The notes beneath the pieces were generated by a model. The model worked only from the letters and a program-made list of their open reading frames with translations, did not search any database and had not been told where the DNA came from. Both the position numbers and the translations under genes were made by a program. This document shows, piece by piece, positions 1 to 64,000 of a DNA stretch of 64,000 nt (its first letter is position 1; every line of letters starts with the position of its first letter). The DNA comes from Mesorhizobium sp. M2D.F.Ca.ET.226.01.1.1 (GTDB lineage Bacteria; Pseudomonadota; Alphaproteobacteria; Rhizobiales; Rhizobiaceae). The DNA lies in assembly GCF_004022705.2 (NCBI RefSeq), contig NZ_RZOY02000010.1, positions 248,001 through 312,000 on the forward strand. The letters are read 5' to 3'.

Positions 1-1
1 G

Positions 2-1084
2 TCACGTGACCGCGGTTTCATGTAACCGCGGCTTGGCCGTTTTCGCGACGTATTCGGCGTAGCTATCCGAGGATTTCATCCAGCCTAGTTCCACGAGTTG
101 GGTGCTATCGCCACGATAGCGGACAGACCGGTGGTCCCGAAGCGACAGCTTCGGATTGCGCTCCAACGCTTCCATGTAGGCCGCACGTTCCTCCAGCGTC
201 TTTTCCTTGAGTTGGGCGTTTTCGTTCAGCGACGACGCCGATTTCTGGTGAAAGCCCCAGACGAATTTGAAGTGCAGCAGAGCGACGCGGAGTTCGCTGA
301 ACCGCACCTTGCTGATGGTGTGCTGCGCCGCATGGTAATGCGTGCTCCTGTCCCACCGCACGATCGGCACCTTGGTCAGGCACGGGGGAAACGTCTGCTT
401 GAAGCGGCCATGCCAGAACACCCGCTCCCTCACCCCGCCGAACATCTGCTCAGGCGGGTACAGGCCGTCACGTGCGCGCAGCCAACCCGGCTCCGGATCG
501 AAATAGGGGGAAGCATCGACAAGCGGGATGCTGCCGTCGTAGCTGCACTCGGCCAACGGACCGGCGGCATACATGTCGACCATCGATCCGATCACTGCCG
601 CGGCACCGGTCGAATCGAAATAGGCACAAAGCCGACGCAGGTTCACGTGCTCGAAGTCGGGATAGACGAGAAGCTCGTCGGCGTCGACCGACAGGCACCA
701 GTGGCCGGACCCGTGGACGCGCATCAGGATGTTGATCCATCGCGGTGGGGTGATGTTCAAGGCGAAGTGCGACCCTTCGGCATGGAAGCAGTGGCTGTCG
801 GGCTGATCGAGGATCAGTTCCCTCGTCCCATCAGTGGAGCCATTGTCCAGGAAGAAGAACCGGTCGACCCCAAGGCCGCGATAGTGATTGAGAAGATGCG
901 GCAGCAATGTCGCCTCGTTGCGCAGCGCGACAAAGCAGAGGATCTCATCCTTCTTCGTATCGATAGGTCGATCGTCCAACCGTTCGAGGTGTTTTGGAGA
1001 TCGATGGACATGCATGCGAAGATCATCAATTCGGTTTGCGCGAAGAGGCAGGGCAGTCTCCAGCTGATTATCTCTGTTAGACAA
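2..1084 (-). CDS. Glycosyltransferase family 2-like (GT92-like) protein
   Basis: Predicted to transfer a sugar to a surface glycan or other acceptor. The 360-residue product carries the nucleotide-sugar fold signature FFLDNGSTDGT near residue 77 and a metal-binding DADE motif (SVDADELL) near residue 131, as in proteins annotated as glycosyl transferase family 2 or 92. No signal peptide or membrane segment is evident, so a cytoplasmic location is inferred. The longest frame begins with TTG without a clear ribosome binding site; an internal ATG at 1015 is an alternative that would keep the whole domain. It is divergent from the large glycosyltransferase at 1151 across a 66-bp gap, so the two may share a control region and a polysaccharide pathway. 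The acceptor is unknown. Confidence 0.75.
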   Translation of the reverse strand: MSNRDNQLETALPLRANRIDDLRMHVHRSPKHLERLDDRPIDTKKDEILCFVALRNEATLLPHLLNHYRGLGVDRFFFLDNGSTDGTRELILDQPDSHCFHAEGSHFALNITPPRWINILMRVHGSGHWCLSVDADELLVYPDFEHVNLRRLCAYFDSTGAAAVIGSMVDMYAAGPLAECSYDGSIPLVDASPYFDPEPGWLRARDGLYPPEQMFGGVRERVFWHGRFKQTFPPCLTKVPIVRWDRSTHYHAAQHTISKVRFSELRVALLHFKFVWGFHQKSASSLNENAQLKEKTLEERAAYMEALERNPKLSLRDHRSVRYRGDSTQLVELGWMKSSDSYAEYVAKTAKPRLHETAVT

Positions 1085-1150
1085 TTATCAAAGTGTTATC
1101 CACCTGTTGGCAAGACTGCCCGCTTGCGGCTGATGATCGAGGGGGACTGA

Positions 1151-4100
1151 TTGAGCGTTGGTTCTAAGACAGGCGCGCCGTCCGCCCCGAAGCGGTCGTC
1201 GAGCCACAAACCCCGCAGGGTGTGTGTCGTTTCCGAGGTCGAGTTCGGCTCGACGGTGACAGCCGATCCCGGATCGGCGACGTATGCGCTGGCCCAGCAT
1301 CTGGCGAAAATCGGCGAAACCGTCACGCTGTTGTGGGTGCCGAGCCCGGTCGGCAGCCAGCCCGATGAGCAGGAGATCGCCAGGCTCGCCAAATGGTGTT
1401 TTGACAATTTCCTGGTCCGGCTCGAACTGCTGCCGCCGTCGCCCGAATTGTTGCGTGGCCTGGAGTCCAGCGACAAGAATTCAGTCGCCGTCTACCACTT
1501 CCTCAAGCAGAACACCTTCGACGTCGTCTATTTCGCTCTCGAAGGCGGACTGGCGCATTTCCCGGCCGTTGCCAAGCGCACGGGCGTCTTTCCCGATCCT
1601 CCCATTCTCGTGGTGCTCGCGCATGAGCCGCTGATGTGGGATCTGGAGGCCAATGCCAAGGCGATCGAGCGCAAGGAGCAGATGACCGTCGCGCATATGG
1701 AACGGACCTCCGCCGAGACCTGCGACCACCTCGTCGTCACCGGCCAATCCTTGCTCGACTGGATGATCAAAGCGGGATGGAAGCTGTCGACCAGCCATCA
1801 AATCGCGACGCCGCTGGAGCCCGAAGAGTGGCGTTCGAATTTCACCGTCGATCACTACCGGCCTCGGCAACGGCCCGCTGCCGAATTGGTTCATTTCTCA
1901 GGCACGGAGACGCGAAGCGGGCTGACGCTGTTCTGCGACGCGCTCGATCGCCTGGCCGACAGCGGCGTGACCGATCTCGCCGTGACGATCGTCGGGGCGT
2001 TTGGTCATGTGCTCGGCGAGCATTCGGGCGGCATGGTCGTGCGGCGGGCCCGGCAGTGGCCGTTCAAACTGAAGCTCCTGCCGATCCGAGACGAGCCCGA
2101 AATCTTCCGCTATCTGCGGCAGAGCCACGCGCTGATAGCAATCACGCATTCAGCTGCGCAGCTTCCGCTGGACGTGGTGACGTGCCTAGACGAGGAAATC
2201 CCCTTCATCGCGACGGACGTCGGCAGTATACGTGAGCTGCTCCAGCCGAAATCCGCTGACGCGGTCATGATGCAGGCGTCCCCTTCCGCGATCGCCGCCA
2301 AGATCGCGTCGGTGCTGGAGAGCCAATCTTTCGGTCCGGCAAGGCCCTTGCAAGACCGGGAAGCGCGCGAGAAGAGCTGGACCAGATTGCACGTCAAATT
2401 GTGCCGGCAGCCCGCCAAGGCCGCTGGCCGCGGTCGAGCCCGGTTGCCGCTCGTTTCGATCATCACGGCCCACTACAATCGGGCGCGCCTGTTGCCGCAG
2501 GCGATCGCATCGGTCCGTCGCCAGGACTACCCCAATATCGAATTGATCGTCGTCGACGACGGCAGCACCGATCCGGACGCAATACGCCTGCTCGCTGAAG
2601 TCGAGCCTGAGTTCGAGCAGCGCGGCTGGCGGATCATCCGGCAAAAGAACGGCTTCCTCGGCAAGGCCCGAAACACCGGCATTCGCGCCGCCAAGGGATC
2701 CTTGATCCTGTTCCTGGACGACGACAACGCCCTCTTCCCCAACGCGGTCAGCACGTTCGTGGCCGGCATGCAAAAGTCCGGCGCTGATATCTGCACGACG
2801 TTTGCCAAGTGGCTCAATGAGCCCTTCGTGCCGCCGGACACCAAGAGCGGCTATATGCTCTACTTTCCGGTCGGCGGCCCGCCGGACATCGCGCTGATCA
2901 CCAACCCGTATGGCGACGCCAATGCGATGTTCCGGCGCGAGGTGTTCGACAAGGTGGGCTACCTCAACGAGGAGCGCGGCTTTTCGGCAAGCGATTGGGA
3001 GTTCTTCCTGCGCGCTGATCTGGCGGGCCTGGAGATCGTCACTGTCCCGGAACCGCTCTATTGGTATCGGTCTTCGCCGACAGGCATGAACCGGAATGCC
3101 GAGTGGCTGAGGAACCGCCGGCCGATCATCAATGTGTTCCGGAAGCACAAGTTCGCGCATACCGATATGTTCGTTCAGCTCGGCATCAGCTCGAACACCG
3201 CCAATCACGAGAAAGATCTCAACCTCTGGAACCTTGAGCTGCGCGCCAAGGACGAGCGGTATCTGCGGCTGAGCGCCGCTTCCGCCAACTCCGCTGACGC
3301 GATGCAATTGCTGGCGGAAATAGCGGCGCGCGAAGGCAGGGCAGATACAGCGATTTCGCTTCTGGCCCACGCAGGGCGGTCCGACTTCACGCTGGGCGTC
3401 GTCGAGATGCTCCATGCCGCCGCCGAGGAAACGGTGCCGGAACTGCATTCCTCGCTCTACAGGGAGCAGTATCTCCCGGTCGAAGCCCTGCGCCGCGCCC
3501 ATATCGGCTCGCATCCACATACCGATGCGGATCTGCTGAGCTATGTCGAGCAATCGCCGGATCAGCTGTTCGTGCAGGCCACAGGCAGCACCGTCTCGAT
3601 GGCATTGCTGAAAGGTGTCTGTCCGGCCGGCACGATCGGCTCGAGCTGCTGGGTCTATCTCGACGAGGCGCTGACGGGACCCGCGCAGTTTCAGATCGCG
3701 ATCGTCGACGCTGAAAACCAGACCTTTGATCAGCTCGCCCGGCTCCTCGAAGATGACGGAGGGAACGGTTGGGCCGATGTCAGCCGCCCCCATGAGCCAC
3801 GCGAGATCGCGACAAACGTCAATTCGCCCACGACCGGCAGGCGCGATTTGCTGCTTGCAGTCAGATGCGGCGGCAATTGGTCGGGCGCAACGGTGCTTGG
3901 CGGCTTTTCAAGCATCCAGATCCGCCATGTCGTCTTGAACGGCGCGAAGCACCCGCGCCTCAACGCGCCGCAGCAGCGGCAACGTACGCGCCAGCTGACC
4001 GGTGACGAGTTGAAGCGTTCAACGCTCGTGACGAACCATCCGACGGAATTGCCTGCGCTGCTCGTCTCCGATGGCGGCATCTTCCTGCGGCCGAGCACGC

Positions 4101-4447
4101 ATGGTCTCGTGGTGGCCGCGCTCAATTCCACCTTCCCGGCCTTTGCCAGGAGTGTCGTCGCTACGGTGGAGATCGCTCACGAGGAGGCGTCGCCGTTCGA
4201 GTTCGCCATGGCTCTGGGTCGGCCGGAAGAAAAGCTGGTCTGGAAACACGACGCTCCGGTCGGCGCTTTGGCGTTCTCCGGATGGACGCGCGTTTCGAGA
4301 CCATTCGAGTTGCATGATCTGAAACTTTCCATGCGCGAGGTGGATCGCAAATGGCTGACCATCTATCTGGCGATCCGGCTGCCGCGCGGTTCGAAACCGA
4401 TGCCGTCCAACGCCTTCTGGCGCAAATTGCTGCTCGTCTGGGACTGA
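1151..4447 (+). CDS. Large two-domain glycosyltransferase (GT4-like plus GT2)
   Basis: A 1098-residue protein that joins two glycosyltransferase modules. Residues about 20 to 400 resemble a GT-B enzyme with a glycogen-synthase-like N-terminal half (opening CVVSEVEFGSTVTADPG). Residues about 432 to 700 form a GT-A family 2 domain with VSIITAHYN, IELIVVDDGSTD and the metal-binding LFLDDDN near residue 521. The last 400 residues show no motif I recognise and could bind acceptor or partner. The start is TTG, supported by a strong GAGGGGG ribosome binding site 7 bases upstream. Together with the divergent glycosyltransferase it suggests synthesis of a surface polysaccharide or a glycosylated surface protein; the linkage cannot be told from sequence. 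Confidence 0.8.
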   Translation: MSVGSKTGAPSAPKRSSSHKPRRVCVVSEVEFGSTVTADPGSATYALAQHLAKIGETVTLLWVPSPVGSQPDEQEIARLAKWCFDNFLVRLELLPPSPELLRGLESSDKNSVAVYHFLKQNTFDVVYFALEGGLAHFPAVAKRTGVFPDPPILVVLAHEPLMWDLEANAKAIERKEQMTVAHMERTSAETCDHLVVTGQSLLDWMIKAGWKLSTSHQIATPLEPEEWRSNFTVDHYRPRQRPAAELVHFSGTETRSGLTLFCDALDRLADSGVTDLAVTIVGAFGHVLGEHSGGMVVRRARQWPFKLKLLPIRDEPEIFRYLRQSHALIAITHSAAQLPLDVVTCLDEEIPFIATDVGSIRELLQPKSADAVMMQASPSAIAAKIASVLESQSFGPARPLQDREAREKSWTRLHVKLCRQPAKAAGRGRARLPLVSIITAHYNRARLLPQAIASVRRQDYPNIELIVVDDGSTDPDAIRLLAEVEPEFEQRGWRIIRQKNGFLGKARNTGIRAAKGSLILFLDDDNALFPNAVSTFVAGMQKSGADICTTFAKWLNEPFVPPDTKSGYMLYFPVGGPPDIALITNPYGDANAMFRREVFDKVGYLNEERGFSASDWEFFLRADLAGLEIVTVPEPLYWYRSSPTGMNRNAEWLRNRRPIINVFRKHKFAHTDMFVQLGISSNTANHEKDLNLWNLELRAKDERYLRLSAASANSADAMQLLAEIAAREGRADTAISLLAHAGRSDFTLGVVEMLHAAAEETVPELHSSLYREQYLPVEALRRAHIGSHPHTDADLLSYVEQSPDQLFVQATGSTVSMALLKGVCPAGTIGSSCWVYLDEALTGPAQFQIAIVDAENQTFDQLARLLEDDGGNGWADVSRPHEPREIATNVNSPTTGRRDLLLAVRCGGNWSGATVLGGFSSIQIRHVVLNGAKHPRLNAPQQRQRTRQLTGDELKRSTLVTNHPTELPALLVSDGGIFLRPSTHGLVVAALNSTFPAFARSVVATVEIAHEEASPFEFAMALGRPEEKLVWKHDAPVGALAFSGWTRVSRPFELHDLKLSMREVDRKWLTIYLAIRLPRGSKPMPSNAFWRKLLLVWD

Positions 4448-4532
4448 CCGGCGGTAGCCACAATCGCGGGAACGTTACCTTTGAGCCTGAAGTGCGATAA
4501 ACCGTGCGGGTGAGCTTGGAGGGTACCAACGA

Positions 4533-5309
4533 ATGAAAAGCATTGTCAGTCTTGTGCTCGGCCTTTTCATCGTTGCCATCAGCGCAGCATTCTTCACGGC
4601 GACTGCCCAGGAGCGCGACGTGGGGCCGAAGTGCACCCAATGGAACTCGTACCGCGTCCTGTTCAAAAAGGACGACGGCAAGATTTCGGGCGAGGCCGCG
4701 AAGGGGCTGGCTGCGTTCCTCAAGGACGCCGGACGGGATTGCGGCTACCGGCTCTACGCCACGGCCAGCAACGAAGGCGCTTACGACAAGGCGGACACCG
4801 TTGCCGGCCGCAGGCTGAACGCAACAAGCGATTTTCTCAAGGCGCAGGGCGTCAAGCCCGAGATGGTGCTGGCACTTTCTCATTGGGTCGATGACAGCGC
4901 CGCCGATACGAATCAGGCGCGGAGCGCCATCTTGTACACCTTGCCGAAGCAAGGGATCTCGTGCCGGCAGTATGAGAAGCGGAACCCCGTCCAAGTCCCC
5001 CTTTTCTTCGACAGCAAATCCTCGGTGATTTCGCCGCAGGTCAAAAGCGCGCTCGAGAAATTCGCCGCCAGCATCAAGGATACGCGTTGCAACGTGGAAC
5101 TGACGGCGACCGCCGCCAAGGAAATGACTAGCGCCGATCCCGCAAAGACGAACAAGGATCTGGCCAAGCAGCGCGTCAAGGCGATCATGGATATCCTCAC
5201 CGCAGCCGGCATCGATAGTGACAGGCTTGTCGATACAAATGTGGACTATGTTGGCGACAAGAAGCCGAACACCGCCAAAAACCGTCTGGCCACGGCATCG
5301 CTGATGTAG
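4533..5309 (+). CDS. Secreted protein with two OmpA-like halves
   Basis: The 258-residue product starts with a clear signal peptide (MKSIVSLVLGLFIVAISAAF, cleavage probably after TATA). The mature part seems to hold two OmpA-like units: residues about 40 to 140 (RVLFKKDDGKISGEA, then GRRLNATSDFLKAQGV) and about 155 to 255 (PLFFDSKSSVISPQ, then LAKQRVKAIMDILTAAGI). Both follow the OmpA_C pattern of a beta strand, a helix, and an R-x6-L-x3-G helix. Such domains bind peptidoglycan or act as periplasmic scaffolds; the classical Asp/Arg peptidoglycan-binding residues are not obvious, so binding is uncertain. GGAGGG lies 9 bases before the ATG. It follows the large glycosyltransferase by 85 bp in the same direction and could be cotranscribed. 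Confidence 0.6.
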   Translation: MKSIVSLVLGLFIVAISAAFFTATAQERDVGPKCTQWNSYRVLFKKDDGKISGEAAKGLAAFLKDAGRDCGYRLYATASNEGAYDKADTVAGRRLNATSDFLKAQGVKPEMVLALSHWVDDSAADTNQARSAILYTLPKQGISCRQYEKRNPVQVPLFFDSKSSVISPQVKSALEKFAASIKDTRCNVELTATAAKEMTSADPAKTNKDLAKQRVKAIMDILTAAGIDSDRLVDTNVDYVGDKKPNTAKNRLATASLM

Positions 5310-5434
5310 CGGTCGTCGCTGGCTCGCTCAGTACGGCGGTTACGACTTGATCAGCAACTTATCCTCAGGCGACGCCAGCGCCGCACGAAACCCATTGATG
5401 CGAGCTTCCGCTCCTTGCTCAACTCGTGCGACGC

Positions 5435-5453
5435 GCCCTGCCGTCGGCAGGGC
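5435..5453. other. Strong 8-bp hairpin in a gene-free gap
   Basis: The 212-bp gap between the OmpA-like gene and the ATP-grasp gene contains GCCCTGCC, a 3-base loop and GGCAGGGC. No T-run follows on either strand, so it is not a classical intrinsic terminator, but it could stabilise an mRNA 3' end. Nothing else was recognised in the gap. Confidence 0.4.
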
Positions 5454-5521
5454 GGCAAGCAATTGCCAATAAGGTCAATATCGCGCAACGGTCTTCGCGA
5501 CCGAAACGACCGTGAGACCAG

Positions 5522-6688
5522 ATGCCGGGGGCTGACGGAACCATCCTGATTACCGGGGCGCGCGCGCCGGTGGCACTGCATCTGGCACGCCTCCTCCATG
5601 GCGCCGGGCACAGGGTGATCCTGGCCGACACGCCGGCGCGGCCAATCGCGGCGGCGAGCAAGGCCGCAGCGCGCTACCACCGGCTGCCGCCGCCGCGCTT
5701 CGAACCGCAGGCTTATGCCGAGGCGGTGCAGACGCTGATACGGGCTGAAAGCATCAGCCTGGTCATCCCGACCTGCGAGGAAGTCTTTCATCTTGCGCTT
5801 GCCTGGCGCGGCAGGACCATGCCGGCGCTTTTGTTCGCACCCGATATCGAGTTGTTGGCGCAGGTCCACAACAAGCACAGCTTCATCCGGCTCGCCGAAC
5901 GGCTTGGGCTGGAGGTGCCAGAGACCACGCTTGTCAATTCCCGCGACGATCGGGAGGCGGTGCGTGGCCACTCGCGTGACCTGGTGCTCAAGCCGGTCTG
6001 GTCGCGCTTCGCCAATCATGTTCTGCTGCGTCCGGCACCAGATTTCCTTGATGCGATCGCGCCCTCGCCCGCCATGCCCTGGGTGGCGCAGCGTTTTGTC
6101 GAGGGCGAGGAGATCAGCGCCTATGCTGTGGCGCGCGAGGGCAGGCTCAAGGCGCTGGCGCTCTATCGTTCGCTCTATCGCGCCGGCAAGGGCGCCGGCA
6201 TCTTCTTCGAACGGGTCGAGGACGATGCGGCGCGCGCACTGGTCGAGCGCATCGTCGCCGGCACCGCATGGACCGGGCAGATTTCGTTCGACCTGATGCG
6301 CGAGACGGATGGACGCGTGCTGCCGCTCGAATGCAACCCGCGCGCGGTCAGCGGCCTGCATTTCTTCCGCGATCCGGCGCCGTTCGCGGATGCCGCGCTC
6401 GGCAGCGGTCCGGAAGTCGCGCCTGATCTCACCGCGCCGCAGACCGTGCGGCTTGCGATGTGGATTTATGGACTGCCGGCGGCGTTGCGTTCAGGCAGGC
6501 TCGCCAGTTTTCGAAAGGCAATGCGCGAGGGCCAGGAACTGCTCGATTGGCCGGGAGATTCAGCCCCGGTAAGGGCCCAATGGCCGGCGCTTGCGGAGAT
6601 TGCGCGCGTGGCATTGCGCGAACGCATCAGCCTGCAGGCGGCCTCGACGCGGGATATCGAGTGGAACGGGCCGGCAGATTGCCGTTGA
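5522..6688 (+). CDS. ATP-grasp domain ligase-like protein
   Basis: Predicted ATP-dependent carboxylate-amine or carboxylate-thiol ligase of 388 residues. An N-terminal Rossmann-like unit (TILITGARAPVALHLARLL) is followed by a central ATP-grasp fold (DLVLKPVWSRF near residue 155, VAQRFVEGEEISAYAV near residue 190) and the late metal-binding signature LPLECNPRAVSGLHFF near residue 273. The C-terminal 90 residues are unassigned. It is convergent with the six-gene operon ending at 6896, separated by a palindromic repeat element. The adjacency suggests, but does not prove, a role in the same pathway. The ATG at 5522 is the first in frame; no strong ribosome binding site is visible. The substrate is unknown. 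Confidence 0.75.
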   Translation: MPGADGTILITGARAPVALHLARLLHGAGHRVILADTPARPIAAASKAAARYHRLPPPRFEPQAYAEAVQTLIRAESISLVIPTCEEVFHLALAWRGRTMPALLFAPDIELLAQVHNKHSFIRLAERLGLEVPETTLVNSRDDREAVRGHSRDLVLKPVWSRFANHVLLRPAPDFLDAIAPSPAMPWVAQRFVEGEEISAYAVAREGRLKALALYRSLYRAGKGAGIFFERVEDDAARALVERIVAGTAWTGQISFDLMRETDGRVLPLECNPRAVSGLHFFRDPAPFADAALGSGPEVAPDLTAPQTVRLAMWIYGLPAALRSGRLASFRKAMREGQELLDWPGDSAPVRAQWPALAEIARVALRERISLQAASTRDIEWNGPADCR

Positions 6689-6702
6689 CGCCGGCGGGAC
6701 AG

Positions 6703-6861
6703 CACCCCCTCTGGCCTGCCGGCCATCTCCCCCGCAAGGGGAGAGATCAGCAGTTCCGCCGAAGGCGCCACTCCTGCAACGTTGATGATTGGCGAAAGCA
6801 GTCGCGACAGCCAATCTCCCCCCTTGCGGGGGAGATGGCCGGCAGGCCAGAGGGGGGTGTG
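6703..6861. repeat. RIME-like palindromic intergenic element
   Basis: Two inverted arms of about 45 bp (6703-6747 and 6813-6861) share GGGGGAGATGGCCGGCAGGC and its complement around a 65-bp centre. Each arm also has its own small palindrome (CTCCCCC/GGGGGAG, GCCGGC). The same arms recur at 51012-51178, 51736-51896 and 60547-60706. This matches the style of rhizobial intergenic mosaic elements; the name is by resemblance. It fills the gap between two convergent genes, where it could also end transcription. Confidence 0.75.
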
Positions 6862-6895
6862 AAGGAACGCGACCTAACTATCTCTCAAGCGAAAA

Positions 6896-7891
6896 CTACA
6901 GTTCAATCTCGTGCACCCTCGGCTCGCTCGCCGCCGCCGGCATTCTGCCTTCCATGATCGCGGCGATGTCGCGGCGCAGGAAATCGAGCGGGCCGATCAC
7001 AGGCACGGCCTGCGGGGCGAAACGGGCATTGTCGCTCGCCGATCTCAGCACGCGGCGGTCCTGATGCAGCGCCATGGCGAAGAGCGGCTTGAAAGCAAGC
7101 GCCTTCAGCTCGCCGAGCAGACCCTGGCGCCGGCCGATCAGCCAGCCCACGCCCTCGACGGTGCGCTCGTCGGCCTGGCGCAGATGGAAGGTGGTGGCTA
7201 ACACCAATCCCTCCTTGCCCCAATATTCGAGCTCCGCGATGCCGGGATGGCGGAAGCGGCCGATGGTTTTCGCGCGCTCGCCTTCCAGCAGCCGGCTGAT
7301 CAGGCCCTGCTGGCGGTCCTCGCCGGTGTAGCTCGCCTCGACCCAGCCCTCGCCTCCCGTCACCTCGACCCGCACCAGATGGCGTTTGAAGGTGAGGCCG
7401 CGCAGCAGGCCCTTATGGGTGAAATGTGTATGGGTGGCATCGAGGATGTTTTCCGCCGCATCGATCACCGTCGACTGGGTCGATGAACGCACCCGCCGCA
7501 CGATTATGTCCTTGCCCTGCATGCAGTGCAGGTAAGGTTCGCCCCGCGGCATGCCCGACGAGATGAAGACGACGCCGTCGCGCTCGATCGCGGCGTAGCG
7601 GCGGACCCGGAAATGCGGCATGGCGCCGACATGGCCGGGGATCGCCGTGCAGCGTCCCTGGCCGTCATAGCGCCAGCCATGATAAGGGCATTCGATCTCG
7701 CCGCCGACCACCTTGCCGGTCGACAGCTCGACCAGCCGGTGCGGGCAGCGGTCGAAAAGAGCGGCAACGCCTTGCGCCGAGCGGAACAGCACCACGGGCT
7801 CGCCTTCGAAGAGAATGCGCTTCGGTCGCCTGCCGATATCGGCGGACAGCGCCACCGCCTGCCAGTAGGCTTCGCCGCGGCGCTCACTCAC
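6896..7891 (-). CDS. Rieske non-heme iron oxygenase, alpha-subunit type
   Basis: Predicted mononuclear iron oxygenase of 331 residues. The Rieske cluster motif CPHR...CPYHGW is at residues about 49 to 71, and the catalytic iron site has the typical N-x2-D-x2-H-x4-H spacing in [14 protein letters not shown] near residue 148. The domain order fits the family that hydroxylates or desaturates hydrophobic ring or lipid substrates using electrons from a separate reductase; no reductase gene is nearby. Its ATG overlaps the stop of the upstream acyltransferase-like gene (ATGA), so it is translationally coupled as the last gene of the operon. The substrate is unknown; the operon suggests a lipid- or polyketide-like product. 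Confidence 0.9.
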
Positions 7892-9015
7892 AATTCGAAC
7901 CTCCTGAGCAGGGGAATGCCGACCCGCGCCAGCACGGTCTCCATGATGCGGATCGCCACGCGCCGGCGAAGCGGGAGATGCCCGGCATAGACGGCGTTGT
8001 ATTCTATCGCCGCGACCGCGCCGCGCCGGCGTTTGAAACCGGCGGCACCCGCGCTCATGTTGAAGAACAGGCCGCGCGCCGTGGCGTGATCCTGCGCCAT
8101 CGCCATCGCCATGCGATAGAGCCCGTCGGCGACCGGCAGGCCGGTGTCGTAGCCGACGATCGGCTGGGTCAGCGTGCAGCCGTTTTCGAACAGGCCGGTG
8201 ATGGCAACCAGCTCGCCGCCAGGCCGGCGCAGGCCCTCCAGGCTGATCATGCCGCGCCGATGCATCTCGGCGATGTAGCGGGCCGTGTAGTGCGGATTGA
8301 GCGGCGTGTATTTGTCGAGATAGAGCATTTTGTAGAGTTGCTCAGCGCGGGCGTAGTCGGCCTCGCCGAAATCGCCATTGCCGACCCGCTCGAAAGGCGC
8401 CGTGCGCAGGCGGGCGCGATCGCGTTTGATGTCGCGCGTCATCGCGGGCGCGGCGCTACGGTCGGCGAAGATGTAGATCTGGCGTGCCGCCAGCATGCGG
8501 AACCCCTCGGCCTTCAAGGCGGCAATCGTCGCCGGATCGGCGATGTTGTTCAGCGAGCGGATAACGATGGCGCGATCGGGGAAGCGCGCGGTCAGCACCG
8601 CGTGCAGCGACGCGACCGTCGGCCGGTCGAGCAGCGGTACCGGATTGGTCGAATAGAGCCAGTTGTTCACCTGCGCCTGACGGTCGAGGCCGCTTGCCCT
8701 CACCAGCGGCGCGCAGGCGCCGATCAGCGCCTTGAGCGCGCGCTTGAGCAGCGGATGGGCGGCGAAGTTGCGCGTCTCGTCGATCGCGTAGTCGATATAG
8801 GCGCTGGTCGGGCAGCAGATGTAGCAGTTGGGCGCATCATCGGCGTCGTTCAGCGTCAGCGGAAAAATGCGGCCGGAAAGTTCGAACGTCTCGACCTTCG
8901 TCTTCAGGTTGGCAATGAGATCGCGCACCGGCATCTCGTTGAAAAGCTTCACAAAAGCCTCGACCTTTGCCGGCCTGTTCTCGACCCGGTCGGCCTGCGG
9001 CGCAGGCCTTTCCAT
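7888..9015 (-). CDS. GNAT/FemAB-like acyltransferase (predicted)
   Basis: A 375-residue protein with weak similarity to the GNAT superfamily. The C-terminal half shows a plausible acyltransferase core ([14 protein letters not shown] near residue 270, then [18 protein letters not shown] near residue 320), a layout seen in N-acyltransferases that use acyl-CoA, acyl-ACP or aminoacyl donors. A Cys-rich stretch (NCYICCP) near residue 65 is unexplained. The ATG at 9015 was chosen because it lies 14 bp after the preceding stop; the longer open frame would run far into that gene. The 3' end overlaps the Rieske gene by 4 bp. It is probably the transfer or amide-forming step of the pathway. The family call is uncertain. 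Confidence 0.5.
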
Positions 9016-9029
9016 CGTCGCCGCGCCAC

Positions 9030-10286
9030 TCACCGCGCCTGCTCCAGGCGGCATTCGACGCGGCGCAGCTTGCGGCCTGTTTCCAGTGGCAGCGGCGCTC
9101 GGACGAGCGTTACGGTGGCGGCCGCCTTTCGTATGTCCAGGAGCGCGCGCACCGACTGATGAGCGGCGGCCGCCGCGTCGTCCGCGAGCGCCGGCGATAG
9201 TCTGAGCTCGATCCGGTCCGGTCCGGTCTGGACGAGGCGGAAATCGTCGATGCGGCGGTCGGCCTTGAGCACCGCGTTGCGCAGCACATCCGGCGTGACG
9301 AGGATCGGGCCGTTCCGCGAAGTGAGCCGGAAGACATCGTCCATGCGGCCGACGATTTCGTCGACGCAGCGCAGCGGCGACCCGCAGCCGCAAGGCTGCC
9401 CGGACAGGCGCAGCAGGTCGTTCATCCGATATCGCGCCATGATCTGCGTCCGGCGGCGAAAAGCCGTCACCAACGGCGTCACCAGCCCCTCGCCCGCCGG
9501 CTCGAATTCGAAGAAAACGGAGTCTTCCGCGAGATGCAGGCCGCCCTTCCGGCAGGTCACGGCGAACAGGCCTTCGGTCGCCATATAGATCTGGTCGAGC
9601 GGCAGCCTGAAGAAACTCTCGATGACCGGACGGTCGACCGGGTCGAGCGTCTCGGCGGCCGAGAAGACACGCTTCGGCCGGAGACGGAAGTTTTCGGCCG
9701 CAAGATGCCGGAGCATTTTTGGCGGCGCGATGATGACCGTCGGATCGAAGGCTTCGAGCGCGCCGCGCCAGCTTTCCGGTCCCAATGTCAGGTCGAAGAA
9801 GGCGAGCTTGATCAGGCGCGATTTGCGGGCGCTGTCGTAAAGCCCGGTGTTCTGCGGCAGGATGACGGCAACGCGCATGCCGCGCCAGACAAGATCGGGT
9901 GCCGCCTTGGCGAGGATTGTGCCCAGCCAGCGGTATTTCTCCGCTTCCGAAATCATGAACAGGCCGCGATTGCCAGAGGTGCCGGTGCTGGCGCCGACGG
10001 TGAGCGCGCCGGCGCGCCTGTCACGCGCCAGCGCCGCCCAGGCTTGCGCGGCGGTCAGGCCGTGGATGTTGAACTCGTCGAAGCGCGCCATCAGCAGCGC
10101 CTTGTCGGTGACCGGCAGGTCGGCGAGCCGGGCCGGTGCTCTGCCATAGAAAGGCGCACGCGGCAGGTCGCGGTCCAGGAAACGCCGCAGGGCGGCGGCC
10201 TGCCAGCGTTCGAAGCCGGTCCGGGTCTTGCGCGACAGCCAGCGCGTCAGGGCAAACGAGCCTGCCGCTTCGGCCAGACCGTTCAT
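9030..10286 (-). CDS. PaaK/F390-synthetase-like adenylate-forming enzyme
   Basis: A 418-residue member of the ANL superfamily, closest in motif layout to phenylacetate-CoA ligase and coenzyme F390 synthetase. Visible motifs are the phosphate loop [11 protein letters not shown] near residue 96, the adenine-site MATEGLF near residue 232, [10 protein letters not shown] near residue 285, and the Cys cluster CGCGSPLRC (possible zinc site) near residue 297. It would activate a carboxylic acid as an acyl-adenylate. The start ATG at 10286 overlaps the stop of the hydrolase gene (ATGA). In the OleABCD comparison it occupies the OleC position, although OleC belongs to a different ANL branch. The actual acyl substrate and final acceptor are unknown. 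Confidence 0.8.
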
Positions 10287-11107
10287 GCGGCCTCCGGCGC
10301 AAGATCGCGGGATGTCGGCGCGGGGTCGTGGCAGAGCATCACTTCGCCGCCGGAGGCAAGGAAGCGGCGCAGCATGGCGCTGGTCGGTTCGATCGCCGCC
10401 GCATCCTCGGCGATCAAGGTGGCCGGGAAACCTGGCGTGCGCTTCTCGGTCAAAGCAGTGAGCAACCATTGCACATCGACGGCGTAGAGCAGCGGCCGCT
10501 CGAGACCATTGAACAGCAGGCCGAACTGGCCGTCGGCATGTCCGGGAAGATCGACCGCGACTACGCTGCCATCGCCGAAGATATCCGTGCCGCCTGGCAT
10601 GTCGCCACGTGGCTCGATGCGCGGCTTGCCGGATAGTCCGTCGAGCCGCGACTCGAAGTCGGCGGGAAACAGCTCGGTGAAGACGCCGTGGCGCAGATTC
10701 TGGCGCGGCGTGCGCGCCTTGACCCGCGCCCAGGCGGCATCGTTGGCGATGAAGCGGGCGTTGCGGAACAGTGACAGGCCGGAGATGTGGTCGGCATGAA
10801 AATGCGTGACGACGACGTTGCGGATGTCGCTAGGCGACAGGCCGAAACGGCGCAGCAGCGGCAGAACCTGCTCGTCGGCATTGAGCTGAGGTTTCAGCAG
10901 CGCGCCGTAAAGCCGCAGCATCCGGCCGCGCCGTTCGCCGCTCAGCGCTTCCGGCGTGTAGCCCGTATCGATCAGAACCGGGCCGGCAACGGCGTGAAAG
11001 ATCAGCCCGTAGCGGACGCGCAGCCTGACGCTTTGCCAGCTCCCGCCGCGCAGGATCAGCCGCTCGGCGGCGCTTACCCAGGCACTGTTGGCGAAAACGA
11101 TCTTCAT
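10283..11107 (-). CDS. Metallo-beta-lactamase-fold hydrolase, lactonase-like
   Basis: A 274-residue MBL-fold enzyme with the dinuclear metal signature THFHADH near residue 102, a further His in DLPGHADG near residue 190, a bridging Asp in YAVDVQW near residue 214, and a late His in CHDP. This layout resembles AiiA/AttM-type N-acyl-homoserine lactonases and related lactone or thioester hydrolases. Its place inside a biosynthetic-looking operon (ATGA overlaps at both ends) argues for a pathway thioesterase or lactonase rather than stand-alone quorum quenching, but both remain open. No signal peptide is seen, so it is cytoplasmic. Confidence 0.85.
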   Translation of the reverse strand: MKIVFANSAWVSAAERLILRGGSWQSVRLRVRYGLIFHAVAGPVLIDTGYTPEALSGERRGRMLRLYGALLKPQLNADEQVLPLLRRFGLSPSDIRNVVVTHFHADHISGLSLFRNARFIANDAAWARVKARTPRQNLRHGVFTELFPADFESRLDGLSGKPRIEPRGDMPGGTDIFGDGSVVAVDLPGHADGQFGLLFNGLERPLLYAVDVQWLLTALTEKRTPGFPATLIAEDAAAIEPTSAMLRRFLASGGEVMLCHDPAPTSRDLAPEAA

Positions 11108-12087
11108 GGCCCGACGCCCCCGGAAAAGGTGCGGTCGAGTCCCTGTTCGAACGGAACTTTCGGCGCCCAGCCGAGCATTCGTTTCGCTTTGGAAAGATCG
11201 AGGCTTTGCGCATAGGCAAAGAGGCCGAGACCGTAGCGCGTGACCGGCGGCTCGGGGCGGCCGGGCAGCCGCAGCGCCACCGCTTCCATGAGGCCCGCCG
11301 CCAGCATCGCCGGCACGAGCGGCATCGGCCGCCAGCGCGCGTGCAAGCCGGCGCGCATGCAGGCCTCGTCGGCGATGCGGCGAACCGGCAGCACAACGCC
11401 GCCGGAAATGTTGAAGACCTGGCCCTCGGCCTCACCCGATGCCGCAAGCGCCGCCATCACCGCGTCGACGACATCGTCGACATGGGTGAGGTCGATGGCA
11501 GCGCGGCCATCGCGAAACAGCGGCAGCGGCCGGGTTCTTGCCGCCTTGATCAGGCGCGGCAGCAGCGCGCGATCGCCTTTGCCGTAGATGCCGCGCGGCC
11601 GCAGCACCACTGGATGGATGGCAGGCTGGCCAAGCACGATGTTCTCCGCCTCGCGCTTGGTGCGGGCATAGTGATTGACCGGTTCCGGCAAAGCCATGTC
11701 CTCGGTCAGGCCAAGCTGATCGCGGAAGGCAAAGCAGACAGATGGGCTGGAGATGTGGACGAAGCGGCTGACGCCCTGCCGCCTGGCGAACTCGACGAGG
11801 TTCCGCGTCGCCGTCACATTCGCCGCCTCGAAATCCGCGAGCCGGCCGAAGGGCGAAGAGAGCGCCGCGCAATGGATGATCCGTTCGACCCTGCCCAGCC
11901 TAGGGTCGAGCGCGGCGTCGAGCGGCTGCGCCAGATCATGGCGGATGATGCGATGACCGGCAGCTTCGAGCGCGGCGCAGCGTTCGTCGTCGCGGCCGAG
12001 CCCGAGCGCCAGCATGCCGGACGCGGCCAGCCGCTCGAGCACATGGGCGCCGAGGAAGCCGCTTGCGCCGGTTACGAGGACGGCCAT
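11104..12087 (-). CDS. OleD-like NAD(P)-dependent epimerase/dehydrogenase
   Basis: A 327-residue extended short-chain dehydrogenase. It has the cofactor loop VTGASGFLG at the N-terminus, the Ser-containing strand ISSPSV near residue 117, the catalytic YxxxK (YARTK) near residue 141, and LRPRGIYGKGD after it. Those strings and the C-terminal LGWAPKVPFEQGL match, as I recall it, the 3-beta-hydroxysteroid-dehydrogenase-like branch that includes OleD, which reduces 2-alkyl-3-ketoacids. A generic sugar epimerase is less likely because no sugar genes are in the operon. It begins 3 bp after the ketosynthase stop and overlaps the hydrolase by 4 bp. Confidence 0.8.
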   Translation of the reverse strand: MAVLVTGASGFLGAHVLERLAASGMLALGLGRDDERCAALEAAGHRIIRHDLAQPLDAALDPRLGRVERIIHCAALSSPFGRLADFEAANVTATRNLVEFARRQGVSRFVHISSPSVCFAFRDQLGLTEDMALPEPVNHYARTKREAENIVLGQPAIHPVVLRPRGIYGKGDRALLPRLIKAARTRPLPLFRDGRAAIDLTHVDDVVDAVMAALAASGEAEGQVFNISGGVVLPVRRIADEACMRAGLHARWRPMPLVPAMLAAGLMEAVALRLPGRPEPPVTRYGLGLFAYAQSLDLSKAKRMLGWAPKVPFEQGLDRTFSGGVGP

Positions 12088-12090
12088 CGA

Positions 12091-13080
12091 TTAGACCTCC
12101 AGCGCCATGCCGCCGAAGGAGACGCCGGCCGAGGTACCGAGGAAGAGCAGCTTCATGCCCGGCGCCACGCGGCCCTCACGGCGCGCGACGTCCAGCGCGA
12201 AGGGAATGGAGGCCGCGATCTGGTTGCCGAAGCGGGCGGAGATGTCGACGAGCTTTTGCGGCGCGAACCCGGTCTGGCGCGCCATATGCGCAAGCGCGAA
12301 CGGGCTCGCCTGATGCGGCACGACGAGATCGACGTCCTCCCGCCGCCAGCCGGCGCGCTCGAGCAGGATGTCGACGAAGCCGTTGAAGTGGCGCGAGGTG
12401 AGCCGGAACAATTCCTTGCCGTCCATGTGGAACAGGCTGTGCGCGGCGAACGCTTCCTGCTCCTTGCGGAAATCGAAGCGTGTGCCGCCTGAACCGATGC
12501 CGCAAGCTTCCCAGCCGGAGGGATAGGTACGCATCAGGCTAGCCGCCACCTTGCCCTCGCTTGGCTTGGCCTTGCGCAGCACGGCCGCCGCCGCGCCATC
12601 GCCGAAGAGCGCCGCGACCTCCGGCGCGTCCTGCCACGGCAAAGCGCGCGAGGCGACTTCGGACGAAAACACCAGCGCCGTCCCGCATTGCCCTGCCTCG
12701 ATCATGCGGCCGGCGGTCTCGAAGGCGGTGAGGAAGCCAAGACAGGTGCTGTTGACGTCGAAGGCGGCGGCCGAGCCGTCCGCCAGCCCCAGGCGCTGCA
12801 TGACCAGGGGCGCGCTCGCCGGCAACGGTTGGTAAGGCACGCCGCAGCCGCCGACGATCAGGTCGACGGTGCCTGGATCGAGGCCGGCGTCCTCAAGCGC
12901 AAGCGTGGCCGCGGCGCAAGCGAGATCGATTTGCGATTCGAGCTCGCAGACATAGCGCTCGGCGACGCCGGTGACGGTTTCCAGCGCGCCCTGGCCGAGG
13001 CCAAGCCGCTCTTCCAGCATCCGTGTGGTGAGGCGCTCAGCCGGTACCGCCCTGCCGGTTCCGACAATCCTGATCCGCAT
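12091..13080 (-). CDS. Beta-ketoacyl-ACP synthase III (FabH-like)
   Basis: A 329-residue thiolase-fold ketosynthase with a complete Cys-His-Asn triad: Cys in VNSTCLGFL near residue 103, His in VVPHQASPF near residue 239 and Asn in ARFGNQIAAS near residue 270. It would catalyse decarboxylative or non-decarboxylative Claisen condensation of acyl thioesters. It is first in the six-gene operon and distant from the housekeeping fab cluster at 28-32 kb, so a specialised substrate is inferred. The ATG at 13080 follows GGCGGGGGTAGA, a good ribosome binding site; an ATG 13 codons upstream at 13119 is an alternative. It could be an OleA analogue, but the sequence looks more like FabH. Confidence 0.88.
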   Translation of the reverse strand: MRIRIVGTGRAVPAERLTTRMLEERLGLGQGALETVTGVAERYVCELESQIDLACAAATLALEDAGLDPGTVDLIVGGCGVPYQPLPASAPLVMQRLGLADGSAAAFDVNSTCLGFLTAFETAGRMIEAGQCGTALVFSSEVASRALPWQDAPEVAALFGDGAAAAVLRKAKPSEGKVAASLMRTYPSGWEACGIGSGGTRFDFRKEQEAFAAHSLFHMDGKELFRLTSRHFNGFVDILLERAGWRREDVDLVVPHQASPFALAHMARQTGFAPQKLVDISARFGNQIAASIPFALDVARREGRVAPGMKLLFLGTSAGVSFGGMALEV

Positions 13081-13202
13081 TCTACCCCCGCCGCTTGAAT
13101 TGGTCTTCTTCCAACTCATAGATCGATGCTAGCAGTTCGTGGCGACATTCCGCCAACTATTGTTGGCGTTGATGTTTCCGGCGAGGCGAAGGGGATCCAC
13201 AC

Positions 13203-13625
13203 GTGCAGAACTCAATCAATCTTGCGTTGGTTTTGGTGTTCTGCGGCTGCACTTGCAGCTTTGCCAACGGCGATTTTCTAAGAGTCTCGGTCGACTGCCC
13301 AAAACCAGATGGCAACGGGATCCTCGTAGCCGTCGACGAAAACCCGAATGGCTACGAGTCGCGCATAACGACGTCCTATGTCGACGGACAAGTCGACAAG
13401 ATCGCCGTGGCCAATTCTGAGGACGGGTCGAACTTCAGAGACCAGTTTGTGCTTAGTCGTTCAACCAGTGCCGGAACGAAAGAGGCTCCGGCGTTCCGTG
13501 CCTTCGAAGATCGGGCCAACGAATTGCTCCGGTTCTTCTGCCTGGCCGAGCCCGCGGCCAAGCAGCGGTATCTCGACCTGCTGCAGGCAAATCGGGCGCT
13601 GCTTCATCAGCAGAAAGCGCCGTAA
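13203..13625 (+). CDS. Small secreted protein of unknown function
   Basis: A 140-residue protein that starts at GTG after a GAAGGGGA ribosome binding site. The N-terminus (NLALVLVFCGCTCSFA) looks like a signal peptide, with FCGC a possible but imperfect lipobox. The mature chain has three further cysteines or fewer and no motif I recognise. It is divergent from the ketosynthase operon and convergent with holC, so it is likely an independent gene. Confidence 0.5.
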   Translation: MQNSINLALVLVFCGCTCSFANGDFLRVSVDCPKPDGNGILVAVDENPNGYESRITTSYVDGQVDKIAVANSEDGSNFRDQFVLSRSTSAGTKEAPAFRAFEDRANELLRFFCLAEPAAKQRYLDLLQANRALLHQQKAP

Positions 13626-13655
13626 GAGCCACCTCAAACTGCAGGGCACTGATGC

Positions 13656-14105
13656 TCAGGCCTTGCGCTCCCAGCGCCGATCCGGCGTCTGCTGCCAGTA
13701 GGTTACGGCGTGGCCGGCTTCCTTCATCGTCTTCCAATGGCCGCGCGCGGCTTCGAGCTGTGCCGAGTCATGGCCGTCGAACAGGAAGACGGCGCGTTCG
13801 TAGCCGGAAAGCTCCGGTGGCGTCGCGCCGTCGACAAGGAAGCGTATCTGCGCGGCGTTCTGGTTGCCCTCGCCCGTGGTGAGCAGGATCGGCTGCTCGG
13901 CCGGATAGGCCTCACGGTCGGTTGCATGCGCCAGGAAGGAATCGTCACGGAAAATCCACAGATGCTGGTCGAGCGCGTCGCGGCGCTCTTCCGTGCCGGT
14001 CTGCACCACCGCGCGCCAGCCGCGCTCGATACTGCGCTCGAGCAGGCCGGGCAGCGCCTCCTCGAGCGTCGATTCGGTCAGGTGGTAGAACAGGATGTCG
14101 GCCAT
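13656..14105 (-). CDS. holC: DNA polymerase III chi subunit
   Basis: A 149-residue protein matching HolC from start to end: the opening MADILFYHLTESTLEEALP, ERGWRAVVQTG, RRDALDQHLW with FRDDSFLAH, and the late AVTYWQQ. Chi, with psi, links the clamp loader to single-stranded DNA-binding protein at the replication fork. It starts 7 bp after the pepA stop, so the two form an operon, an order common in alphaproteobacteria. Confidence 0.92.
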   Translation of the reverse strand: MADILFYHLTESTLEEALPGLLERSIERGWRAVVQTGTEERRDALDQHLWIFRDDSFLAHATDREAYPAEQPILLTTGEGNQNAAQIRFLVDGATPPELSGYERAVFLFDGHDSAQLEAARGHWKTMKEAGHAVTYWQQTPDRRWERKA

Positions 14106-14112
14106 CCCGAGC

Positions 14113-15633
14113 CTACCCTTCGTAGTGATCGCGCACCAGGCGATCGAGCAGCCTCACGCCGAAGCCCGAGCCCCAGGACTGGTTGATCTCGCTCGAGGGC
14201 GCGGCCATCGCGGTACCAGCGATGTCGAGATGCGCCCAGGGCGTGTCCTTGACGAAGCGCTGCAGGAACTGCGCCGCGATGATGGCGCCGCCATAGCGGC
14301 CGCCGATATTCTTCATGTCGGCATTCTTGGAATCGATCAGCTTGTCGTATTCCGGCCCGAGCGGCATGCGCCACAGCCGCTCCTGGCTGGCCTGGCCGGC
14401 GCCGGACAGCCGGCCGGCAAGCTCGTCATTGTTGGAAAAGAGGCCGGCATAGTGCTGGCCGAGCGCCACCATGATGGCGCCCGTCAGGGTCGCCAGATTG
14501 ATCATGAATTTCGGCTTGAAACGATCGTTGGTGTACCAGAGCGCGTCGGCGAGCACGAGGCGGCCCTCCGCGTCGGTGTTGAGCACTTCGATCGTCTGGC
14601 CCGACATCGAGGTGACGATGTCGCCGGGGCGCTGGGCATGGCCGTCCACGGCGTTCTCGACCAGGCCGACGACGCCGACCACATTGGCCTTTGCCTTACG
14701 CGTCGCCAGCGCGTGGATCAGCCCGGTGACGGCGGCCGCTCCGCCCATGTCGCCCTTCATGTCTTCCATGCCCGAGGCCGGCTTCATCGAATTGCCGCCG
14801 GTGTCGAAGGTCACGCCCTTGCCGACGAAGGCGAGCGGCGCGTCCTTGGCCTTGCCGCCATTCCAGCGCATCACCGCAAGACGCGCGCCGCGCGGCGAGC
14901 CTTGCGCAACGCCGAGCAACGAGCCCATACCGAGCTTCTTCATTTCCTTTTCCGTCAGGATCTCGACCTCGACGCCGAGTTGCTCCAGCGCCTTGACGCG
15001 TTCGGCGAATTCTATCGGCCCCAGCGCATTGGCCGGCTCGTTGACGAGGTCGCGCGCCAGCAGCACGCCATCGACCACCGCCTCCTCGCCGGCAAAAGCC
15101 TTCTTCGCGGCCGCGGGGTCGGCGCAGTGGATGGTTATCTTGGCGGGCTTCGCCGCCTCGGCCTTCCTGGCGTCCTTCGCGTCAGATTGGCCGTCCTCCT
15201 TGTCTTTCCTGGTCTTGTATTTGTCGAAGGCGTAGCTGCGCAGGAGGATGCCGGCGGCAAGGCTCGCCGCCTGGCGGCCATCGGGCTGCAGCTCCGGCAG
15301 ATCGAGGATGACCGCCACCTCGGTCGCCTTGCGCAGTGAAGCGGCAACGGCGCCGCCTAGCTTCAGCCAGGCGTTGTCGTCGAGGGCAGAGACCTTGCCG
15401 GCGCCCACCGCCACCAGCCTGTCGACGGACGTTCCTTCCGGCGCCAGCACCTCGGCGGAGCTTGCGAATTTGCCGGAGAAATCGGCGACCGGAAACGCGC
15501 GCGCCAGCGCACCGGCAGGATCGCAGGCCTTCGCCGCCTCGCCGAGCCCACCGCCGTCGGCCGCGAACACGAAGACGCTGCCCTTTTTCGGCACGGCGAA
15601 TTTGGCGAAAGAAATGGATGGTCTCAACGTCAT
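14113..15633 (-). CDS. pepA: Leucyl aminopeptidase (M17)
   Basis: A cytosolic dinuclear metal aminopeptidase of 506 residues that removes N-terminal residues from peptides. The active-site Lys and metal ligands sit in [11 protein letters not shown] near residue 265, and the family signature [14 protein letters not shown] near residue 345 supplies metal ligands and the catalytic Arg. The ATG at 15633 (MTLRPSISF) was preferred over one 13 codons upstream because AGGA precedes it at a usable distance and the family starts here. Downstream holC is probably cotranscribed; divergent from lptF across a 377-bp gap. Confidence 0.95.
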
Positions 15634-16010
15634 CAGGTCCTGCTTTCGGGGATGGCCGTAAGGTGCCGGCAAAGGTAATTTTCAGCGAGCGAGCGGTTTG
15701 GCAAGCGTGCGCGACATTTGGTCGTTTTCAGCCATTTGGCAAGACTTTGGCCGAAATCGCGGTCTATATCGGCGCCATCATAGACGAGGGATTCGCCTCG
15801 GCACGACCTTAGCCTGCTGCCGCAACCTGCTGTTAACCATCGATGTTTTGCATTTCTTATCGATTGGCGCGGAGACTCCGCCGCGCCGGGGTATGTGGCG
15901 TGGGGCGACAAACCGGAGCGAGCCGCCGATGACCCAGTTGTGCGGGCGCCGCCGGATCACTACCTTGTCGGCGGGCATGATGCCGTTCGGCAAAATCGAG
16001 AAAAGCCTTC
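15634..16010. promoter_or_regulatory. 377-bp divergent control region, pepA/lptF
   Basis: No convincing gene is present; short frames here lack a ribosome binding site and family resemblance. The region should hold promoters for pepA (leftward) and the lpt operon (rightward). AT-richer patches occur around 15835-15865, but no promoter pair with good spacing could be assigned. Confidence 0.4.
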
Positions 16011-17207
16011 ATGAAGGTCGTTGAACGCTACATCATGCGCCGGGCGCTGACGATGTTCCTCGCAGCGCTGGTCTGGACGCTGGCGATCGTGTGGACGACG
16101 CAGGTTCTGGCCAAGATCGACCTCGTTACCGACAACGGCCAGTCGGCGCTTACCTTTTTCGAAGTCGCGGCGCTCATCATCCCTTCGATCATCCCGATCG
16201 TGGTGCCGTTCGCGCTGGTCGTGGCGGTGGCGCAGACGCTGAGCGCAATGAACACCGATTCGGAGCTGGCCGTACTCAGCGCCGCCGGCGCCTCGCGCTG
16301 GACGATCGCGCGGCCGATCCTGCTGCTCGCGATCGCGGCCTGCGCCTTTTCCTTCATCGTCGACAACGCCATCGACCCCTATGCCAGGCAGAAGAACCGG
16401 CAGCTGGTGGCGGCTTCGCGCGCCGATCTCGTGTCGCTGATCATCCAGGAAGGCACGTTCCGCAAGATCGACGAGGGCCTTTACCTGCAGGTCGGCGAAC
16501 GGCTTCCCGGCAATAGGCTCGGCGGCATCTTCGTCGCCGATTCGCGCGAGGAAGGCGCCAGCCTCACGTATTACGCCAAGAGCGGCAGCATCGTCGAAAA
16601 GGGTGACGAGAAGGTGCTGATGATGAATGACGGCGTCATCAACCGCAAATCGGTGACCGGCGACCTCTCCGTCATCCGCTTCACCTCTTATGCCTTCGAC
16701 TTGTCAGCCTTCATGTCGGCGGCGAACGACATCACGCTTTTGCCCAAGGACCGGACGACGGCGTATCTGCTCAACCCGGATCCCAACGACAAGATGTTCC
16801 AGCGCGAACCGGGCAGCTACTGGGCGGAGCTCAACCAGCGCTTCGCCGAATGGTCCTATTCGCTGGTGTTCGCGCTGATCGCGCTTGCCGTAGCCGGCGA
16901 CGCGCGCTCGCACCGCGAGGCGCGCATCAATCCGCTGATCACGGCAATCGCCGTCGCGCTGTTCGTGCGATGGCTGGGCTTCTTCGCCGCTGGCAAGGCC
17001 GACAGGGTCGGGTATTACGTCTACCTGCTCTACGCCATACCGCTCGTCGCTTCGGCGGTTTCGATCTGGTTCATCGTTTCCTCGCGCAGCATGGAATTGC
17101 CAGTCAGCTGGGCCGATTGGCTGACCAACCTTGCCAAGCGCGCCGGCGACAGCTGGACGGCGTTCAAGCTCTGGCTCGCCCGGCGCACTTCCGGCCAGGG
17201 AGCCTGA
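16011..17207 (+). CDS. lptF: LPS export ABC transporter permease LptF
   Basis: Inner-membrane permease of the LptB2FG transporter, 398 residues. Two N-terminal membrane segments (about residues 12-32 and 55-80), a third near 100-120, a large periplasmic beta-jellyroll domain (about 135-270) and three C-terminal segments give the YjgP/YjgQ family layout. Family strings include VERYIMRRAL, VLSAAGASRW (coupling region to LptB) and DPYARQKNRQL. It extracts lipopolysaccharide from the inner membrane with LptG. Its stop lies 2 bp before the lptG ATG, so the pair is translated together. lptB is not in this window. Confidence 0.96.
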   Translation: MKVVERYIMRRALTMFLAALVWTLAIVWTTQVLAKIDLVTDNGQSALTFFEVAALIIPSIIPIVVPFALVVAVAQTLSAMNTDSELAVLSAAGASRWTIARPILLLAIAACAFSFIVDNAIDPYARQKNRQLVAASRADLVSLIIQEGTFRKIDEGLYLQVGERLPGNRLGGIFVADSREEGASLTYYAKSGSIVEKGDEKVLMMNDGVINRKSVTGDLSVIRFTSYAFDLSAFMSAANDITLLPKDRTTAYLLNPDPNDKMFQREPGSYWAELNQRFAEWSYSLVFALIALAVAGDARSHREARINPLITAIAVALFVRWLGFFAAGKADRVGYYVYLLYAIPLVASAVSIWFIVSSRSMELPVSWADWLTNLAKRAGDSWTAFKLWLARRTSGQGA

Positions 17208-17209
17208 CC

Positions 17210-18292
17210 ATGGGCTGGACGCTGGGCCGCTATTTCTTCTTCCGCTACGTCACGATCACCTTCTGGTTCTTCCTGGGCCTGCTGGCGCTGGTGTTCCTGA
17301 TCGATTTCACCGAGCTGTCCGGCCGCACGACAGGCCTGCCGGGCTTCACCTACGGCACCGCCTTCGCCATCTCGGCGCTCAGGATGCCGATGATCATGCT
17401 GCAGACGGTGCCGTTCGTCGGGCTGTTCTCGGCGATGGCGACGCTGGTGTCGCTCAACCGACGCTATGAGCTGGTGATCGCACGTTCGGCCGGCGTTTCG
17501 GCCTGGCAGTTCCTGTTCCCGTGCTGCGTCGGCGCGCTGATGTTCGGCGTGCTGTCGGTGGGCGTGATGAACCCGATCGCCGCGCATGGTTTTTCCTGGT
17601 CCGAGCAGATGGAGAACGATCTCAGGGCCGGCAAGTCGAACGCCGTCACCACCAATGTCACGCCATGGCTAAGGCAGAAGACCGAATCGGGCGACACCAT
17701 CATCGGCGCCCGCGCCATCCTCAACCAGGGGCTGGAGATGGCTGACGTAGTGTTTTTCGTCCTCGACCCGCAGGGCAACATCGCCGAGCGCAAGGATGCC
17801 GCCAAGGCCTTCCTGCGCGACGGCTACTGGGAACTTCAGGACGTCAAGGTCTTCAGGGGCGGCAATATCCAGGCGCTGGCGTCCGACAAGGTGCCGACCA
17901 ATCTCAAGCCGGAATTCGTGCAGGAGCGCCTGGCGCGTCCGGAAACCATCCCTTTCTACGAGCTGCCGCGCAAGATCGAGGTTGCCCGCTCCTTCGGGCT
18001 CAAGGCAAATGCCTTCGCCATGCAGTTTGATTCGCTGGTGGCGTTGCCGTTCCTTCTCGTCGCCATGACGCTGATTGCTGCAACGGTTTCAATGCGATTT
18101 GCGCGAATGGGGCAGTCTGCAACGATGATTCTGGGTGGCGTCGTGGCCGGCTTTCTGCTTTATGTCGTTTCGGTACTGGTCAAGGCATTCGGTGTAGCCG
18201 GATTCGTGCCTACGGTGGTGGCTGCATGGGTTCCGGTTGTCGTGGCTATGTTCTTTGGGGTGACCTTTCTGCTATACAAGGAAGACGGCTAG
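17210..18292 (+). CDS. lptG: LPS export ABC transporter permease LptG
   Basis: Second permease of the LptB2FG complex, 360 residues, same architecture as LptF: GRYFFFRYVTITFWFF at the N-terminus, coupling region YELVIARSAGVS near residue 85, a periplasmic jellyroll, and C-terminal membrane segments. The ATG at 17210, 2 bp after the lptF stop, fixes the start; the open frame extends further upstream but inside lptF. The TAG stop shares one base with the GTG proposed for lptD, implying one operon for the whole LPS export path. Confidence 0.96.
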   Translation: MGWTLGRYFFFRYVTITFWFFLGLLALVFLIDFTELSGRTTGLPGFTYGTAFAISALRMPMIMLQTVPFVGLFSAMATLVSLNRRYELVIARSAGVSAWQFLFPCCVGALMFGVLSVGVMNPIAAHGFSWSEQMENDLRAGKSNAVTTNVTPWLRQKTESGDTIIGARAILNQGLEMADVVFFVLDPQGNIAERKDAAKAFLRDGYWELQDVKVFRGGNIQALASDKVPTNLKPEFVQERLARPETIPFYELPRKIEVARSFGLKANAFAMQFDSLVALPFLLVAMTLIAATVSMRFARMGQSATMILGGVVAGFLLYVVSVLVKAFGVAGFVPTVVAAWVPVVVAMFFGVTFLLYKEDG

Positions 18293-20691
18293 TGAGGGAG
18301 GCTGGATTGCGCAGCCATAGGCAGGCCGGTTTGGCACGCCTCTATGGGGCGACAGCCTTGGCATGTCTGTTCGCTTGCGCGGTACCGACGGTACCCGCGC
18401 TGGCGCAGACGATTGCCGCCAAGCCCGTCCCCTCCGGCACGCAGATGCTGCTGGCCGCCGATACGCTCGTCTATGACAACGACAAGCATACGGTGACCGC
18501 CGTCGGCGGCGTCCAGATCGACTATGGCGGCAACAAGCTGGTCGCCCAGCGCGTGGTGTACAACCGCGACACCAAGCGACTCGTCGCCAGCGGTGCCGTC
18601 GAGCTCGTCAACAGCGACGGCACCAAGGTCAATTCCGATCATATCGACATCACCGACGACTTTGCCGACGGCTTCCTCAACGCGCTGCGCGTGGAGACGA
18701 TCGACAAGGCTTATTTCGCCGCCGAGAGCGCCGAGCGCATGGGTGGCGTGCTCACCACCTTCCACAACGGTGTCTACACCGCCTGCGAGCCCTGCGAGGA
18801 CCAGCCGGACAAAGCGCCGACCTGGCGCGTCAAGGCCAGGAAGATCATCTGGAACGGCGAGAAGAAGACGGTTCGCTTCGAAAACTCGAATTTCGAATTT
18901 TTCGGCTTCCCGCTTGCCTACCTGCCGGCCTTCGAGATCGCCGACCCGACGGTGAAGCGCAAGAGCGGTTTCCTGATCCCCGGCGTCGCCTACAACAGCG
19001 ATCTCGGCGTCGGCGTCAAAGTCCCCTACTATTTCGCGCTGTCTCCGACCTATGACCTGACCGTCACCGGCACCGGCTACACCAAGCAGGGTTTCCTCGG
19101 CGAGGCCGAGTGGCGCCAGCGCTTCAACAACGGCCAGTACACGCTGAAGATCGCAGGCATCAATCAGCAGGATCCCGGCGCGTTCGTCGATTCCAGCGGC
19201 TACAACGTGAATTCGGGACCGGCCAACGATCCGAACAAGTTCCGCGGCATGATGGGCACCAAGGGCCAGTTCGCGATCAATGAGCGCTGGAATTTCGGCT
19301 GGGACGTGCTGCTTCAGACCGACAAGAGCTTCTCGCGCACCTACAGCATCGACGGCTACAGCGACCTCGTCCACCAGTCGTCGATCTATCTGACGGGCCT
19401 GAGCAACCGCAATTATTTCGACGTTCGCGCCATGCGCTTCGAGGTCCAGGAGAACACGCTCTCCAGCGACCCGACCGCGCGCGCGTCCAAGCAGCCCTGG
19501 GTGCTGCCGTCCTTCGACTACGCCTATATTCCGGACACGCCGCTGGCCGGCGGCCAGCTGTCATTCAACGTCAATGCGCGCGTCATCAGCCGCGACCGGC
19601 TGGACCAAACTCTCGACGGAGGTTCGGTTCTGCGCGTTCCGGGCATAGAGGGCCAATCCAGCCGTTTGACGGCGGAAGCCGAATGGAAGCGCACCTTCAC
19701 CACCGATGATGGCCTGCAACTGACGCCGCTGCTCGCCTTCCGCGGCGACACCGGCTATGTCAACGCCAATTCGGCCTCGCTCGCCGCCGTCAACCAGATG
19801 GGGACGAATCTCGGTGAAGATGTCGATACGCGCTCCTCGCTTGCCCGCTACATGGCCACTCTCGGCCTAGAGGCGCGCTGGCCGCTGCTTTTTTCAATGG
19901 CCAACTCCAGCCATGTGCTGGAGCCGACCGCTCAGGTCTTTGTGCGTCCGAACGAGCAATATGTCGGCGGACTGGCCGTTCCCAACGAAGACGCGCAAAG
20001 CTTCGTCTTCGACGCCACCACGCTGTTCGAGCGTGACAAGTTCTCGGGCTATGACCGTATCGAAGGCGGCACGCGCGCCAATGTCGGCTTCCGCTACTCG
20101 GGCGCCTACGACAACGGCTGGGCCACGAATGCTATCTTCGGCCAGTCCTATCAGCTCGCGGGCCAAAACTCCTTCACCGCACCCGATTTCGTCAATGTCG
20201 CCGCCGAATCCGGCCTGGACAAGCCGACCTCGGACTATGTCGGCTTGATCGGTTTCAACAGCCCGAGCGGCTTCTCCGGGTCCGTAAGCGGGCGTTTCGA
20301 CGAGCAGACTTTCGAGGTCAGGCGCGCCGAAGTGAAGGCCGCCTATTCCGGGCTGCCGATATCGCTCAGCGCCAAATACGCTTTCATCGAGGCGCAGCCG
20401 CTCTATGGCTTCACCACCGACCGCCACGAGGTCACGCTCGGCGCCTCGACGCATCTGGCGCAGAACTGGCGGCTGTTCGGAACCGGCACCTACGACATCG
20501 AGCAGAATGTGCTGGTCAAGGACGGTGTCGGCTTCGCCTACAACGATTCCTGCTTCACCTACATCATGACGTATTCGCAGACGCGTGATTCCATCACTAA
20601 GGAATTGTCGCAGAGCATCGGCTTCAACCTGTCGTTCCGCACGCTCGGTGATTTCGGCTCGTCGACAAGCGCGGTCGACACCATCCAGTGA
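18292..20691 (+). CDS. lptD: LPS assembly outer-membrane protein LptD
   Basis: Outer-membrane LPS insertase of about 799 residues. After a signal peptide (ATALACLFACAVPTVPALA) comes an OstA/LptA-like periplasmic domain (DTLVYDNDKHTVTAVGGV, then NKLVAQRVVYNRDT) and a long C-terminal beta barrel. CEPCED near residue 163 may give the disulfide-forming cysteines, with another Cys near residue 757. The GTG at 18292 is preceded by AAGGAAG and overlaps the lptG stop; TTG at 18307, preceded by GAGGGAGG, is an equally plausible start that leaves the signal peptide intact. Confidence 0.94.
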   Translation: MREAGLRSHRQAGLARLYGATALACLFACAVPTVPALAQTIAAKPVPSGTQMLLAADTLVYDNDKHTVTAVGGVQIDYGGNKLVAQRVVYNRDTKRLVASGAVELVNSDGTKVNSDHIDITDDFADGFLNALRVETIDKAYFAAESAERMGGVLTTFHNGVYTACEPCEDQPDKAPTWRVKARKIIWNGEKKTVRFENSNFEFFGFPLAYLPAFEIADPTVKRKSGFLIPGVAYNSDLGVGVKVPYYFALSPTYDLTVTGTGYTKQGFLGEAEWRQRFNNGQYTLKIAGINQQDPGAFVDSSGYNVNSGPANDPNKFRGMMGTKGQFAINERWNFGWDVLLQTDKSFSRTYSIDGYSDLVHQSSIYLTGLSNRNYFDVRAMRFEVQENTLSSDPTARASKQPWVLPSFDYAYIPDTPLAGGQLSFNVNARVISRDRLDQTLDGGSVLRVPGIEGQSSRLTAEAEWKRTFTTDDGLQLTPLLAFRGDTGYVNANSASLAAVNQMGTNLGEDVDTRSSLARYMATLGLEARWPLLFSMANSSHVLEPTAQVFVRPNEQYVGGLAVPNEDAQSFVFDATTLFERDKFSGYDRIEGGTRANVGFRYSGAYDNGWATNAIFGQSYQLAGQNSFTAPDFVNVAAESGLDKPTSDYVGLIGFNSPSGFSGSVSGRFDEQTFEVRRAEVKAAYSGLPISLSAKYAFIEAQPLYGFTTDRHEVTLGASTHLAQNWRLFGTGTYDIEQNVLVKDGVGFAYNDSCFTYIMTYSQTRDSITKELSQSIGFNLSFRTLGDFGSSTSAVDTIQ

Positions 20692-20998
20692 GGGCAGGCG
20701 CACGGCCTGGAGCCGTGCGTCGTTGAAGCATGTCTCCGGAAAGTGGTAACCGGTTCCGCGACAAAGAGATGCGCAAAATCGAAAACCTAAAGCGCACAGG
20801 GCAAATCTGAAAGATCGCGACGCGCTTTAGGGCCGCCGATGGCGCTTTGGTCTTGATTTGGGGCGTGAACCCTCGAAAATGCGCTGATTCCGAGGGCGAC
20901 ATCGTTTCGCCGTATAGGACGGGCATGGGGGTCGACCGCATGCGCAGGCGCTCGGAGGGCGCGCGGCGCCGTCGTGGTGGGCAAATTGGGAAGATAAG
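20692..20998. repeat. 307-bp gap with nested palindrome
   Basis: No gene was recognised. A perfect 10-bp inverted repeat (CCTAAAGCGC at 20786-20795, GCGCTTTAGG at 20822-20831) encloses a smaller stem ATCT-GAA-AGAT. Just upstream, 20730-20772 resembles part of the GCATG-type repeat family at 21984 and 26725. The right half should contain the leader of the surA-like gene. Confidence 0.6.
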
Positions 20999-21922
20999 AT
21001 GAGGAAATACCTGGTTTCGGCAGGATTGGCGCTTCTGGTGGCGGCCGCCTCGGTTCCGGTCACCGCTGTCGTGCAGCCTGCTTTCGCCGCGGAGATCAAG
21101 TATGTCGTCAACGGCATCCCGATCACCACCGGTGACATCGCCCACCGCGCCGCCTTCTTCAAGCTGCAGCATAAGAAAGGCGATGCCAAAGAGGAGATGA
21201 TCGACCAGACGCTGCGGCTGGCCGAGGCCAAGCGGCTCGGCATCCGCATCACCGATCAGCAGGTCGACGCCGCCTACCAGCGCTTCGCCTCGGGCAACAA
21301 GATGCCGCTCGCCAAACTCGACGCGATCATGGCGCAGTCGGGCGTCACCAAGGAACATTTCAAGGAATTCATTCGCGCCCAGATGGCCTGGAACCAGGCG
21401 CTCGGCGCGCGTTACCGCTCCGGCGAAGGTGGCTCGGTAACCGAACAGGATGCGGTCCGTCGTATGCTCGACAAGGGCGGATCCAAGCCGACAGCAATGG
21501 AATATATGCTGCAGCAGGTGATCTTCGTGGTGCCGGCGTCCGAGCGCTCCGCCACGCTCGCCAAACGCAAGCGCGAGGCCGACGCCATGCGCGCCCGCTT
21601 CAACGGCTGCGCCACCACCCGCGAATTCGCCAAGGGCCTGCTCGACGTCACCGTGCGCGACCTCGGCCGTGTGCTGGCGCCGCAATTGCCGTCCGACTGG
21701 GCCGAGCAAATCAAGGCGACCAAGGTCGGCGGCGCGACGCCGACGCGCGAGACCGAGCGCGGCATCGAATTCATCGGTATCTGTTCCTCGCGCGAGGTTT
21801 CCGACGACAAGGCCGCGCAGATGGTGTTTCAGGCCGAAGGCAGCAACGACAAGGACGCCGACGAGCTCAGCAAGAAATATGTCGCCGAGCTGCGCCAGAA
21901 GGCCAAAATCGTCGAGCGCTAG
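20999..21922 (+). CDS. SurA-like periplasmic chaperone/peptidyl-prolyl isomerase
   Basis: A 307-residue protein with a signal peptide (cleavage near AFA-AEIK) and a SurA N-terminal-type chaperone domain: EIKYVVNGIPITTGDIAHRAAF, EEMIDQTLRLAEAKRLGI and VDAAYQRFA. The C-terminal third shows only a weak parvulin-like pattern, so isomerase activity is doubtful. SurA helps outer-membrane barrels, including LptD, to fold. Its position between lptD and pdxA is the usual surA locus, which supports the call even though the sequence is divergent and short. Confidence 0.82.
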   Translation: MRKYLVSAGLALLVAAASVPVTAVVQPAFAAEIKYVVNGIPITTGDIAHRAAFFKLQHKKGDAKEEMIDQTLRLAEAKRLGIRITDQQVDAAYQRFASGNKMPLAKLDAIMAQSGVTKEHFKEFIRAQMAWNQALGARYRSGEGGSVTEQDAVRRMLDKGGSKPTAMEYMLQQVIFVVPASERSATLAKRKREADAMRARFNGCATTREFAKGLLDVTVRDLGRVLAPQLPSDWAEQIKATKVGGATPTRETERGIEFIGICSSREVSDDKAAQMVFQAEGSNDKDADELSKKYVAELRQKAKIVER

Positions 21923-21970
21923 AGACAGATGATTTCAGGTCGAATTGACCTGAAATCTGAATCCGTCTCT
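21921..21970. repeat. Long imperfect hairpin after surA-like gene
   Basis: An 11-bp perfect stem (21931-21941 with 21947-21957, core GATTTCAGGTC) extends outward by AGAGAC/GTCTCT. It overlaps the last base of the stop codon. No T-run follows, but the strength of the stem suggests mRNA 3'-end protection or termination. It abuts a second repeat at 21984-22032. Confidence 0.65.
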
Positions 21971-21983
21971 AAATCAAAGAATC

Positions 21984-22032
21984 GAGCATGATGTTGTCCG
22001 AAAACCGCTGCACACTTTTCGGCATCATGCTC
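21984..22032. repeat. GCATG-type palindromic repeat, copy at 22 kb
   Basis: Arms GAGCATGATG/CATCATGCTC flank an inner stem CCGAAAA/TTTTCGG around CCGCTGCACA. The same architecture occurs twice at 26725-26825 with CCAAAA and CGACATGC arms. Typical of a dispersed rhizobial intergenic palindrome. Confidence 0.7.
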
Positions 22033-22070
22033 CGGGCAACAAGCGTGCAATACCGTAGCCAACCCTCCGC

Positions 22071-23105
22071 ATGAGCGCGCACAGGACTGACGCGCCGCTG
22101 GCGCTGAGCGTCGGCGATCCCTCGGGCGTCGGGCCGGAGATCGCCATCGCCGCCTGGCAGGCGGGCGACAGCGCCGGCGTGCCGCCCTTCTACCTGCTCG
22201 CCGACCCTGCCCTGATCGAAGCCCGCGCCCGCCTTATCGGCGCGAATCTGGCGATTGCCGAGACGCTGCCGGGACAGGCAGCGCATCATTTTGCCCGCGC
22301 CCTGCCCATCGTGCCGCTGCAAGCGCGTCATGTCGACAGCCCGGGAGAGCCGGACCCGGCCAATGCCGCCGGCACCATCGAAGCCATCGACAGCGCCGTT
22401 GCCGACTGTCTCGCCGGCCGCGCCGCCGCGGTGGTCACCTGCCCGATCGCCAAGAAGTCGCTGTACGACGCGGGATTCGGCTTTCCCGGCCACACCGAAT
22501 ATCTGGCGCACCTGGCTTCGCGCTACGCCGGCAAGGATGTGACAGCGGTGATGCTGCTGGCCGGGCCGGATCTTCGCACGGTTCCGGTGACCATCCACAT
22601 CCCCCTGGCCGAAGTACCGAAGGTGCTGACGACGGAGCTGATCTTCGACACCGCGCGCATCACCGCCGCCGATCTCAAGAGCCGCTTCGGCATCGCCCGG
22701 CCGAGGCTGGCAATCGCCGGGCTCAATCCGCATGCCGGCGAAGGCGGAGCCATGGGCCTGGAGGATGCCGCGATCGTCGCTCCGGCCGTCGAGAGGTTGA
22801 GGGTGCAAGGCATCGACGCGATCGGGCCGCTGCCGGCCGACACGATGTTTCATCCGCGCGCACGCGCCTCGTATGACGCGGCGCTCTGCATGTATCACGA
22901 CCAGGCCCTGATCCCGGCCAAGACGCTGGCCTTCGACGAGGCGGTCAACGTCACGCTGGGCCTGCCCTTCATCCGCACCTCGCCCGACCACGGCACCGCT
23001 TTCGACATCGCCGGCAAAGGCATTGCGCGCGCGGACAGCCTGATCGCCGCGCTGAGGCTGGCGCGGCGGCTGGCCGACAGCGGCCGGCATTCGGCCGCCG
23101 CGTGA
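22071..23105 (+). CDS. pdxA: 4-hydroxythreonine-4-phosphate dehydrogenase
   Basis: Cytosolic enzyme of pyridoxal 5'-phosphate biosynthesis, 344 residues. It oxidises 4-phosphohydroxy-threonine with NAD. Family motifs are [12 protein letters not shown] at the N-terminus, FPGHTEYLA near residue 140 with a metal-binding His, and [11 protein letters not shown] plus [15 protein letters not shown] near residues 270 to 315 with the other ligands. It lies 7 bp before rsmA in the conserved surA-pdxA-rsmA order. Confidence 0.96.
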
Positions 23106-23112
23106 GGCTCAG

Positions 23113-23958
23113 TTGAACGGGCGCACCACGATCGACGGATTGCCGCCGCTGCGCGAGGTGATCGAGCGACACGGCCTGCAGGCCAAGAAAGCGCTCGGGC
23201 AGAATTTTCTGCTCGACCTCAACCTGACGAGCAAGATCGCCCGCGCCGCCGGCGATCTCGGCGAGGCGACGGTGATCGAGGTTGGTCCAGGCCCCGGCGG
23301 GTTGACGCGGGCGCTGCTCTTCAACGGCGTGCGGCGCGTGATCGCCATCGAGCGTGACGAGCGCTGCCTAGAGGCGCTGGCGGAGGTCTCCAGCCACTAT
23401 CCCGGACGCCTCGAGGTCATCCCCGGCGATGCGCTGAAAACGGATTTTTCAGCACTCGCCGGCACGGCAAACGGAGGGCCGGTGAAGATCGCCGCCAACC
23501 TGCCCTACAATATCGGCACCGAGCTTCTGATCCGCTGGCTGACCGTGGCCGACTGGCCGCCCTTCTACCAGTCGATGACGCTGATGTTCCAGCGCGAGGT
23601 GGCGGAGCGCATCACCGCGGGCCCGGACAGCGATGCCTATGGCCGGCTCGGCGTTCTGGCCGGCTGGCGCACCGAGGCGAGGATTGCCTTCGACGTGCCG
23701 CCGCAGGCGTTCACGCCGCCGCCGAAGGTCACCTCCTCCGTGGTGCATCTGGTGCCGCGCCCGTCTCCCCTGCCGGTGGACGGCAGAAAGCTCGGCCGCG
23801 TCACCGAGGCCGCCTTCGGCCAGCGCCGCAAGATGCTCAGGCAAAGCGTGAAGAGCCTGGGCGGCGAAGCGTTGCTGACGCGAGCCGGCATCGACCCGAC
23901 ACGGCGGGCCGAGACGCTGAGCGTGGAAGAGTTCGTGCGGCTGACCAACGCCGTTTGA
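23113..23958 (+). CDS. rsmA: 16S rRNA (adenine1518/1519-N6)-dimethyltransferase
   Basis: KsgA/RsmA dimethylates two adenines in helix 45 of 16S rRNA during small-subunit maturation. The 281-residue product has [11 protein letters not shown] near residue 25, the SAM-binding [10 protein letters not shown] near residue 56 and the catalytic NLPYNIGT near residue 130. The start is TTG with GTGAGG upstream; no better in-frame start exists before the conserved N-terminus. Probably cotranscribed with pdxA. Confidence 0.96.
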
Positions 23959-24029
23959 TTGCCGGCGCCACCACTGGAACCCACAAGACGGCGCCATAGA
24001 TAGGCGGGCGAAACCGCCTGGAGCCTGCA

Positions 24030-24326
24030 ATGCCCGCCTATATCATTTCCGACGTTACGATCCGCGACCGGCAAGCGTTCGAAGCCTATCGAACCCGCGC
24101 CGCGGCCTCTATCGCCGCGCATGGCGGACGCTATCTGGTCCGGGGCGGCGACGTGGAGACATTGGAGGGCGATTGGCGACCCGGGCCGCTGATCGTCGTT
24201 GAATTTCCTGATATCGAAACCGCGCGGCGCTGGTACCGCTCTGACGAATACGCAGCCGCACTCGAGGTTCGCGATACAGCGCTGAGCCGCAACCTCATTC
24301 TGGTCGAGGGCTTGTTCAGTACATGA
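24030..24326 (+). CDS. DUF1330 family protein
   Basis: A 98-residue ferredoxin-like alpha/beta-barrel protein. It shows the DUF1330 pattern: AYIISDVTIRD at the start, FEAYRTRAAASIAAHGGRYLVRGG, and IVVEFPDIETARRWYRSDEY. Members form dimers like the Dabb/ABM enzymes; the function is unknown. The ATG is preceded by a weak GGAGCC. It stands alone between rsmA and a toxin-antitoxin pair whose likely operator overlaps its stop codon. Confidence 0.85.
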   Translation: MPAYIISDVTIRDRQAFEAYRTRAAASIAAHGGRYLVRGGDVETLEGDWRPGPLIVVEFPDIETARRWYRSDEYAAALEVRDTALSRNLILVEGLFST

Positions 24327-24345
24327 CAAGGGTAGCATTTGTCAT
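24323..24345. promoter_or_regulatory. Candidate RelB operator
   Basis: An inverted repeat ATGACAA-(9 bases)-TTGTCAT lies 36 bp upstream of the antitoxin start. Ribbon-helix-helix antitoxins autorepress from such palindromes. The position fits; function is inferred. Confidence 0.45.
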
Positions 24346-24380
24346 TCAGACGCATTACATTTATGGCAAAGGAGGCTATC

Positions 24381-24689
24381 ATGCCAACGAACGCACTTGT
24401 CCAGACTCGTATAGACGCCGAGATCCGGGATCGGGCTTCCGCGGTGCTCGAAAGCATGGGGCTGACGGTCTCTGATGCGGTTCGCATACTGCTCACCCGT
24501 ACTGCCAATGAGGGTGTGCTTCCCATCGATCTGGTCACAAACAACGAGGCGTACGACGCGTGGTTTCGCGCCAAAGTGCGCGAGGCGCTCGACGACACTC
24601 GGCCCGATATTTCGGACGAACACGTCGAGGCCCATTTTGCCGAGCGACGCGCGGCGGCACGCCGCAAGGCTGGTGAACAAAAATCTTGA
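24381..24689 (+). CDS. RelB/DinJ-family antitoxin
   Basis: A 102-residue ribbon-helix-helix antitoxin. The N-terminus (NALVQTRIDAEIRDRASAVL, then MGLTVSDAVRILLTRTANEG) is the DinJ/RelB DNA-binding and dimerisation domain; the charged C-terminus would wrap the toxin. The ATG at 24381 follows an ideal AAAGGAGG; the longer frame from 24339 is not needed. The stop overlaps the toxin start (TTGA), the standard order of an antitoxin-first operon. It should repress its own promoter. Confidence 0.9.
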   Translation: MPTNALVQTRIDAEIRDRASAVLESMGLTVSDAVRILLTRTANEGVLPIDLVTNNEAYDAWFRAKVREALDDTRPDISDEHVEAHFAERRAAARRKAGEQKS

Positions 24690-24979
24690 AGATTGTCTGG
24701 TCGCCATTCGCGCGTTCCGACCGCGACGGCATTTTTACCCATATTGAAGCCGACAACCCTACTGCCGCGATCGCCGTGGATGAGCGGATTGTCGCCGCCG
24801 TCAGCCGCCTTCGAGACTTTCCCGAAAGCGGCCGGACCGGCAGACTCTCAGGGACACGGGAGCTTGTCATCGTTGGGACACCATACGTAGCAGCCTACCA
24901 ACTCACCGAGGGTAGGATTCGAATCCTGCGCGTGCTTCATGGAGCACAGCGTTGGCCAGACGATCTGCAAGACTGCTGA
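24686..24979 (+). CDS. RelE/ParE-superfamily toxin
   Basis: A 97-residue toxin of the RelE/ParE fold. It opens with KIVWSPFARSDRDGIFTHIEADNP, has FPESGRTGRLSGTRELVI near residue 47 and ends with RIRILRVLHGAQRWPDDL, which is the family pattern (ILRVLHGAQ-W). Whether it cleaves mRNA on the ribosome (RelE) or poisons gyrase (ParE) cannot be settled; the C-terminal HGAQRWP looks more ParE-like. The TTG start overlaps the antitoxin stop. Confidence 0.88.
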   Translation: MKIVWSPFARSDRDGIFTHIEADNPTAAIAVDERIVAAVSRLRDFPESGRTGRLSGTRELVIVGTPYVAAYQLTEGRIRILRVLHGAQRWPDDLQDC

Positions 24980-25017
24980 TACAGTTTGTTCGGTTTGGCG
25001 ACGCCACGGCGCCTTGC

Positions 25018-25692
25018 TCACTGCGTCTTCTCGTCCAGCAATCCCGAAATGAAGTCGAACAGGCCAGGCCGCCTGTCGCGCCGAAGCCGCTCCGCCGTGA
25101 CGATGGCGCGGACCTCGGCGAAGGCGCGGTCGAGATCGTCGTTGACGATGACGAAGTCGTATTCCTTCCAATGCTCGATCTCGAGACGGGCGTTCTTCAG
25201 CCTGGTCTCGATGACGGATTCCTGATCCTCGGCGCGGCGCTTCAGGCGCGCCTTCAATTCCTTCATCGACGGCGGCAGGATGAAGATCGAGACGATGTCG
25301 GCGCGCATCTTCTCCTTGAGCTGCTGGGCGCCCTGCCAGTCGATATCGAACAGCATGTCGCGGCCTTCGGCCAGCGCGATTTCCGCCGGCTCGCGCGGCG
25401 TCGCATAGCAGTTGCCGTGCACTTCGGCCCATTCGAGCAGCGCATCGGAATCGCGCAGCCGCTCGAACTCGCGCATGGTGCGGAAATGATAGTGGACACC
25501 CTCGATCTCCGAGCCGCGGCGCGGCCTCGTGGTGACGGAGACCGAAAGTTCGAGACTTCCATCGCTTTCGAGAAGGTTGCGCGCGATCGTCGACTTGCCG
25601 GCGCCCGACGGCGACGACAGCACCAGCATCAATCCGCGGCGGCGGATGCGGGACCCCAGATCCCTGGCAGCCGTCGGCTCCTTGGCAACCAT
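25018..25692 (-). CDS. gmk: Guanylate kinase
   Basis: Phosphorylates GMP to GDP with ATP. The 224-residue product carries the P-loop [10 protein letters not shown] near residue 24, the GMP-binding [20 protein letters not shown] near residue 45 and the lid and core regions ([10 protein letters not shown]). The ATG at 25692 is preceded by GGAG and fits the family start. It follows yicC by 5 bp, an order conserved in Hyphomicrobiales. Confidence 0.96.
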
Positions 25693-25697
25693 TCCCG

Positions 25698-26588
25698 TCA
25701 CTCCAGATTCTGGACCTGTTCGCGAAACTGGTCGACCACCGCCTTGAGCTCCAGCCCGATCGCGGTGACCGCGGCGGCGTTCGATTTGGAGCATAGGGTA
25801 TTCGATTCGCGGTTAAATTCCTGCGCCAGAAAATCGAGCTTGCGGCCAACCGCACCGCCGCTTTTGAGCAGCGCCCGAGCGGATGCGACATGCGTCTTCA
25901 GCCGGTCGATCTCCTCGCGGATGTCGGCCTTGGTGGCGAGGAAGGCGGCTTCCTGGTGCAGCCGGACTACATCGAGATTGGCCGAGGAGTCCATCAGGAG
26001 ACGCACCTGATCGGCGATGCGCTCGCGGATTGCCGCAGGCTCGCGCGACGGGTCGGCTTCCGCCCTCAGCGTCAGCGCCTCGATGATGTCGACATGGCCG
26101 GAAAGCAGTGCGCCGAGCGCCGCGCCCTCGCCGCGGCGCGCCTGCTCCAGGCCGGTGAGCGCCGTCTCGAGCGCCGACAGGATCGCGGCATCAAGCGTCG
26201 CCCGCTCCTCCTCGGTCTCTATCGCCTCGGGAATGTCGAGCACGCCGCGCAGCGAGAGCAGGCCGTCGGCGGTGGCTGGCCCGGTGTCGAACTGCTCCTG
26301 CAAGCGCTTGGCGAGTCCCGCCAGGTCCTTGAGGAACGCCTCGTTGACCACCGGCTGAGTTTGCTTTGCGGCGGCGCGGCCAACGGTCAACGTCGCCTGG
26401 AAATTGCCGCGCGCGAAGCGCTTCTGAACGGTCTGCCTAACCGCGGTCTCCAGCCGGTCGAAACCCTGCGGCAGCCGCAGCCTTACCTCGGCGCTCTTGC
26501 CGTTCACCGATTTCACCTCCCAGGCGATCGAGGTGCCTTCGCTTTCGGCGGCGCACCGCGCGAAGCCGGTCATGCTCTGCAGGCTCAT
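25698..26588 (-). CDS. yicC: YicC-family endoribonuclease
   Basis: A 296-residue YicC protein, recently described in other bacteria as a hexameric endoribonuclease that clamps RNA. The N-terminus [11 protein letters not shown] and the C-terminal [36 protein letters not shown] (split here at family-conserved blocks) are diagnostic. The ATG at 26588 matches the invariant MTGFAR start. Directly upstream of gmk and likely in one transcript. Confidence 0.94.
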
Positions 26589-26724
26589 TGCCCTGTCGTC
26601 CCCCTGTCGCAGCCCAGGCGTAAGGCCCGGCGCCGCGCATCCCAAAAATCGCCGGACGATCTACCGGCGTCCCCTCAAAACATGAATATGGCCCCGCGTC
26701 AAAGGACGCGAGTTTCCGTTTGAT

Positions 26725-26825
26725 GCATGTCGTTATCCCAAAACCGCTACGCACTTTTGGGCGACATGCTCCTGTCTGATGCATGTCGTTATCCCAAAAC
26801 CGCTACGCACTTTTGGGCGACATGC
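26725..26825. repeat. Tandem pair of GCATG-type palindromes
   Basis: Two identical 45-bp palindromic units (26725-26769 and 26781-26825) repeat with a 56-bp period. Each has outer arms GCATGTCG/CGACATGC and an inner stem CCCAAAA/TTTTGGG around CCGCTACGCA. They fill most of the 244-bp mltG-yicC gap and end 7 bp before the mltG stop side, so they lie in the mltG mRNA tail. Confidence 0.85.
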
Positions 26826-26832
26826 ATTGCGC

Positions 26833-28098
26833 CTACTGCGCCGCGTCGCCGCCGGCGTCACCGTTCTCGCCGCCGTCGCCGGCGTCATTGCCGTCGGCGT
26901 TGCCATCGGGAGCGGCTGGCGCCGTCGTCTGGCCGGAAGCCTTGGCGGCGGCATCCGCCTGCTTCTTCTGCAGCGTCCGGTAGCGGGCGACGTTCTGATT
27001 GTGCTCTTCCAGCGTCGCGGCAAAGACGTGGCCACCGCTGCCGTCGGCGACGAAATAGAGGTCGTCGGTCTTCGACGGATTGGCGACCGCCTCGAGCGCC
27101 GCGCGGCCGGGATTGGCGATCGGCGTCGGCGGCAGGCCCTTGATCAGATAGGTGTTATAGGGCGTCTGCTTGTCGATGTCGGACTGGTAGATCGGCCGGT
27201 CGGCGGGTTTGCCCTTGCCGCCGAACAGGCCGTAGATGATGGTCGGGTCGGACTGCAGCCGCATGCCCTTGGCCAGGCGGTTGAGGAACACCGCAGCGAC
27301 GCGCGAACGCTCGTCGCTCTTGCCCGTTTCCTTCTCGACGATCGAGGCAAGCGTGACGAAGTCATCGATGTTGGCGATCGGCAGGTCGGGCGCGCGATGC
27401 GACCAGACCTCCTCGACCAGCTTCTTCTGGTCGGCGACCAGTTTGTCGACCATCTGCTGCCTGGTGGCGCCGCGGGTGAAGCGCAAGGTGTCGGTGGCAA
27501 TGCTGCCCTCGGGCGGCAAGGTCGCCGGCATGTCGCCGGTGAGCGCATCCTGCTCGGCGACGCGCTGCAGCGCCTGCTCGACCGTCAGCCCTTCGGGAAT
27601 GGTCAGCGAGTACATCACCGACTTGCCGCTCTTGAACAGCTCCATGATGTCTCGCATCGAGGCGCGCGGCTTGATGGCGTATTCGCCGGCCTTCAGCGCG
27701 GTTTCGTTGCCGGTGGCGCGCACGCCGAGCCGGAAGATGCGGGCATCGCTGATCAAGTTGCGGCGTTCGAGCTGGTCCGCGATCTCCTGCACGCCGGTGT
27801 TCGGTTTGATCATGAAAGTGTCGCCATTGGCGGATGGGCCGGGCTCGACGAAAGCCTGCATGCCGAAATAGAGCGCCGCGCCCGAGGCGAGCACGAGCAG
27901 GATCACCACGGAGAGGAAGAAATTCAGGAAAACGACGACCTGGCTGCGCGAGGCGCGCGAGCGTTTCGACGGCGGCGGCGTGCCGGCCTCCGGGCGCAAC
28001 GCTTCGGCGGCCGTCTTGGGCACGATCGGACCCTTCGTGCCCTGCCGTCCGAAATCCCCGCCTTCGCCCGGATTGGTGTTCCCCGGATTTGTGCTCAT
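26833..28098 (-). CDS. mltG: Endolytic murein transglycosylase MltG
   Basis: Inner-membrane lytic transglycosylase that cuts nascent glycan strands and sets their length. The 421-residue product has a cytoplasmic Pro/Arg-rich tail, one membrane segment (about residues 53-78), a LysM-like unit (FMIKPNTGVQEIADQL), and the YceG catalytic domain with the Glu in ASIVEKETG near residue 258, followed by RLQSDPTIIYG and PYNTYLIKGLPPTPIANPG. A C-terminal Gly/Asp/Ala-rich tail of about 40 residues is low complexity. It sits between fabF and yicC, as usual. Confidence 0.95.
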   Translation of the reverse strand: MSTNPGNTNPGEGGDFGRQGTKGPIVPKTAAEALRPEAGTPPPSKRSRASRSQVVVFLNFFLSVVILLVLASGAALYFGMQAFVEPGPSANGDTFMIKPNTGVQEIADQLERRNLISDARIFRLGVRATGNETALKAGEYAIKPRASMRDIMELFKSGKSVMYSLTIPEGLTVEQALQRVAEQDALTGDMPATLPPEGSIATDTLRFTRGATRQQMVDKLVADQKKLVEEVWSHRAPDLPIANIDDFVTLASIVEKETGKSDERSRVAAVFLNRLAKGMRLQSDPTIIYGLFGGKGKPADRPIYQSDIDKQTPYNTYLIKGLPPTPIANPGRAALEAVANPSKTDDLYFVADGSGGHVFAATLEEHNQNVARYRTLQKKQADAAAKASGQTTAPAAPDGNADGNDAGDGGENGDAGGDAAQ

Positions 28099-28251
28099 GG
28101 CGCCCTACCGTCTGATCTTGCAACGAATCCCCCAGTTACAGGCTAGGGGAGAATTTGGCAAAAATGACGGCAGGTGGCGGGACTGCCGGCCGGTTATCCG
28201 TCTCTGAGCAATCCCGGTCGAAAACGGCTGCGCGCGGTTCCCTGGGATCTT

Positions 28252-29514
28252 TCAGCCATTGTAACGCTGGAACACGAGCGAGGCGTTGGTGCCGCCGAAG
28301 CCGAAGGAATTCGACAGCGCGATATCGATCTGACGCTGGCGCGGCTTGTTCGGCACAAGATCGATCGCCGTCTCGCGTTCCGGATTGTCGAGGTTGATCG
28401 TCGCCGGCGCGATGTTGTCGCGGATGGCGAGGATCGAGAAGATCGCTTCCGCGGCACCCGCCGCGCCAAGCAGATGGCCAATCGACGACTTGGTCGATGA
28501 CATCGAAATCTTCGAGGCGGCATTGCCGACCAGGCGCTCGACCGCGCCGAGCTCTATCGTGTCGGCCATGGTCGAGGTGCCGTGCGCGTTGATGTAGTCG
28601 ATGTCGGCCGGCGAAAGCTTCGCCCGGTTCAGCGCCGCCGTCATGCAGCGGAATGCGCCATCGCCGTCTTCGGCCGGCGCGGTGATGTGATGAGCGTCGC
28701 CCGTCAGGCCATAGCCGGTGACTTCGGCATAGATCTTGGCGCCGCGCGCCTTGGCGTGCTCCAACTCTTCCAGGATGACGACGCCGGCGCCCTCACCCAT
28801 GACGAAGCCGTCGCGGTCGCGGTCATAGGGACGCGACGCGGTCTCGGGCGAGTCATTGCGCTCGGTTGACAAAGCGCGGCATGCAGCGAAGCCAGCGATC
28901 GACAGCCGGGTGATCGGCGCCTCGGTGCCGCCCGCCACCATGACGTCGGCATCGCCCCACATGATCAGCCGGGCTGCGTCGCCAATGGCGTGCGCGCCGG
29001 TCGAGCATGCAGTGACCACCGCATGGTTCGGGCCTTTCAGGCCGTGGCGGATCGAAACCTGGCCCGAAACCAGGTTGATGATCTGCCCGGGAATGAAGAA
29101 GGGGCTGATGCGGCGCGGTCCGCGCTCCTTGAGGATCATCGCGTTTTCGGCGATGCCGTCGATGCCGCCGATGCCGGAACCGATCAGCACGCCGGTGGCG
29201 CATTGGTCCCCATGCGTCTCAGGCTTCCAGCCGGAATCGGCCAGCGCCTCGTCGGCGGCGGCGATCCCGTACAGGATGAACTCGCCGATCTTGCGCAATT
29301 CCTTCGGCTCGAGCACGGCCTCCGGATTGAAGGTGCCGTTCGAGCCGTCGCCACGCGGGATGATGTGGGCGATCTTGCACGCAAGATCGTCCACCTCGAA
29401 TTCGGTGACGCGCCGGCAGGCGCTGCGGCCGGAGAGCAGTTCCCGCCAGCTGTGCTCGACGCCCATGCCGAACGGCGAAAGCAGGCCAAGGCCCGTGACG
29501 ACGACACGCCTCAT
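28252..29514 (-). CDS. fabF: 3-oxoacyl-ACP synthase II
   Basis: Condenses malonyl-ACP with acyl-ACP in fatty-acid elongation. The 420-residue product has the active-site Cys in VVTACSTGAHAIG near residue 168 and the two His residues in INAHGTSTMAD near residue 310 and SIGHLLGAAG near residue 346. The ATG follows GGGGAGGACC. It lies 34 bp after acpP in the fabD-fabG-acpP-fabF cluster. Confidence 0.96.
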   Translation of the reverse strand: MRRVVVTGLGLLSPFGMGVEHSWRELLSGRSACRRVTEFEVDDLACKIAHIIPRGDGSNGTFNPEAVLEPKELRKIGEFILYGIAAADEALADSGWKPETHGDQCATGVLIGSGIGGIDGIAENAMILKERGPRRISPFFIPGQIINLVSGQVSIRHGLKGPNHAVVTACSTGAHAIGDAARLIMWGDADVMVAGGTEAPITRLSIAGFAACRALSTERNDSPETASRPYDRDRDGFVMGEGAGVVILEELEHAKARGAKIYAEVTGYGLTGDAHHITAPAEDGDGAFRCMTAALNRAKLSPADIDYINAHGTSTMADTIELGAVERLVGNAASKISMSSTKSSIGHLLGAAGAAEAIFSILAIRDNIAPATINLDNPERETAIDLVPNKPRQRQIDIALSNSFGFGGTNASLVFQRYNG

Positions 29515-29548
29515 CGCAGGTCCTCCCCAGTCATGCCTGCGAAAAAAC

Positions 29549-29785
29549 TCAGGCCGAGGCCTTGTCGATATACTTCACGGCGTCGCCGACCGTCAGAATG
29601 GTCTCGGCGGCATCGTCCGGAATCTCGACGCCGAACTCTTCTTCGAACGCCATGACGAGTTCGACCGTGTCGAGGCTGTCCGCGCCCAGATCGTCGATGA
29701 AGCTCGCCTGCTCCGTCACCTTGTCGGCATCGACGCCGAGATGCTCGATGACGATCTTCTTGACGCGCTCTGCGGTGTCACTCAT
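29549..29785 (-). CDS. acpP: Acyl carrier protein
   Basis: A 78-residue acidic four-helix protein that carries acyl chains on 4'-phosphopantetheine. The attachment Ser is in the DSL motif of [19 protein letters not shown]. The ATG at 29785 ([10 protein letters not shown]) was chosen over one 3 codons upstream because it matches the family start and GAGGA lies at the right distance. A 209-bp gap before it suggests a separate strong promoter. Confidence 0.96.
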
Positions 29786-29994
29786 TTGGGGCAATCCTCG
29801 TCTTAAGTTGTCTATCTTCGTTAGCGGGCGGAATGCCGCTAATCAAGCTGAAAGATGGTCTTGCGGGCAACGCAACGCCCCAGGACCGGTTTTTGCCCGA
29901 ACCGCCGGGTTGCGGGCCGCATTACACGAAAAATCACGGGCGTCCAAGCCGAAATGGCTGTTTTCACAGGCGTCCGGTCGCGGATTGTCGCCCG

Positions 29995-30732
29995 TCAAAT
30001 CATCGCCATGCCGCCATTCACATGAATGGTCTGGCCGGTGACGTAATCCGCCTCATTGGAGGCGAGGTAGGCGACGGCGGACGCGACCTCGGCGCTGGTG
30101 CCCATGCGCCGGGTCGGGATCGCGGCCATGATCGTCTCTTTCTGCTTGTCGTTGAGCTTGTCGGTCATCGCCGATTCGATGAAGCCCGGGGCGACGCAGT
30201 TGACGGTGATGTTGCGGGTGGCGATCTCCTGCGCCAGCGACTTGGAAAAGCCGATCATGCCGGCCTTGGAAGCGCAGTAGTTGGTCTGGCCCGGATTGCC
30301 GGTGACGCCGACCACCGAGGTGATGTTGATGATGCGGCCATGGCGGCGGCGCATCATCGGATGGGTCAGCTCGCGGGTCAGCCGGAACACGGCGGTGAGG
30401 TTCACCTCGATCACGGAATCCCAGTCGGCGTCCGACATCCGCACGAACAGACCGTCCTTGGTGATGCCGGCATTGTTGACCAGGATATCGACGCCCTCGA
30501 GATCGGCTTCCGCCTTCTGCCCGAGCGCCTTGACCGCGTCGCGGTTCGTCAGATCCGCCGGAAAGAGCTTTACCCGATCGCCGAGTTCGCCGGCGAGCGC
30601 CTCGAGCTTCTCCACGCGCGTGCCATGCAGGCCGACGATAGCGCCCTGGCTGTGCAGCACCCTGGCGATCGCTTCGCCGATGCCTCCCGATGCCCCGGTG
30701 ACGAGCGCCTTGCGGCCGGTCAGTTCGAACAT
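29995..30732 (-). CDS. fabG: 3-oxoacyl-ACP reductase
   Basis: NADPH-dependent SDR of fatty-acid elongation, 245 residues. Motifs: TGASGGIGEAIAR near residue 12, NNAGITKDG near residue 86, catalytic Ser in NITSVVG near residue 138 and YxxxK as YCASK near residue 151, then the family C-terminus VTGQTIHVNGGMAMI. The ATG at 30732 follows AGGAGA. Between fabD and acpP. Confidence 0.95.
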   Translation of the reverse strand: MFELTGRKALVTGASGGIGEAIARVLHSQGAIVGLHGTRVEKLEALAGELGDRVKLFPADLTNRDAVKALGQKAEADLEGVDILVNNAGITKDGLFVRMSDADWDSVIEVNLTAVFRLTRELTHPMMRRRHGRIINITSVVGVTGNPGQTNYCASKAGMIGFSKSLAQEIATRNITVNCVAPGFIESAMTDKLNDKQKETIMAAIPTRRMGTSAEVASAVAYLASNEADYVTGQTIHVNGGMAMI

Positions 30733-30820
30733 TTGTTGTCTCCTGATCTCAGAGCGCACCCTTCGCACAGGTGCAGCCAAATCGCCAGCCTGTCAGCCCA
30801 AACCTGTCAGCCCAGGCCTA

Positions 30821-31762
30821 TCAACCAAGTGCCGCCAGCGCCGCCTCGACATCCGCCGCCGTGCCGACCGCGCCGGTGGCGATGTCGCGGTTGATGCGGC
30901 GCGCCAGGCCCGACAGCACCTTGCCGGCGCCGACCTCGTAAAGCGTCGACACGCCATTGGCGCCGAACCATTCGACCGTCTCGCGCCAGCGCACGCGGCC
31001 GGTCACCTGCTGGACCAGGCGGCGGGCGATCTCGTCCGGATCGCTGGTCGGCGTGACGGTGACGTTGGAGACGACCGGAACCACCGGCGCCTGCTTGGCC
31101 ACGCCCGCCAGCGCCTCGCGCATGATGTCGGCCGCCGGTGCCATCAGCGCCGAGTGGAAGGGGGCCGAAACCTGCAGCATCAGCGCCCGCTTGGCGCCCT
31201 TTTCAGTGCAGAGCTTCGCTGCCAGCTCGACCGCTGCCTTGGCGCCGGAAATCACCAGCTGGCCGCCGCCATTGTCGTTGGCGATCTGGCAGACCGAGCC
31301 TTTCGCGGCCTCGGTGCAGGCGGCTTCGACATCGGCCTGCTCCAGCCCGATGATCGCGGCCATGGCGCCCTCTCCGGCCGGCACCGCCGCCTGCATCGCA
31401 TTGCCACGTGTGCGTAGCAGCCGCGCAGCGTCGCCGACCGAAACGAAGCCGGCCGCGGCAAGCGCGGAATATTCGCCCAGCGAATGACCGGCGACGTAGG
31501 CCACCTTGTCCTTCAGCGAGAAGCCGCGCGCTTCGAGTGCCCGCATCGCCGCCAGCGACACCGCCATCAGCGCCGGCTGGGCGTTGGCGGTCAGCGTCAG
31601 CGTCTCTTCCGGGCCTTCCCAGATCAGCTTCGACAGGCTTTCGCCGAGCGCGGCGTCGACTTCCTCGAAGACGTGGCGCGCTTCGGGGAACTGGTCGGCG
31701 AGGTCCTTGCCCATGCCGACGGCCTGGCTGCCCTGGCCCGGAAAGGTGAATGCGACGGCCAT
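30821..31762 (-). CDS. fabD: Malonyl-CoA:ACP transacylase
   Basis: Loads malonate from CoA onto ACP. The 313-residue product starts AVAFTFPGQGSQAVGMGKD, has the nucleophile Ser in GHSLGEYSAL near residue 91, the Arg region near residue 116 and the catalytic His in SAPFHSALM near residue 200. The ATG at 31762 is the family start. It is first in the leftward fatty-acid cluster. Confidence 0.96.
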   Translation of the reverse strand: MAVAFTFPGQGSQAVGMGKDLADQFPEARHVFEEVDAALGESLSKLIWEGPEETLTLTANAQPALMAVSLAAMRALEARGFSLKDKVAYVAGHSLGEYSALAAAGFVSVGDAARLLRTRGNAMQAAVPAGEGAMAAIIGLEQADVEAACTEAAKGSVCQIANDNGGGQLVISGAKAAVELAAKLCTEKGAKRALMLQVSAPFHSALMAPAADIMREALAGVAKQAPVVPVVSNVTVTPTSDPDEIARRLVQQVTGRVRWRETVEWFGANGVSTLYEVGAGKVLSGLARRINRDIATGAVGTAADVEAALAALG

Positions 31763-32039
31763 TTTTGGTCTCTCCAGAGGCTGGTTTTTCCCTGCCTCTG
31801 GCGCAAGGCGGACGGCCAAGTCAAGCCCGCGGGCGGCCGTTCGCGGTACATTTCAGCCGGAAAACCACGGTGACTCCCTGTTCCAAAAGGCTTTTTGGCG
31901 ATCACACCTGATGAAAACCGCTCACGTTTAGTTTGCTGGCTCTTCTTATTTCCGCCACAGGCGCTAGCTTTGCGTGACACTTCAATGACAAAACCATGAC
32001 GCGCGTGGAAGGCGTGTTGCGTGGGCCGGGGGAAGTAAA
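31763..32039. promoter_or_regulatory. Divergent control region fabD / phosphoglycerol transferase
   Basis: This 277-bp gap lies between two divergent genes. It is AT-richer around 31905-31985 (for example TTTAGTTTGCTGG and GACAAAACC), where promoters are likely. No operator or riboswitch was recognised. Confidence 0.35.
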
Positions 32040-33968
32040 GTGGCAAGGATCAGGAAAGGCGCGGCCAAACCCGTGCCTCAATTTTTGGAAGACGATCCGT
32101 CCACCGGCTATCTGCCGGGGCGACCCTGGCCGACTGTACGCTACGGCCTGGCGACACTTCTTGCCGCGGCCCTGCTTGTATTCGCGATCGAATGGATCGT
32201 GCGCGGCGATTTCTTCGGCACGGTCGATTTCTTCCTGCAACCGTTCAAACCGGGCTGGACCACCATCATCCTCTTCGCGCTGGTCATGGTCGGGCTCGAC
32301 GCCATACTCGGGCGCAGCCATCAAAACCTGATGATCGTGGCGCCGCTGACACTGGCGCTGGCCTTTGTCGGCCACCAGAAATCGCATTATCTAGGCGACC
32401 CGCTCTATCCGACGGATTTCCTGTTTGCCCGCCAGATCATGGCCCTGATGCCGCTGCTGGTGCGCGAGCGCCCGTGGACCGCCGTCATGCTGGCCGCCGG
32501 CATCGTCGGCGGCCTGACGCTGCTCGTCTATGGCTGGCGGAGCTGGCGCCGGCGGGTGCCGATCCTCAGCCGCAAGGGCCGCGTGGCGCGACTGGCGCTT
32601 GCCGTGCCGCTGCTCGCCTTTTTCGTCTCGATCATGGACTACGCCACCTTTTCGTGGACGCGCGACCGGCTGCAGATCATCCCGATCATGTGGGACCAGA
32701 AGGAAAACTACGCCTCGAACGGCTTTGCGCTGGCCTTCGCGATGAACGTGCCGATGGCGCATGTCTCGGCGCCGCCCGGCTATTCCGACAAGACGATGGC
32801 CGCGATCCAGCGGCCCGACGTCACCGCTTCGGTGCCGGAGGAGAAGCCTGACATCATCGTGGTGATGAGTGAATCCTTCTGGGATCCGACCATGCTGCCC
32901 GGTGTCACCATCAAGCCGGACCCGATCCCGACAGTGCGCGCGTTGCGCTCCGGCTCGATGTTCTCGCCCGAGTTCGGCGGCATGACCGCCAATATCGAGT
33001 TCGAGGCGCTGACCGGCTTTTCCAACGCCTTCCTGCCGGCAGGCTCGATCCCCTACCAGCAATATGTGCGCACGCCGACGCCCTCGCTGGCGACCTTCCT
33101 GAAGAGCGAAGGCTACCGGGCGCGCGCCATTCATCCGGGCACCAACTGGTTCTGGAACCGCGGCGCCGTCTATGCCGATTTCGGCTTCAGCGACTTCCGC
33201 TCCGAAGAGACGCTGCCGCCGATGGAAAAACGCGGGCCGCTCGCCTCTGACGCGGCGATGACCGACGAGATCATCCGCGAGGCCGACACCGGCGACGATC
33301 CGGTTTTCCTGTTCGCCGTCAGCCTGCAGAACCACGGTCCGTACGAACCCTATCGCTACTATAACCCGACGCATTCGGTCGACGCGTCGATCAGCTCCTG
33401 GGCGCGGGAATCGCTGCTTTCCTATGCCGAGGGCTCGGCCGATGCCGACCACGGCCTGCAGCGGCTGATCGACTGGGCGAAGAAGCGCCAGCGGCCGACC
33501 ATCATCGCCTTCTTCGGCGACCACCTGCCGCCGCTGGGCCCCGTCTATGTCGAGACCGGCTTCCTCAAGGATAATGTCGCGCCGCGCAAGGAACCGACAG
33601 CGGACGCCGCGCTCGAGCATCACGACACGCCTCTGGTCATCTGGTCGAACCGGTCCGGCCCGGTGGAACATCTCGGCGCCGTCAGCCCGGCCTTCCTGCC
33701 CTACCATATCCTGACCACGGCCGGCATCACGCATCCCTACTACACCGGGTTCCTCGGCGCGCTGCGCGAACACTACCGCGTGGTCGACCGCAACCTGCTT
33801 TTGTCGCCCGCGGGCGAAGCGACGCCGGATTGGGCGCGGCAAAAGCAGATCGATCCGAAGATCAACGATTTCCGGCTCATCCAGTACGACATGATGTTCG
33901 GCAAGCGCCACTCGGCGCCCGACTTCTTCCCCGAGACGGTGGACAAGCTCGTCGCGCATACGAGCTGA
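32040..33968 (+). CDS. LtaS/OpgB-type phosphoglycerol transferase, membrane sulfatase family
   Basis: A 642-residue polytopic protein with about five N-terminal membrane segments (residues about 38-210) and a periplasmic sulfatase-fold domain. Metal-site and nucleophile motifs are MSESFWDP near residue 279, FGGMTANIEFEALTG near residue 315 with the expected Thr, and FFGDHLPPL near residue 492. The family moves phosphoglycerol from phosphatidylglycerol onto periplasmic glucans (OpgB, rhizobial CgmB) or polymerises it (LtaS); in a rhizobium, decoration of cyclic beta-glucan is the likelier role. The start is GTG after GGGGGAAG. A decayed copy of its own 3' end lies just downstream. Confidence 0.82.
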   Translation: MARIRKGAAKPVPQFLEDDPSTGYLPGRPWPTVRYGLATLLAAALLVFAIEWIVRGDFFGTVDFFLQPFKPGWTTIILFALVMVGLDAILGRSHQNLMIVAPLTLALAFVGHQKSHYLGDPLYPTDFLFARQIMALMPLLVRERPWTAVMLAAGIVGGLTLLVYGWRSWRRRVPILSRKGRVARLALAVPLLAFFVSIMDYATFSWTRDRLQIIPIMWDQKENYASNGFALAFAMNVPMAHVSAPPGYSDKTMAAIQRPDVTASVPEEKPDIIVVMSESFWDPTMLPGVTIKPDPIPTVRALRSGSMFSPEFGGMTANIEFEALTGFSNAFLPAGSIPYQQYVRTPTPSLATFLKSEGYRARAIHPGTNWFWNRGAVYADFGFSDFRSEETLPPMEKRGPLASDAAMTDEIIREADTGDDPVFLFAVSLQNHGPYEPYRYYNPTHSVDASISSWARESLLSYAEGSADADHGLQRLIDWAKKRQRPTIIAFFGDHLPPLGPVYVETGFLKDNVAPRKEPTADAALEHHDTPLVIWSNRSGPVEHLGAVSPAFLPYHILTTAGITHPYYTGFLGALREHYRVVDRNLLLSPAGEATPDWARQKQIDPKINDFRLIQYDMMFGKRHSAPDFFPETVDKLVAHTS

Positions 33969-34155
33969 GGTGACGGCAATCCAAGCCCACTGGACAGTTG
34001 GGCTGATCAGTCGGCGCCCTGTATTCGACGTTGGAGGCCCGGTGGCGGTCGCGGTGGGTTCAATGAAAGCCACCCAGGGCGAACACGTCGATCGCCTTTC
34101 GCAGCAGCGGAACGACTTGCGTCGGACTTAGCGCTGCGATGAATGCACTGTTTCC

Positions 34156-34239
34156 GAAGCATCACGACGCGCCCTGGCATCTGGTCGAACGCCGGACTTC
34201 CCGAGACAGTGGACAAGCTCATCGCGCATACGAGCTGAG
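34156..34239 (+). pseudogene. Remnant duplicate of the phosphoglycerol transferase 3' end
   Basis: Bases 34156-34190 match 33615-33650 of the preceding gene (HHDTPLVIWSN region) and 34191-34239 match 33915-33969 (PDFFPETVDKLVAHTS and stop). About 262 bp between these blocks is missing, so this is an internally deleted, non-coding copy. A near-identical last 40 bp, differing at only a few positions, shows that the duplication is not ancient. The rest of the 390-bp gap (33969-34358) holds no recognisable gene. Confidence 0.75.
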
Positions 34240-34358
34240 TTGGCAGTGGCGGTACTGTCAGGCTGGCGCCGGCTCATTTGAACCGAAGGGGATTGAAAAG
34301 CGGGTCATGGCGGATTCATCTTGCCACGACCGTTCTCATGCGGCCGCGCCAGGCCTCG

Positions 34359-35969
34359 TCAGTTGGTGAGCTGCAGCCTGGAGAACTTGTTGGCGATCGT
34401 CTGGAAGACGTTGGGGAGCTTCGCCGGGTCCTCGACGGCGTAATAGTCGCTCGGGTCGGAGGCGCAGGCGCTGTAGAGCGCGCGGTTGGCCGGCGTGTCG
34501 GCCTGCAGGACCATCGTGTAGAGTTCCACGCCTTCGCTTTTCAGCTGCGTGCAGACATCCTTGGTCCAGCCGTCGACCTTGCGCGCCGCCGCCGTCTGGT
34601 TGTCCGTGCCGAAGCGGCCGCCGGCGAGATAGCCGTAGGACGTGTAGTCGGACTTGGTCTGCTGGCCGCTCGCGCCATAGACGACATTCTCGCCGTCGGT
34701 GAGCAGCATGACGACCTTCTTCACGCCTTGCGTCTTCCAGGGGGCGGCATCGGTGTAAGGCGGCTGCGGCGACAGCACCCGCTGGCCCCAGGCCAGACCT
34801 TCCGAGACATTGGTGCCGGAGCCGTTCCATTCGCTCATCTGGGCGGCCGCCTGGCGCAGCTTGTCGAAATCGTCCGTCAGCGGAATGATCGGCGTAGGGC
34901 AGGCGCGGTTCGGGCCGATGGTGATCGCGCTGCCGGTCTCGGTGATCAGCTTGTTGGTCGAGGCCGGGTATTTGGCAACCTTGTCGGCGTTCTTGCCGAC
35001 GAGCTTGGTTTTCGAATTCGCCAGCTTCACCTTGTCGACGGTGTCGTCGAGATAGGAGTTGTTGTAGCCGCTCGCCGAATTGCCGTAGGCGGCGGAAGGC
35101 TTCTTGGCGACGTCGGGATCGTCGGGCGCGAAATAAGGCACGAACAGCGTGTCGGGCTTCGACGGGTCCGGCGGCGTGTCGGCGATGTTCAGCGCGCCCG
35201 GACGCGCCTCGACACAGCCCTTCCAGCCGGTGCCGTTCCAGCCGGTGCGCTTCGACACCGGCACGTCCTCCTCCAGCTCCCTGAACAGCGTCATGTGGTC
35301 GGGACGCTTGCCGTCGACGGGTTCGAAATTGACGCCGTTGGTCGACGACTGCCCGTCCATGTCGATCCAGGCGGGATCGAATTCAGGGCCGTTGACGTTG
35401 ACGGCGGTGACGAAGGGCACCAGCGAAGCGTGCACCGGACGGGTCGGCGACTTGACCGCTTCGAGATAGTCGAGCACCGACGTCGTTGCCTGCCTGAGCG
35501 CCGTGATGCGGGCGCCGGCCATGGAACCTGTGTTGTCCAGCACCAGCACCACTTCGAGCTGGTTGTTGGATTCGACCGCGCCGGCTTCGACGCTAATGTG
35601 CCTCTCGTCGCCGAACAGGAAGGCGAAGTTGAGGTTCACGTCGGCGCTGGCGGAGGCCTTGGTCCTGACATAGTTGATGCCCTTGTCGACGGTGAGCGTC
35701 GCCTGCGCATTCGACAATTCGCCGTGGCTCGCGACATTGGCCTGGAAATAGCGGTCGAAGGCGTCATTGCGGGTCACTTCGGCATCGCCCAGATGCGAGG
35801 AGGCGAGGTTCGCGGCGTCGAGGGCGCTTTGAAGATTGCTCCTGGCCCGCATCAGCGTCGAGACATCGGTGGCAAACGCCACCGAGGCCAGGATGGCCGG
35901 CACGCCCAGCGCCAGCACCAACGCGAAATTGCCGCTCTTCGAGCGCCAGAAATTCTCAATCGACGCCAA
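34359..35969 (-). CDS. TadG-like protein with von Willebrand factor A domain
   Basis: A 536-residue protein with an N-terminal TadE/TadG-type membrane anchor (SGNFALVLALGVPAILASVAFATD, residues about 11-34) and the helix SNLQSALDAANLASS. A von Willebrand factor A domain follows, with the MIDAS start VVLVLDNTGSMAG near residue 144 and a later LLTDGENVVYG near residue 418. Between them is a long Pro/Asp/Lys-rich insert. TadG proteins sit in the envelope and assist Tad/Flp pilus machinery or surface adhesion. No other tad or cpa gene is in the window, so this is an orphan copy. Confidence 0.82.
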   Translation of the reverse strand: MASIENFWRSKSGNFALVLALGVPAILASVAFATDVSTLMRARSNLQSALDAANLASSHLGDAEVTRNDAFDRYFQANVASHGELSNAQATLTVDKGINYVRTKASASADVNLNFAFLFGDERHISVEAGAVESNNQLEVVLVLDNTGSMAGARITALRQATTSVLDYLEAVKSPTRPVHASLVPFVTAVNVNGPEFDPAWIDMDGQSSTNGVNFEPVDGKRPDHMTLFRELEEDVPVSKRTGWNGTGWKGCVEARPGALNIADTPPDPSKPDTLFVPYFAPDDPDVAKKPSAAYGNSASGYNNSYLDDTVDKVKLANSKTKLVGKNADKVAKYPASTNKLITETGSAITIGPNRACPTPIIPLTDDFDKLRQAAAQMSEWNGSGTNVSEGLAWGQRVLSPQPPYTDAAPWKTQGVKKVVMLLTDGENVVYGASGQQTKSDYTSYGYLAGGRFGTDNQTAAARKVDGWTKDVCTQLKSEGVELYTMVLQADTPANRALYSACASDPSDYYAVEDPAKLPNVFQTIANKFSRLQLTN

Positions 35970-36405
35970 AGCCGCCCCCCCCTCAATGGCTGCGTTCGCC
36001 CTTCAACCGACCGTATGCGATTACTAATAAATATGGAGTTCACGAGCGCTCCTGAGATAACCGGGCACGTTTGTTAGTTAAGAAAGACCTGCCTGGCCGG
36101 CGCGGAGGAAGGACCCCCGCTGCAGGCCCGCGGCATTGGTGACGCCGGCGGGGCCTTGCCTTCGCTGGAAATTGCTGTATAGACCCGCCCCAATCTGCCG
36201 GTCCTTGCTGGGGGCTGAACGGAGGGCCGTGGCCTTTTCGAAGGTCGCGACACGAAGCCAGATGCGCTTCCAGCCTCCCGTGTCTCCGCTCTCGACCGTC
36301 TCGCGATGCTCCTTTCTTCCCCGCTCTCGATGATCGGGTCGGACAAGTTGCAGAGGCTTAGCCGCGAGGGCCGGACGGAGAAACGAAGAAAGGCACTAAA
36401 ACATA
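35970..36405. promoter_or_regulatory. 436-bp leader and promoter region of rpsF operon
   Basis: No convincing gene is present. A sigma70-like pair, TTGCCT (36156-36161) and TATAGA (36178-36183) with a 16-base spacer, would give a leader of roughly 215 bases before rpsF. Such a long leader could hold an autoregulatory binding site for bS6-bS18 as known in many bacteria, but no specific motif was assigned. Bases 35970-36100 are the 5' flank of the tadG-like gene. Confidence 0.45.
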
Positions 36406-36900
36406 ATGGCTCTTTACGAACATGTGTTTCTTGCCCGGCAGGACCTGTCGCAGCAGCAGGTTGACGCGCTTGTCGAACAGTACAAGGGCGTCATCACCGC
36501 GAATGGCGGCTCGGTCGGCCGGATCGAGAACTGGGGACTGAAGTCCCTCACCTACCGGGTCAAGAAGAACCGGAAGGCATACTACACGCTGATGGACATC
36601 ACCTGCCCGCCGGCCGCGCTCAACGAGATGGAGCGCCAGATGGGCCTGTCGGAAGACGTCCTTCGCTTCCTCACCGTCAAGGTCGAGGCGCATGAGGAAG
36701 GCGCTTCGGCGATGATGCAGAAGCGCGAAGAGCGCTCCGAGCGCGGCGGCTTCGGCGACCGCGACCGCGGCGACCGTGGTCCGCGTTCCTTCGGCGACCG
36801 CGACCGCGGCGACCGTGGTCCGCGTTCGTTCGGCGACCGTGACGGCGGCGACCGTGGTCCGCGCCGTCCGCGCGAAAGCTCTGAAGGGGGTGCAGAATAA
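36406..36900 (+). CDS. rpsF: 30S ribosomal protein bS6 with repeat tail
   Basis: bS6 binds 16S rRNA with bS18 in the platform of the small subunit. Residues 1-95 are the conserved fold ([41 protein letters not shown]). The C-terminal 65 residues are a low-complexity tail with three 13-residue repeats of the form [13 protein letters not shown], encoded by a 39-bp tandem DNA repeat. Long charged tails occur in alphaproteobacterial bS6. The stop TAA overlaps the rpsR ATG by one base. Confidence 0.96.
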
Positions 36901-37148
36901 TGGTCGACATCAACCAGATCCCGACCCGGCGTCCGTTCCATCGCCGCCGCAAGACCTGCCCGTTCTCCGGCGCCAACGCTCCGAAGATCGACTACAAGGA
37001 CGTGCGTCTCCTGCAGCGCTACATTTCCGAGCGCGGCAAGATCGTGCCGTCGCGCATCACCGCCGTCAGCCAGAAGAAGCAGCGTGAGCTCGCCAAGGCG
37101 ATCAAGCGCGCCCGCTTCCTCGGCCTGCTGCCCTACGTGGTTCGCTAG
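36900..37148 (+). CDS. rpsR: 30S ribosomal protein bS18
   Basis: An 82-residue basic protein with the family core [40 protein letters not shown] and [14 protein letters not shown]. It partners with bS6 on the ribosome. It is coupled to rpsF by a one-base overlap (TAATG) and followed by a strong hairpin at 37156. Confidence 0.97.
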
Positions 37149-37155
37149 GATTTCC

Positions 37156-37184
37156 GAAGCGGGCGGCTCGCCGCCCGCTTCTTT
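37156..37184 (+). terminator. Hairpin after rpsR
   Basis: A perfect 11-bp stem GAAGCGGGCGG / CCGCCCGCTTC with loop CTCG, then TTTC. The short T-run makes it a partial terminator or attenuator between rpsR and rplI, whose 218-bp gap otherwise shows no gene. Confidence 0.65.
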
Positions 37185-37366
37185 CACCCATGGCGACGGG
37201 CGCCGCTGGGTCTCGATCAAAATCCCGAGTTGGGGCCAATTGCCTCTAACTGCCCAGACAGGCAGGACAGCGACAAGAGCGGCGACGCCGCGCCAAAGCT
37301 TCCTGACCTGTTCCAATTCATTCAGCGCCGATCGGACGATCGACGCCCAGACGAAGGAACGAAACC

Positions 37367-37951
37367 ATGGAAGTCATCCTCCTCGAGCGCATTTCCCGCC
37401 TCGGCCAGATGGGCGAGACCGTGAAGGTCAAGGACGGGTTCGCCCGCAATTTCCTGCTCCCGCAGGGCAAGGCGCTGCGCGCCAACGAAGCCAACAAGAA
37501 GAAGTTCGAGGGCCAGCGCGCCCAGCTCGAAGCCCGCAACCTGGAGCGTAAGTCGGAGGCCTCGAAGATCGCCGAGACGCTGGACGGCAAGAGCTTCATC
37601 GTCGTGCGCTCGGCCGGCGAGACCGGCCAGCTCTACGGCTCGGTGTCGACCCGCGACATCGCCGAGCTGCTCACCGCCGAGGGCTTCACCGTCAGCCGCA
37701 ACCAGATCGAGCTCAACCAGCCGATCAAGACCATCGGCCTCTCCAACGTGGCGATCGCGCTGCATCCGGAAGTCGAGGTCACCGTGACGCTCAACGTCGC
37801 CCGTTCGGCCGACGAGGCGGAGCGCCAGGCCAAGGGCGAGACGCTGACCACCGCCGAAGCCATCTATGGCGACGACATCAACGACAACGCCCGGCCGGAG
37901 AATTTCTTCGACCCGAACGCCGAGTTCGAGGGCGGCGAAGAGAACGCCTGA
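37367..37951 (+). CDS. rplI: 50S ribosomal protein bL9
   Basis: A 194-residue large-subunit protein. The N-terminal domain ([38 protein letters not shown]) is followed by the long connecting helix and the C-terminal domain. About 40 acidic residues past the usual end form an extension ([17 protein letters not shown]). It completes the rpsF-rpsR-rplI set and is followed by a clear terminator. Confidence 0.97.
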
Positions 37952-38011
37952 TCGACCACACAACCGAGGCGTCGCTTCGGTTCACGATCCTCCAGAATTT
38001 TCTGGACTAAC

Positions 38012-38038
38012 GCCCGGGTCTCAGACCCGGGCTTTTTT
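38012..38038 (+). terminator. Intrinsic terminator after rplI
   Basis: A perfect 9-bp GC-rich stem GCCCGGGTC / GACCCGGGC with a 3-base loop and then TTTTTT. This is the clearest Rho-independent terminator in the window and ends the ribosomal operon. Confidence 0.92.
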
Positions 38039-38176
38039 GTGCCAAACGGAACTTTTCGACACCCTATATCTTGTGCACATTACAGCGTGGCGCGTCGATT
38101 GGACGCGGGCGACGCGCTGTGGCACTTTGGCATTCCAGTCCGATTGCGGGTGATCCGACTGAGGGGACATGTGGTC

Positions 38177-39472
38177 ATGAATATCCTGTTGAAGCACGTT
38201 CTCGAGCGCCTGGTGCGGGCCGGCGACCTCAAGGTGACCGGGCCGAAGGGCACCACGCACAAGTTCGGCGACGGCAGCGGCGAGCCGGTGCATATCCACA
38301 TCAAGACCCTGCATGCCGAGCGCGCCATCAGCTTCGATCCGATGCTGGCGGTGCCGGAAGCCTATATGGACGGCGAGCTGGATGTGCTCGAGGGCGGCGT
38401 TCTCGGGCTGATGCGCATCGCGTTCCAGAACATGGGCTCGAGCGGCATCGACGTGTCCTGGTCGAAGGCGATCGAGGGTCTGCGCCATGCCTTCCGCCGG
38501 CTGCAGCAGATCAACACCGCAGCACGCTCGCGCCGCAATGTGCAGCGCCACTACGACCTGTCGGGCGAGCTCTACAAGCTCTTCCTCGACGAGGACATGC
38601 AGTATTCCTGCGCCTATTTCGAGCAGCCCGACATGACGCTGGACGAAGCGCAGCTTGCCAAGAAGCGCCACATCGCCGCCAAGCTCAGGCTCAAGGCTGG
38701 CCAGACCGTGCTCGACATCGGCTCCGGCTGGGGCGGGCTCGGCCTCTATCTCGCCAAGGCCTTCGACGTCGACGTGCAGGGCGTGACGCTTTCGACCGAG
38801 CAGCATGGCGTCGCCACCGACCGCGCGCATGCGCAAGGCCTGCAGGACCGCGCGCATTTCGAGCTCAAGGACTATCGGCACATCAACGAGCGCTTCGACC
38901 GCATCGTCTCGGTCGGCATGTTCGAGCATGTCGGCGTCAATCATTACCGAACCTTCTTCGACAAGGCGGCGACGCTGCTCAAGCCGGATGGCGTTATGCT
39001 GCTCCACACGATCGGCCGTTCCGGCGTGCCGTGGGCGACCAGCGCCTTCGTGCGCAAATACATTTTCCCGGGCGGCTACGTCCCGGCGATGTCGGAAGTG
39101 ATGCCGGCGATCGAGAAGTCGGGCCTGGTGGTGACGGACATAGAAATCCTGCGGCTGCATTACGCCGATACGCTGAAGCACTGGGGCGCACGCTTCGCCG
39201 CCAACCGCGACAAGGCCAAGGCGATCTATGACGAGCGCTTCTGCCGCATGTGGGAGTTCTATCTCGCCGCCTCGGAAGCCGCCTTCCGCTGGCAGGACCT
39301 GGTGATCTTCCAGTTCCAGATCGCCAAGAGGAACGACACGCTACCGGTGACGCGCGACTATATCGCCAAGTGCGAGAAAGCCTTGGAGCTGCGCGACCAC
39401 GACCATCCGGAGCCTGAAGCGCCCGCCGCCCAGCCGGCCCAGCCGACGCGCAGGCGCAAGGCGGTGGAATAG
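38177..39472 (+). CDS. cfa: Cyclopropane-fatty-acyl-phospholipid synthase
   Basis: A SAM-dependent enzyme that methylenates double bonds of membrane lipids. The 431-residue product has an N-terminal lipid-binding domain, the conserved [28 protein letters not shown] block near residue 115 (given here as two family blocks), the SAM motif [16 protein letters not shown] near residue 178 and [14 protein letters not shown] near residue 240. The ATG at 38177 follows GAGGGG. The C-terminal tail is Pro/Ala-rich. Its transcript probably ends at the hairpin at 39511. Confidence 0.9.
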
Positions 39473-39510
39473 GCACGCATTGCCGCTTGCCATTGCGGCC
39501 TGGCGCAACG

Positions 39511-39538
39511 AAAAAGGTCTCGTTCGCGGGACCTTTTT
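39511..39538 (+). terminator. Terminator-like hairpin overlapping the ynfA leader
   Basis: A perfect 9-bp inverted repeat AAAAAGGTC / GACCTTTTT with a 10-base loop. The A and T runs make it terminator-like on both strands. It ends 2 bp before the ynfA ATG, so in a read-through transcript it would hide the ribosome binding region. Confidence 0.65.
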
Positions 39539-39539
39539 C

Positions 39540-39863
39540 ATGACCTACCTCATCTATGTCGCAGCCGCCCTCGCCGAGATCGCCGGCTGCTTTTCGTTCT
39601 GGGCATGGTGGCGGCTGGAGAAGTCAGCACTCTGGCTTCTTCCCGGCCTCGTCTCGCTGGCGCTGTTCGCCTTCCTGCTGTCGCTGGTCGACACCAACGC
39701 CGCCGGCCGCGCCTACGCCGCCTATGGCGGCATCTATATCGCCGCCTCGCTCGGCTGGCTGTGGCTGGTGGAAGGCGTGCGTCCCGACCGCTGGGATCTG
39801 GCGGGCGCGGCGCTCTGTATCGTCGGGGCCTCCGTCATCCTGCTTGCGCCGCGCGGGGCCTGA
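39540..39863 (+). CDS. ynfA: YnfA/UPF0060 family membrane protein
   Basis: A 107-residue protein with four membrane segments in the small-multidrug-resistance fold: [19 protein letters not shown], then [20 protein letters not shown], the conserved [20 protein letters not shown] and a last segment. Family members have been linked to efflux, but the substrate is not established. The ATG at 39540 gives the family N-terminus; no good ribosome binding site is visible and a hairpin lies immediately before it. Confidence 0.88.
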
Positions 39864-39866
39864 GCG

Positions 39867-40832
39867 ATGGAACTCCCCGCCCCGCTCCGCCAAGGCGTCG
39901 ACAGCCTGCTGGAAAAAGTGCCGCTTCCGGCGCTGAAGCAGGCCGCAAGGACGCTTTCCGAGCGCTACCGCGCCGAGCTGCGCGACGGCCGCCTGCACAT
40001 GGGCGAGGACATGGCGGTCAAGGCCTATCTGGCAACGCGGCTGCCCGCGACCTACGCCGCCATCCGCGCCAGCCTGGATGCGCTGGGGGAGGCCCGCCCC
40101 GATTTCCGGCCGGCAAGCCTGCTCGATATCGGCGCGGGCCCTGGCACCATGCTTTGGGCCACGATTGATGCCTGGCCCGAGCTGGAACGGGCGGTTCTGG
40201 TCGAGGCAAGTGCTGCCGTGCGCAGGGCCGGGCAGTCGCTGGCGCAAGGCGCGATTGCAGCCCGCACCGATTGGATCGCCGGCGACGCCACCATCGATCT
40301 TGACGGCATGGAGCCCGCAGACCTGGTCAGCGCCGCCTATGTGCTGGACGAGATCGTGCCTTTATCGCTGCCGAAGCTCATCGACCGGCTCTGGCGGCTC
40401 ACGGCCGACACAATTCTCCTCGTCGAGCCCGGCACGCCCGCCGGCTGGCAGCGCATCCTTGCCGCGCGGCAACAGCTGATCGCGGACGGCGCGCATGTCC
40501 TGGCGCCGTGCCCGCATGAGGCGCCCTGCCCGCTCGCGCCGCCCGACTGGTGCCATTTCGCGCGGCGCGTCGCCCGCTCGCGCCTGCATCGCCTGGTCAA
40601 GGAGGCCGAGGTGCCGTGGGAAGACGAAAAATTCATCTATCTCGCAGCCTCCAGGCGGCCGGCGCCGGCGCGCCCCGCACGGGTGATCGCGCCGCCGAAG
40701 GGCGGCTCCGGCAAGGTGGTGCTGAAACTCTGCCAGCCCGATGGCAGCGCCGGCGATCAGTTGTTCAGTAAGCGCGACGGCGATGTGTTCAAGGCCGCGC
40801 GGCGGGCGGACTGGGGCGATAAGCTGCGATAG
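39867..40832 (+). CDS. Rsm22-like ribosomal small-subunit methyltransferase
   Basis: A 321-residue SAM-binding protein of the Rsm22 family, linked to small-subunit assembly in bacteria and mitochondria. It has a SAM loop LLDIGAGPGTMLW near residue 87 and, near residue 216, the Cys-rich CPHEAPCPLAPPDWCHF pattern that in Rsm22 binds an iron-sulfur cluster. It starts 3 bp after ynfA and is probably cotranscribed. The exact RNA or protein target is unknown. Confidence 0.8.
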   Translation: MELPAPLRQGVDSLLEKVPLPALKQAARTLSERYRAELRDGRLHMGEDMAVKAYLATRLPATYAAIRASLDALGEARPDFRPASLLDIGAGPGTMLWATIDAWPELERAVLVEASAAVRRAGQSLAQGAIAARTDWIAGDATIDLDGMEPADLVSAAYVLDEIVPLSLPKLIDRLWRLTADTILLVEPGTPAGWQRILAARQQLIADGAHVLAPCPHEAPCPLAPPDWCHFARRVARSRLHRLVKEAEVPWEDEKFIYLAASRRPAPARPARVIAPPKGGSGKVVLKLCQPDGSAGDQLFSKRDGDVFKAARRADWGDKLR

Positions 40833-41032
40833 GAATTTTCTTGTTTTGTTCTCGTTTGAAGAGCTATCTTTCTGCCTCTTCGATTCGAGTCAATGACGAT
40901 TTTTTCCACCAGAAAATTTTGGCTGTGAATCGCGAGCATCAAGGTTAGTCAGAATCGTACTGTTGCAGAAAGGTCAGCACTGAATTTTCCCGTTCTGATA
41001 TCGAGGAAGGCGGGATCGAAATCGGGGACATC

Positions 41033-42523
41033 ATGGCAGAGGCGGCGAGAAAATTCGGCGCGGCGGAGACGCCGCTTTATCGCGAGGCACCGAACAACAT
41101 CGAGGCCGAGCAGGCGCTGCTCGGCGCCATTCTCGTCAACAACGACGCTTTCTACCGCGTCTCCGATTTCCTCAAGCCCGCTCATTTCTACGAGCCGCTG
41201 CACCGCCGGATCTTCGAAGTCGCGTCCGAGCTGATCCGCATGGGCAAGATCGCGACGCCGATCACGCTGAAGACCTTCCTGCCGGCCGACGAGAAGGTCG
41301 GTGACATGACGGTGGCGCAATATGTCGTGCGGCTGGCCGTCGAAGCAGTCACAGTCGTCAACGCCACCGACTATGGCCGCGCCATCTACGACCTCGCCAC
41401 GCGCCGCGCGCTGATCACCGTCGGCGAGGACATGGTCAACATCGCCTATGACGCGCCGGTCGACATGTCGCCCTCCGACCAGATCGAGGACGCGGAGCGG
41501 CGGCTGTTCGAGCTCGCCGAAACCGGCCGCTATGACGGCGGCTTCGAAAGCTTCAACGATGCGGTCAAGACCGCCGTCGACATGGCCAACGCCGCCTATA
41601 TGCGCGACGGCCATCTGTCCGGCATCTCCACCGGCTTGCGCGACCTCGACCGCCGCATGGGCGGCCTGCAGCCCTCCGACCTGATCGTGCTCGCCGGACG
41701 TCCCGGCATGGGCAAGACGTCCTTGGCCACCAACATCGCCTTCAACATCGCCGAAGCCTACCGGCCGGCGCAGCAGGCCGACGGCACCTTCAAGGCGGCC
41801 AATGGCGGCGTCGTCGGCTTCTTCTCGCTGGAAATGTCGTCGGAGCAGCTCGCCACCCGCATCATCTCCGAGCAGACCGAGATTTCTTCCTCGAAGATCC
41901 GCCGCGGCGAGATCACCGAGATGGATTTCGAAAAACTCGTCGCCTGCTCGCAGACGATGCAGAAGATCCCACTGTTCATCGACCAGACCGGCGGCATCTC
42001 GATCGCGCAGCTTTCGGCGCGAGCGCGCCGGCTGAAGCGGCAGCGCGGCCTCGACCTGATCGTCATCGACTATATCCAGCTGATGCAGGGATCGAGCGCG
42101 CGCGCCTCGCAGAACCGCGTGCAGGAAATCACCGAGATCACCACGGGCTTGAAGGCTTTGGCCAAGGAGCTCGGCGTGCCGATCATCGCGCTATCGCAGC
42201 TGTCGCGTCAGGTCGAAAGCCGCGACGACAAGCGCCCGCAGCTCTCCGACCTTCGCGAATCCGGCTCGATCGAGCAGGACGCCGACGTGGTGCTGTTCGT
42301 CTATCGCGAGGAATACTACCTCAAGAACCGCGAGCCGAAGCTCGGCACCGAAGAATACGTCAAGTGGGAAAACGAGATGAACGAGGCGCGCGGCAAGGCC
42401 GAGTGCATCGTCGCCAAGCAGCGCCACGGACCGACCGGCACCGTCAGCCTCGCCTTCCACGGCGAGTTCACGCGGTTCTCCGATCTGGCCGAAGAGCACC
42501 ATCTGCCGGAGAGGTTTGAGTAG
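41033..42523 (+). CDS. dnaB: Replicative DNA helicase
   Basis: Hexameric 5'-3' helicase of the replication fork, 496 residues. The N-terminal domain begins near NNIEAEQALLGAILVNNDAF; the RecA-like motor has Walker A GRPGMGKTSLA near residue 222, Walker B LDLIVIDYIQLM near residue 340 and SDLRESGSIEQDADVV near residue 402. No intein is present. The preceding 200-bp gap (40833-41032) is AT-rich and should hold its promoter. Confidence 0.97.
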   Translation: MAEAARKFGAAETPLYREAPNNIEAEQALLGAILVNNDAFYRVSDFLKPAHFYEPLHRRIFEVASELIRMGKIATPITLKTFLPADEKVGDMTVAQYVVRLAVEAVTVVNATDYGRAIYDLATRRALITVGEDMVNIAYDAPVDMSPSDQIEDAERRLFELAETGRYDGGFESFNDAVKTAVDMANAAYMRDGHLSGISTGLRDLDRRMGGLQPSDLIVLAGRPGMGKTSLATNIAFNIAEAYRPAQQADGTFKAANGGVVGFFSLEMSSEQLATRIISEQTEISSSKIRRGEITEMDFEKLVACSQTMQKIPLFIDQTGGISIAQLSARARRLKRQRGLDLIVIDYIQLMQGSSARASQNRVQEITEITTGLKALAKELGVPIIALSQLSRQVESRDDKRPQLSDLRESGSIEQDADVVLFVYREEYYLKNREPKLGTEEYVKWENEMNEARGKAECIVAKQRHGPTGTVSLAFHGEFTRFSDLAEEHHLPERFE

Positions 42524-42600
42524 CTTTTGGGAAACGCCTCACTCCGTCGCCCCCCTGGGGGCGCTGTCCCGCCAGCCTATCCAATATCGGGCCGCGTCTA

Positions 42601-44004
42601 ATGGCCAAATCGCGCGTTCAGTTCATCTGTCAGAATTGCGGCTCGGTGCATCAGCGCTGGGCGGGCAAATGCGATGCCTGCGGCGAGTGGAACACGCTGG
42701 TCGAGGAAGGCACGTCCGGCGGCATCGGCTCGGGGCCGGCGAACACGCGCAACGCCCGCAAAGGCCGCGCCGTGGTGCTCACCAGCCTTTCCGGCGACAT
42801 CGAGGACGCGCCGCGCATCGTGTCGGGCATCGGCGAGCTCGACCGCGCCACCGGCGGCGGCTTCGTGCGCGGCTCGGCGCTGCTGGTCGGCGGCGATCCC
42901 GGCATCGGCAAGTCGACGCTTTTGACGCAAGCGGCGGCGGCACTCGCCTCGAAAGGCCATCGCATCGTCTATGTCTCGGGCGAGGAAGCGGTGGCGCAGA
43001 TCAGGCTGCGGGCGCAGCGCCTCGGCGTCGCCTCGACGCCGGTCGAGCTTGCCGCCGAAACCAATGTCGAGGACATTCTCGCCACCATCGCCGACGGCAA
43101 GCGGCCGGACCTCGTCATCCTCGATTCCATCCAGACGCTGTGGACCGACCTTGCCGATTCGGCACCGGGCACCGTCACCCAGGTGCGCGCCGCTGCTCAA
43201 GCGATGATCCGCTACGCGAAATCCACAGGCGCCGCGATCGTGCTCGTCGGGCATGTCACCAAGGAGGGCCAGATCGCGGGCCCTCGCGTGGTCGAGCACA
43301 TGGTCGACGGCGTGCTTTACTTCGAAGGCGAAGGTAACCATCACTTCCGCATCCTTCGCACGGTGAAGAACCGCTTCGGGCCGACCGACGAGATCGGCGT
43401 CTTCGAGATGTCGGACAAGGGCCTGCGCGAAGTCTCCAATCCGTCCGAGCTTTTCCTTGGCGAACGCCATGCAAAATCGCCGGGCGCCGCGGTTTTCGCC
43501 GGCATGGAAGGCACCAGGCCGGTGCTGGTCGAGATCCAGGCGCTGGTCGCGCCCTCCTCGCTCGGCACGCCGCGCCGCGCCGTCGTCGGCTGGGACGGCG
43601 CGCGGCTGTCGATGGTGCTTGCCGTGCTCGAAGCGCATTGCGGCGTCCGCTTCGGCCAGCACGATGTCTATCTCAACGTCGCCGGCGGCTACCGGATCTC
43701 GGAACCGGCGGCCGATCTGGCGGTCGCCGCCGCGCTGGTTTCATCGCTCACCGGTCTTGCCCTTCCCGCCGATTGCGTCTATTTCGGCGAAATCAGCCTA
43801 TCGGGCGCGGTGAGGCCGGTTGCGCATGCGCAGCAGCGTCTCAAAGAAGCCGAAAAGCTGGGTTTCGGTAGCGCGGTACTGCCGCTCGGCAGCGAGGAAA
43901 TTGCCGGGGGGATCGGGGCCGGCGCGTTCCAGCCCACCGAGCTTGCCGACCTTGTGGCGCGCATAGCCGGCTCACGGCGCGGCCGTGCCGGCGACGATGA
44001 GTGA
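42601..44004 (+). CDS. radA: DNA repair protein RadA
   Basis: A 467-residue RecA-like helicase that processes recombination branches. It has an N-terminal zinc finger CQNCG...CDACGEW (residues 9-33), Walker A GGDPGIGKST near residue 98, the RadA-specific KNRFG near residue 257 and a Lon-like C-terminal domain (LNVAGGYRISEPAADLAVA). It follows dnaB by 77 bp. In some rhizobia, as I recall, alr lies between them; it does not here. Confidence 0.96.
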   Translation: MAKSRVQFICQNCGSVHQRWAGKCDACGEWNTLVEEGTSGGIGSGPANTRNARKGRAVVLTSLSGDIEDAPRIVSGIGELDRATGGGFVRGSALLVGGDPGIGKSTLLTQAAAALASKGHRIVYVSGEEAVAQIRLRAQRLGVASTPVELAAETNVEDILATIADGKRPDLVILDSIQTLWTDLADSAPGTVTQVRAAAQAMIRYAKSTGAAIVLVGHVTKEGQIAGPRVVEHMVDGVLYFEGEGNHHFRILRTVKNRFGPTDEIGVFEMSDKGLREVSNPSELFLGERHAKSPGAAVFAGMEGTRPVLVEIQALVAPSSLGTPRRAVVGWDGARLSMVLAVLEAHCGVRFGQHDVYLNVAGGYRISEPAADLAVAAALVSSLTGLALPADCVYFGEISLSGAVRPVAHAQQRLKEAEKLGFGSAVLPLGSEEIAGGIGAGAFQPTELADLVARIAGSRRGRAGDDE

Positions 44005-44045
44005 CGCGGCTCATCAAGCCGTAAGACAGGAAGTGGGGCGAGGAC

Positions 44046-44732
44046 ATGCCGATTACGCTGCTTGACGGAATTCTCGTCGGCTTCACCCTGGTTTCAGCGA
44101 TGCTCGCCATGGTGCGCGGTTTCTCGCGCGAAGTTCTGTCGGTGGTTTCCTGGGCAGCGGCGGCTGCGGCGGCGTTCTTCTTTTACAAGCCGGTCCTGCC
44201 TTACGTTCAGCCCTATATCGAGAACGACAAGATCGCGATGGCCGCTTCCGCGGGCGTCGTCTTCGTCATCGCGCTGATCGTCGTCTCGGTCATCACCATG
44301 AAGCTTGCCGACTGGATCATCGATTCGCGCATCGGCGCGCTCGACCGCACGCTCGGCTTCCTCTATGGCGCGGCGCGCGGCATCCTGGTGGTCGCGGTGG
44401 CGCTCCTGTTCTTCAACTGGCTGGCCGGCGCCAAGACTCCCGCCTGGGTCGCCAATGCCAAGTCGCGGCCGCTGCTCGAGTCGATCGGCGCCAAGCTCGA
44501 AAGCGTGCTGCCGGAAAACACCGAGGAACTGGTCAACAAATACACGCATAAGGGCACGCCGCAGGCCGGCGCGCCGGCAACGGGCGACCAGCCCGCGGCG
44601 GAGCCGCCGGCACCCGGCGACGACAACGCGACGGCGCCCGACGACAGCGAGGGCGAGGCTCCGGCCGACAACGAGCCGGCCACGCCTGCGCCCGCTCCGG
44701 CGCCAGCGCCAGCACCTGCGCCGGCAAACTGA
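44046..44732 (+). CDS. cvpA: CvpA family membrane protein
   Basis: A 228-residue protein with four membrane segments (residues about 5-22, 30-48, 63-85 and 105-130) and the family strings LDGILVGFTLVSAMLAMVRGFSRE (split at residue 20 in practice) and IGALDRTLGFLYGAARG. The C-terminal 55 residues are Pro/Ala/Glu-rich and probably unstructured. CvpA is linked to envelope homeostasis and colicin V export. It is normally followed directly by purF; here a transposon separates them. A 6-bp hairpin follows at 44736-44756. Confidence 0.92.
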   Translation: MPITLLDGILVGFTLVSAMLAMVRGFSREVLSVVSWAAAAAAAFFFYKPVLPYVQPYIENDKIAMAASAGVVFVIALIVVSVITMKLADWIIDSRIGALDRTLGFLYGAARGILVVAVALLFFNWLAGAKTPAWVANAKSRPLLESIGAKLESVLPENTEELVNKYTHKGTPQAGAPATGDQPAAEPPAPGDDNATAPDDSEGEAPADNEPATPAPAPAPAPAPAPAN

Positions 44733-44775
44733 TTTGGCAGGCTCTCGCGGCCTGCCCGTCGCGCTATTTGTTATT

Positions 44776-44783
44776 GCCTGAAG
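44776..44783. repeat. Target-site duplication, left copy
   Basis: GCCTGAAG lies directly outside the left inverted repeat and recurs at 48292-48299 directly outside the right one. An 8-bp duplication fits IS1-family insertion. Confidence 0.88.
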
Positions 44784-44805
44784 GGTAGTGGGTCAGTTTG
44801 AAATT
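44784..44805 (+). repeat. Left terminal inverted repeat (22 bp)
   Basis: Contains GTGGGTCAGTTTGAAATT; the complement of all 22 bases is found at 48270-48291 without mismatch. Confidence 0.92.
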
Positions 44806-44880
44806 TCGCCCCGATCACAATAGGTGCTTTCGCCTCCGCTCTGTCTGGAAATAGGCGGAAGCGCATGCCATCTTCAAGCC

Positions 44881-45093
44881 ATGACGAAGCACCCAAAGCG
44901 CCCGCGCGATCCTAACCAGTTGGCGAAGTCGATTGTCTCGCTCGCCACAGGCGAGGCCGAGGATAAGAAACCGCTCGCCAGTGCGGTCAAGGGTGGTTTG
45001 AAAGGCTCCAAAGCTCGGATGAAAGCTTTGACCCCGCAACAGCGATCCGAAATAGCGCGGATCGCTGCCGAGGCACGATGGAAGAAGAGCTAG
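44881..45093 (+). CDS. Short basic passenger protein (KGGLKGSKAR type)
   Basis: A 70-residue, Lys/Arg-rich protein with KGGLKGSKARMKALTPQQRS and the ending IARIAAEARWKKS. Similar short proteins with K-G-G-x-K-G-x-x-A and AxxARW occur in bacterial mobile regions; I know no tested function, though the charge suggests nucleic-acid binding. The ATG at 44881 matches this type; the longer frame from 44824 overlaps the inverted repeat flank. Its 3' end overlaps the convergent gene at 45090 by 4 bp. Confidence 0.6.
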   Translation: MTKHPKRPRDPNQLAKSIVSLATGEAEDKKPLASAVKGGLKGSKARMKALTPQQRSEIARIAAEARWKKS

Positions 45094-45563
45094 GCGGCTC
45101 TTGGTTCGTCGAGCGCGAAGCGCTCTGCAATGTCATCTCGGAAGTCAAAGACCATCTGAATACGCGGCTGGTCGGTCTTCATTGCATTGTAGGCGTCAAC
45201 GTCCGTCGCTAGCTGCACGCAATCGCCAACGATTTGCTCGCGGCGCTGAATGAACGCCTTCTGCATGTGCTCACGCGGCGCATCCTTCATTACGCCCCAG
45301 AGGGTGTACTGCACCCCGGCACGGGTGACCCTGACCGCATGGTTCACTCTATAGCGGCGGCCCTCCGCGTCGATAGCATATTCTTCGCGAAGGGCATCGG
45401 ACATGTCTTCAACCAGCTTCGCAAGCGGGTCCACTTCCGGTGCCTGGATCATTCCACGCGAAACGCCCCACTGCACCGCTTCACGGGTCGAAGCGGGAAC
45501 GTGACCGTGCTCGTTTTCGTATTGGTGCCAGATGCGCTGTAATGTCTCTTTGTATTTCGCCAT
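45090..45563 (-). CDS. Passenger protein of unknown function
   Basis: A 157-residue hydrophilic protein that starts at ATG 45563 after TAGGAG. It has no signal peptide, membrane segment or motif I recognise; the N-terminal third (YKETLQRIWHQYENEHGHVP, then STREAVQWGVSRG) looks helical, and DPLAKLVEDMSDALREEY resembles a coiled or helical pair. It follows the XRE-ImmA gene by 11 bp in the same direction, so it may be the third gene of the toxin-antitoxin operon. Confidence 0.65.
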   Translation of the reverse strand: MAKYKETLQRIWHQYENEHGHVPASTREAVQWGVSRGMIQAPEVDPLAKLVEDMSDALREEYAIDAEGRRYRVNHAVRVTRAGVQYTLWGVMKDAPREHMQKAFIQRREQIVGDCVQLATDVDAYNAMKTDQPRIQMVFDFRDDIAERFALDEPRAA

Positions 45564-45574
45564 TGTGGGAACTC

Positions 45575-46714
45575 CTAGAGAGTAGACGGGGCAGCGTTTC
45601 CCCACCCATCAATCAAAGCGCTGCCAATCAGAAACTGCCGTATTTTCACCTTGTATCGTGCGAGCCAGTCATATCGATCCATTTTGCGCTGGAGCTGCCC
45701 GACTACAATTCCGGGGTGCCTCTGCACTCGACGGGCGAACCCGAGCATGTCTCGCTCCGAAATGAAGGGGAACTTCCGAAGGAAGAAGGATTCCAAATCA
45801 CTGGAAGGAACACAGGCATCGGCTGCCGCCTGATTGGCCAAGCGTTCTTCTTTTGTGAGATTTTCGCCAGTTCCGGCCCGCTCTCCTTCTAGTTCGATAT
45901 CTACGATCTCTGGCCTAAGACTGCCGCGCCCGTCCCTGTTCAGCACGTGCTCAATCTCATGCCGTAGGACGAACCAGAAATTATCGATCCGATCAAATCG
46001 CGTTGTCATGCCAATCACGGGAGACGCGTCGTCAAGCCAGAAGCAAACGCCGTCAATGTTTGCCTTCGGAAGCGTCTCGACGATTACATAGCGAACACCG
46101 CATTCCGCAAGCGCGCGGGGAACTCGCCGGACATCCTCAGGATCAATCATGAAGCGATAGAGATCACGCGCCAACGCTCGCAGCCTGGTTTCAGAGTAGC
46201 CTTCCACGACCATTTCCGATGCAAGCTGCCGGACGCGAAAAAGCCATGCCATTTGCGTAGGAGTGTCTTCGGAATAGTCAGCCTTCTTCGCGGCGTGATC
46301 CAAATACGGGATGTCCGACAGATCGTTCTTACCAAAGAACCGCATCAATTGCGCTTCAAGAAGACCTATACCGGTATCCTCCAACCATCCCCGCCTGATC
46401 ATTTCCCTAATCGGATATACGTTTTGTAGATGAGCGCGCCGTGCCACACCGGGGTCCGGCGCGTGCGCGTTCGCCATTTCGTATGCTTGCTGCAAATTCG
46501 CGAAGTACTCAGCCGACACGTCGAACGCGTCACCAAGTGCCTTGGCCATCTCGGGGCTGATGCCTCGCTTTCCCGAAATGATCGGGTTGATAGCCTGCTC
46601 CTGCACTCCAAGAATGTAAGCGAGGTCGCGCTGAGACCAGCCGCGCGCATCAAGCTCCTCGCGGATGAACTCGCCGGGGTGCGGCACGTCAATAAGGCTA
46701 GATGCGATGGTCAT
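45575..46714 (-). CDS. HigA-type XRE antitoxin fused to ImmA/IrrE metalloprotease domain
   Basis: A 379-residue two-domain protein. Residues about 10-75 are a HigA-like helix-turn-helix (HPGEFIREELDARGWSQRDL, ILGVQEQAINPIISGKRGIS). Residues about 200-330 carry an ImmA/IrrE-type zinc peptidase signature, HEIEH, inside VLRHEIEHVLN near residue 252, with a later Glu/Asp-rich block. Such proteins serve as antitoxin-regulators, and in phage and ICE systems related peptidases cleave repressors. It starts 12 bp after the HigB-like toxin gene, the usual higBA order (toxin first). Catalysis is inferred from the motif only. Confidence 0.85.
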   Translation of the reverse strand: MTIASSLIDVPHPGEFIREELDARGWSQRDLAYILGVQEQAINPIISGKRGISPEMAKALGDAFDVSAEYFANLQQAYEMANAHAPDPGVARRAHLQNVYPIREMIRRGWLEDTGIGLLEAQLMRFFGKNDLSDIPYLDHAAKKADYSEDTPTQMAWLFRVRQLASEMVVEGYSETRLRALARDLYRFMIDPEDVRRVPRALAECGVRYVIVETLPKANIDGVCFWLDDASPVIGMTTRFDRIDNFWFVLRHEIEHVLNRDGRGSLRPEIVDIELEGERAGTGENLTKEERLANQAAADACVPSSDLESFFLRKFPFISERDMLGFARRVQRHPGIVVGQLQRKMDRYDWLARYKVKIRQFLIGSALIDGWGNAAPSTL

Positions 46715-46726
46715 ACCGAACCTCCT

Positions 46727-47023
46727 CTAGTGCGTGTCGCCAATTGCCTGGATCGTCGCGACGGGTGGACGATCCCCGTCTGAGATCGTGAATAGAATGC
46801 GATACTGGTCATTGACACGTATCGACCGAACGCCGTCATCGACGCCCTGCCGTTTTTTGAAATTAAGCCCTTTAAGGTTTCTCAAGGTTCGCTCGTCCGG
46901 TGCTGCTTCCAACTGCACGAGCTTGTTGCGGGCCGCCTTGATGACAGCGATCGGAAGCCCGAGCTTGTGGGCCTCCTCTGTCAATATGCGCGCAAGGTCT
47001 TTGTCCGCGAACACGATCCTCAT
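46727..47023 (-). CDS. HigB/RelE-family toxin
   Basis: A 98-residue toxin-like protein. Family features are the basic middle LRNLKGLNFKKRQG, and the C-terminal VNDQYRILFTISDGDRPPVA with the R-x-L-F strand typical of HigB (RelE fold mRNA interferase). It is transcribed leftward ahead of the XRE-ImmA gene and divergent from the transposase, so the 72-bp gap should hold both promoters. The ATG at 47023 lacks a strong ribosome binding site. Confidence 0.82.
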   Translation of the reverse strand: MRIVFADKDLARILTEEAHKLGLPIAVIKAARNKLVQLEAAPDERTLRNLKGLNFKKRQGVDDGVRSIRVNDQYRILFTISDGDRPPVATIQAIGDTH

Positions 47024-47095
47024 GCGGAATCACTCTACACGCCAAACACTTACGCGTCAATAAACGGATGAACGCCATGCGTTAAACTGACCCTT

Positions 47096-48028
47096 ATGCT
47101 TGACTGTCGATTTGAAGTTTGCGAGGGTGCGGGTATGAACAAGCTCGACACCAAAACCCGCTCGCAAATCCTGCACCTGCTCTGCGAAGGCCAGTCGATC
47201 CGTGCCATCACCCGCGTTATGGGCATGAGCAAGAACACCGTCGCTAAGCTGCTTTCGGATGCTGGCGCGGTGTGCGCGGCCTATCAGGACGAAGCCCTGC
47301 GCAACCTGACCAGCAAGCGCATTCAGGTAGACGAAATATGGAGCTTCACCTACGCCAAGGAAAAGAACGTGCGGGCCGCCAAGGCTGCGCCGGAATGGGC
47401 TGGCGATACCTGGACTTGGACGGCCATCGATGCCGACACCAAGCTTGTCATGTCGTGGCTGGTCGGCGGCCGTGATAGCGAATACGCCATGGCCTTCATT
47501 GACGATCTTTCCCGCCGTCTCAACAACCGCGTGCAACTGACCAGTGACGGCCACAGGGCCTATCTTGAAGCGGTCGAAGGCGCCTTCGGTGGCGACGTTG
47601 ATTACGCCATGCTCGTCAAGATTTACGGCACGTCGCCGGACAGCACCAAGGGCCGCTACAGTCCCGCCGAATGCACTGGCGCACGCAAAGAGACCATCGA
47701 AGGCAATCCCGACCTCAAGCACGTCAGCACGTCTTTTGCCGAACGCCAGAACCTTACGATGCGGATGCACATGCGCCGCTTCACCCGTCTGACCAACGGC
47801 TTTTCGAAAAAGGTGGAGGCTCACGCCAACGCGGTCGCTCTGCACTTCATGTACTACAACTTCGTCCGCATCCATAAGGCGCTGCGCGTTACCCCTGCCA
47901 TGGCCGCTGGCGTGACTGACAAGCTTTGGGAAATCGGTGATATTGTCGCGCTGATCGAGGCTAACGAAGCGCAGGCGGATCGGAAACGCGGTCCTTACGC
48001 AAAAACGCAGTGCGGCTTGATTGGTTAG
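47096..48028 (+). CDS. IS1-family transposase
   Basis: A DDE transposase of 310 residues in a single frame (no frameshift needed). An N-terminal helix-turn-helix (KLDTKTRSQILHLLCEG, SIRAITRVMGMSKNTVAKLL) precedes the catalytic domain: first Asp in IQVDEIWSFTY near residue 80, second in LTSDGHRAYLEAV near residue 150, and the Glu in SFAERQNLTMRMHMRRFTRL near residue 219. These strings are those of proteins annotated as IS1 family transposase in rhizobia. ATG at 47135, after GAGGGTGCGGG, is a better ribosome-binding context than 47096. Confidence 0.9.
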   Translation: MLDCRFEVCEGAGMNKLDTKTRSQILHLLCEGQSIRAITRVMGMSKNTVAKLLSDAGAVCAAYQDEALRNLTSKRIQVDEIWSFTYAKEKNVRAAKAAPEWAGDTWTWTAIDADTKLVMSWLVGGRDSEYAMAFIDDLSRRLNNRVQLTSDGHRAYLEAVEGAFGGDVDYAMLVKIYGTSPDSTKGRYSPAECTGARKETIEGNPDLKHVSTSFAERQNLTMRMHMRRFTRLTNGFSKKVEAHANAVALHFMYYNFVRIHKALRVTPAMAAGVTDKLWEIGDIVALIEANEAQADRKRGPYAKTQCGLIG

Positions 48029-48039
48029 GAGTACGGGCA

Positions 48040-48282
48040 ATGACGGAAGAGATTTGGTTCCGGGTTTTCTTCAATTTCGCGCGAATTTTCGGGATCATGT
48101 TTCGTGGCGTTGCGGCCCTAATCGGTCTTTTCGCGTTAGCTGATCTCTTGCGGTTCACGCACTTCGGCTACCCTGATTTTTCGCTGATCTTCCTGTGCGG
48201 GTTCTACGCAGTCGGTCATTACATTTCCAAATTCGCCCGCCTTATGCTTCGCTCCCAGCGTGGCCCCGGAATTTCAAACTGA
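48040..48282 (+). CDS. Small membrane passenger protein
   Basis: An 80-residue protein with two predicted membrane segments (IFGIMFRGVAALIGLFALAD and SLIFLCGFYAVGHYIS). The ATG follows TTAGGAG, 11 bp after the transposase stop, so it is probably cotranscribed. Its TGA stop lies inside the right terminal inverted repeat, so it has evolved as part of the element. Function unknown. Confidence 0.6.
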   Translation: MTEEIWFRVFFNFARIFGIMFRGVAALIGLFALADLLRFTHFGYPDFSLIFLCGFYAVGHYISKFARLMLRSQRGPGISN

Positions 48283-48291
48283 CCCACTACC
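48270..48291 (-). repeat. Right terminal inverted repeat (22 bp)
   Basis: Exact reverse complement of 44784-44805. It also encodes the last codons and stop of the small membrane passenger gene. Confidence 0.92.
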
Positions 48292-48299
48292 GCCTGAAG
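48292..48299. repeat. Target-site duplication, right copy
   Basis: GCCTGAAG, identical to 44776-44783. Joining the two flanks restores an uninterrupted cvpA-purF spacer of about 115 bp. Confidence 0.88.
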
Positions 48300-48362
48300 G
48301 CATGCGTTGCGTTCGGCGAGCGATGGCCCTATATGGCAGCTTTAGCGGAGCTTGAGCACCAG

Positions 48363-49844
48363 ATGGCAGACTCAACGGCAGATAGAGGCAAAGTCCTTTC
48401 CGCCGAGGCCGATGATCATTTCCACGACGAGTGCGGCGTGTTCGGCATCTTCGGCCGGCAGGACGCGGCGGCCATCGTCACACTCGGCCTGCACGCCCTG
48501 CAGCATCGCGGCCAGGAAGCGGCCGGCATCGTCTCCTATGACGGCAGCCAGTTCCATGTCGAGCGCCATGTCGGCCTGATCGGCGACACCTTCACCAAGC
48601 AGCGCGTCATCGACAGCCTGCAGGGCAATCGCGCCATCGGCCACACACGCTACGCCACCACCGGCGGCGCCGGCCTGCGCAACATCCAGCCGTTCTTCGC
48701 CGAGCTTGCCGAGGGCGGCCTGGCGGTCGCCCATAACGGCAACCTCACCAACGCGCTCACCGTGCAACGCGCGCTGCAGAAACAGGGCTCGATCTTCTCC
48801 TCGACCTCCGACACCGAGACGCTGCTGCACCTGGTCGCGACCAGCAAGGAGCGCGATCTGAATTCCCGCTTCATCGAGGCTGTGCGCCAGGTCGAAGGCG
48901 CCTTCTCGCTGGTCGCCATGACGGCCAAGAAGATGATCGGCTGCCGCGATCCGCTGGGCATTCGGCCGCTGGTGCTGGGCGATCTCGACGGCGCCTGGAT
49001 CCTGGCATCCGAGACCTGCGCGCTCGACATCATCGGTGCCCGCTTCGTGCGCGACATCAAGCCCGGCGAGATGGTGGTCATCACCTCCAAGGGGATCGAG
49101 AGCCTGTTCCCGTTCGAGCCGCAGAAGACCCGCTTCTGCATCTTCGAATATGTCTATTTCGCGCGCCCGGATTCGTCGGTCGAGGGCCGCAACGTCTATG
49201 AAGTGCGCAAGCGCATCGGCGCAGAACTGGCTCAGGAAAACCCGGTCGAGGCCGACATCGTCGTGCCGGTGCCGGATTCCGGCACGCCGGCGGCGATCGG
49301 CTTTTCGCAGGCTGCGGGCATTCCCTTCGAACTCGGCATCATCCGCAACCACTATGTCGGCCGCACCTTCATCCAGCCCGGCGATTCCATCCGCCATATG
49401 GGCGTGAAGCTCAAGCACAACGCCAACCGCCGCATGATCGAGGGCAAGCGCGTGGTGCTGGTCGACGATTCGATCGTGCGCGGCACCACCAGCCAGAAGA
49501 TCGTGCAGATGGTGCGCGACGCCGGCGCGAGGGAAGTGCATATGCGCATCGCCTCGCCGCCGACCAGCGCGTCCTGCTTCTACGGCGTCGACACGCCCGA
49601 GAAGTCGAAGCTGCTCGCTTCGCGCATGTCGGTCGAGGAGATGGCCGAGTTCATCCGCGTCGACTCGCTCGGCTTCCTGTCGATCGACGGGCTCTACCGC
49701 GCCGTCGGCGAAGCGCGCCGCGACACCGACCAGCCGCAATTCTGCGATGCCTGCTTCACCGGACAGTACCCCACCCGGCTGCTCGACTTCGAAGGCCACG
49801 ACAATGTGCGCACGCTGTCGCTGCTGGCGTCGAGCGGATCGTAA
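48363..49844 (+). CDS. purF: Amidophosphoribosyltransferase
   Basis: First committed enzyme of purine synthesis: makes phosphoribosylamine from PRPP and glutamine. The 493-residue product has a short propeptide before the catalytic Cys24 (DECGVFGIFG), the glutaminase block ALQHRGQEAAGI and the PRPP loop VVLVDDSIVRGTTS near residue 362. The ATG at 48363 gives the usual rhizobial propeptide; an in-frame ATG at 48333 is possible. The transposon ends 71 bp upstream, so any native promoter in or before cvpA is now 3.5 kb away. Confidence 0.95.
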   Translation: MADSTADRGKVLSAEADDHFHDECGVFGIFGRQDAAAIVTLGLHALQHRGQEAAGIVSYDGSQFHVERHVGLIGDTFTKQRVIDSLQGNRAIGHTRYATTGGAGLRNIQPFFAELAEGGLAVAHNGNLTNALTVQRALQKQGSIFSSTSDTETLLHLVATSKERDLNSRFIEAVRQVEGAFSLVAMTAKKMIGCRDPLGIRPLVLGDLDGAWILASETCALDIIGARFVRDIKPGEMVVITSKGIESLFPFEPQKTRFCIFEYVYFARPDSSVEGRNVYEVRKRIGAELAQENPVEADIVVPVPDSGTPAAIGFSQAAGIPFELGIIRNHYVGRTFIQPGDSIRHMGVKLKHNANRRMIEGKRVVLVDDSIVRGTTSQKIVQMVRDAGAREVHMRIASPPTSASCFYGVDTPEKSKLLASRMSVEEMAEFIRVDSLGFLSIDGLYRAVGEARRDTDQPQFCDACFTGQYPTRLLDFEGHDNVRTLSLLASSGS

Positions 49845-49871
49845 GCCGGTCTATCTTACGGAAGCTTTCAC

Positions 49872-50615
49872 ATGACCCTCGACCTTTCCGGCCGCGTGGC
49901 GGTCGTTACCGGCGCCTCGCGCGGCATCGGCTATTTCATCGCCAGAGAACTGGCGGCGGCCGGCGCGCATGTGATCGCGGTGGCGCGCACCGTCGGCGGG
50001 CTGGAAGAGCTTGACGACCAGATCAAGGCCGATGGCCGCGGCCAGGCGACGCTGGCGCCGCTCGACCTGACCGACATGGCCGGCATCGACCGGCTGGGCG
50101 GCGCCATCCACGAGCGCTGGGGCAAGCTCGACATCCTGGTGGCGAACGCCAGCGTGCTCGGCGTGATCTCGCCGATCGGCCATGTCGAGGCCAAGACCTT
50201 CGAGAAGGTGATGACCGTCAACGTCACCTCGACCTGGCGGATGATCCGTTCGGTCGACCCGCTGCTGAGGCTCTCCGATGCCGGCCGCGCCATCATCCTG
50301 TCGTCCAATGCAGCGCACTCGGCGCGCGCCTTCTGGGCGCCCTACGCGGCATCGAAGGCCGCGGTCGAAACGATGATGCGATCCTGGGCGCATGAGACCG
50401 AGACCTTGCCGCTGAGGGTCAATGCTGCCGACCCCGGCGCGACCCGCACCGCGATGCGCGCGCAGGCCATGCCCGGCGAGGATCCGGAGACGCTGCCGCA
50501 TCCGTCCGAGGTCGCCAAACGCATCGTGCCCCTGGCAAGTCCGGAGCTGAAGGAAACCGGACTGATCTTCCAGGCCAAGCACAACCGCTTCGTCGCCTAC
50601 CGGCAGCCGGAATAA
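49872..50615 (+). CDS. Short-chain dehydrogenase/reductase
   Basis: A 247-residue classical SDR with VVTGASRGIG near residue 12, a NAG-like VANASVLG near residue 91, catalytic Ser in ILSSNAAHS near residue 142 and YAASK near residue 157. It lacks the usual C-terminal GG signature and ends IFQAKHNRFVAYRQPE. It follows purF by 27 bp, an arrangement recurrent in rhizobia. The substrate is unknown. Confidence 0.88.
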   Translation: MTLDLSGRVAVVTGASRGIGYFIARELAAAGAHVIAVARTVGGLEELDDQIKADGRGQATLAPLDLTDMAGIDRLGGAIHERWGKLDILVANASVLGVISPIGHVEAKTFEKVMTVNVTSTWRMIRSVDPLLRLSDAGRAIILSSNAAHSARAFWAPYAASKAAVETMMRSWAHETETLPLRVNAADPGATRTAMRAQAMPGEDPETLPHPSEVAKRIVPLASPELKETGLIFQAKHNRFVAYRQPE

Positions 50616-50780
50616 AAGCCCGGGCGCCTGGCGCGGTCGAGTGAGCCAAGGCCCAATCACTCTTTTCACGGGTCTGTGACCGAGGCGGTGGAAGCGTGTG
50701 CCGCCGCCCTGCTTTCGCCTTCCTGAGGGAGTTGCTAGAGTCAGTTCGACTCCGACATTTGAGCAAAGTGAGGAATATCC

Positions 50781-51005
50781 ATGGCTGCCACCCCCAGCGT
50801 AGCGTTGGTCTGGTATCTGGTGATCGCCGGCCCGCAGGGCGGCATGGTGGTGCTGCCCAGCACCTTCGACACCCGCGAACAGTGCACCAACGCCATCACC
50901 GAATATCAGAAGCAGCCGACCCCGCAGGGCTGGGCCGTGCAATGCGTGCCGAGCGCCTCGCCGTTCACCGATGAGGGCGATGCGGAGACGCCGTCGGCGC
51001 AGTAG
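50781..51005 (+). CDS. Small conserved-looking protein, function unknown
   Basis: A 74-residue protein with a GAGGAA ribosome binding site before the ATG. A hydrophobic N-terminus (VALVWYLVIAGPQGGMVVL) is followed by TREQCTNAITEYQ and WAVQCVPSA, whose two Cys could form a disulfide. The pattern C-x(8)-Q and WxxQC resembles short periplasmic DUFs, but no family was identified. Confidence 0.65.
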   Translation: MAATPSVALVWYLVIAGPQGGMVVLPSTFDTREQCTNAITEYQKQPTPQGWAVQCVPSASPFTDEGDAETPSAQ

Positions 51006-51011
51006 CGGGGC

Positions 51012-51178
51012 TAATCTCCCCCCTTGAGGGGGAGATGGCCGCGAAGCGGCCAGAAGGGGGTCGTTTCGCATAGAACGCCGAGGCCCCCTCTCGTCATACG
51101 AAAGCGTTGGCGCTTCACGCGCAGCGCCCCCCTCTGTCGCCTTCGGCGACATCTCCCCCTCAAGAGGGGAGATCAGTT
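51012..51178. repeat. RIME-like palindromic element, second copy
   Basis: Arms 51012-51062 (CTTGAGGGGGAGATGGCCGC) and 51125-51178 are inverted complements in their outer 20 bp; each contains a local palindrome (GCCGCGAAGCGGC, CGCCTTCGGCG). It sits between two genes whose 3' ends face it and overlaps the osmC-like stop codon. Confidence 0.75.
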
Positions 51179-51676
51179 GGCGCTCACGCTCAGCGCCGGC
51201 TTGTTGTTGATCGTCTGGAACACCACGCAGTAGCGCTCGGTGAGCTTCAACAGCGCATCGATGCGCTCCGGCGGCTCGTCGGTGTCGAGGTCGAATTTCA
51301 GCCTTATCTCGCGAAAACCGACCGGCGCGTCCCTGGCGACACCGAGCGTGCCGCGAAAATCGAGGTCGTCCTCGGCCTCGACGGTGACGTTCCCGAGCTT
51401 GAACTCCAGCGCCGTCGCTACCGCTTTCAGCGTTACGCCCGCGCAAGCGACCAGCGCCTCCAGCAGCATATCGCCGGAGCATAGCTCGAGCCCCGAGCCG
51501 CCGGTGGCCGGATGAAGCCCGGCGACGGCAAGCGCCCTGCCCGTCTCAACCTTGCAGGCGATCGACTGATCGTCGAGCGTGCCTCGGGCTCTGAGCGTGA
51601 TCAGCGCTCGTGCCGCATCGTCGCGATAGGCTTCCTTCAGCGGCGCCTGCATGGCCTTAAGTGCGGTGGCGTCCAT
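51173..51676 (-). CDS. OsmC-family protein
   Basis: A 167-residue OsmC/Ohr-fold protein. The two redox Cys positions are seen in ALVACAGVTLKAVA near residue 75 and LTERYCVVFQ near residue 150, and the Arg/Glu context RGTLG is present. These proteins reduce organic hydroperoxides or have related thiol roles; here the annotation stays general because Ohr-specific motifs are weak. The ATG at 51676 follows GGAAGGA. Its stop codon falls in a RIME-like repeat. Confidence 0.82.
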   Translation of the reverse strand: MDATALKAMQAPLKEAYRDDAARALITLRARGTLDDQSIACKVETGRALAVAGLHPATGGSGLELCSGDMLLEALVACAGVTLKAVATALEFKLGNVTVEAEDDLDFRGTLGVARDAPVGFREIRLKFDLDTDEPPERIDALLKLTERYCVVFQTINNKPALSVSAN

Positions 51677-51735
51677 TGGGTTGTCCTTCCGATACGTCTT
51701 TGACATCTTGATAGCACTGTTGTGCTGGCGGGACA

Positions 51736-51896
51736 GCGCCCCCCTCTGTCCTGCCGGACATCTCCCCCACTTGGGGGGAGATTGGCAGCTTCTCCGGCGG
51801 CGCCCTTTCGTCAACGTCGGAGATTGGCGAAGGCCGACGCGACATCTGATCTCCCCCCTCGTGGGGGAGATGGCCGGCAGGCCAGAGGGGGGCGCG
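51736..51896. repeat. RIME-like palindromic element, third copy
   Basis: Arms 51736-51784 and 51851-51896 are inverted complements with GGGGGAGATGGCCGGCAGGC in the right arm. It fills the divergent gap between the osmC-like gene and the carboxypeptidase, so it lies upstream of both genes. Confidence 0.75.
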
Positions 51897-51980
51897 AAGG
51901 AACTCGACGTTTGCTAATAGTTTCTTTGACTTCCTTCGTTCCGGCCATACCTTTGCGATGTCATGCCGCGTGGAGCCTTC

Positions 51981-53480
51981 ATGCGATCCAAGCTCATCTC
52001 TTTCGCTTTCCTGGCGCTTGCCGCTTTCGCCCAGCCAGCCCTCGCCGCGGAAGCACCCGAGCGGCCCGCCCCCCAAGGCGGCGTGCTGTCGCTGCTGCCG
52101 GCGCCGCAGGTCACCGAGCATTCGATCACGCTTGGCGGGCGCAAGCTGGACTACCAGGCCAAGGCCGGCACGCTGTCGCTACTGTCGGGCAAGGGCGAAG
52201 TCACGGCTGAGATCTTCTATGTCGCCTACACGCAGCAGTCGCCCGCTCCGGCGAAGGAGCGGCCGATCACCTTCGTCTTCAATGGCGGGCCGGGCGCGGC
52301 GTCGGCCTATCTGCATCTCGGCGCGATCGGGCCGCGCATCGTCGAGACCGCCGCCGACGGCGAATTCCTGCGGCCGCCGCAAAAGCTCATCGACAATCCC
52401 GACAGCTGGCTCGACATGAGCGATCTCGTCTTCGTCGATCCGGTCGGAACCGGCTACAGCCGTGAAGCGCCGGGGCATGAGCCGAAGGAATTCTGGAGCG
52501 TCGATGCCGACGCCAGTTCGGTCGGCGCCTTTATCCGGCTCTATCTGGCGCAGAACGGGCGCACCGGCTCGCCGCTGTTCCTCGCCGGCGAAAGCTATGG
52601 CGGTTTCCGCGCCGCGCTGCTTGCCCGCACGCTGCAGGAGGATGTGGGCCTGAGCCCCAGCGGCATCGTGCTGATCTCGCCGGCGCTGGAGTTCATGCTG
52701 GTGCGGCCCGATCACTTCGACCAGTTGCACTGGGCGCTCGAGCTGCCGTCGCTGGCGGCGACGCGGCTGAAGGGCGACGGCGTGAGCGGCGACGCGCTGC
52801 GCGACAGGCTGGCCGAGGTCGAGCATTACGCGCTCGGCGATTACCTGACTGCGTTGAACAGCGGGCTGGAGCAAGGCGGCAAGCTCGCCAGCGGACGCGT
52901 CTCCGAGATTACCGGCCTGCCGCTCGAGCTCGTCCAGCGCAACTTTGCCCGCATCCCGACCGGCCTTTTCGCCAAGGAATTCCAGCGCGCCACGGGCAAG
53001 GTGCTCAGCCCCTATGACGCTTCCATCGGCACTTCCGACATCGCGCCGCAAAGCCCGCGCGACGCCGGCCCCGATCCGGTGCTCGACCGCAGCGTTCCGG
53101 CGCTGACCTCGGCCTTCGTCGCCTATGCCCGCGACGAACTCAACTACCGCACCGATGTCAGCTACCGGCTGCTCAATGGCGAGGTCACCCGCAACTGGGA
53201 CTACGGCACCTCGGGCCAGGGCTATGCCGGCGTCATGAACGATTTGCAGCGGGCGCGCTCGCTCAACCCTGCCCTCGGTGTCGTCATCGTCAATGGCTAT
53301 ACCGACCTCGTCACGCCCTATCTCGCCTCGCGCTATCTGGTGGACCAGGTCCCCTCGCTCGCCGACGCCAAGCCGATCCGGCTCGACGTCGTCGAAGGCG
53401 GCCACATGATGTATCTGCGGCCGGACGGGCGGCGCGCGTTGAAGGACGCGGCCTCGGAGCTCTATCAGGCGACGCAGTGA
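51981..53480 (+). CDS. Secreted S10-type serine carboxypeptidase
   Basis: A 499-residue alpha/beta-hydrolase exported by a signal peptide (KLISFAFLALAAFAQPALA). The serine carboxypeptidase signature is complete: oxyanion FNGGPGAASAY near residue 110, nucleophile in GESYGGFRA near residue 210, Asp in NGYTDLVTPY near residue 440 and His in EGGHMMYLR near residue 480. It would trim C-terminal residues from peptides in the periplasm. ATG 51981, after GGAG, is preferred to ATG 51963. It is convergent with the NADAR gene, 3 bp apart. Confidence 0.88.
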   Translation: MRSKLISFAFLALAAFAQPALAAEAPERPAPQGGVLSLLPAPQVTEHSITLGGRKLDYQAKAGTLSLLSGKGEVTAEIFYVAYTQQSPAPAKERPITFVFNGGPGAASAYLHLGAIGPRIVETAADGEFLRPPQKLIDNPDSWLDMSDLVFVDPVGTGYSREAPGHEPKEFWSVDADASSVGAFIRLYLAQNGRTGSPLFLAGESYGGFRAALLARTLQEDVGLSPSGIVLISPALEFMLVRPDHFDQLHWALELPSLAATRLKGDGVSGDALRDRLAEVEHYALGDYLTALNSGLEQGGKLASGRVSEITGLPLELVQRNFARIPTGLFAKEFQRATGKVLSPYDASIGTSDIAPQSPRDAGPDPVLDRSVPALTSAFVAYARDELNYRTDVSYRLLNGEVTRNWDYGTSGQGYAGVMNDLQRARSLNPALGVVIVNGYTDLVTPYLASRYLVDQVPSLADAKPIRLDVVEGGHMMYLRPDGRRALKDAASELYQATQ

Positions 53481-53483
53481 GTG

Positions 53484-54041
53484 CTAGGCTGCCTTCCCTC
53501 GCAGGCGGTCTCGCGCCTGCATCAGGGCAAAGCCGAGCAGGTTCTCGCCGCGCCACAGCAACGGATTGGCGGCCTTCTCGTCATCGGCCGCAAGGCCGAT
53601 GCCCCAGATGCGGTCGACAGGGCTTGCCTCGACCAGGACCTTGTCGCCTGTCGCGAGCAGGAATGCGCCCAAATCCTTGTTCTGACTGAATTTCTGAAAG
53701 CTGCCCTCGGCGACGATATCGTTCTTCTCGCGGTCCCACAGCGCGCCGTCGAAGCCCTTGACCTTGCGGCCCAATTCCTTCGCCTGCTTGGGGCTGCCGG
53801 CCTCCAATATCCGCGCCACCATCTCTTCGTCGCCGAACAGGCGCGCCTTGGACGCCATCATCCAGTGTTCGGCCGTCGCATAGCGTGAGCCGGCCACGAT
53901 GAAGGGCGCCGGCCACCACTGGCTGAAACAGGATGCGGTAATGCTGCCGTCCTTCGAGGGCTGGTGGCCCCAGTAGAACAGCAGGCGCGGGCGCGATTTG
54001 GAGCGGACGGCTTCTTCGAGCCAGGCGCGGTCATAGGTCAT
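53484..54041 (-). CDS. NADAR family protein (YbiA-like)
   Basis: A 185-residue protein of the NADAR fold, whose members hydrolyse riboflavin intermediates or remove ADP-ribose from guanine. The family blocks are FYWGHQP, FSQWWPAPF, YATAEHWMMASKARLFGD near residue 60, and WDREKNDIV followed by KFSQNKDL near residue 115, ending NLLGFALM. It starts 9 bp after the small secreted gene and may be cotranscribed with it. Confidence 0.9.
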   Translation of the reverse strand: MTYDRAWLEEAVRSKSRPRLLFYWGHQPSKDGSITASCFSQWWPAPFIVAGSRYATAEHWMMASKARLFGDEEMVARILEAGSPKQAKELGRKVKGFDGALWDREKNDIVAEGSFQKFSQNKDLGAFLLATGDKVLVEASPVDRIWGIGLAADDEKAANPLLWRGENLLGFALMQARDRLRGKAA

Positions 54042-54050
54042 GCGAACACC

Positions 54051-54461
54051 TTACTTCTTGTCCGCCAGCGAGCGCCGCAGCTGATCGTCGAGACTCGCGA
54101 ATTCGTCGGCCAACCTTTCACAGGCGGCGCGGTTGGCCTCGCAGCGGATTTTCCGTTTTAGGATCCAATGGCCCTGCGGGTCCTTGTCCAGCCACCGGCA
54201 GGTGACGGCGGGATAGGCCTTCTCGGAGGGCTTTGTAAAAACCCATTGCGTCACCCCGTCGCCGGCGACGAATAAGTCGAAGCGGTCTGATGCCGGAGCT
54301 TGACGGAGGCTCGCCCGCACCTGCCTGAGAAAATCCGCCGTGTCGCCACCGTGGATGCCGCACATCGTCGAAGGGCCGTGCTCGTAGCTGTAAACGGTTT
54401 CGGCGCCGGAGATATCCGCGCTCGCGATCAGCATTGCGCCCGCTACAAAGACTGCTTTCAC
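54051..54461 (-). CDS. Small secreted protein, unknown
   Basis: A 136-residue protein that starts at GTG 54461 after a very strong GGGGGAGGGG ribosome binding site. A signal peptide (KAVFVAGAMLIASADISGAE) precedes a mature chain with four Cys (STMCGIHGG, VTCRWLDKD, RCEANRAACERLADEF), which could form two disulfides. No family was recognised. The longer frame to 54605 was rejected because it adds an implausible Arg/Pro-rich leader. Confidence 0.65.
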   Translation of the reverse strand: MKAVFVAGAMLIASADISGAETVYSYEHGPSTMCGIHGGDTADFLRQVRASLRQAPASDRFDLFVAGDGVTQWVFTKPSEKAYPAVTCRWLDKDPQGHWILKRKIRCEANRAACERLADEFASLDDQLRRSLADKK

Positions 54462-54628
54462 CGATGCCCCTCCCCCAGCCTTCGCCACGCTATCATCCGG
54501 TGCAGGGATTGCCATCCCTGCGCCAACGCAAGCGCCCTGCTGGCGCAGCGCTGCCCTTGTTTTCACTCGTATAGCTGCGGGTGTGGTACCGGTCGGACGG
54601 GCCACCTCCGGGCAAGCAGATCGATACC

Positions 54629-55525
54629 ATGGCCGATGTCGTCGTCCTCGAAAGCCGCGAAAGGGTGCTGGCCGGCATCCTGTTCACCGCTGCCGCCTAT
54701 TTCCTGTTTTCGGCGCAGGATGCCTCGATCAAGCTTCTGGTCGCCGGCATGACCGTGTGGCAGATCATGTTCTTCCGCTCGATCACGGTGCTTGTCGCCT
54801 GCGGCGCGATCGGCGGGAAGCGGCTGTTTGCCGCTACGATTGCCTCGCCGATCGTCAGGCCGATGCTGGTGCGCAGCGCCTTCACGCTGGCCGCCTGGCT
54901 TTGCTACTACAATGCCGCGCGCTCGCTGCAGCTCGCCGAGCTCACCACCATCTATTACGCCGCGCCGATCATCGTCACCGTGCTGTCGGTGCTAGTCCTG
55001 GGGGAAACGGTGCCGCTGTTGCGCTGGATCGCGGTCTTCATCGGTTTCGCCGGCGTCTTCATCGCCTGCGATCCGACGCGGCTCGGCCTCTCCGTGCCGG
55101 TGATTCTGGTGCTGGCCGCCGCGGTGCTGTGGGGCATCGCCGTGGTGCTCTTGCGCAAGACAGCCATGCAGGAGCGCACCATGATCCAGCTTGTGCTCAA
55201 TAATTTCTATTTCCTGCTCTTCTCGGCGGTGCCGGCGCTGATCTGGTGGCGCATGCCTGACGGAACGCAACTGCTGTTGCTGCTGAGCGTCGGCGCGCTC
55301 GGCGGCGTGGCGCAATACATGCTGTTCGAAGGCATGAAGCGCGCGCCGGTGTCGATCGTGGCGCCGTTCGAATACACCTCGCTGGTATGGGCCTTCGCGC
55401 TGGGCTACGGCATCTGGGGCGACGTGCCGCGCGCGGAAGTGTTCATGGGCGCGGCGCTGATCATCGGCGCCGGCTTGCTTGTCGTCGGCAACGAGCGTTT
55501 CCGCAAGCGGGAGCAGGCCTCATGA
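54629..55525 (+). CDS. EamA/RhaT-family transporter
   Basis: A 298-residue drug/metabolite transporter with ten membrane segments in two EamA repeats (first about residues 15-140, second about 150-290). Family strings: FTAAAYFLFSAQDASIKLL, LTTIYYAAPIIVTVLSVLVLGE, and PFEYTSLVWAFALGYGIWGD in the second repeat. The substrate is unknown. The ATG at 54629 lies 16 codons into the open frame. It is followed 37 bp later by a second EamA gene. Confidence 0.88.
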   Translation: MADVVVLESRERVLAGILFTAAAYFLFSAQDASIKLLVAGMTVWQIMFFRSITVLVACGAIGGKRLFAATIASPIVRPMLVRSAFTLAAWLCYYNAARSLQLAELTTIYYAAPIIVTVLSVLVLGETVPLLRWIAVFIGFAGVFIACDPTRLGLSVPVILVLAAAVLWGIAVVLLRKTAMQERTMIQLVLNNFYFLLFSAVPALIWWRMPDGTQLLLLLSVGALGGVAQYMLFEGMKRAPVSIVAPFEYTSLVWAFALGYGIWGDVPRAEVFMGAALIIGAGLLVVGNERFRKREQAS

Positions 55526-55562
55526 CGGAAGGCTGTCAGGAGCAACAGCATAGGATGACGCC

Positions 55563-56480
55563 ATGACCGACACGCTCCACATGCCGGAAAAGCTCTCGCC
55601 TGCCGCCGCCGACGTGGCAGCCGAGCGCACGCTCGGCATCATCCTGGTATCGGCCTCCGCCATCGCCTTCGCGCTCACCGGCGTGCTGACCAAATCGATC
55701 CAAGCCGATCCGCTGACCATCACCTGCTGGCGCGGCTTCGTCGGTTCGATCCTGATTACCTTCTATGTGCTGTGGCGCCGTCGCCGCTCGGCCGGGCGCG
55801 AAAGCCTGAGATTGGGTTGGCGCGGCTGGCTGCTGGCGATCGAAGGTGCGGCCGCCAGCATCGCCTTCATCTCGGCCTTCAAATTCACCTATGTGGCCAA
55901 TGTCGCGGTGATCTACGCCACTTCGCCCTTCATCGCCGCGCTTCTTGCCTTCCTTCTGGTGCGCGAGAGAATCCGGCTGCAGACGATGGTTGCTGCCGCG
56001 GTGTCGATGTGCGGCGTCGCCATCATGGTGGGCGCCGGCCTCGGCAGCGGGCACCTATTCGGCGACGGGCTGGCGCTTTTGATGACCGCCGGCAGTGCGC
56101 TCTACATGATCATGGTGCGCGCTTTTCGCGATTCCCCGGTCGTCTGGGCCGGCGCCGTGTCAGCCTTCCTGCTTTTCGTGCTCGGCTGGTTCGTCACCGA
56201 TCCGCTCGCCGTGTCGGCCCGCGACGTGGTGCTGCTTGGGGCCTTCGGCTGCTCCTTCGCCATGGCCTCGATCCTGTGGACGGAAGGCTCGCGGCTCATC
56301 CCATCCGCCGAAGCCGGCCTACTCGGCTCGGCCGAGGTGCCCTTCGCCATCCTGTTTGCCTTGCTGTTTCTTGGCGAGGCCCCGCCATTGGCCAGCGTTG
56401 TGGGCGGCGCCATCGTGCTTTGCGCGGTTTTCGTCCATGCCGGACGCGACTGGCTAAAGGCGAAATCGGCGCGTTCGTAA
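55563..56480 (+). CDS. EamA-family transporter, second copy
   Basis: A 305-residue ten-segment transporter of the same superfamily as its neighbour but clearly divergent in sequence (LGIILVSASAIAFALTGVLT; NVAVIYATSPFIAALLAFLL; IPSAEAGLLGSAEVPFAILF). AGGATGACGCC precedes the ATG. The two genes probably form one transcript that ends at the hairpin at 56581. The substrate is unknown. Confidence 0.88.
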   Translation: MTDTLHMPEKLSPAAADVAAERTLGIILVSASAIAFALTGVLTKSIQADPLTITCWRGFVGSILITFYVLWRRRRSAGRESLRLGWRGWLLAIEGAAASIAFISAFKFTYVANVAVIYATSPFIAALLAFLLVRERIRLQTMVAAAVSMCGVAIMVGAGLGSGHLFGDGLALLMTAGSALYMIMVRAFRDSPVVWAGAVSAFLLFVLGWFVTDPLAVSARDVVLLGAFGCSFAMASILWTEGSRLIPSAEAGLLGSAEVPFAILFALLFLGEAPPLASVVGGAIVLCAVFVHAGRDWLKAKSARS

Positions 56481-56531
56481 AAATATTTTGCCAGTCACGG
56501 AACCATCATCCGACTCAGGCATTGTTAGATC

Positions 56532-56576
56532 GACGGGTCACCCCCAAGTCCCCCCAAACCCCTCGACCCGTCCGAC
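56532..56576. other. Long-range hairpin in convergent gap
   Basis: GACGGGTC and GACCCGTC pair across a C-rich loop of about 25 bases. Together with the terminator just after it, it may protect or end transcripts from the transporter pair. Confidence 0.35.
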
Positions 56577-56580
56577 TAGA

Positions 56581-56612
56581 AGCCGACCCGCAAAAAGGTC
56601 GGCTTTTTCTTT
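56581..56612 (+). terminator. Intrinsic terminator after EamA pair
   Basis: An 8-bp stem AGCCGACC / GGTCGGCT with loop CGCAAAAA, then TTTTCTTT. The A-rich loop side gives only weak function for the convergent lysR gene. Confidence 0.85.
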
Positions 56613-56633
56613 GGATTGCTGGAAACGGGGCGT

Positions 56634-57488
56634 TCAGGACGGCAAGGCCAGACCGCTGCCCAGCAGCTCCGCCAGATCGCGTGCCGAGCGAGGAGCTTCA
56701 CGGCCAAGCCGGATGGCGAAATCGGCCATGGGCAATGGCGGGAGGTCTAACTCTGAAGACGCTTCCACGATGCCGGAATGGGCGAAGCGCCGGGTGCGCG
56801 GCGTCAGCGCGATGCCGGCATCGACCGCGGCGCGCAGGCCGGCGAGGCTGGCGCTGCCGGCGGCGATGCGATAGCGGCGGCCGGCGGCGTCGAGCGCGTT
56901 GAGCGCGGCCTCGCGGAAGCCGCAATAAGGATCGAGCAGCGCCAGCGGCAGCGCTTCCTGCCGCGTCGCCAGGCCTTTTTCCGAGCAGAGCCACAGCATC
57001 GGCTCGCTGATCACGGCCGCTTCGTCCGGCGATGCGGCATGGCGCATGGTGATTGCGAGGTCGAGTTGGCCCGCCTGCAGCGCCGAGCCGAGCTCCAGGG
57101 AGCGGCCGACGCGCAGTTCGATCCGCACGCGCGGATGGCTGGCGGCGAAGGCCCTGAGCAGGTCCGGCAGGCCCTGGTCGGCGAAATCCTGCGTCGTGCC
57201 GATGGCGATGCGGCCGCCGGCGCGCGCGCCCTTCAGCGCCAGCCAGGCCTCGGTGTGGACGGCAAGAATGCGCCGGGCATGGCCGACAAGATCCTCGCCG
57301 GCCGGTGTCAGCCCGCGCCCCCTGCCCTGGGGGGTGAGCAACGGCTCGCCGACGATCTCTTCGAGCCGCTGCATCTGCGCGGTCACCGCCGACGGCGTGC
57401 GGCCGACAGTGGACGCGGCCTTGGCAAGTGAGCCCCCATCGACGAAAGCGAGGAAGGTTTTCAGCAAGTCGGGATCGAGCGTTTCCAT
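56634..57488 (-). CDS. LysR-family transcriptional regulator
   Basis: A 284-residue regulator. The winged helix-turn-helix is at residues about 5-65 (LLKTFLAFVDGGSLAKAAST, RTPSAVTAQMQRLEE) and the periplasmic-binding-like effector domain follows from about residue 92. The ATG at 57488 lies immediately before a T-N11-A palindrome. It is divergent from the tautomerase gene, so regulation of that gene is likely. The effector is unknown. Confidence 0.92.
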   Translation of the reverse strand: METLDPDLLKTFLAFVDGGSLAKAASTVGRTPSAVTAQMQRLEEIVGEPLLTPQGRGRGLTPAGEDLVGHARRILAVHTEAWLALKGARAGGRIAIGTTQDFADQGLPDLLRAFAASHPRVRIELRVGRSLELGSALQAGQLDLAITMRHAASPDEAAVISEPMLWLCSEKGLATRQEALPLALLDPYCGFREAALNALDAAGRRYRIAAGSASLAGLRAAVDAGIALTPRTRRFAHSGIVEASSELDLPPLPMADFAIRLGREAPRSARDLAELLGSGLALPS

Positions 57489-57491
57489 AGT

Positions 57492-57504
57492 TCGATGATA
57501 TCGA
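57492..57504. promoter_or_regulatory. Candidate LysR operator (T-N11-A)
   Basis: TCGATGATATCGA has the LysR-type T-N11-A form and is the core of a TTCGAT-GAT-ATCGAA palindrome 3 bp upstream of the regulator start codon, as expected for autorepression. The whole divergent gap is 57489-57599. Confidence 0.55.
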
Positions 57505-57599
57505 AGTGTTCGTGAAAAACAATTCGATTTTATTGATGTTATCATCGTGACATTGTCCTCCCATCGAAAGCGCGAGGCGCAAACCCGAAGGAGAGAAAA

Positions 57600-58007
57600 A
57601 TGCCGATCATCAATGTCAGCATCACAGGCAAGCCGGACGCCAAGCTGTCAGCCGCCATCGCCAGCGAAGCCACGGACATCACCGCGAAGCTGCTGCGCAA
57701 GGACCCGACAATCACCGCGGTCGCGGTCAACTACATCGACCCACAGCACTGGTTCGCCGGCGGCAAGTCGCTGGCCGCGCACGGCACCAACACATTCTGG
57801 CTGGACATCAAGGTCGTCGACGGCACCAACACCAAGCTGGAACTGGAAGCCTATCTCAAGGCGATCTTCGAGGCTTTCGGCCGGCTGCTCGGCGGCGTGC
57901 ATGAGGAAAGCTATGCCCTCGTGCATGAGGTACCGGCGGCGGCCTATGGCTATGGCGGCAAGAGCCAGGAGTTCCGGTTCATCAGCGGGAGGCTGAAGGC
58001 GGCCTAG
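57600..58007 (+). CDS. Tautomerase-superfamily protein
   Basis: A 135-residue 4-oxalocrotonate-tautomerase-like protein. After Met removal, Pro at position 1 (PIINVSITGKPD) is the expected catalytic base. It is longer than classic 4-OT (about 62 residues) and is likely a fused two-unit or MIF-like type. An excellent GAAGGAGAG precedes the ATG. It is divergent from the LysR gene, which probably controls it. Substrate unknown. Confidence 0.85.
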   Translation: MPIINVSITGKPDAKLSAAIASEATDITAKLLRKDPTITAVAVNYIDPQHWFAGGKSLAAHGTNTFWLDIKVVDGTNTKLELEAYLKAIFEAFGRLLGGVHEESYALVHEVPAAAYGYGGKSQEFRFISGRLKAA

Positions 58008-58013
58008 GCGCCG

Positions 58014-58213
58014 TCTTCCCCTTCTCCCCTTGTGGGAGAAGGTGGATCGGCGCGCAGCGCCGAGACGGATGAGGGGTACTGGAAGGAACACGGCCTCAAA
58101 AAATTTTAATACTTTGAGGAGCTTACTCTCCTGCGCAGCGATCCTTCCAGCACCCCTCATCCGTCCGAGCTTCGCTCGGCCACCTTCTCCCACAAGGGAG
58201 AAGGGGACGCCGT
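58014..58213. repeat. Large inverted repeat, second intergenic family
   Basis: Arms 58014-58078 and 58152-58213 are imperfect inverted complements: CTTGTGGGAGAAGGTGG and CGGATGAGGGG in the left arm answer CCCCTCATCCG and CCACCTTCTCCCACAAGGG in the right. The centre (58079-58151) is AT-richer. It differs from the GGGGGAGATGGC family. It fills most of the 305-bp gap 58008-58312, which has no gene. Confidence 0.75.
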
Positions 58214-58312
58214 GCATCACTCCGCATTGACCTGGCCCGCGCTTCCGCTACCCTCTGCCACCAAAGCGGCCGCTCAAGAGCCGCGCCCTGGAGGAGACTG
58301 GGAGAGAGCGGC

Positions 58313-60535
58313 ATGATCCTGACCCTGGCGCTGCTGGCGGGCCTTGTCTTTGCCTGGCTGCTGATCGCCGTGATCGAAAGGTTCCGGCTCGATCTGCGTT
58401 TCACCCAGGCGCTGCTCTATGTGCCGTTCAAGCTTGCCTACCGCATCGCCGACGACCGCATGCGCATTGCCCGCAGCGCCAAGGCGCCGGTCATCTATGT
58501 GGTTTCGCACCAGTCGCGCATCGAGCCGGCGCTGATGCTGTCGCTGCTGCCCGACGACACGCTGCATATTCTGGACGAGGCTTCGGCGCGCTCGCCCTGG
58601 CTCGAACCATGGCGCGAGCTTGCCCGTACCATTGCCTTCAATGCCGAGCACGTCTTCGTCAGCCGCCGGCTGGTGCGTGTGCTGAAGGGCAAGGGACGGC
58701 TTGCCGTCTACCTGCCCGACAATGTCGAGCCGGACGTCAAATCCTTCCGGCTGTTTCGCGCCATCACCCGCATCGCCATGCAGGCGGACGCGCGCATCGT
58801 GCCGATCTTCGTTGCCGGCACGCGCGACCTGCCTGTGTCGCTGACGCCGAAGGAGAAGGCACCTCGCCACTGGTTCCCGCGGCTGTCGGTTAGCGTGCTG
58901 GAGCCGATGACCGTGGCCGAGCTGGTGGCGCGCAATCCCGACATGGCTTCCAACACCAACGCGCTGTTCGACCGTTTCGCCGAAGCACGCCTCTACGGCA
59001 CCAATCTCGACCGGGGCCTGTTCCTCGCCATGCGCGACGCCGCCGACCGCGTCGGCCCATCGCATCCGATCATCGAGGATGTGATCTCCGGCTCGCTCAG
59101 CTATCGCAAGCTGTTCATCGGCGCGCGCGTGCTCGGCCGCCATTTCGAGGCGGTGACGGCGCCGGGCGAAGCAGTCGGCGTGCTCTTGCCCAATGCCAAT
59201 GGCGTGGTGCTCACCTTCGTCGGCCTGATCTCGGCGGCCAGAGTGGCGGCGATGATCAACTACACCGCCGGCCCGGCCAGCGTAACCGCGGCGATCCGCA
59301 CCGCCGTCATCCGCACCGTGGTGTCCTCCCGCGCCTTCATCGAGAAGGCGGGCATCGACGACATCGTCGCCGCGGTCGAGGCGGGTGGCGCCAAGATGCT
59401 GTGGCTGGAGGATGTGCGCGCCAGCGTGACCACGCTGGACAAGCTCGCCGCGGCACTTTTGTGGCGCCTGCCGCTGCAGCCGCAGGAGGCGGGCAAACCG
59501 GCGGTGATCCTGTTCACCTCGGGCTCGGAAGGCTCGCCGAAGGCGGTGGTGCTGTCGAACCGCAATCTGCTTGCCAATGTCATGCAGGCCGAGGCGCGCG
59601 TCTCTGTCTCGCCGGCCGATATCCTGCTCAACGTGCTGCCCGTGTTCCATTCCTTCGGCCTCACCGGCGGCACCATCCTGCCGCTGGTGCTGGGCATAAA
59701 GCTGTTCCTCTATCCCTCGCCGCTGCACTACAAGATCATTCCGGAGATCGCCCGCAAGGTGAAGCCGACCGTGATGTTCGGCACCGACACCTTCCTCGCC
59801 AATTATGCCCGCACCGCCAAGGACGGCGACTTCTCCAGCCTGCGCTTCGTCGTGGCCGGCGCCGAGGCGGTGAAGCAGGAGACGCGGCGCACCTACCGCG
59901 ACCGCTTCCAGGCGTCGATCGTCGAAGGTTTCGGACTGACAGAGGCCGCGCCCGTGGTGGCGGTGAACACAGCGATCCATAGCCGCGACGGCACGGTCGG
60001 CCGGCCGCTGCCGGCCATCCGCATGAAGCTGGAGCCGGTCGAAGGTATCGCCGAGGGCGGCCGGCTGTGGCTCGACGGGCCGAACATGATGATGGGCTAT
60101 ATGAGCGCCGACCGGCCGGGCGAATTGCAGCCGCTCGAAGGCTGGCACGACACCGGCGACATTGTCTCGATCGACCGCGAGGGCTTCATCACCATTCGCG
60201 GCCGGGCAAAACGCTTCGCCAAGATCGCCGGCGAGATGGTGTCGCTGGGCGCCGTCGAAATGCTGGTGCAGTCGCTGTGGCCGGAAGAGCGCCATGCCGC
60301 GGTGGCCGTGCCCGACAAGAGGCGTGGCGAGCGTATCGTGCTGGTGACCACCGCCGACGATGCCAGTGCCGAGGAACTGCGCCAGTTCGGAAAGAAGGCG
60401 GGTGCCGCCGAACTGATGGTCCCGAACGACATCATCAAGGTGGACGAGATCCCGGTGCTGGGCTCGGGCAAGACGGACTACACCTCGGCGCGCAAGCTGG
60501 CGATTGATAGGCTGGGGCTGGACGTGGCGGCGTAG
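58313..60535 (+). CDS. Aas-like fusion: divergent acyltransferase plus AMP-dependent synthetase
   Basis: A 740-residue membrane-associated protein. Residues about 1-20 are a hydrophobic anchor; residues about 40-220 align by position with PlsC-type acyltransferases but have SHQSRIEPA (H-x4-E) instead of H-x4-D and PDNV in place of EGTR. Residues about 225-735 are a full ANL synthetase: FTSGSEGSPKAV near residue 401, GFGLTEAAPV near residue 540, WHDTGDIV near residue 608 and the catalytic Lys in GSGKTDYTSARK near residue 720. True Aas recycles lysophosphatidylethanolamine; this one may have a changed acyltransferase role. GGGAGAGAG precedes the ATG. Confidence 0.82.
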   Translation: MILTLALLAGLVFAWLLIAVIERFRLDLRFTQALLYVPFKLAYRIADDRMRIARSAKAPVIYVVSHQSRIEPALMLSLLPDDTLHILDEASARSPWLEPWRELARTIAFNAEHVFVSRRLVRVLKGKGRLAVYLPDNVEPDVKSFRLFRAITRIAMQADARIVPIFVAGTRDLPVSLTPKEKAPRHWFPRLSVSVLEPMTVAELVARNPDMASNTNALFDRFAEARLYGTNLDRGLFLAMRDAADRVGPSHPIIEDVISGSLSYRKLFIGARVLGRHFEAVTAPGEAVGVLLPNANGVVLTFVGLISAARVAAMINYTAGPASVTAAIRTAVIRTVVSSRAFIEKAGIDDIVAAVEAGGAKMLWLEDVRASVTTLDKLAAALLWRLPLQPQEAGKPAVILFTSGSEGSPKAVVLSNRNLLANVMQAEARVSVSPADILLNVLPVFHSFGLTGGTILPLVLGIKLFLYPSPLHYKIIPEIARKVKPTVMFGTDTFLANYARTAKDGDFSSLRFVVAGAEAVKQETRRTYRDRFQASIVEGFGLTEAAPVVAVNTAIHSRDGTVGRPLPAIRMKLEPVEGIAEGGRLWLDGPNMMMGYMSADRPGELQPLEGWHDTGDIVSIDREGFITIRGRAKRFAKIAGEMVSLGAVEMLVQSLWPEERHAAVAVPDKRRGERIVLVTTADDASAEELRQFGKKAGAAELMVPNDIIKVDEIPVLGSGKTDYTSARKLAIDRLGLDVAA

Positions 60536-60546
60536 CGCGCCAGCGC

Positions 60547-60706
60547 CAATCTCCCCCCTTGTGGGGGAGATGGCCGCGAAGCGGCCAGAGGGGGTCTTAG
60601 CGCGTAGAACGCCGACGCCATTGCGCGCCGCGAGCGGCGTTGGCGCTCCACGCGCAGCGACCCCCTCTGTCGCCTTCGGCGACATCTCCCCCTCAAGGGG
60701 AGATTA
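60547..60706. repeat. RIME-like palindromic element, fourth copy
   Basis: Arms 60547-60597 and 60657-60706 are inverted complements, with the same GGGGGAGATGGCCGC core and local palindromes (GCCGCGAAGCGGC, CGCCTTCGGCG) as 51012-51178. It lies between two convergent genes. Confidence 0.75.
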
Positions 60707-60710
60707 CCGG

Positions 60711-61526
60711 CTACCCGATATCCGACGGTGGCACTTTCTCGCCCTCGCGCATGGCCCGTTTCGAGTAGGCGCGGACCGAGAACGGCAGGAAGAGCAGATA
60801 GCCGGCAACCGAGGCGGTCAGCGTGTACCAGGGATAGGCCATCAAGAGCAGGATATAGAGCACTACAGCCAGGATGACCGCCAGCACCCTGTCGCCCGGC
60901 ACCTTGACGCTTTTGCCCGAATAGACCGGCAGGCGGCTCACCAGCAGAAACGCGACCAGCACGGTGAAGCCGGTGGCCAGGAAGGCGGCAGGCCGCGACG
61001 GCTCCAGCCCGAGCCGCAAAAAATACAGATAGAGCGGCAGCATGACCAGCACGGCGCCGGCCGGGGCCGGCACACCGACGAAATATTCGGACTGCCACGC
61101 GGGCTGGTCGGTGTCGTCGGCCAGCACGTTGAAACGGGCGAGCCGCATGCCGCAGGCGATGGTGAAGAGAAGTGCCGCGATCCAGCCCGGCGAGCCGGCG
61201 CGGTCGAGCAGGAAGGCATAGAGCACCAGTGCGGGCGCGACACCGAAATTGACGATGTCGGCCAGCGAATCCATCTGCGCGCCGAATTTCGAGGTCGCCT
61301 TCAGCATGCGCGCCAGCCGCCCGTCGATGCCGTCGAGGAAGGCGGCAAGCAGGACCATGACCACGGCGATCTCGAAGCGGTTCTCGAAGGCGAAGCGGAT
61401 GCCGGACAGGCCGGCGCAGATGGCAAGCACCGTGACTAGATTGGGCAGTACCATGCGCATCGGTATCTCGCGGATGCGCGGGCCGCCGCTGGCATGGGCC
61501 TCGAACTTTTTGAACGGCGCGCCCAA
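60711..61526 (-). CDS. pssA: CDP-diacylglycerol-serine O-phosphatidyltransferase
   Basis: Makes phosphatidylserine from CDP-diacylglycerol and serine in the inner membrane. The 271-residue product has the CDP-alcohol phosphotransferase motif D-G-x2-D-G-x2-A-R-x8-G-x3-D-x3-D (FLDGIDGRLARM, then FGAQMDSLAD) near residue 65 and about eight membrane segments. The start is TTG, 3 bp after the psd stop; the family N-terminus PFKKFEA begins there. It works with psd. Confidence 0.94.
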   Translation of the reverse strand: MGAPFKKFEAHASGGPRIREIPMRMVLPNLVTVLAICAGLSGIRFAFENRFEIAVVMVLLAAFLDGIDGRLARMLKATSKFGAQMDSLADIVNFGVAPALVLYAFLLDRAGSPGWIAALLFTIACGMRLARFNVLADDTDQPAWQSEYFVGVPAPAGAVLVMLPLYLYFLRLGLEPSRPAAFLATGFTVLVAFLLVSRLPVYSGKSVKVPGDRVLAVILAVVLYILLLMAYPWYTLTASVAGYLLFLPFSVRAYSKRAMREGEKVPPSDIG

Positions 61527-61529
61527 CGC

Positions 61530-62228
61530 TCAGGAAACCCTGACCAGGGGCGTGACCGCGGTGCCGCCGAATTCGGCGAGCACGGTCTCGCCGCCGACCG
61601 CCGTCTGGCCGACCGCGACGCGCGGCACGGCGCCCGACGGCAGGAAGACATCGACGCGCGAGCCGAAGCGGATCAGGCCGAAACGCTCGCCGATCGCGAT
61701 CGTGCCGCCGGTCTCTGCCCAGCAGACGATGCGCCGCGCCACCAGGCCTGCGATCTGAACGGCGGCAATCGTGCCGTTAGGGCTGTCGATGACCAGGCCG
61801 TTGCGCTCGTTTTCCGCACTTGCCTTGTCGAGCTCGGCATTGAGGAATTTGCCGGGCTTGTGCTCGATGCGCGTGATCCGGCCGCGCACCGGAGCGCGGT
61901 TGATGTGGCAGGAAAACACGTTCATGAACACCGAAATGCGGGTCATCTCGCCGGAACCCAGGCCAAGCTCGCTCGGCGGCACGGCGGGCCCGACCGCCGA
62001 GATCACCCCGTCGGCCGGGCTCACCACCAGCCGGTCGTCGACCGGCGTGACGCGCTCGGGATCGCGGTAGAAATAGACGCACCAAGCGGTGAGGATCAGC
62101 CCGATCCAGAACAGGATCGAGGAGAAATAGCCGAGAAACAGCGTCGCCGCGGCGAAGGCGGCGATAAAGGGATAGCCTTCGCGGTGGATCGGAACGAACG
62201 TATTCTTGACCGAGTCGAGAAGCGTCAT
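61530..62228 (-). CDS. psd: Phosphatidylserine decarboxylase
   Basis: Converts phosphatidylserine to phosphatidylethanolamine. The 232-residue proenzyme is the short alphaproteobacterial type with an N-terminal membrane segment ([20 protein letters not shown]), [12 protein letters not shown] near residue 70, [14 protein letters not shown] near residue 100, and the self-cleavage site RFGSRVDVF near residue 189, where Ser becomes the pyruvoyl group. It is directly upstream of pssA, 3 bp apart. Confidence 0.95.
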
Positions 62229-62352
62229 GGGGCTTGGGGCGGTCCTGTTTCAGGTTGCGCCTCAATAGCGGAAAGCCCCCCTCCCCGCAACGCAACAATG
62301 GGGGAGGAACGGGGCGGGTTGCTGAGGATGCCATTGTCGGAGGCAGGTTGGA
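62229..62352. other. Intergenic gap with terminator-like hairpin
   Basis: CCTCCCC (62280-62286) and GGGGAGG (62301-62307) can pair around a 14-base loop, 46 bp downstream of the small leftward gene at 62353. It may end that transcript before psd. No gene recognised. Confidence 0.35.
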
Positions 62353-62508
62353 CTAGCCTGCTGCTGCGTAGCGATCAAAGTGCTCGTCCAATTCAGGCGT
62401 TGTAGCCTCGTCGAGCTTCTCGTCATCTTTCCGACGCAAGAGCACACTGCCATTCGCCGAGGACCGTAAGAGGAAGTCCTCGCCAGAAGCCAGCACTACC
62501 CAATTCAC
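62353..62508 (-). CDS. 51-codon protein coupled to DMP19-domain gene
   Basis: A short frame starting at GTG 62508 that overlaps the TGA stop of the upstream gene (GTGA), the classic sign of translational coupling. The product (MNWVVLASGEDFLLRSSANG, then SVLLRRKDDEKLDEATTPEL, then DEHFDRYAAAG) is acidic and soluble, with a regular charge pattern unlike random high-GC frames, but no family was recognised. No stop-free run into the upstream gene is required; the frame closes shortly before. Confidence 0.5.
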   Translation of the reverse strand: MNWVVLASGEDFLLRSSANGSVLLRRKDDEKLDEATTPELDEHFDRYAAAG

Positions 62509-63506
62509 CGCCGGCCCGTTCGCCGTTGCACTACTGAATTGGCTGAAACGATGGCGCGCGTGGGATCGAATCCGGCTTTACGCAAGAGAAGGTCGACAGC
62601 GACCGGAGCATTGTATTTTGCGGCCAGTTCGAAAACCGTTTTTATCTCAGACTCTTCGGCGCGACCAAGCCGGATGCCAATTCGTGGTGCAGAAGTTTCC
62701 ATCGAATTGTCACTCTGACCTGAATCCGGTGGGTCTGCAGGCGTCATGTAGATATCGGCGTGCGTCTGGGTTGCGACGCATAGCCGAGGCTGCTCCGCGG
62801 TGGTGCGCAGTTGGAAAACCATCTGCATCTCACCCTCGACGGGCAGCATCCTAGCTATTCCGAACCCCACTCTGAGCTCGGGTGGCGATATCTTGGCACA
62901 AGCGAGATCAATCCCGACGGTGCGCCAGTCGATCATCTGGCTCACCAGCTTGCTAACCGAACGATGAAGAAGCCTGCGTTCGCGTTGAGGGTTGACCATC
63001 ACCAGCCGGTGTATGACATCGCTGTAGTCGTCATCATCGACGATCTGCAGATCTGGCCATGACGTAATCCACCGCGCCAAAAAATTCTCCATCGGCTCAA
63101 CTTCATCGGCCTTGGAGAAGGCATCGTCGAGCGTATCCAGAAAGTCATCGCGGCCACCCTCGAAACCTGTTTGTTCCGCGGCTTTATTAGGATGCTCGGC
63201 AATCCAGGCCGACATCTTTTCGAGAGTGACCAAATGCCCCTTCGCACCGCAAGCGATGAGTCCCGCTCGGGCGTTGGCAATCATGTCATCGATTTCTTCG
63301 GCCGCATTGTAGATGAATTGACTATGGCCCCCATTCATCACTTCAGCCGAGTACGTGCTTGCATGAGAAACCTGCATCGCCCTCTGGCTGATCTCCGGAA
63401 AGCGGTAGAGCCCGTCGGAGGTCATAGTATGGACAAACGTCTCAACGGCAATGACGAGGTCAAGGGGGCTGTCGCTTGCCTGTTCGACTGTTGAACGACC
63501 GACCAC
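62505..63506 (-). CDS. DMP19-domain (DUF4375) protein
   Basis: A 333-residue soluble protein. Residues about 15-135 match the DMP19/DUF4375 pattern with SAEVMNGGHSQFIYNAAEE near residue 54, a family of unknown biochemical role sometimes associated with mobile or toxin loci. The C-terminal 200 residues contain an unrecognised domain (VGFGIARMLPVEGEMQMVFQ) and an Ankyrin-like end (ELAAKYNAPVAVDLLLRKAG). The start is GTG with no strong ribosome binding site. It is coupled to the 51-codon gene and divergent from the SMP-30 gene. Confidence 0.65.
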   Translation of the reverse strand: MVGRSTVEQASDSPLDLVIAVETFVHTMTSDGLYRFPEISQRAMQVSHASTYSAEVMNGGHSQFIYNAAEEIDDMIANARAGLIACGAKGHLVTLEKMSAWIAEHPNKAAEQTGFEGGRDDFLDTLDDAFSKADEVEPMENFLARWITSWPDLQIVDDDDYSDVIHRLVMVNPQRERRLLHRSVSKLVSQMIDWRTVGIDLACAKISPPELRVGFGIARMLPVEGEMQMVFQLRTTAEQPRLCVATQTHADIYMTPADPPDSGQSDNSMETSAPRIGIRLGRAEESEIKTVFELAAKYNAPVAVDLLLRKAGFDPTRAIVSANSVVQRRTGRR

Positions 63507-63734
63507 AACCGCCAGCGGCGGCGTTACCTGCAGCGGCGTCGCATCGCCCTAAAAGCAGGTGGTTAATTGCGACGCGACAATATCATCAGACTATGGATTT
63601 GAAACCAACACGAATATAGCCAGGTTTGTTGGTCCCGGCTGCGCGATAAGCTCCACTCAAATTGTCTGAAGACCATGTCGGCATTCCATTCGCTCGTTCG
63701 TCCTATGCCGGACAACACCTAGGGAGCCAGCCAG

Positions 63735-64000
63735 ATGTCGTCATCCAGCAACGGCAGGAAAGCCGATCTCATCGCAGAAGGCCTTGCCTTTGGCGAGTCG
63801 CCGCGCTGGCATGATGGTCGGGTCTGGCTGTGCAACTGGGGCACCGGCGAAGTCGTCGCCGTGGACGAGCGCGGCAAAAGCGAGGTCATGCTCAGGGTGC
63901 CGGCCGTCCTGCCCTATTCGATCGACTGGCTGCCGGATGGACGATTGCTTGTCGTTTCCGGCCGGGAGGGCCTTCTGCTCAGGCAGGAAGCGGACGGAAC
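63735..64000 (+). CDS. SMP-30/gluconolactonase-like protein, partial (3' end beyond window)
   Basis: An open frame starting at ATG 63735 after AGGGAG and running off the right edge; 88 codons are visible. The translated start (ADLIAEGLAFGESPRWHDGR, VWLCNWGTGEVVAVDERGK, YSIDWLPDGRLLVVSGREG) is that of an SMP-30/LRE-type six-bladed propeller; the Glu in GESPRWH is a conserved metal ligand. These enzymes hydrolyse sugar lactones. Final substrate and length cannot be seen. Confidence 0.85.
   Translation, partial: MSSSSNGRKADLIAEGLAFGESPRWHDGRVWLCNWGTGEVVAVDERGKSEVMLRVPAVLPYSIDWLPDGRLLVVSGREGLLLRQEADG

Follow-up and report, generated by a model that had tools for sequence, protein, structure and literature searches.

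Parts of the enzymology considered here are known from several described systems. The OleABCD and OleACD pathways, which lead to long-chain olefins and beta-lactones, combine in one unit a thiolase-fold ketosynthase, the reductase OleD, an adenylating enzyme and a hydrolase. OleC belongs to the AMP-binding family PF00501, and OleB is an alpha/beta hydrolase. The ketosynthases MxnB and CorB of the myxopyronin and corallopyronin systems make alpha-pyrones. FemX, MprF and the streptothricin synthases Sba18 and Sbb17 are aminoacyl-tRNA-dependent transferases; CoA-dependent GNATs carry a CoA-binding signature, [QR]xxGx[GA], in the beta4-alpha loop. The narI-purU operon of Escherichia coli encodes a ketosynthase, a reductase, a metallo-beta-lactamase (MBL) fold protein, an F390-related protein, a PAP2 protein, a sterol desaturase family protein and an acyl-CoA desaturase; its record gives these genes no names.

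The locus described here lies in a 64,000-nt window (the whole stretch of DNA analysed) from Mesorhizobium. The original prediction described six coupled minus-strand genes, and reading of the open reading frames and their joints finds all six, correctly placed (Table 1). Their family assignments also stand in Pfam and NCBIfam searches: ketosynthase III (KS), Epimerase with OleD as best family (RED), Lactamase_B (MBL), TIGR02304 (ADE) and Rieske plus VanA_C (RIE). The ‘GNAT/FemAB-like’ label is backed by the predicted fold of the GNAT protein. Joints had been given as ATGA overlaps or gaps of 3 and 14 bp. KS and RED are indeed 3 bp apart, and RED/MBL and MBL/ADE each overlap by ATGA. ADE and GNAT overlap by GTGA if GNAT starts at the GTG at 9033, and are 14 bp apart if it starts at the ATG at 9015; the GNAT/RIE joint is a GTGA overlap. 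A further in-frame ATG upstream of KS, at 13119, is the less likely start by alignment. The prediction had omitted the convergent ATP-grasp gene (GRASP). Third-codon-position G+C is 0.77–0.85 across the seven genes. A scan of the six genes and of four window genes flanking them recognised no carrier protein or exporter among those four.

Table 1. Features of the locus, in window coordinates.
Feature	Position	Strand	Description
KS	12091..13080	-	MxnB/CorB-like type ketosynthase III; start ATG at 13080
RED	11104..12087	-	OleD-like NAD(P)-dependent reductase; best NCBIfam family NF042422
MBL	10283..11107	-	Lactonase-like hydrolase, metallo-beta-lactamase fold
ADE	9030..10286	-	PaaK-type adenylate-forming enzyme; TIGR02304 F390-synthetase-related
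GNAT	7888..9033	-	Double-GNAT transferase, FemX/MprF-like fold; start GTG 9033 or ATG 9015
RIE	6896..7891	-	Rieske non-haem iron oxygenase; cluster and iron-site residues
RIE iron site	Asp151-His154-His159/Asp278		From alignment
Inverted-repeat element	6705..6856		50-nt arms; between RIE and GRASP convergent ends; insertion-like, outside the pathway
GRASP	5522..6688	+	ATP-grasp carboxylate-amine ligase (PRK06849 relative), convergent; seventh unit member

GRASP belongs to the unit as its seventh member. GRASP, ADE and GNAT co-occur in an identical set of 25 genomes out of 61 in the genus, and a 26th genome carries GRASP only as a 65-aa fragment. Where the arrangement occurs outside Mesorhizobium, 16 of 20 loci have RIE and GRASP stops that overlap by 4–31 bp. 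The spread of the unit is patchy, at 25 of 61 genomes in the genus and eight of 297 in the order. All seven families are found in 58 of 80 loci from named genomes, and the window's exact layout in 52; these are the best 80 of at least 580 relatives, ranked by likeness to the window ADE, so the layout counts lean towards near relatives.

KS, RED, MBL and ADE form a portable four-gene core, and the remaining genes are exchangeable modules, a division that the original prediction had missed. The core is present in 92 of 96 loci examined and occurs in Alpha-, Beta- and Gammaproteobacteria and Bacillota. Its partners among the 92 loci, named by Pfam families drawn from ten example loci, are GNAT and GRASP with or without RIE (66 loci), a sulfotransferase (seven), PAP2 with a fatty acid hydroxylase and a desaturase (four), DUF3419 (four, one also with GNAT and one also with RIE, the hydroxylase and PAP2), GRASP with RIE (three), GNAT without GRASP (two, both cut by contig ends, one with RIE) and GRASP (one). 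Five core loci have no partner of the kinds sought. The PAP2, hydroxylase and desaturase version is carried by 671 of 5426 complete E. coli genomes (~12%, about one in eight). The narI-purU operon has the same core four in the same order but another tailoring module, and its 12.9 kb carry no annotated gene for a GNAT, Rieske or ATP-grasp protein. The core is not absolute, because a plasmid of Pseudomonas sp. Leaf58 has MBL and ADE with no KS or reductase annotated alongside. The main objection foreseen for the original prediction, that the genes might not be conserved together elsewhere, therefore falls, since gene-neighbourhood comparison finds them together far beyond the genus.

The seven genes may constitute one biosynthetic unit that makes an acyl core with an amino-acid-type head group, a reading to which we give a probability of about 0.42. 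It builds on the observed gene set, its conservation and co-occurrence, intact catalytic motifs, fold classes and module exchange; within it, all substrates, the sequence of reactions and the assignment of the product to the lipids are inferred. ADE would adenylate a carboxylic acid, which could be a fatty acid or else the completed acid of the core, and the MxnB-like KS would condense acyl thioesters drawn from fatty acid metabolism. The OleD-like RED would reduce the 3-oxo group left by condensation to a 3-hydroxyl, and the lactonase-like MBL would open a lactone or release a thioester, so that the four enzymes together would yield a hydroxylated acyl core. In the head module, the FemX/MprF-type GNAT would move an amino acid from aminoacyl-tRNA onto a hydroxyl or amine of the core, GRASP would join the carboxyl of the core or of an amino acid to an amine, and RIE would oxidise the resulting product. 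Since the core is partnered elsewhere with a sulfotransferase, DUF3419 (BtaA-like) or PAP2, hydroxylase and desaturase, it would serve as a chassis with interchangeable polar groups, and the simplest reading of its products would be amphiphilic lipids of one family.

The KS has the catalytic residues Cys113-His256-Asn286 in alignment, and its nearest solved relatives by profile are MxnB (278 bits) and CorB (270), ahead of the best FabH (238) and of structure entries that we take to be OleA (109). The window sequence alone scores level, at 160.0 bits for FabH and 158.8 for MxnB, and it falls below the curated cut-off of the FabH family TIGR00747 (175.3 vs 292.1 bits). A quick tree of 41 rows, with MxnB as the sole representative of its type and a long-branch warning for MxnB and OleA, places the system KSs and MxnB on one side, apart from FabH and OleA (SH-aLRT 95). 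By family profile and tree, the KS sides with a head-to-head condensing enzyme rather than with FabH. It also resembles MxnB and CorB in having V, L or I (small and hydrophobic) ahead of Pro, although the unit here has no polyketide synthase and wholly different partner genes. The MBL protein has the PF00753 fold and an intact dinuclear metal motif, with His102, His104, Asp106, His107, His190, Asp211 and His260 invariant in nine of nine rows. Its nearest relatives are N-acylhomoserine lactonases and 4-pyridoxolactonase, and it scores 63.8 bits against AttM (NF045700), short of the curated cut-off of 390.

These KS and MBL relatives also speak for a small diffusible signal or antibiotic: two acyl chains would be fused by the KS, and the product would cyclise to a pyrone, butenolide or lactone type, be decorated with an amino acid and be secreted. 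The patchy presence fits this possibility, as does a locus (L031) where the core lies near genes judged by eye to be of LuxI/LuxR type. However, the scan of four flanking window genes recognised no transporter or receptor gene, and the partner families (desaturase, FA_hydroxylase, PAP2 and DUF3419) are ones known from membrane-lipid metabolism. A secreted signal is a serious but doubtful candidate.

The GNAT protein (searched as 7888-9030, with the start codon left off) has zero Pfam hits even at E 10. Its predicted structure (pLDDT 89.7) best matches, over ~235–270 residues, Sba18/Sbb17 (Z 16.4), FemX (16.2) and MprF-type chains (12.1–14.8). FemABX, MprF/PGS-type or Sba18/Sbb17 chains account for 22 of the top 23 structural rows (Z 12.1–16.4); the other is 2hqy, whose function is not known. 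Identity to these enzymes is 8–15%, and sequence homology to DUF2156 is not detectable, with an hhalign probability of 7.6 against PF09924 (MprF/DUF2156) from a shallow alignment of 11 proteins. Like those enzymes, all 28 GNATs lack the CoA-binding signature at the loop; nine of them have the pattern elsewhere.

Were the GNAT protein an ordinary acyl-CoA or acyl-ACP N-acyltransferase, the product would be an N-acyl amino-acid lipid of ornithine-lipid type. Public records carry the annotation GNAT N-acetyltransferase for it, and the two-domain GNAT fold is common to N-myristoyltransferase and mycothiol synthase (Z 10–11). N-myristoyltransferases nevertheless reach Z 11.3 at best, below all the aminoacyl-tRNA-type enzymes cited above, and together with the missing CoA signature this makes an ordinary N-acyltransferase rather unlikely. 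By modelled fold and missing CoA loop, aminoacyl transfer is probably a likelier reaction for this protein than the predicted acylation; the fold alone leaves the donor unfixed.

RED finds its best NCBIfam family in OleD (NF042422), at 174.4 bits against a curated cut-off of 580, so that the predicted likeness holds for nearest family and falls short of membership by score. In a FastTree tree, four other SDRs of the window genome stand apart from RED and OleD (support 0.95). A quick IQ-TREE tree scatters these SDRs, whereas a tree that keeps system and OleD-type rows together gains 12.8 log units (AU p 0.71). A separate group (SH-aLRT 95) is formed by the seven OleD-type rows, of which two exceed the family cut-off. 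ADE scores 272.3 bits against the F390-synthetase-related family TIGR02304, over the curated cut-off of 251.9, and 12.9 bits (E 0.049) against PF00501, under its cut-off of 29.9.

The first four genes had been proposed to follow Ole-like logic, in which two fatty acyl-CoAs are condensed and reduced, ADE forms a beta-lactone, and MBL opens or decarboxylates it to leave an olefin or beta-lactone. Four matching roles, the OleD-like RED, the MxnB-type KS and the lactonase-like MBL speak for this proposal. In one study (PMC7064751), the catalytic Glu of OleA is followed by Pro (XcOleA Glu117), and two OleA proteins of that work lack this feature. All 31 system KSs have Leu or Ile at the Glu position (Leu in the window), and all four control KSs near OleD-family hits have Glu; two of these hits exceed the family cut-off. 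An OleA-type KS is accordingly rejected. ADE is of PaaK/TIGR02304 type and lies by score outside the family of OleC, the hydrolase has an MBL fold, and three extra tailoring genes are present. Pfam and NCBIfam profile searches find no OleB or OleC relative in the unit. An Ole-like pathway is improbable.

RIE has the CxH...CxxH cluster and the 2-His-1-carboxylate iron site, with Cys49, His51, Cys68, His71, Asp151, His154 and Asp278 invariant in 21 rows and His159 nearly so. The predicted GRASP structure (pLDDT 92.4) has the fold of PurK, PurD, PylC and L-amino acid ligases (Z 20.9–23.8); among 50 matches listed, ATP-grasp structures reach Z 20.0–23.8 over 283–329 residues. The full ATP-grasp fold is accompanied by invariant Mg-binding residues (Asp257, Glu270, Asn272), and the protein scores 328 bits against the PRK06849 family, whose cut-off is 406. 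A catabolic or detoxification operon, degrading an aromatic or acyl compound by adenylation, reduction, hydrolysis and Rieske oxygenation, is very improbable: catabolic routes often use PaaK-type ligases and Rieske oxygenases, and the nearest solved relatives of RIE include dicamba O-demethylase, but the ketosynthase, ATP-grasp ligase and FemX-like transferase are bond-building enzymes, and the exchange of partners for sulfotransferase, DUF3419 and desaturases also speaks for a biosynthetic role.

Searches of open-access papers turned up no description of the gene set or its product, and this widely shared set is apparently unstudied. A wider and more tentative reading than that of a single unit with an amino-acid-type head group is that the core makes a new class of bacterial lipid backbone, on which neighbouring genes swap head groups, across Proteobacteria and Bacillota and including the E. 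coli genomes counted above. In rhizobia and roseobacters the heads would be tRNA-derived amino acids together with a residue attached by the ATP-grasp ligase; Ruegeria, Phaeobacter, Paracoccus and Ketogulonicigenium would carry sulfate, and others an aminocarboxypropyl group. E. coli and one further gammaproteobacterial family would make a form that is both desaturated and hydroxylated. Mesorhizobium is easily grown and gene-deleted, which makes the question open to a direct test by comparing mass spectra. If true, the proposal would reveal an overlooked family of bacterial acyl metabolites, with genes in Mesorhizobium, roseobacters, some Bacillota and about one in eight complete E. coli genomes, and would give a pathway to TIGR02304, a curated family named solely by its likeness to F390 synthetase. 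FemX/MprF-type chemistry would reach a new kind of substrate, and the single core with its several head-group modules would constitute a natural experiment.

The six minus-strand genes of the original prediction lie where it placed them, and their tight coupling is borne out. Ketosynthase III (KS) and the OleD-like reductase (RED) are separated by a gap of 3 bp, and ATGA joins RED to the metallo-beta-lactamase-fold hydrolase (MBL) and MBL to the PaaK-type adenylating enzyme (ADE). The double-GNAT transferase (GNAT) starts either at a GTG overlapping the preceding stop (GTGA) or, 14 bp past that stop, at an ATG. The Rieske oxygenase (RIE) starts at a GTG and overlaps its upstream gene by GTGA. 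The unit's genes have a third-position G+C typical of real genes in this DNA. A search for an E. coli-type promoter-like site in 13000-13700 of the window found none. Elsewhere, the window encodes a large glycosyltransferase, which combines GT4-like and GT2 domains with a C-terminal DUF6212.

Features of the operon, its surroundings and the compared loci (window positions unless a locus is named)
Feature	Position	Strand	Remark
KS	12091-13080	-	
RED	11104-12087	-	
MBL	10283-11107	-	
ADE	9030-10286	-	
GNAT	7888-9033	-	
RIE	6896-7891	-	
ATP-grasp ligase (GRASP)	5522-6688	+	convergent with RIE; 207 bp between GRASP end and RIE stop
Inverted repeat, 50-nt arms	6705-6856		in gap between convergent RIE and GRASP
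Other core-motif matches	51012-51034, 51153-51175, 51762-51784, 51847-51869, 60547-60569		
Large glycosyltransferase	1151-4447		
GRASP fragment	G400:C1:1507051-1507245		same-genus genome
E. coli operon	L195 3001-9882		E. coli UPEC 26-1; between narI and tyrT/purU region
MBL and ADE pair	L134 6115-8239		Pseudomonas sp. Leaf58 plasmid
Core with mixed head module	L104 7203-11245 (core) and downstream		Halocynthiibacter namhaensis
Split reductase	L038 7681-8690		
Surroundings of the core in a gammaproteobacterial genome	L031 2944-4312 and 4687-5883		

A seventh gene, encoding an ATP-grasp ligase, belongs with these six. Outside Mesorhizobium, 20 loci have this convergent arrangement, and 16 of them show an overlap of 4-31 bp between the RIE and GRASP stops; in more distant genomes GRASP is located within the operon itself. 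The order is KS-RED-MBL-ADE-GRASP-RIE in three loci (L037-L039), KS-GRASP-RED-MBL-ADE-GNAT on a Paenibacillus plasmid, and KS-RED-MBL-ADE-GRASP-GNAT on a Paraburkholderia plasmid, there followed by an unannotated Rieske-like frame. Among 61 genomes of the window's genus, GNAT and ADE each occur in 25 and GRASP in 26; comparison of the three lists shows that the same 25 genomes hold all three. The remaining GRASP match is a 65-residue fragment in a genome with no ADE or GNAT match, which suggests that the unit was lost there. The core motif of the inverted repeat between RIE and GRASP matches seven sites in the window, of which two lie in this gap (none in shuffled sequences, none expected), and the repeat looks like a short insertion element belonging to this genus and added later.

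An ADE profile scan of genome contigs gave at least 580 confirmed stretches, and the 80 best of these were analysed. The genes are conserved together elsewhere, so the original prediction escapes refutation on this point: among these best 80 of at least 580, 52 loci reproduce the window's order and strands exactly and 58 contain all seven families, while ten have the core four (KS, RED, MBL and ADE) without the other three genes and 12 have other partial sets. The closest ADE matches in this set are in records named Mesorhizobium (76-91% identity; 50% in one metagenome-assembled genome so named), and the hosts in it include Mesorhizobium, Shinella, Roseibium, Stappia, Ruegeria, Loktanella, Falsigemmobacter, Sphingosinithalassobacter and Hyphomonadaceae. 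One locus is labelled as a Flavobacteriaceae metagenome-assembled genome (L101), which may be a binning error. Presence within the order is patchy: 8 of 297 genomes have a match at E 1e-30, and five of these score above 400 bits, among them three from the window's genus. Across the class, GNAT was found in only one genome besides the window's own, giving 2 of 289. A TIGR02304 search of the phylum at E 0.001 returned 398 matches, and among the 60 listed only seven exceed the family cut-off; regions were taken from nine genomes besides the window's own and from one weaker match, ten in all. Plasmids contributed 55 records with an ADE match, of which ten were examined.

The unit is built from a constant core and exchangeable partners. 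The seven families and possible alternative partners were sought in 96 loci (the 80 above, seven further genome regions and nine from plasmids), a partner being counted if it lay within 7 kb of ADE. Left out of the tally were two regions of the window's genus with all seven genes (L035, L036), a distant ADE match without the core (L040), a locus with MBL and ADE only (L134) and a second E. coli copy (L195). The core four are present in 92 of the 96 loci, and a contig end lies near each of the four coreless ones (L053, L096, L110, L127). GNAT and GRASP together, with or without RIE, accompany the core in 66 of the 92. GRASP occurs with RIE in three and alone in one; a sulfotransferase is the partner in seven, DUF3419 in four (one also with GNAT; one also with RIE, FA_hydroxylase and PAP2), and PAP2 with FA_hydroxylase and a desaturase in four. 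GNAT lacks GRASP in two core loci, one with RIE, both cut by a contig end, and five of the 92 have no recognised partner among the families sought. Pfam agrees with the sulfotransferase, DUF3419, PAP2, hydroxylase and desaturase assignments in ten examples. DUF3419 presumably includes the betaine-lipid enzyme BtaA.

Several individual loci deserve mention. The counter-example is the Leaf58 plasmid, where MBL and ADE have no annotated KS or reductase beside them; this pair adjoins uncharacterised genes and is possibly an offshoot of the system. In H. namhaensis, DUF3419, a Rieske protein and FA_hydroxylase and PAP2 relatives follow the core as a mixed head module. The reductase of L038 is split into two open frames (94 and 238 aa), through either gene decay or misassembly. 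In one gammaproteobacterial genome (L031), the core adjoins what by eye are LuxI/LuxR-type and pectinesterase genes, surroundings that we assume resemble those in soft-rot enterobacteria.

A seven-gene version in E. coli combines the same core four with PAP2, a sterol-desaturase-family protein and an acyl-CoA desaturase. Of 5426 complete E. coli genomes, 671 contain 80% or more of this 6.9 kb stretch, and 671 of its 673 sites are chromosomal. In the one RefSeq record inspected (UPEC 26-1), all seven genes are without a gene name.

The catalytic residues of KS (Cys113, His256 and Asn286) are invariant in all eight aligned rows, the metal site of MBL is complete, and so are the cluster and iron ligands of RIE. 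The nearest solved relatives of MBL are N-acylhomoserine lactonases and 4-pyridoxolactonase, and RIE is nearest to DdmC and SxtT/SxtDIOX. ADE exceeds the TIGR02304 cut-off, has PaaK-type ligases as its nearest solved relatives, and conserves ATEG, GR..D and Lys406, which we take to be adenylation motifs. GRASP is predicted to have a complete ATP-grasp fold (pLDDT 92.4), nearest to PurK, PurD, PylC and L-amino acid ligase (Z 20.9-23.8). GNAT matched no Pfam family, and its profile found nothing below E 0.0095 among PDB sequences, all rows being short and unrelated. Its predicted model (pLDDT 89.7) best matches the aminoacyl-tRNA-dependent peptide synthases Sba18/Sbb17 (Z 16.4) and FemX (16.2), with MprF-type chains at 12.1-14.8 against 11.3 for N-myristoyltransferase, and the usual CoA loop motif is absent from all 28 rows. 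Comparing its profile with DUF2156 proteins from the window's genus showed no sequence homology, so kinship with FemX/MprF-type enzymes is by fold only.

The likeness to OleABCD olefin synthesis that had been proposed holds in part. The best family of RED is indeed OleD, and a KS of the two-chain type is possible. Four Ole family features judged by score or motif were absent: the OleA Glu-Pro, a score above the OleD cut-off, and membership of the OleC and OleB families. RED scores 174.4 bits with OleD, far under the cut-off of 580. In a FastTree tree (SDR row L174, which gave no open frame, left out), a branch with support 0.95 separates four other SDRs of the genome from the system and OleD rows, and OleD falls within the range spanned by the system rows. 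Those SDRs, which have long branches, are scattered in an IQ-TREE quick tree, where seven OleD-type rows, two of them over the family cut-off, group on their own (support 95). In topology tests, both a single system clade (AU p 0.66) and a split of system and OleD-type rows from the SDRs (p 0.71) are compatible with the data. Two OleD-like reductases from a gammaproteobacterial or related family (L164, L166) score 164 and 182 bits with the window RED, above the 88-132 bits of the seven OleD-type rows; the surrounding 15 kb yielded no KS-like frame.

KS is not of the OleA type. Its profile scores 278 bits with MxnB, 270 with CorB, 238 and lower with FabHs and 109 with entries that we take to be OleA, while the window sequence by itself gives 160.0 bits for a FabH and 158.8 for MxnB. 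Published work describes a glutamate before a proline as used by OleA-type enzymes (PMC7064751) and, likewise, by PpyS (PMC4578411). All 31 system KSs have Leu or Ile at this position. MxnB has Val there, five FabH-like rows have Phe or Leu, and the four control KSs near OleD-family matches all have Glu. Leu here is not diagnostic by itself, and the absence of Glu is what counts. An OleA identity is rejected by this signature, and a FabH identity by both cut-off and tree. In an IQ-TREE quick tree, which carries a long-branch warning, a branch with SH-aLRT 95 separates the system KSs and MxnB from the other rows.

We know of no described product for this gene set, and the titles and opening lines of abstracts listed by searches of the open-access literature contained no description of the set or its product; 'F390 synthetase' appeared only in passing in the parts of the open-access papers examined. 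The simplest reading, to which we give a probability of about 0.4, is that the products are a family of amphiphilic lipids; the main rival reading, that the unit makes a diffusible signal or antibiotic, seems less likely. We read the recurring unit as an acyl-chain core joined to a partner set: the core would condense, reduce, hydrolyse and activate an acyl chain, and the partners would add or alter a polar group. Sulfotransferases, aminoacyl transferases and ATP-grasp ligases, and DUF3419 if its presumed link to BtaA holds, act on hydroxyl, amine or carboxyl groups, the kind that such a core would offer.
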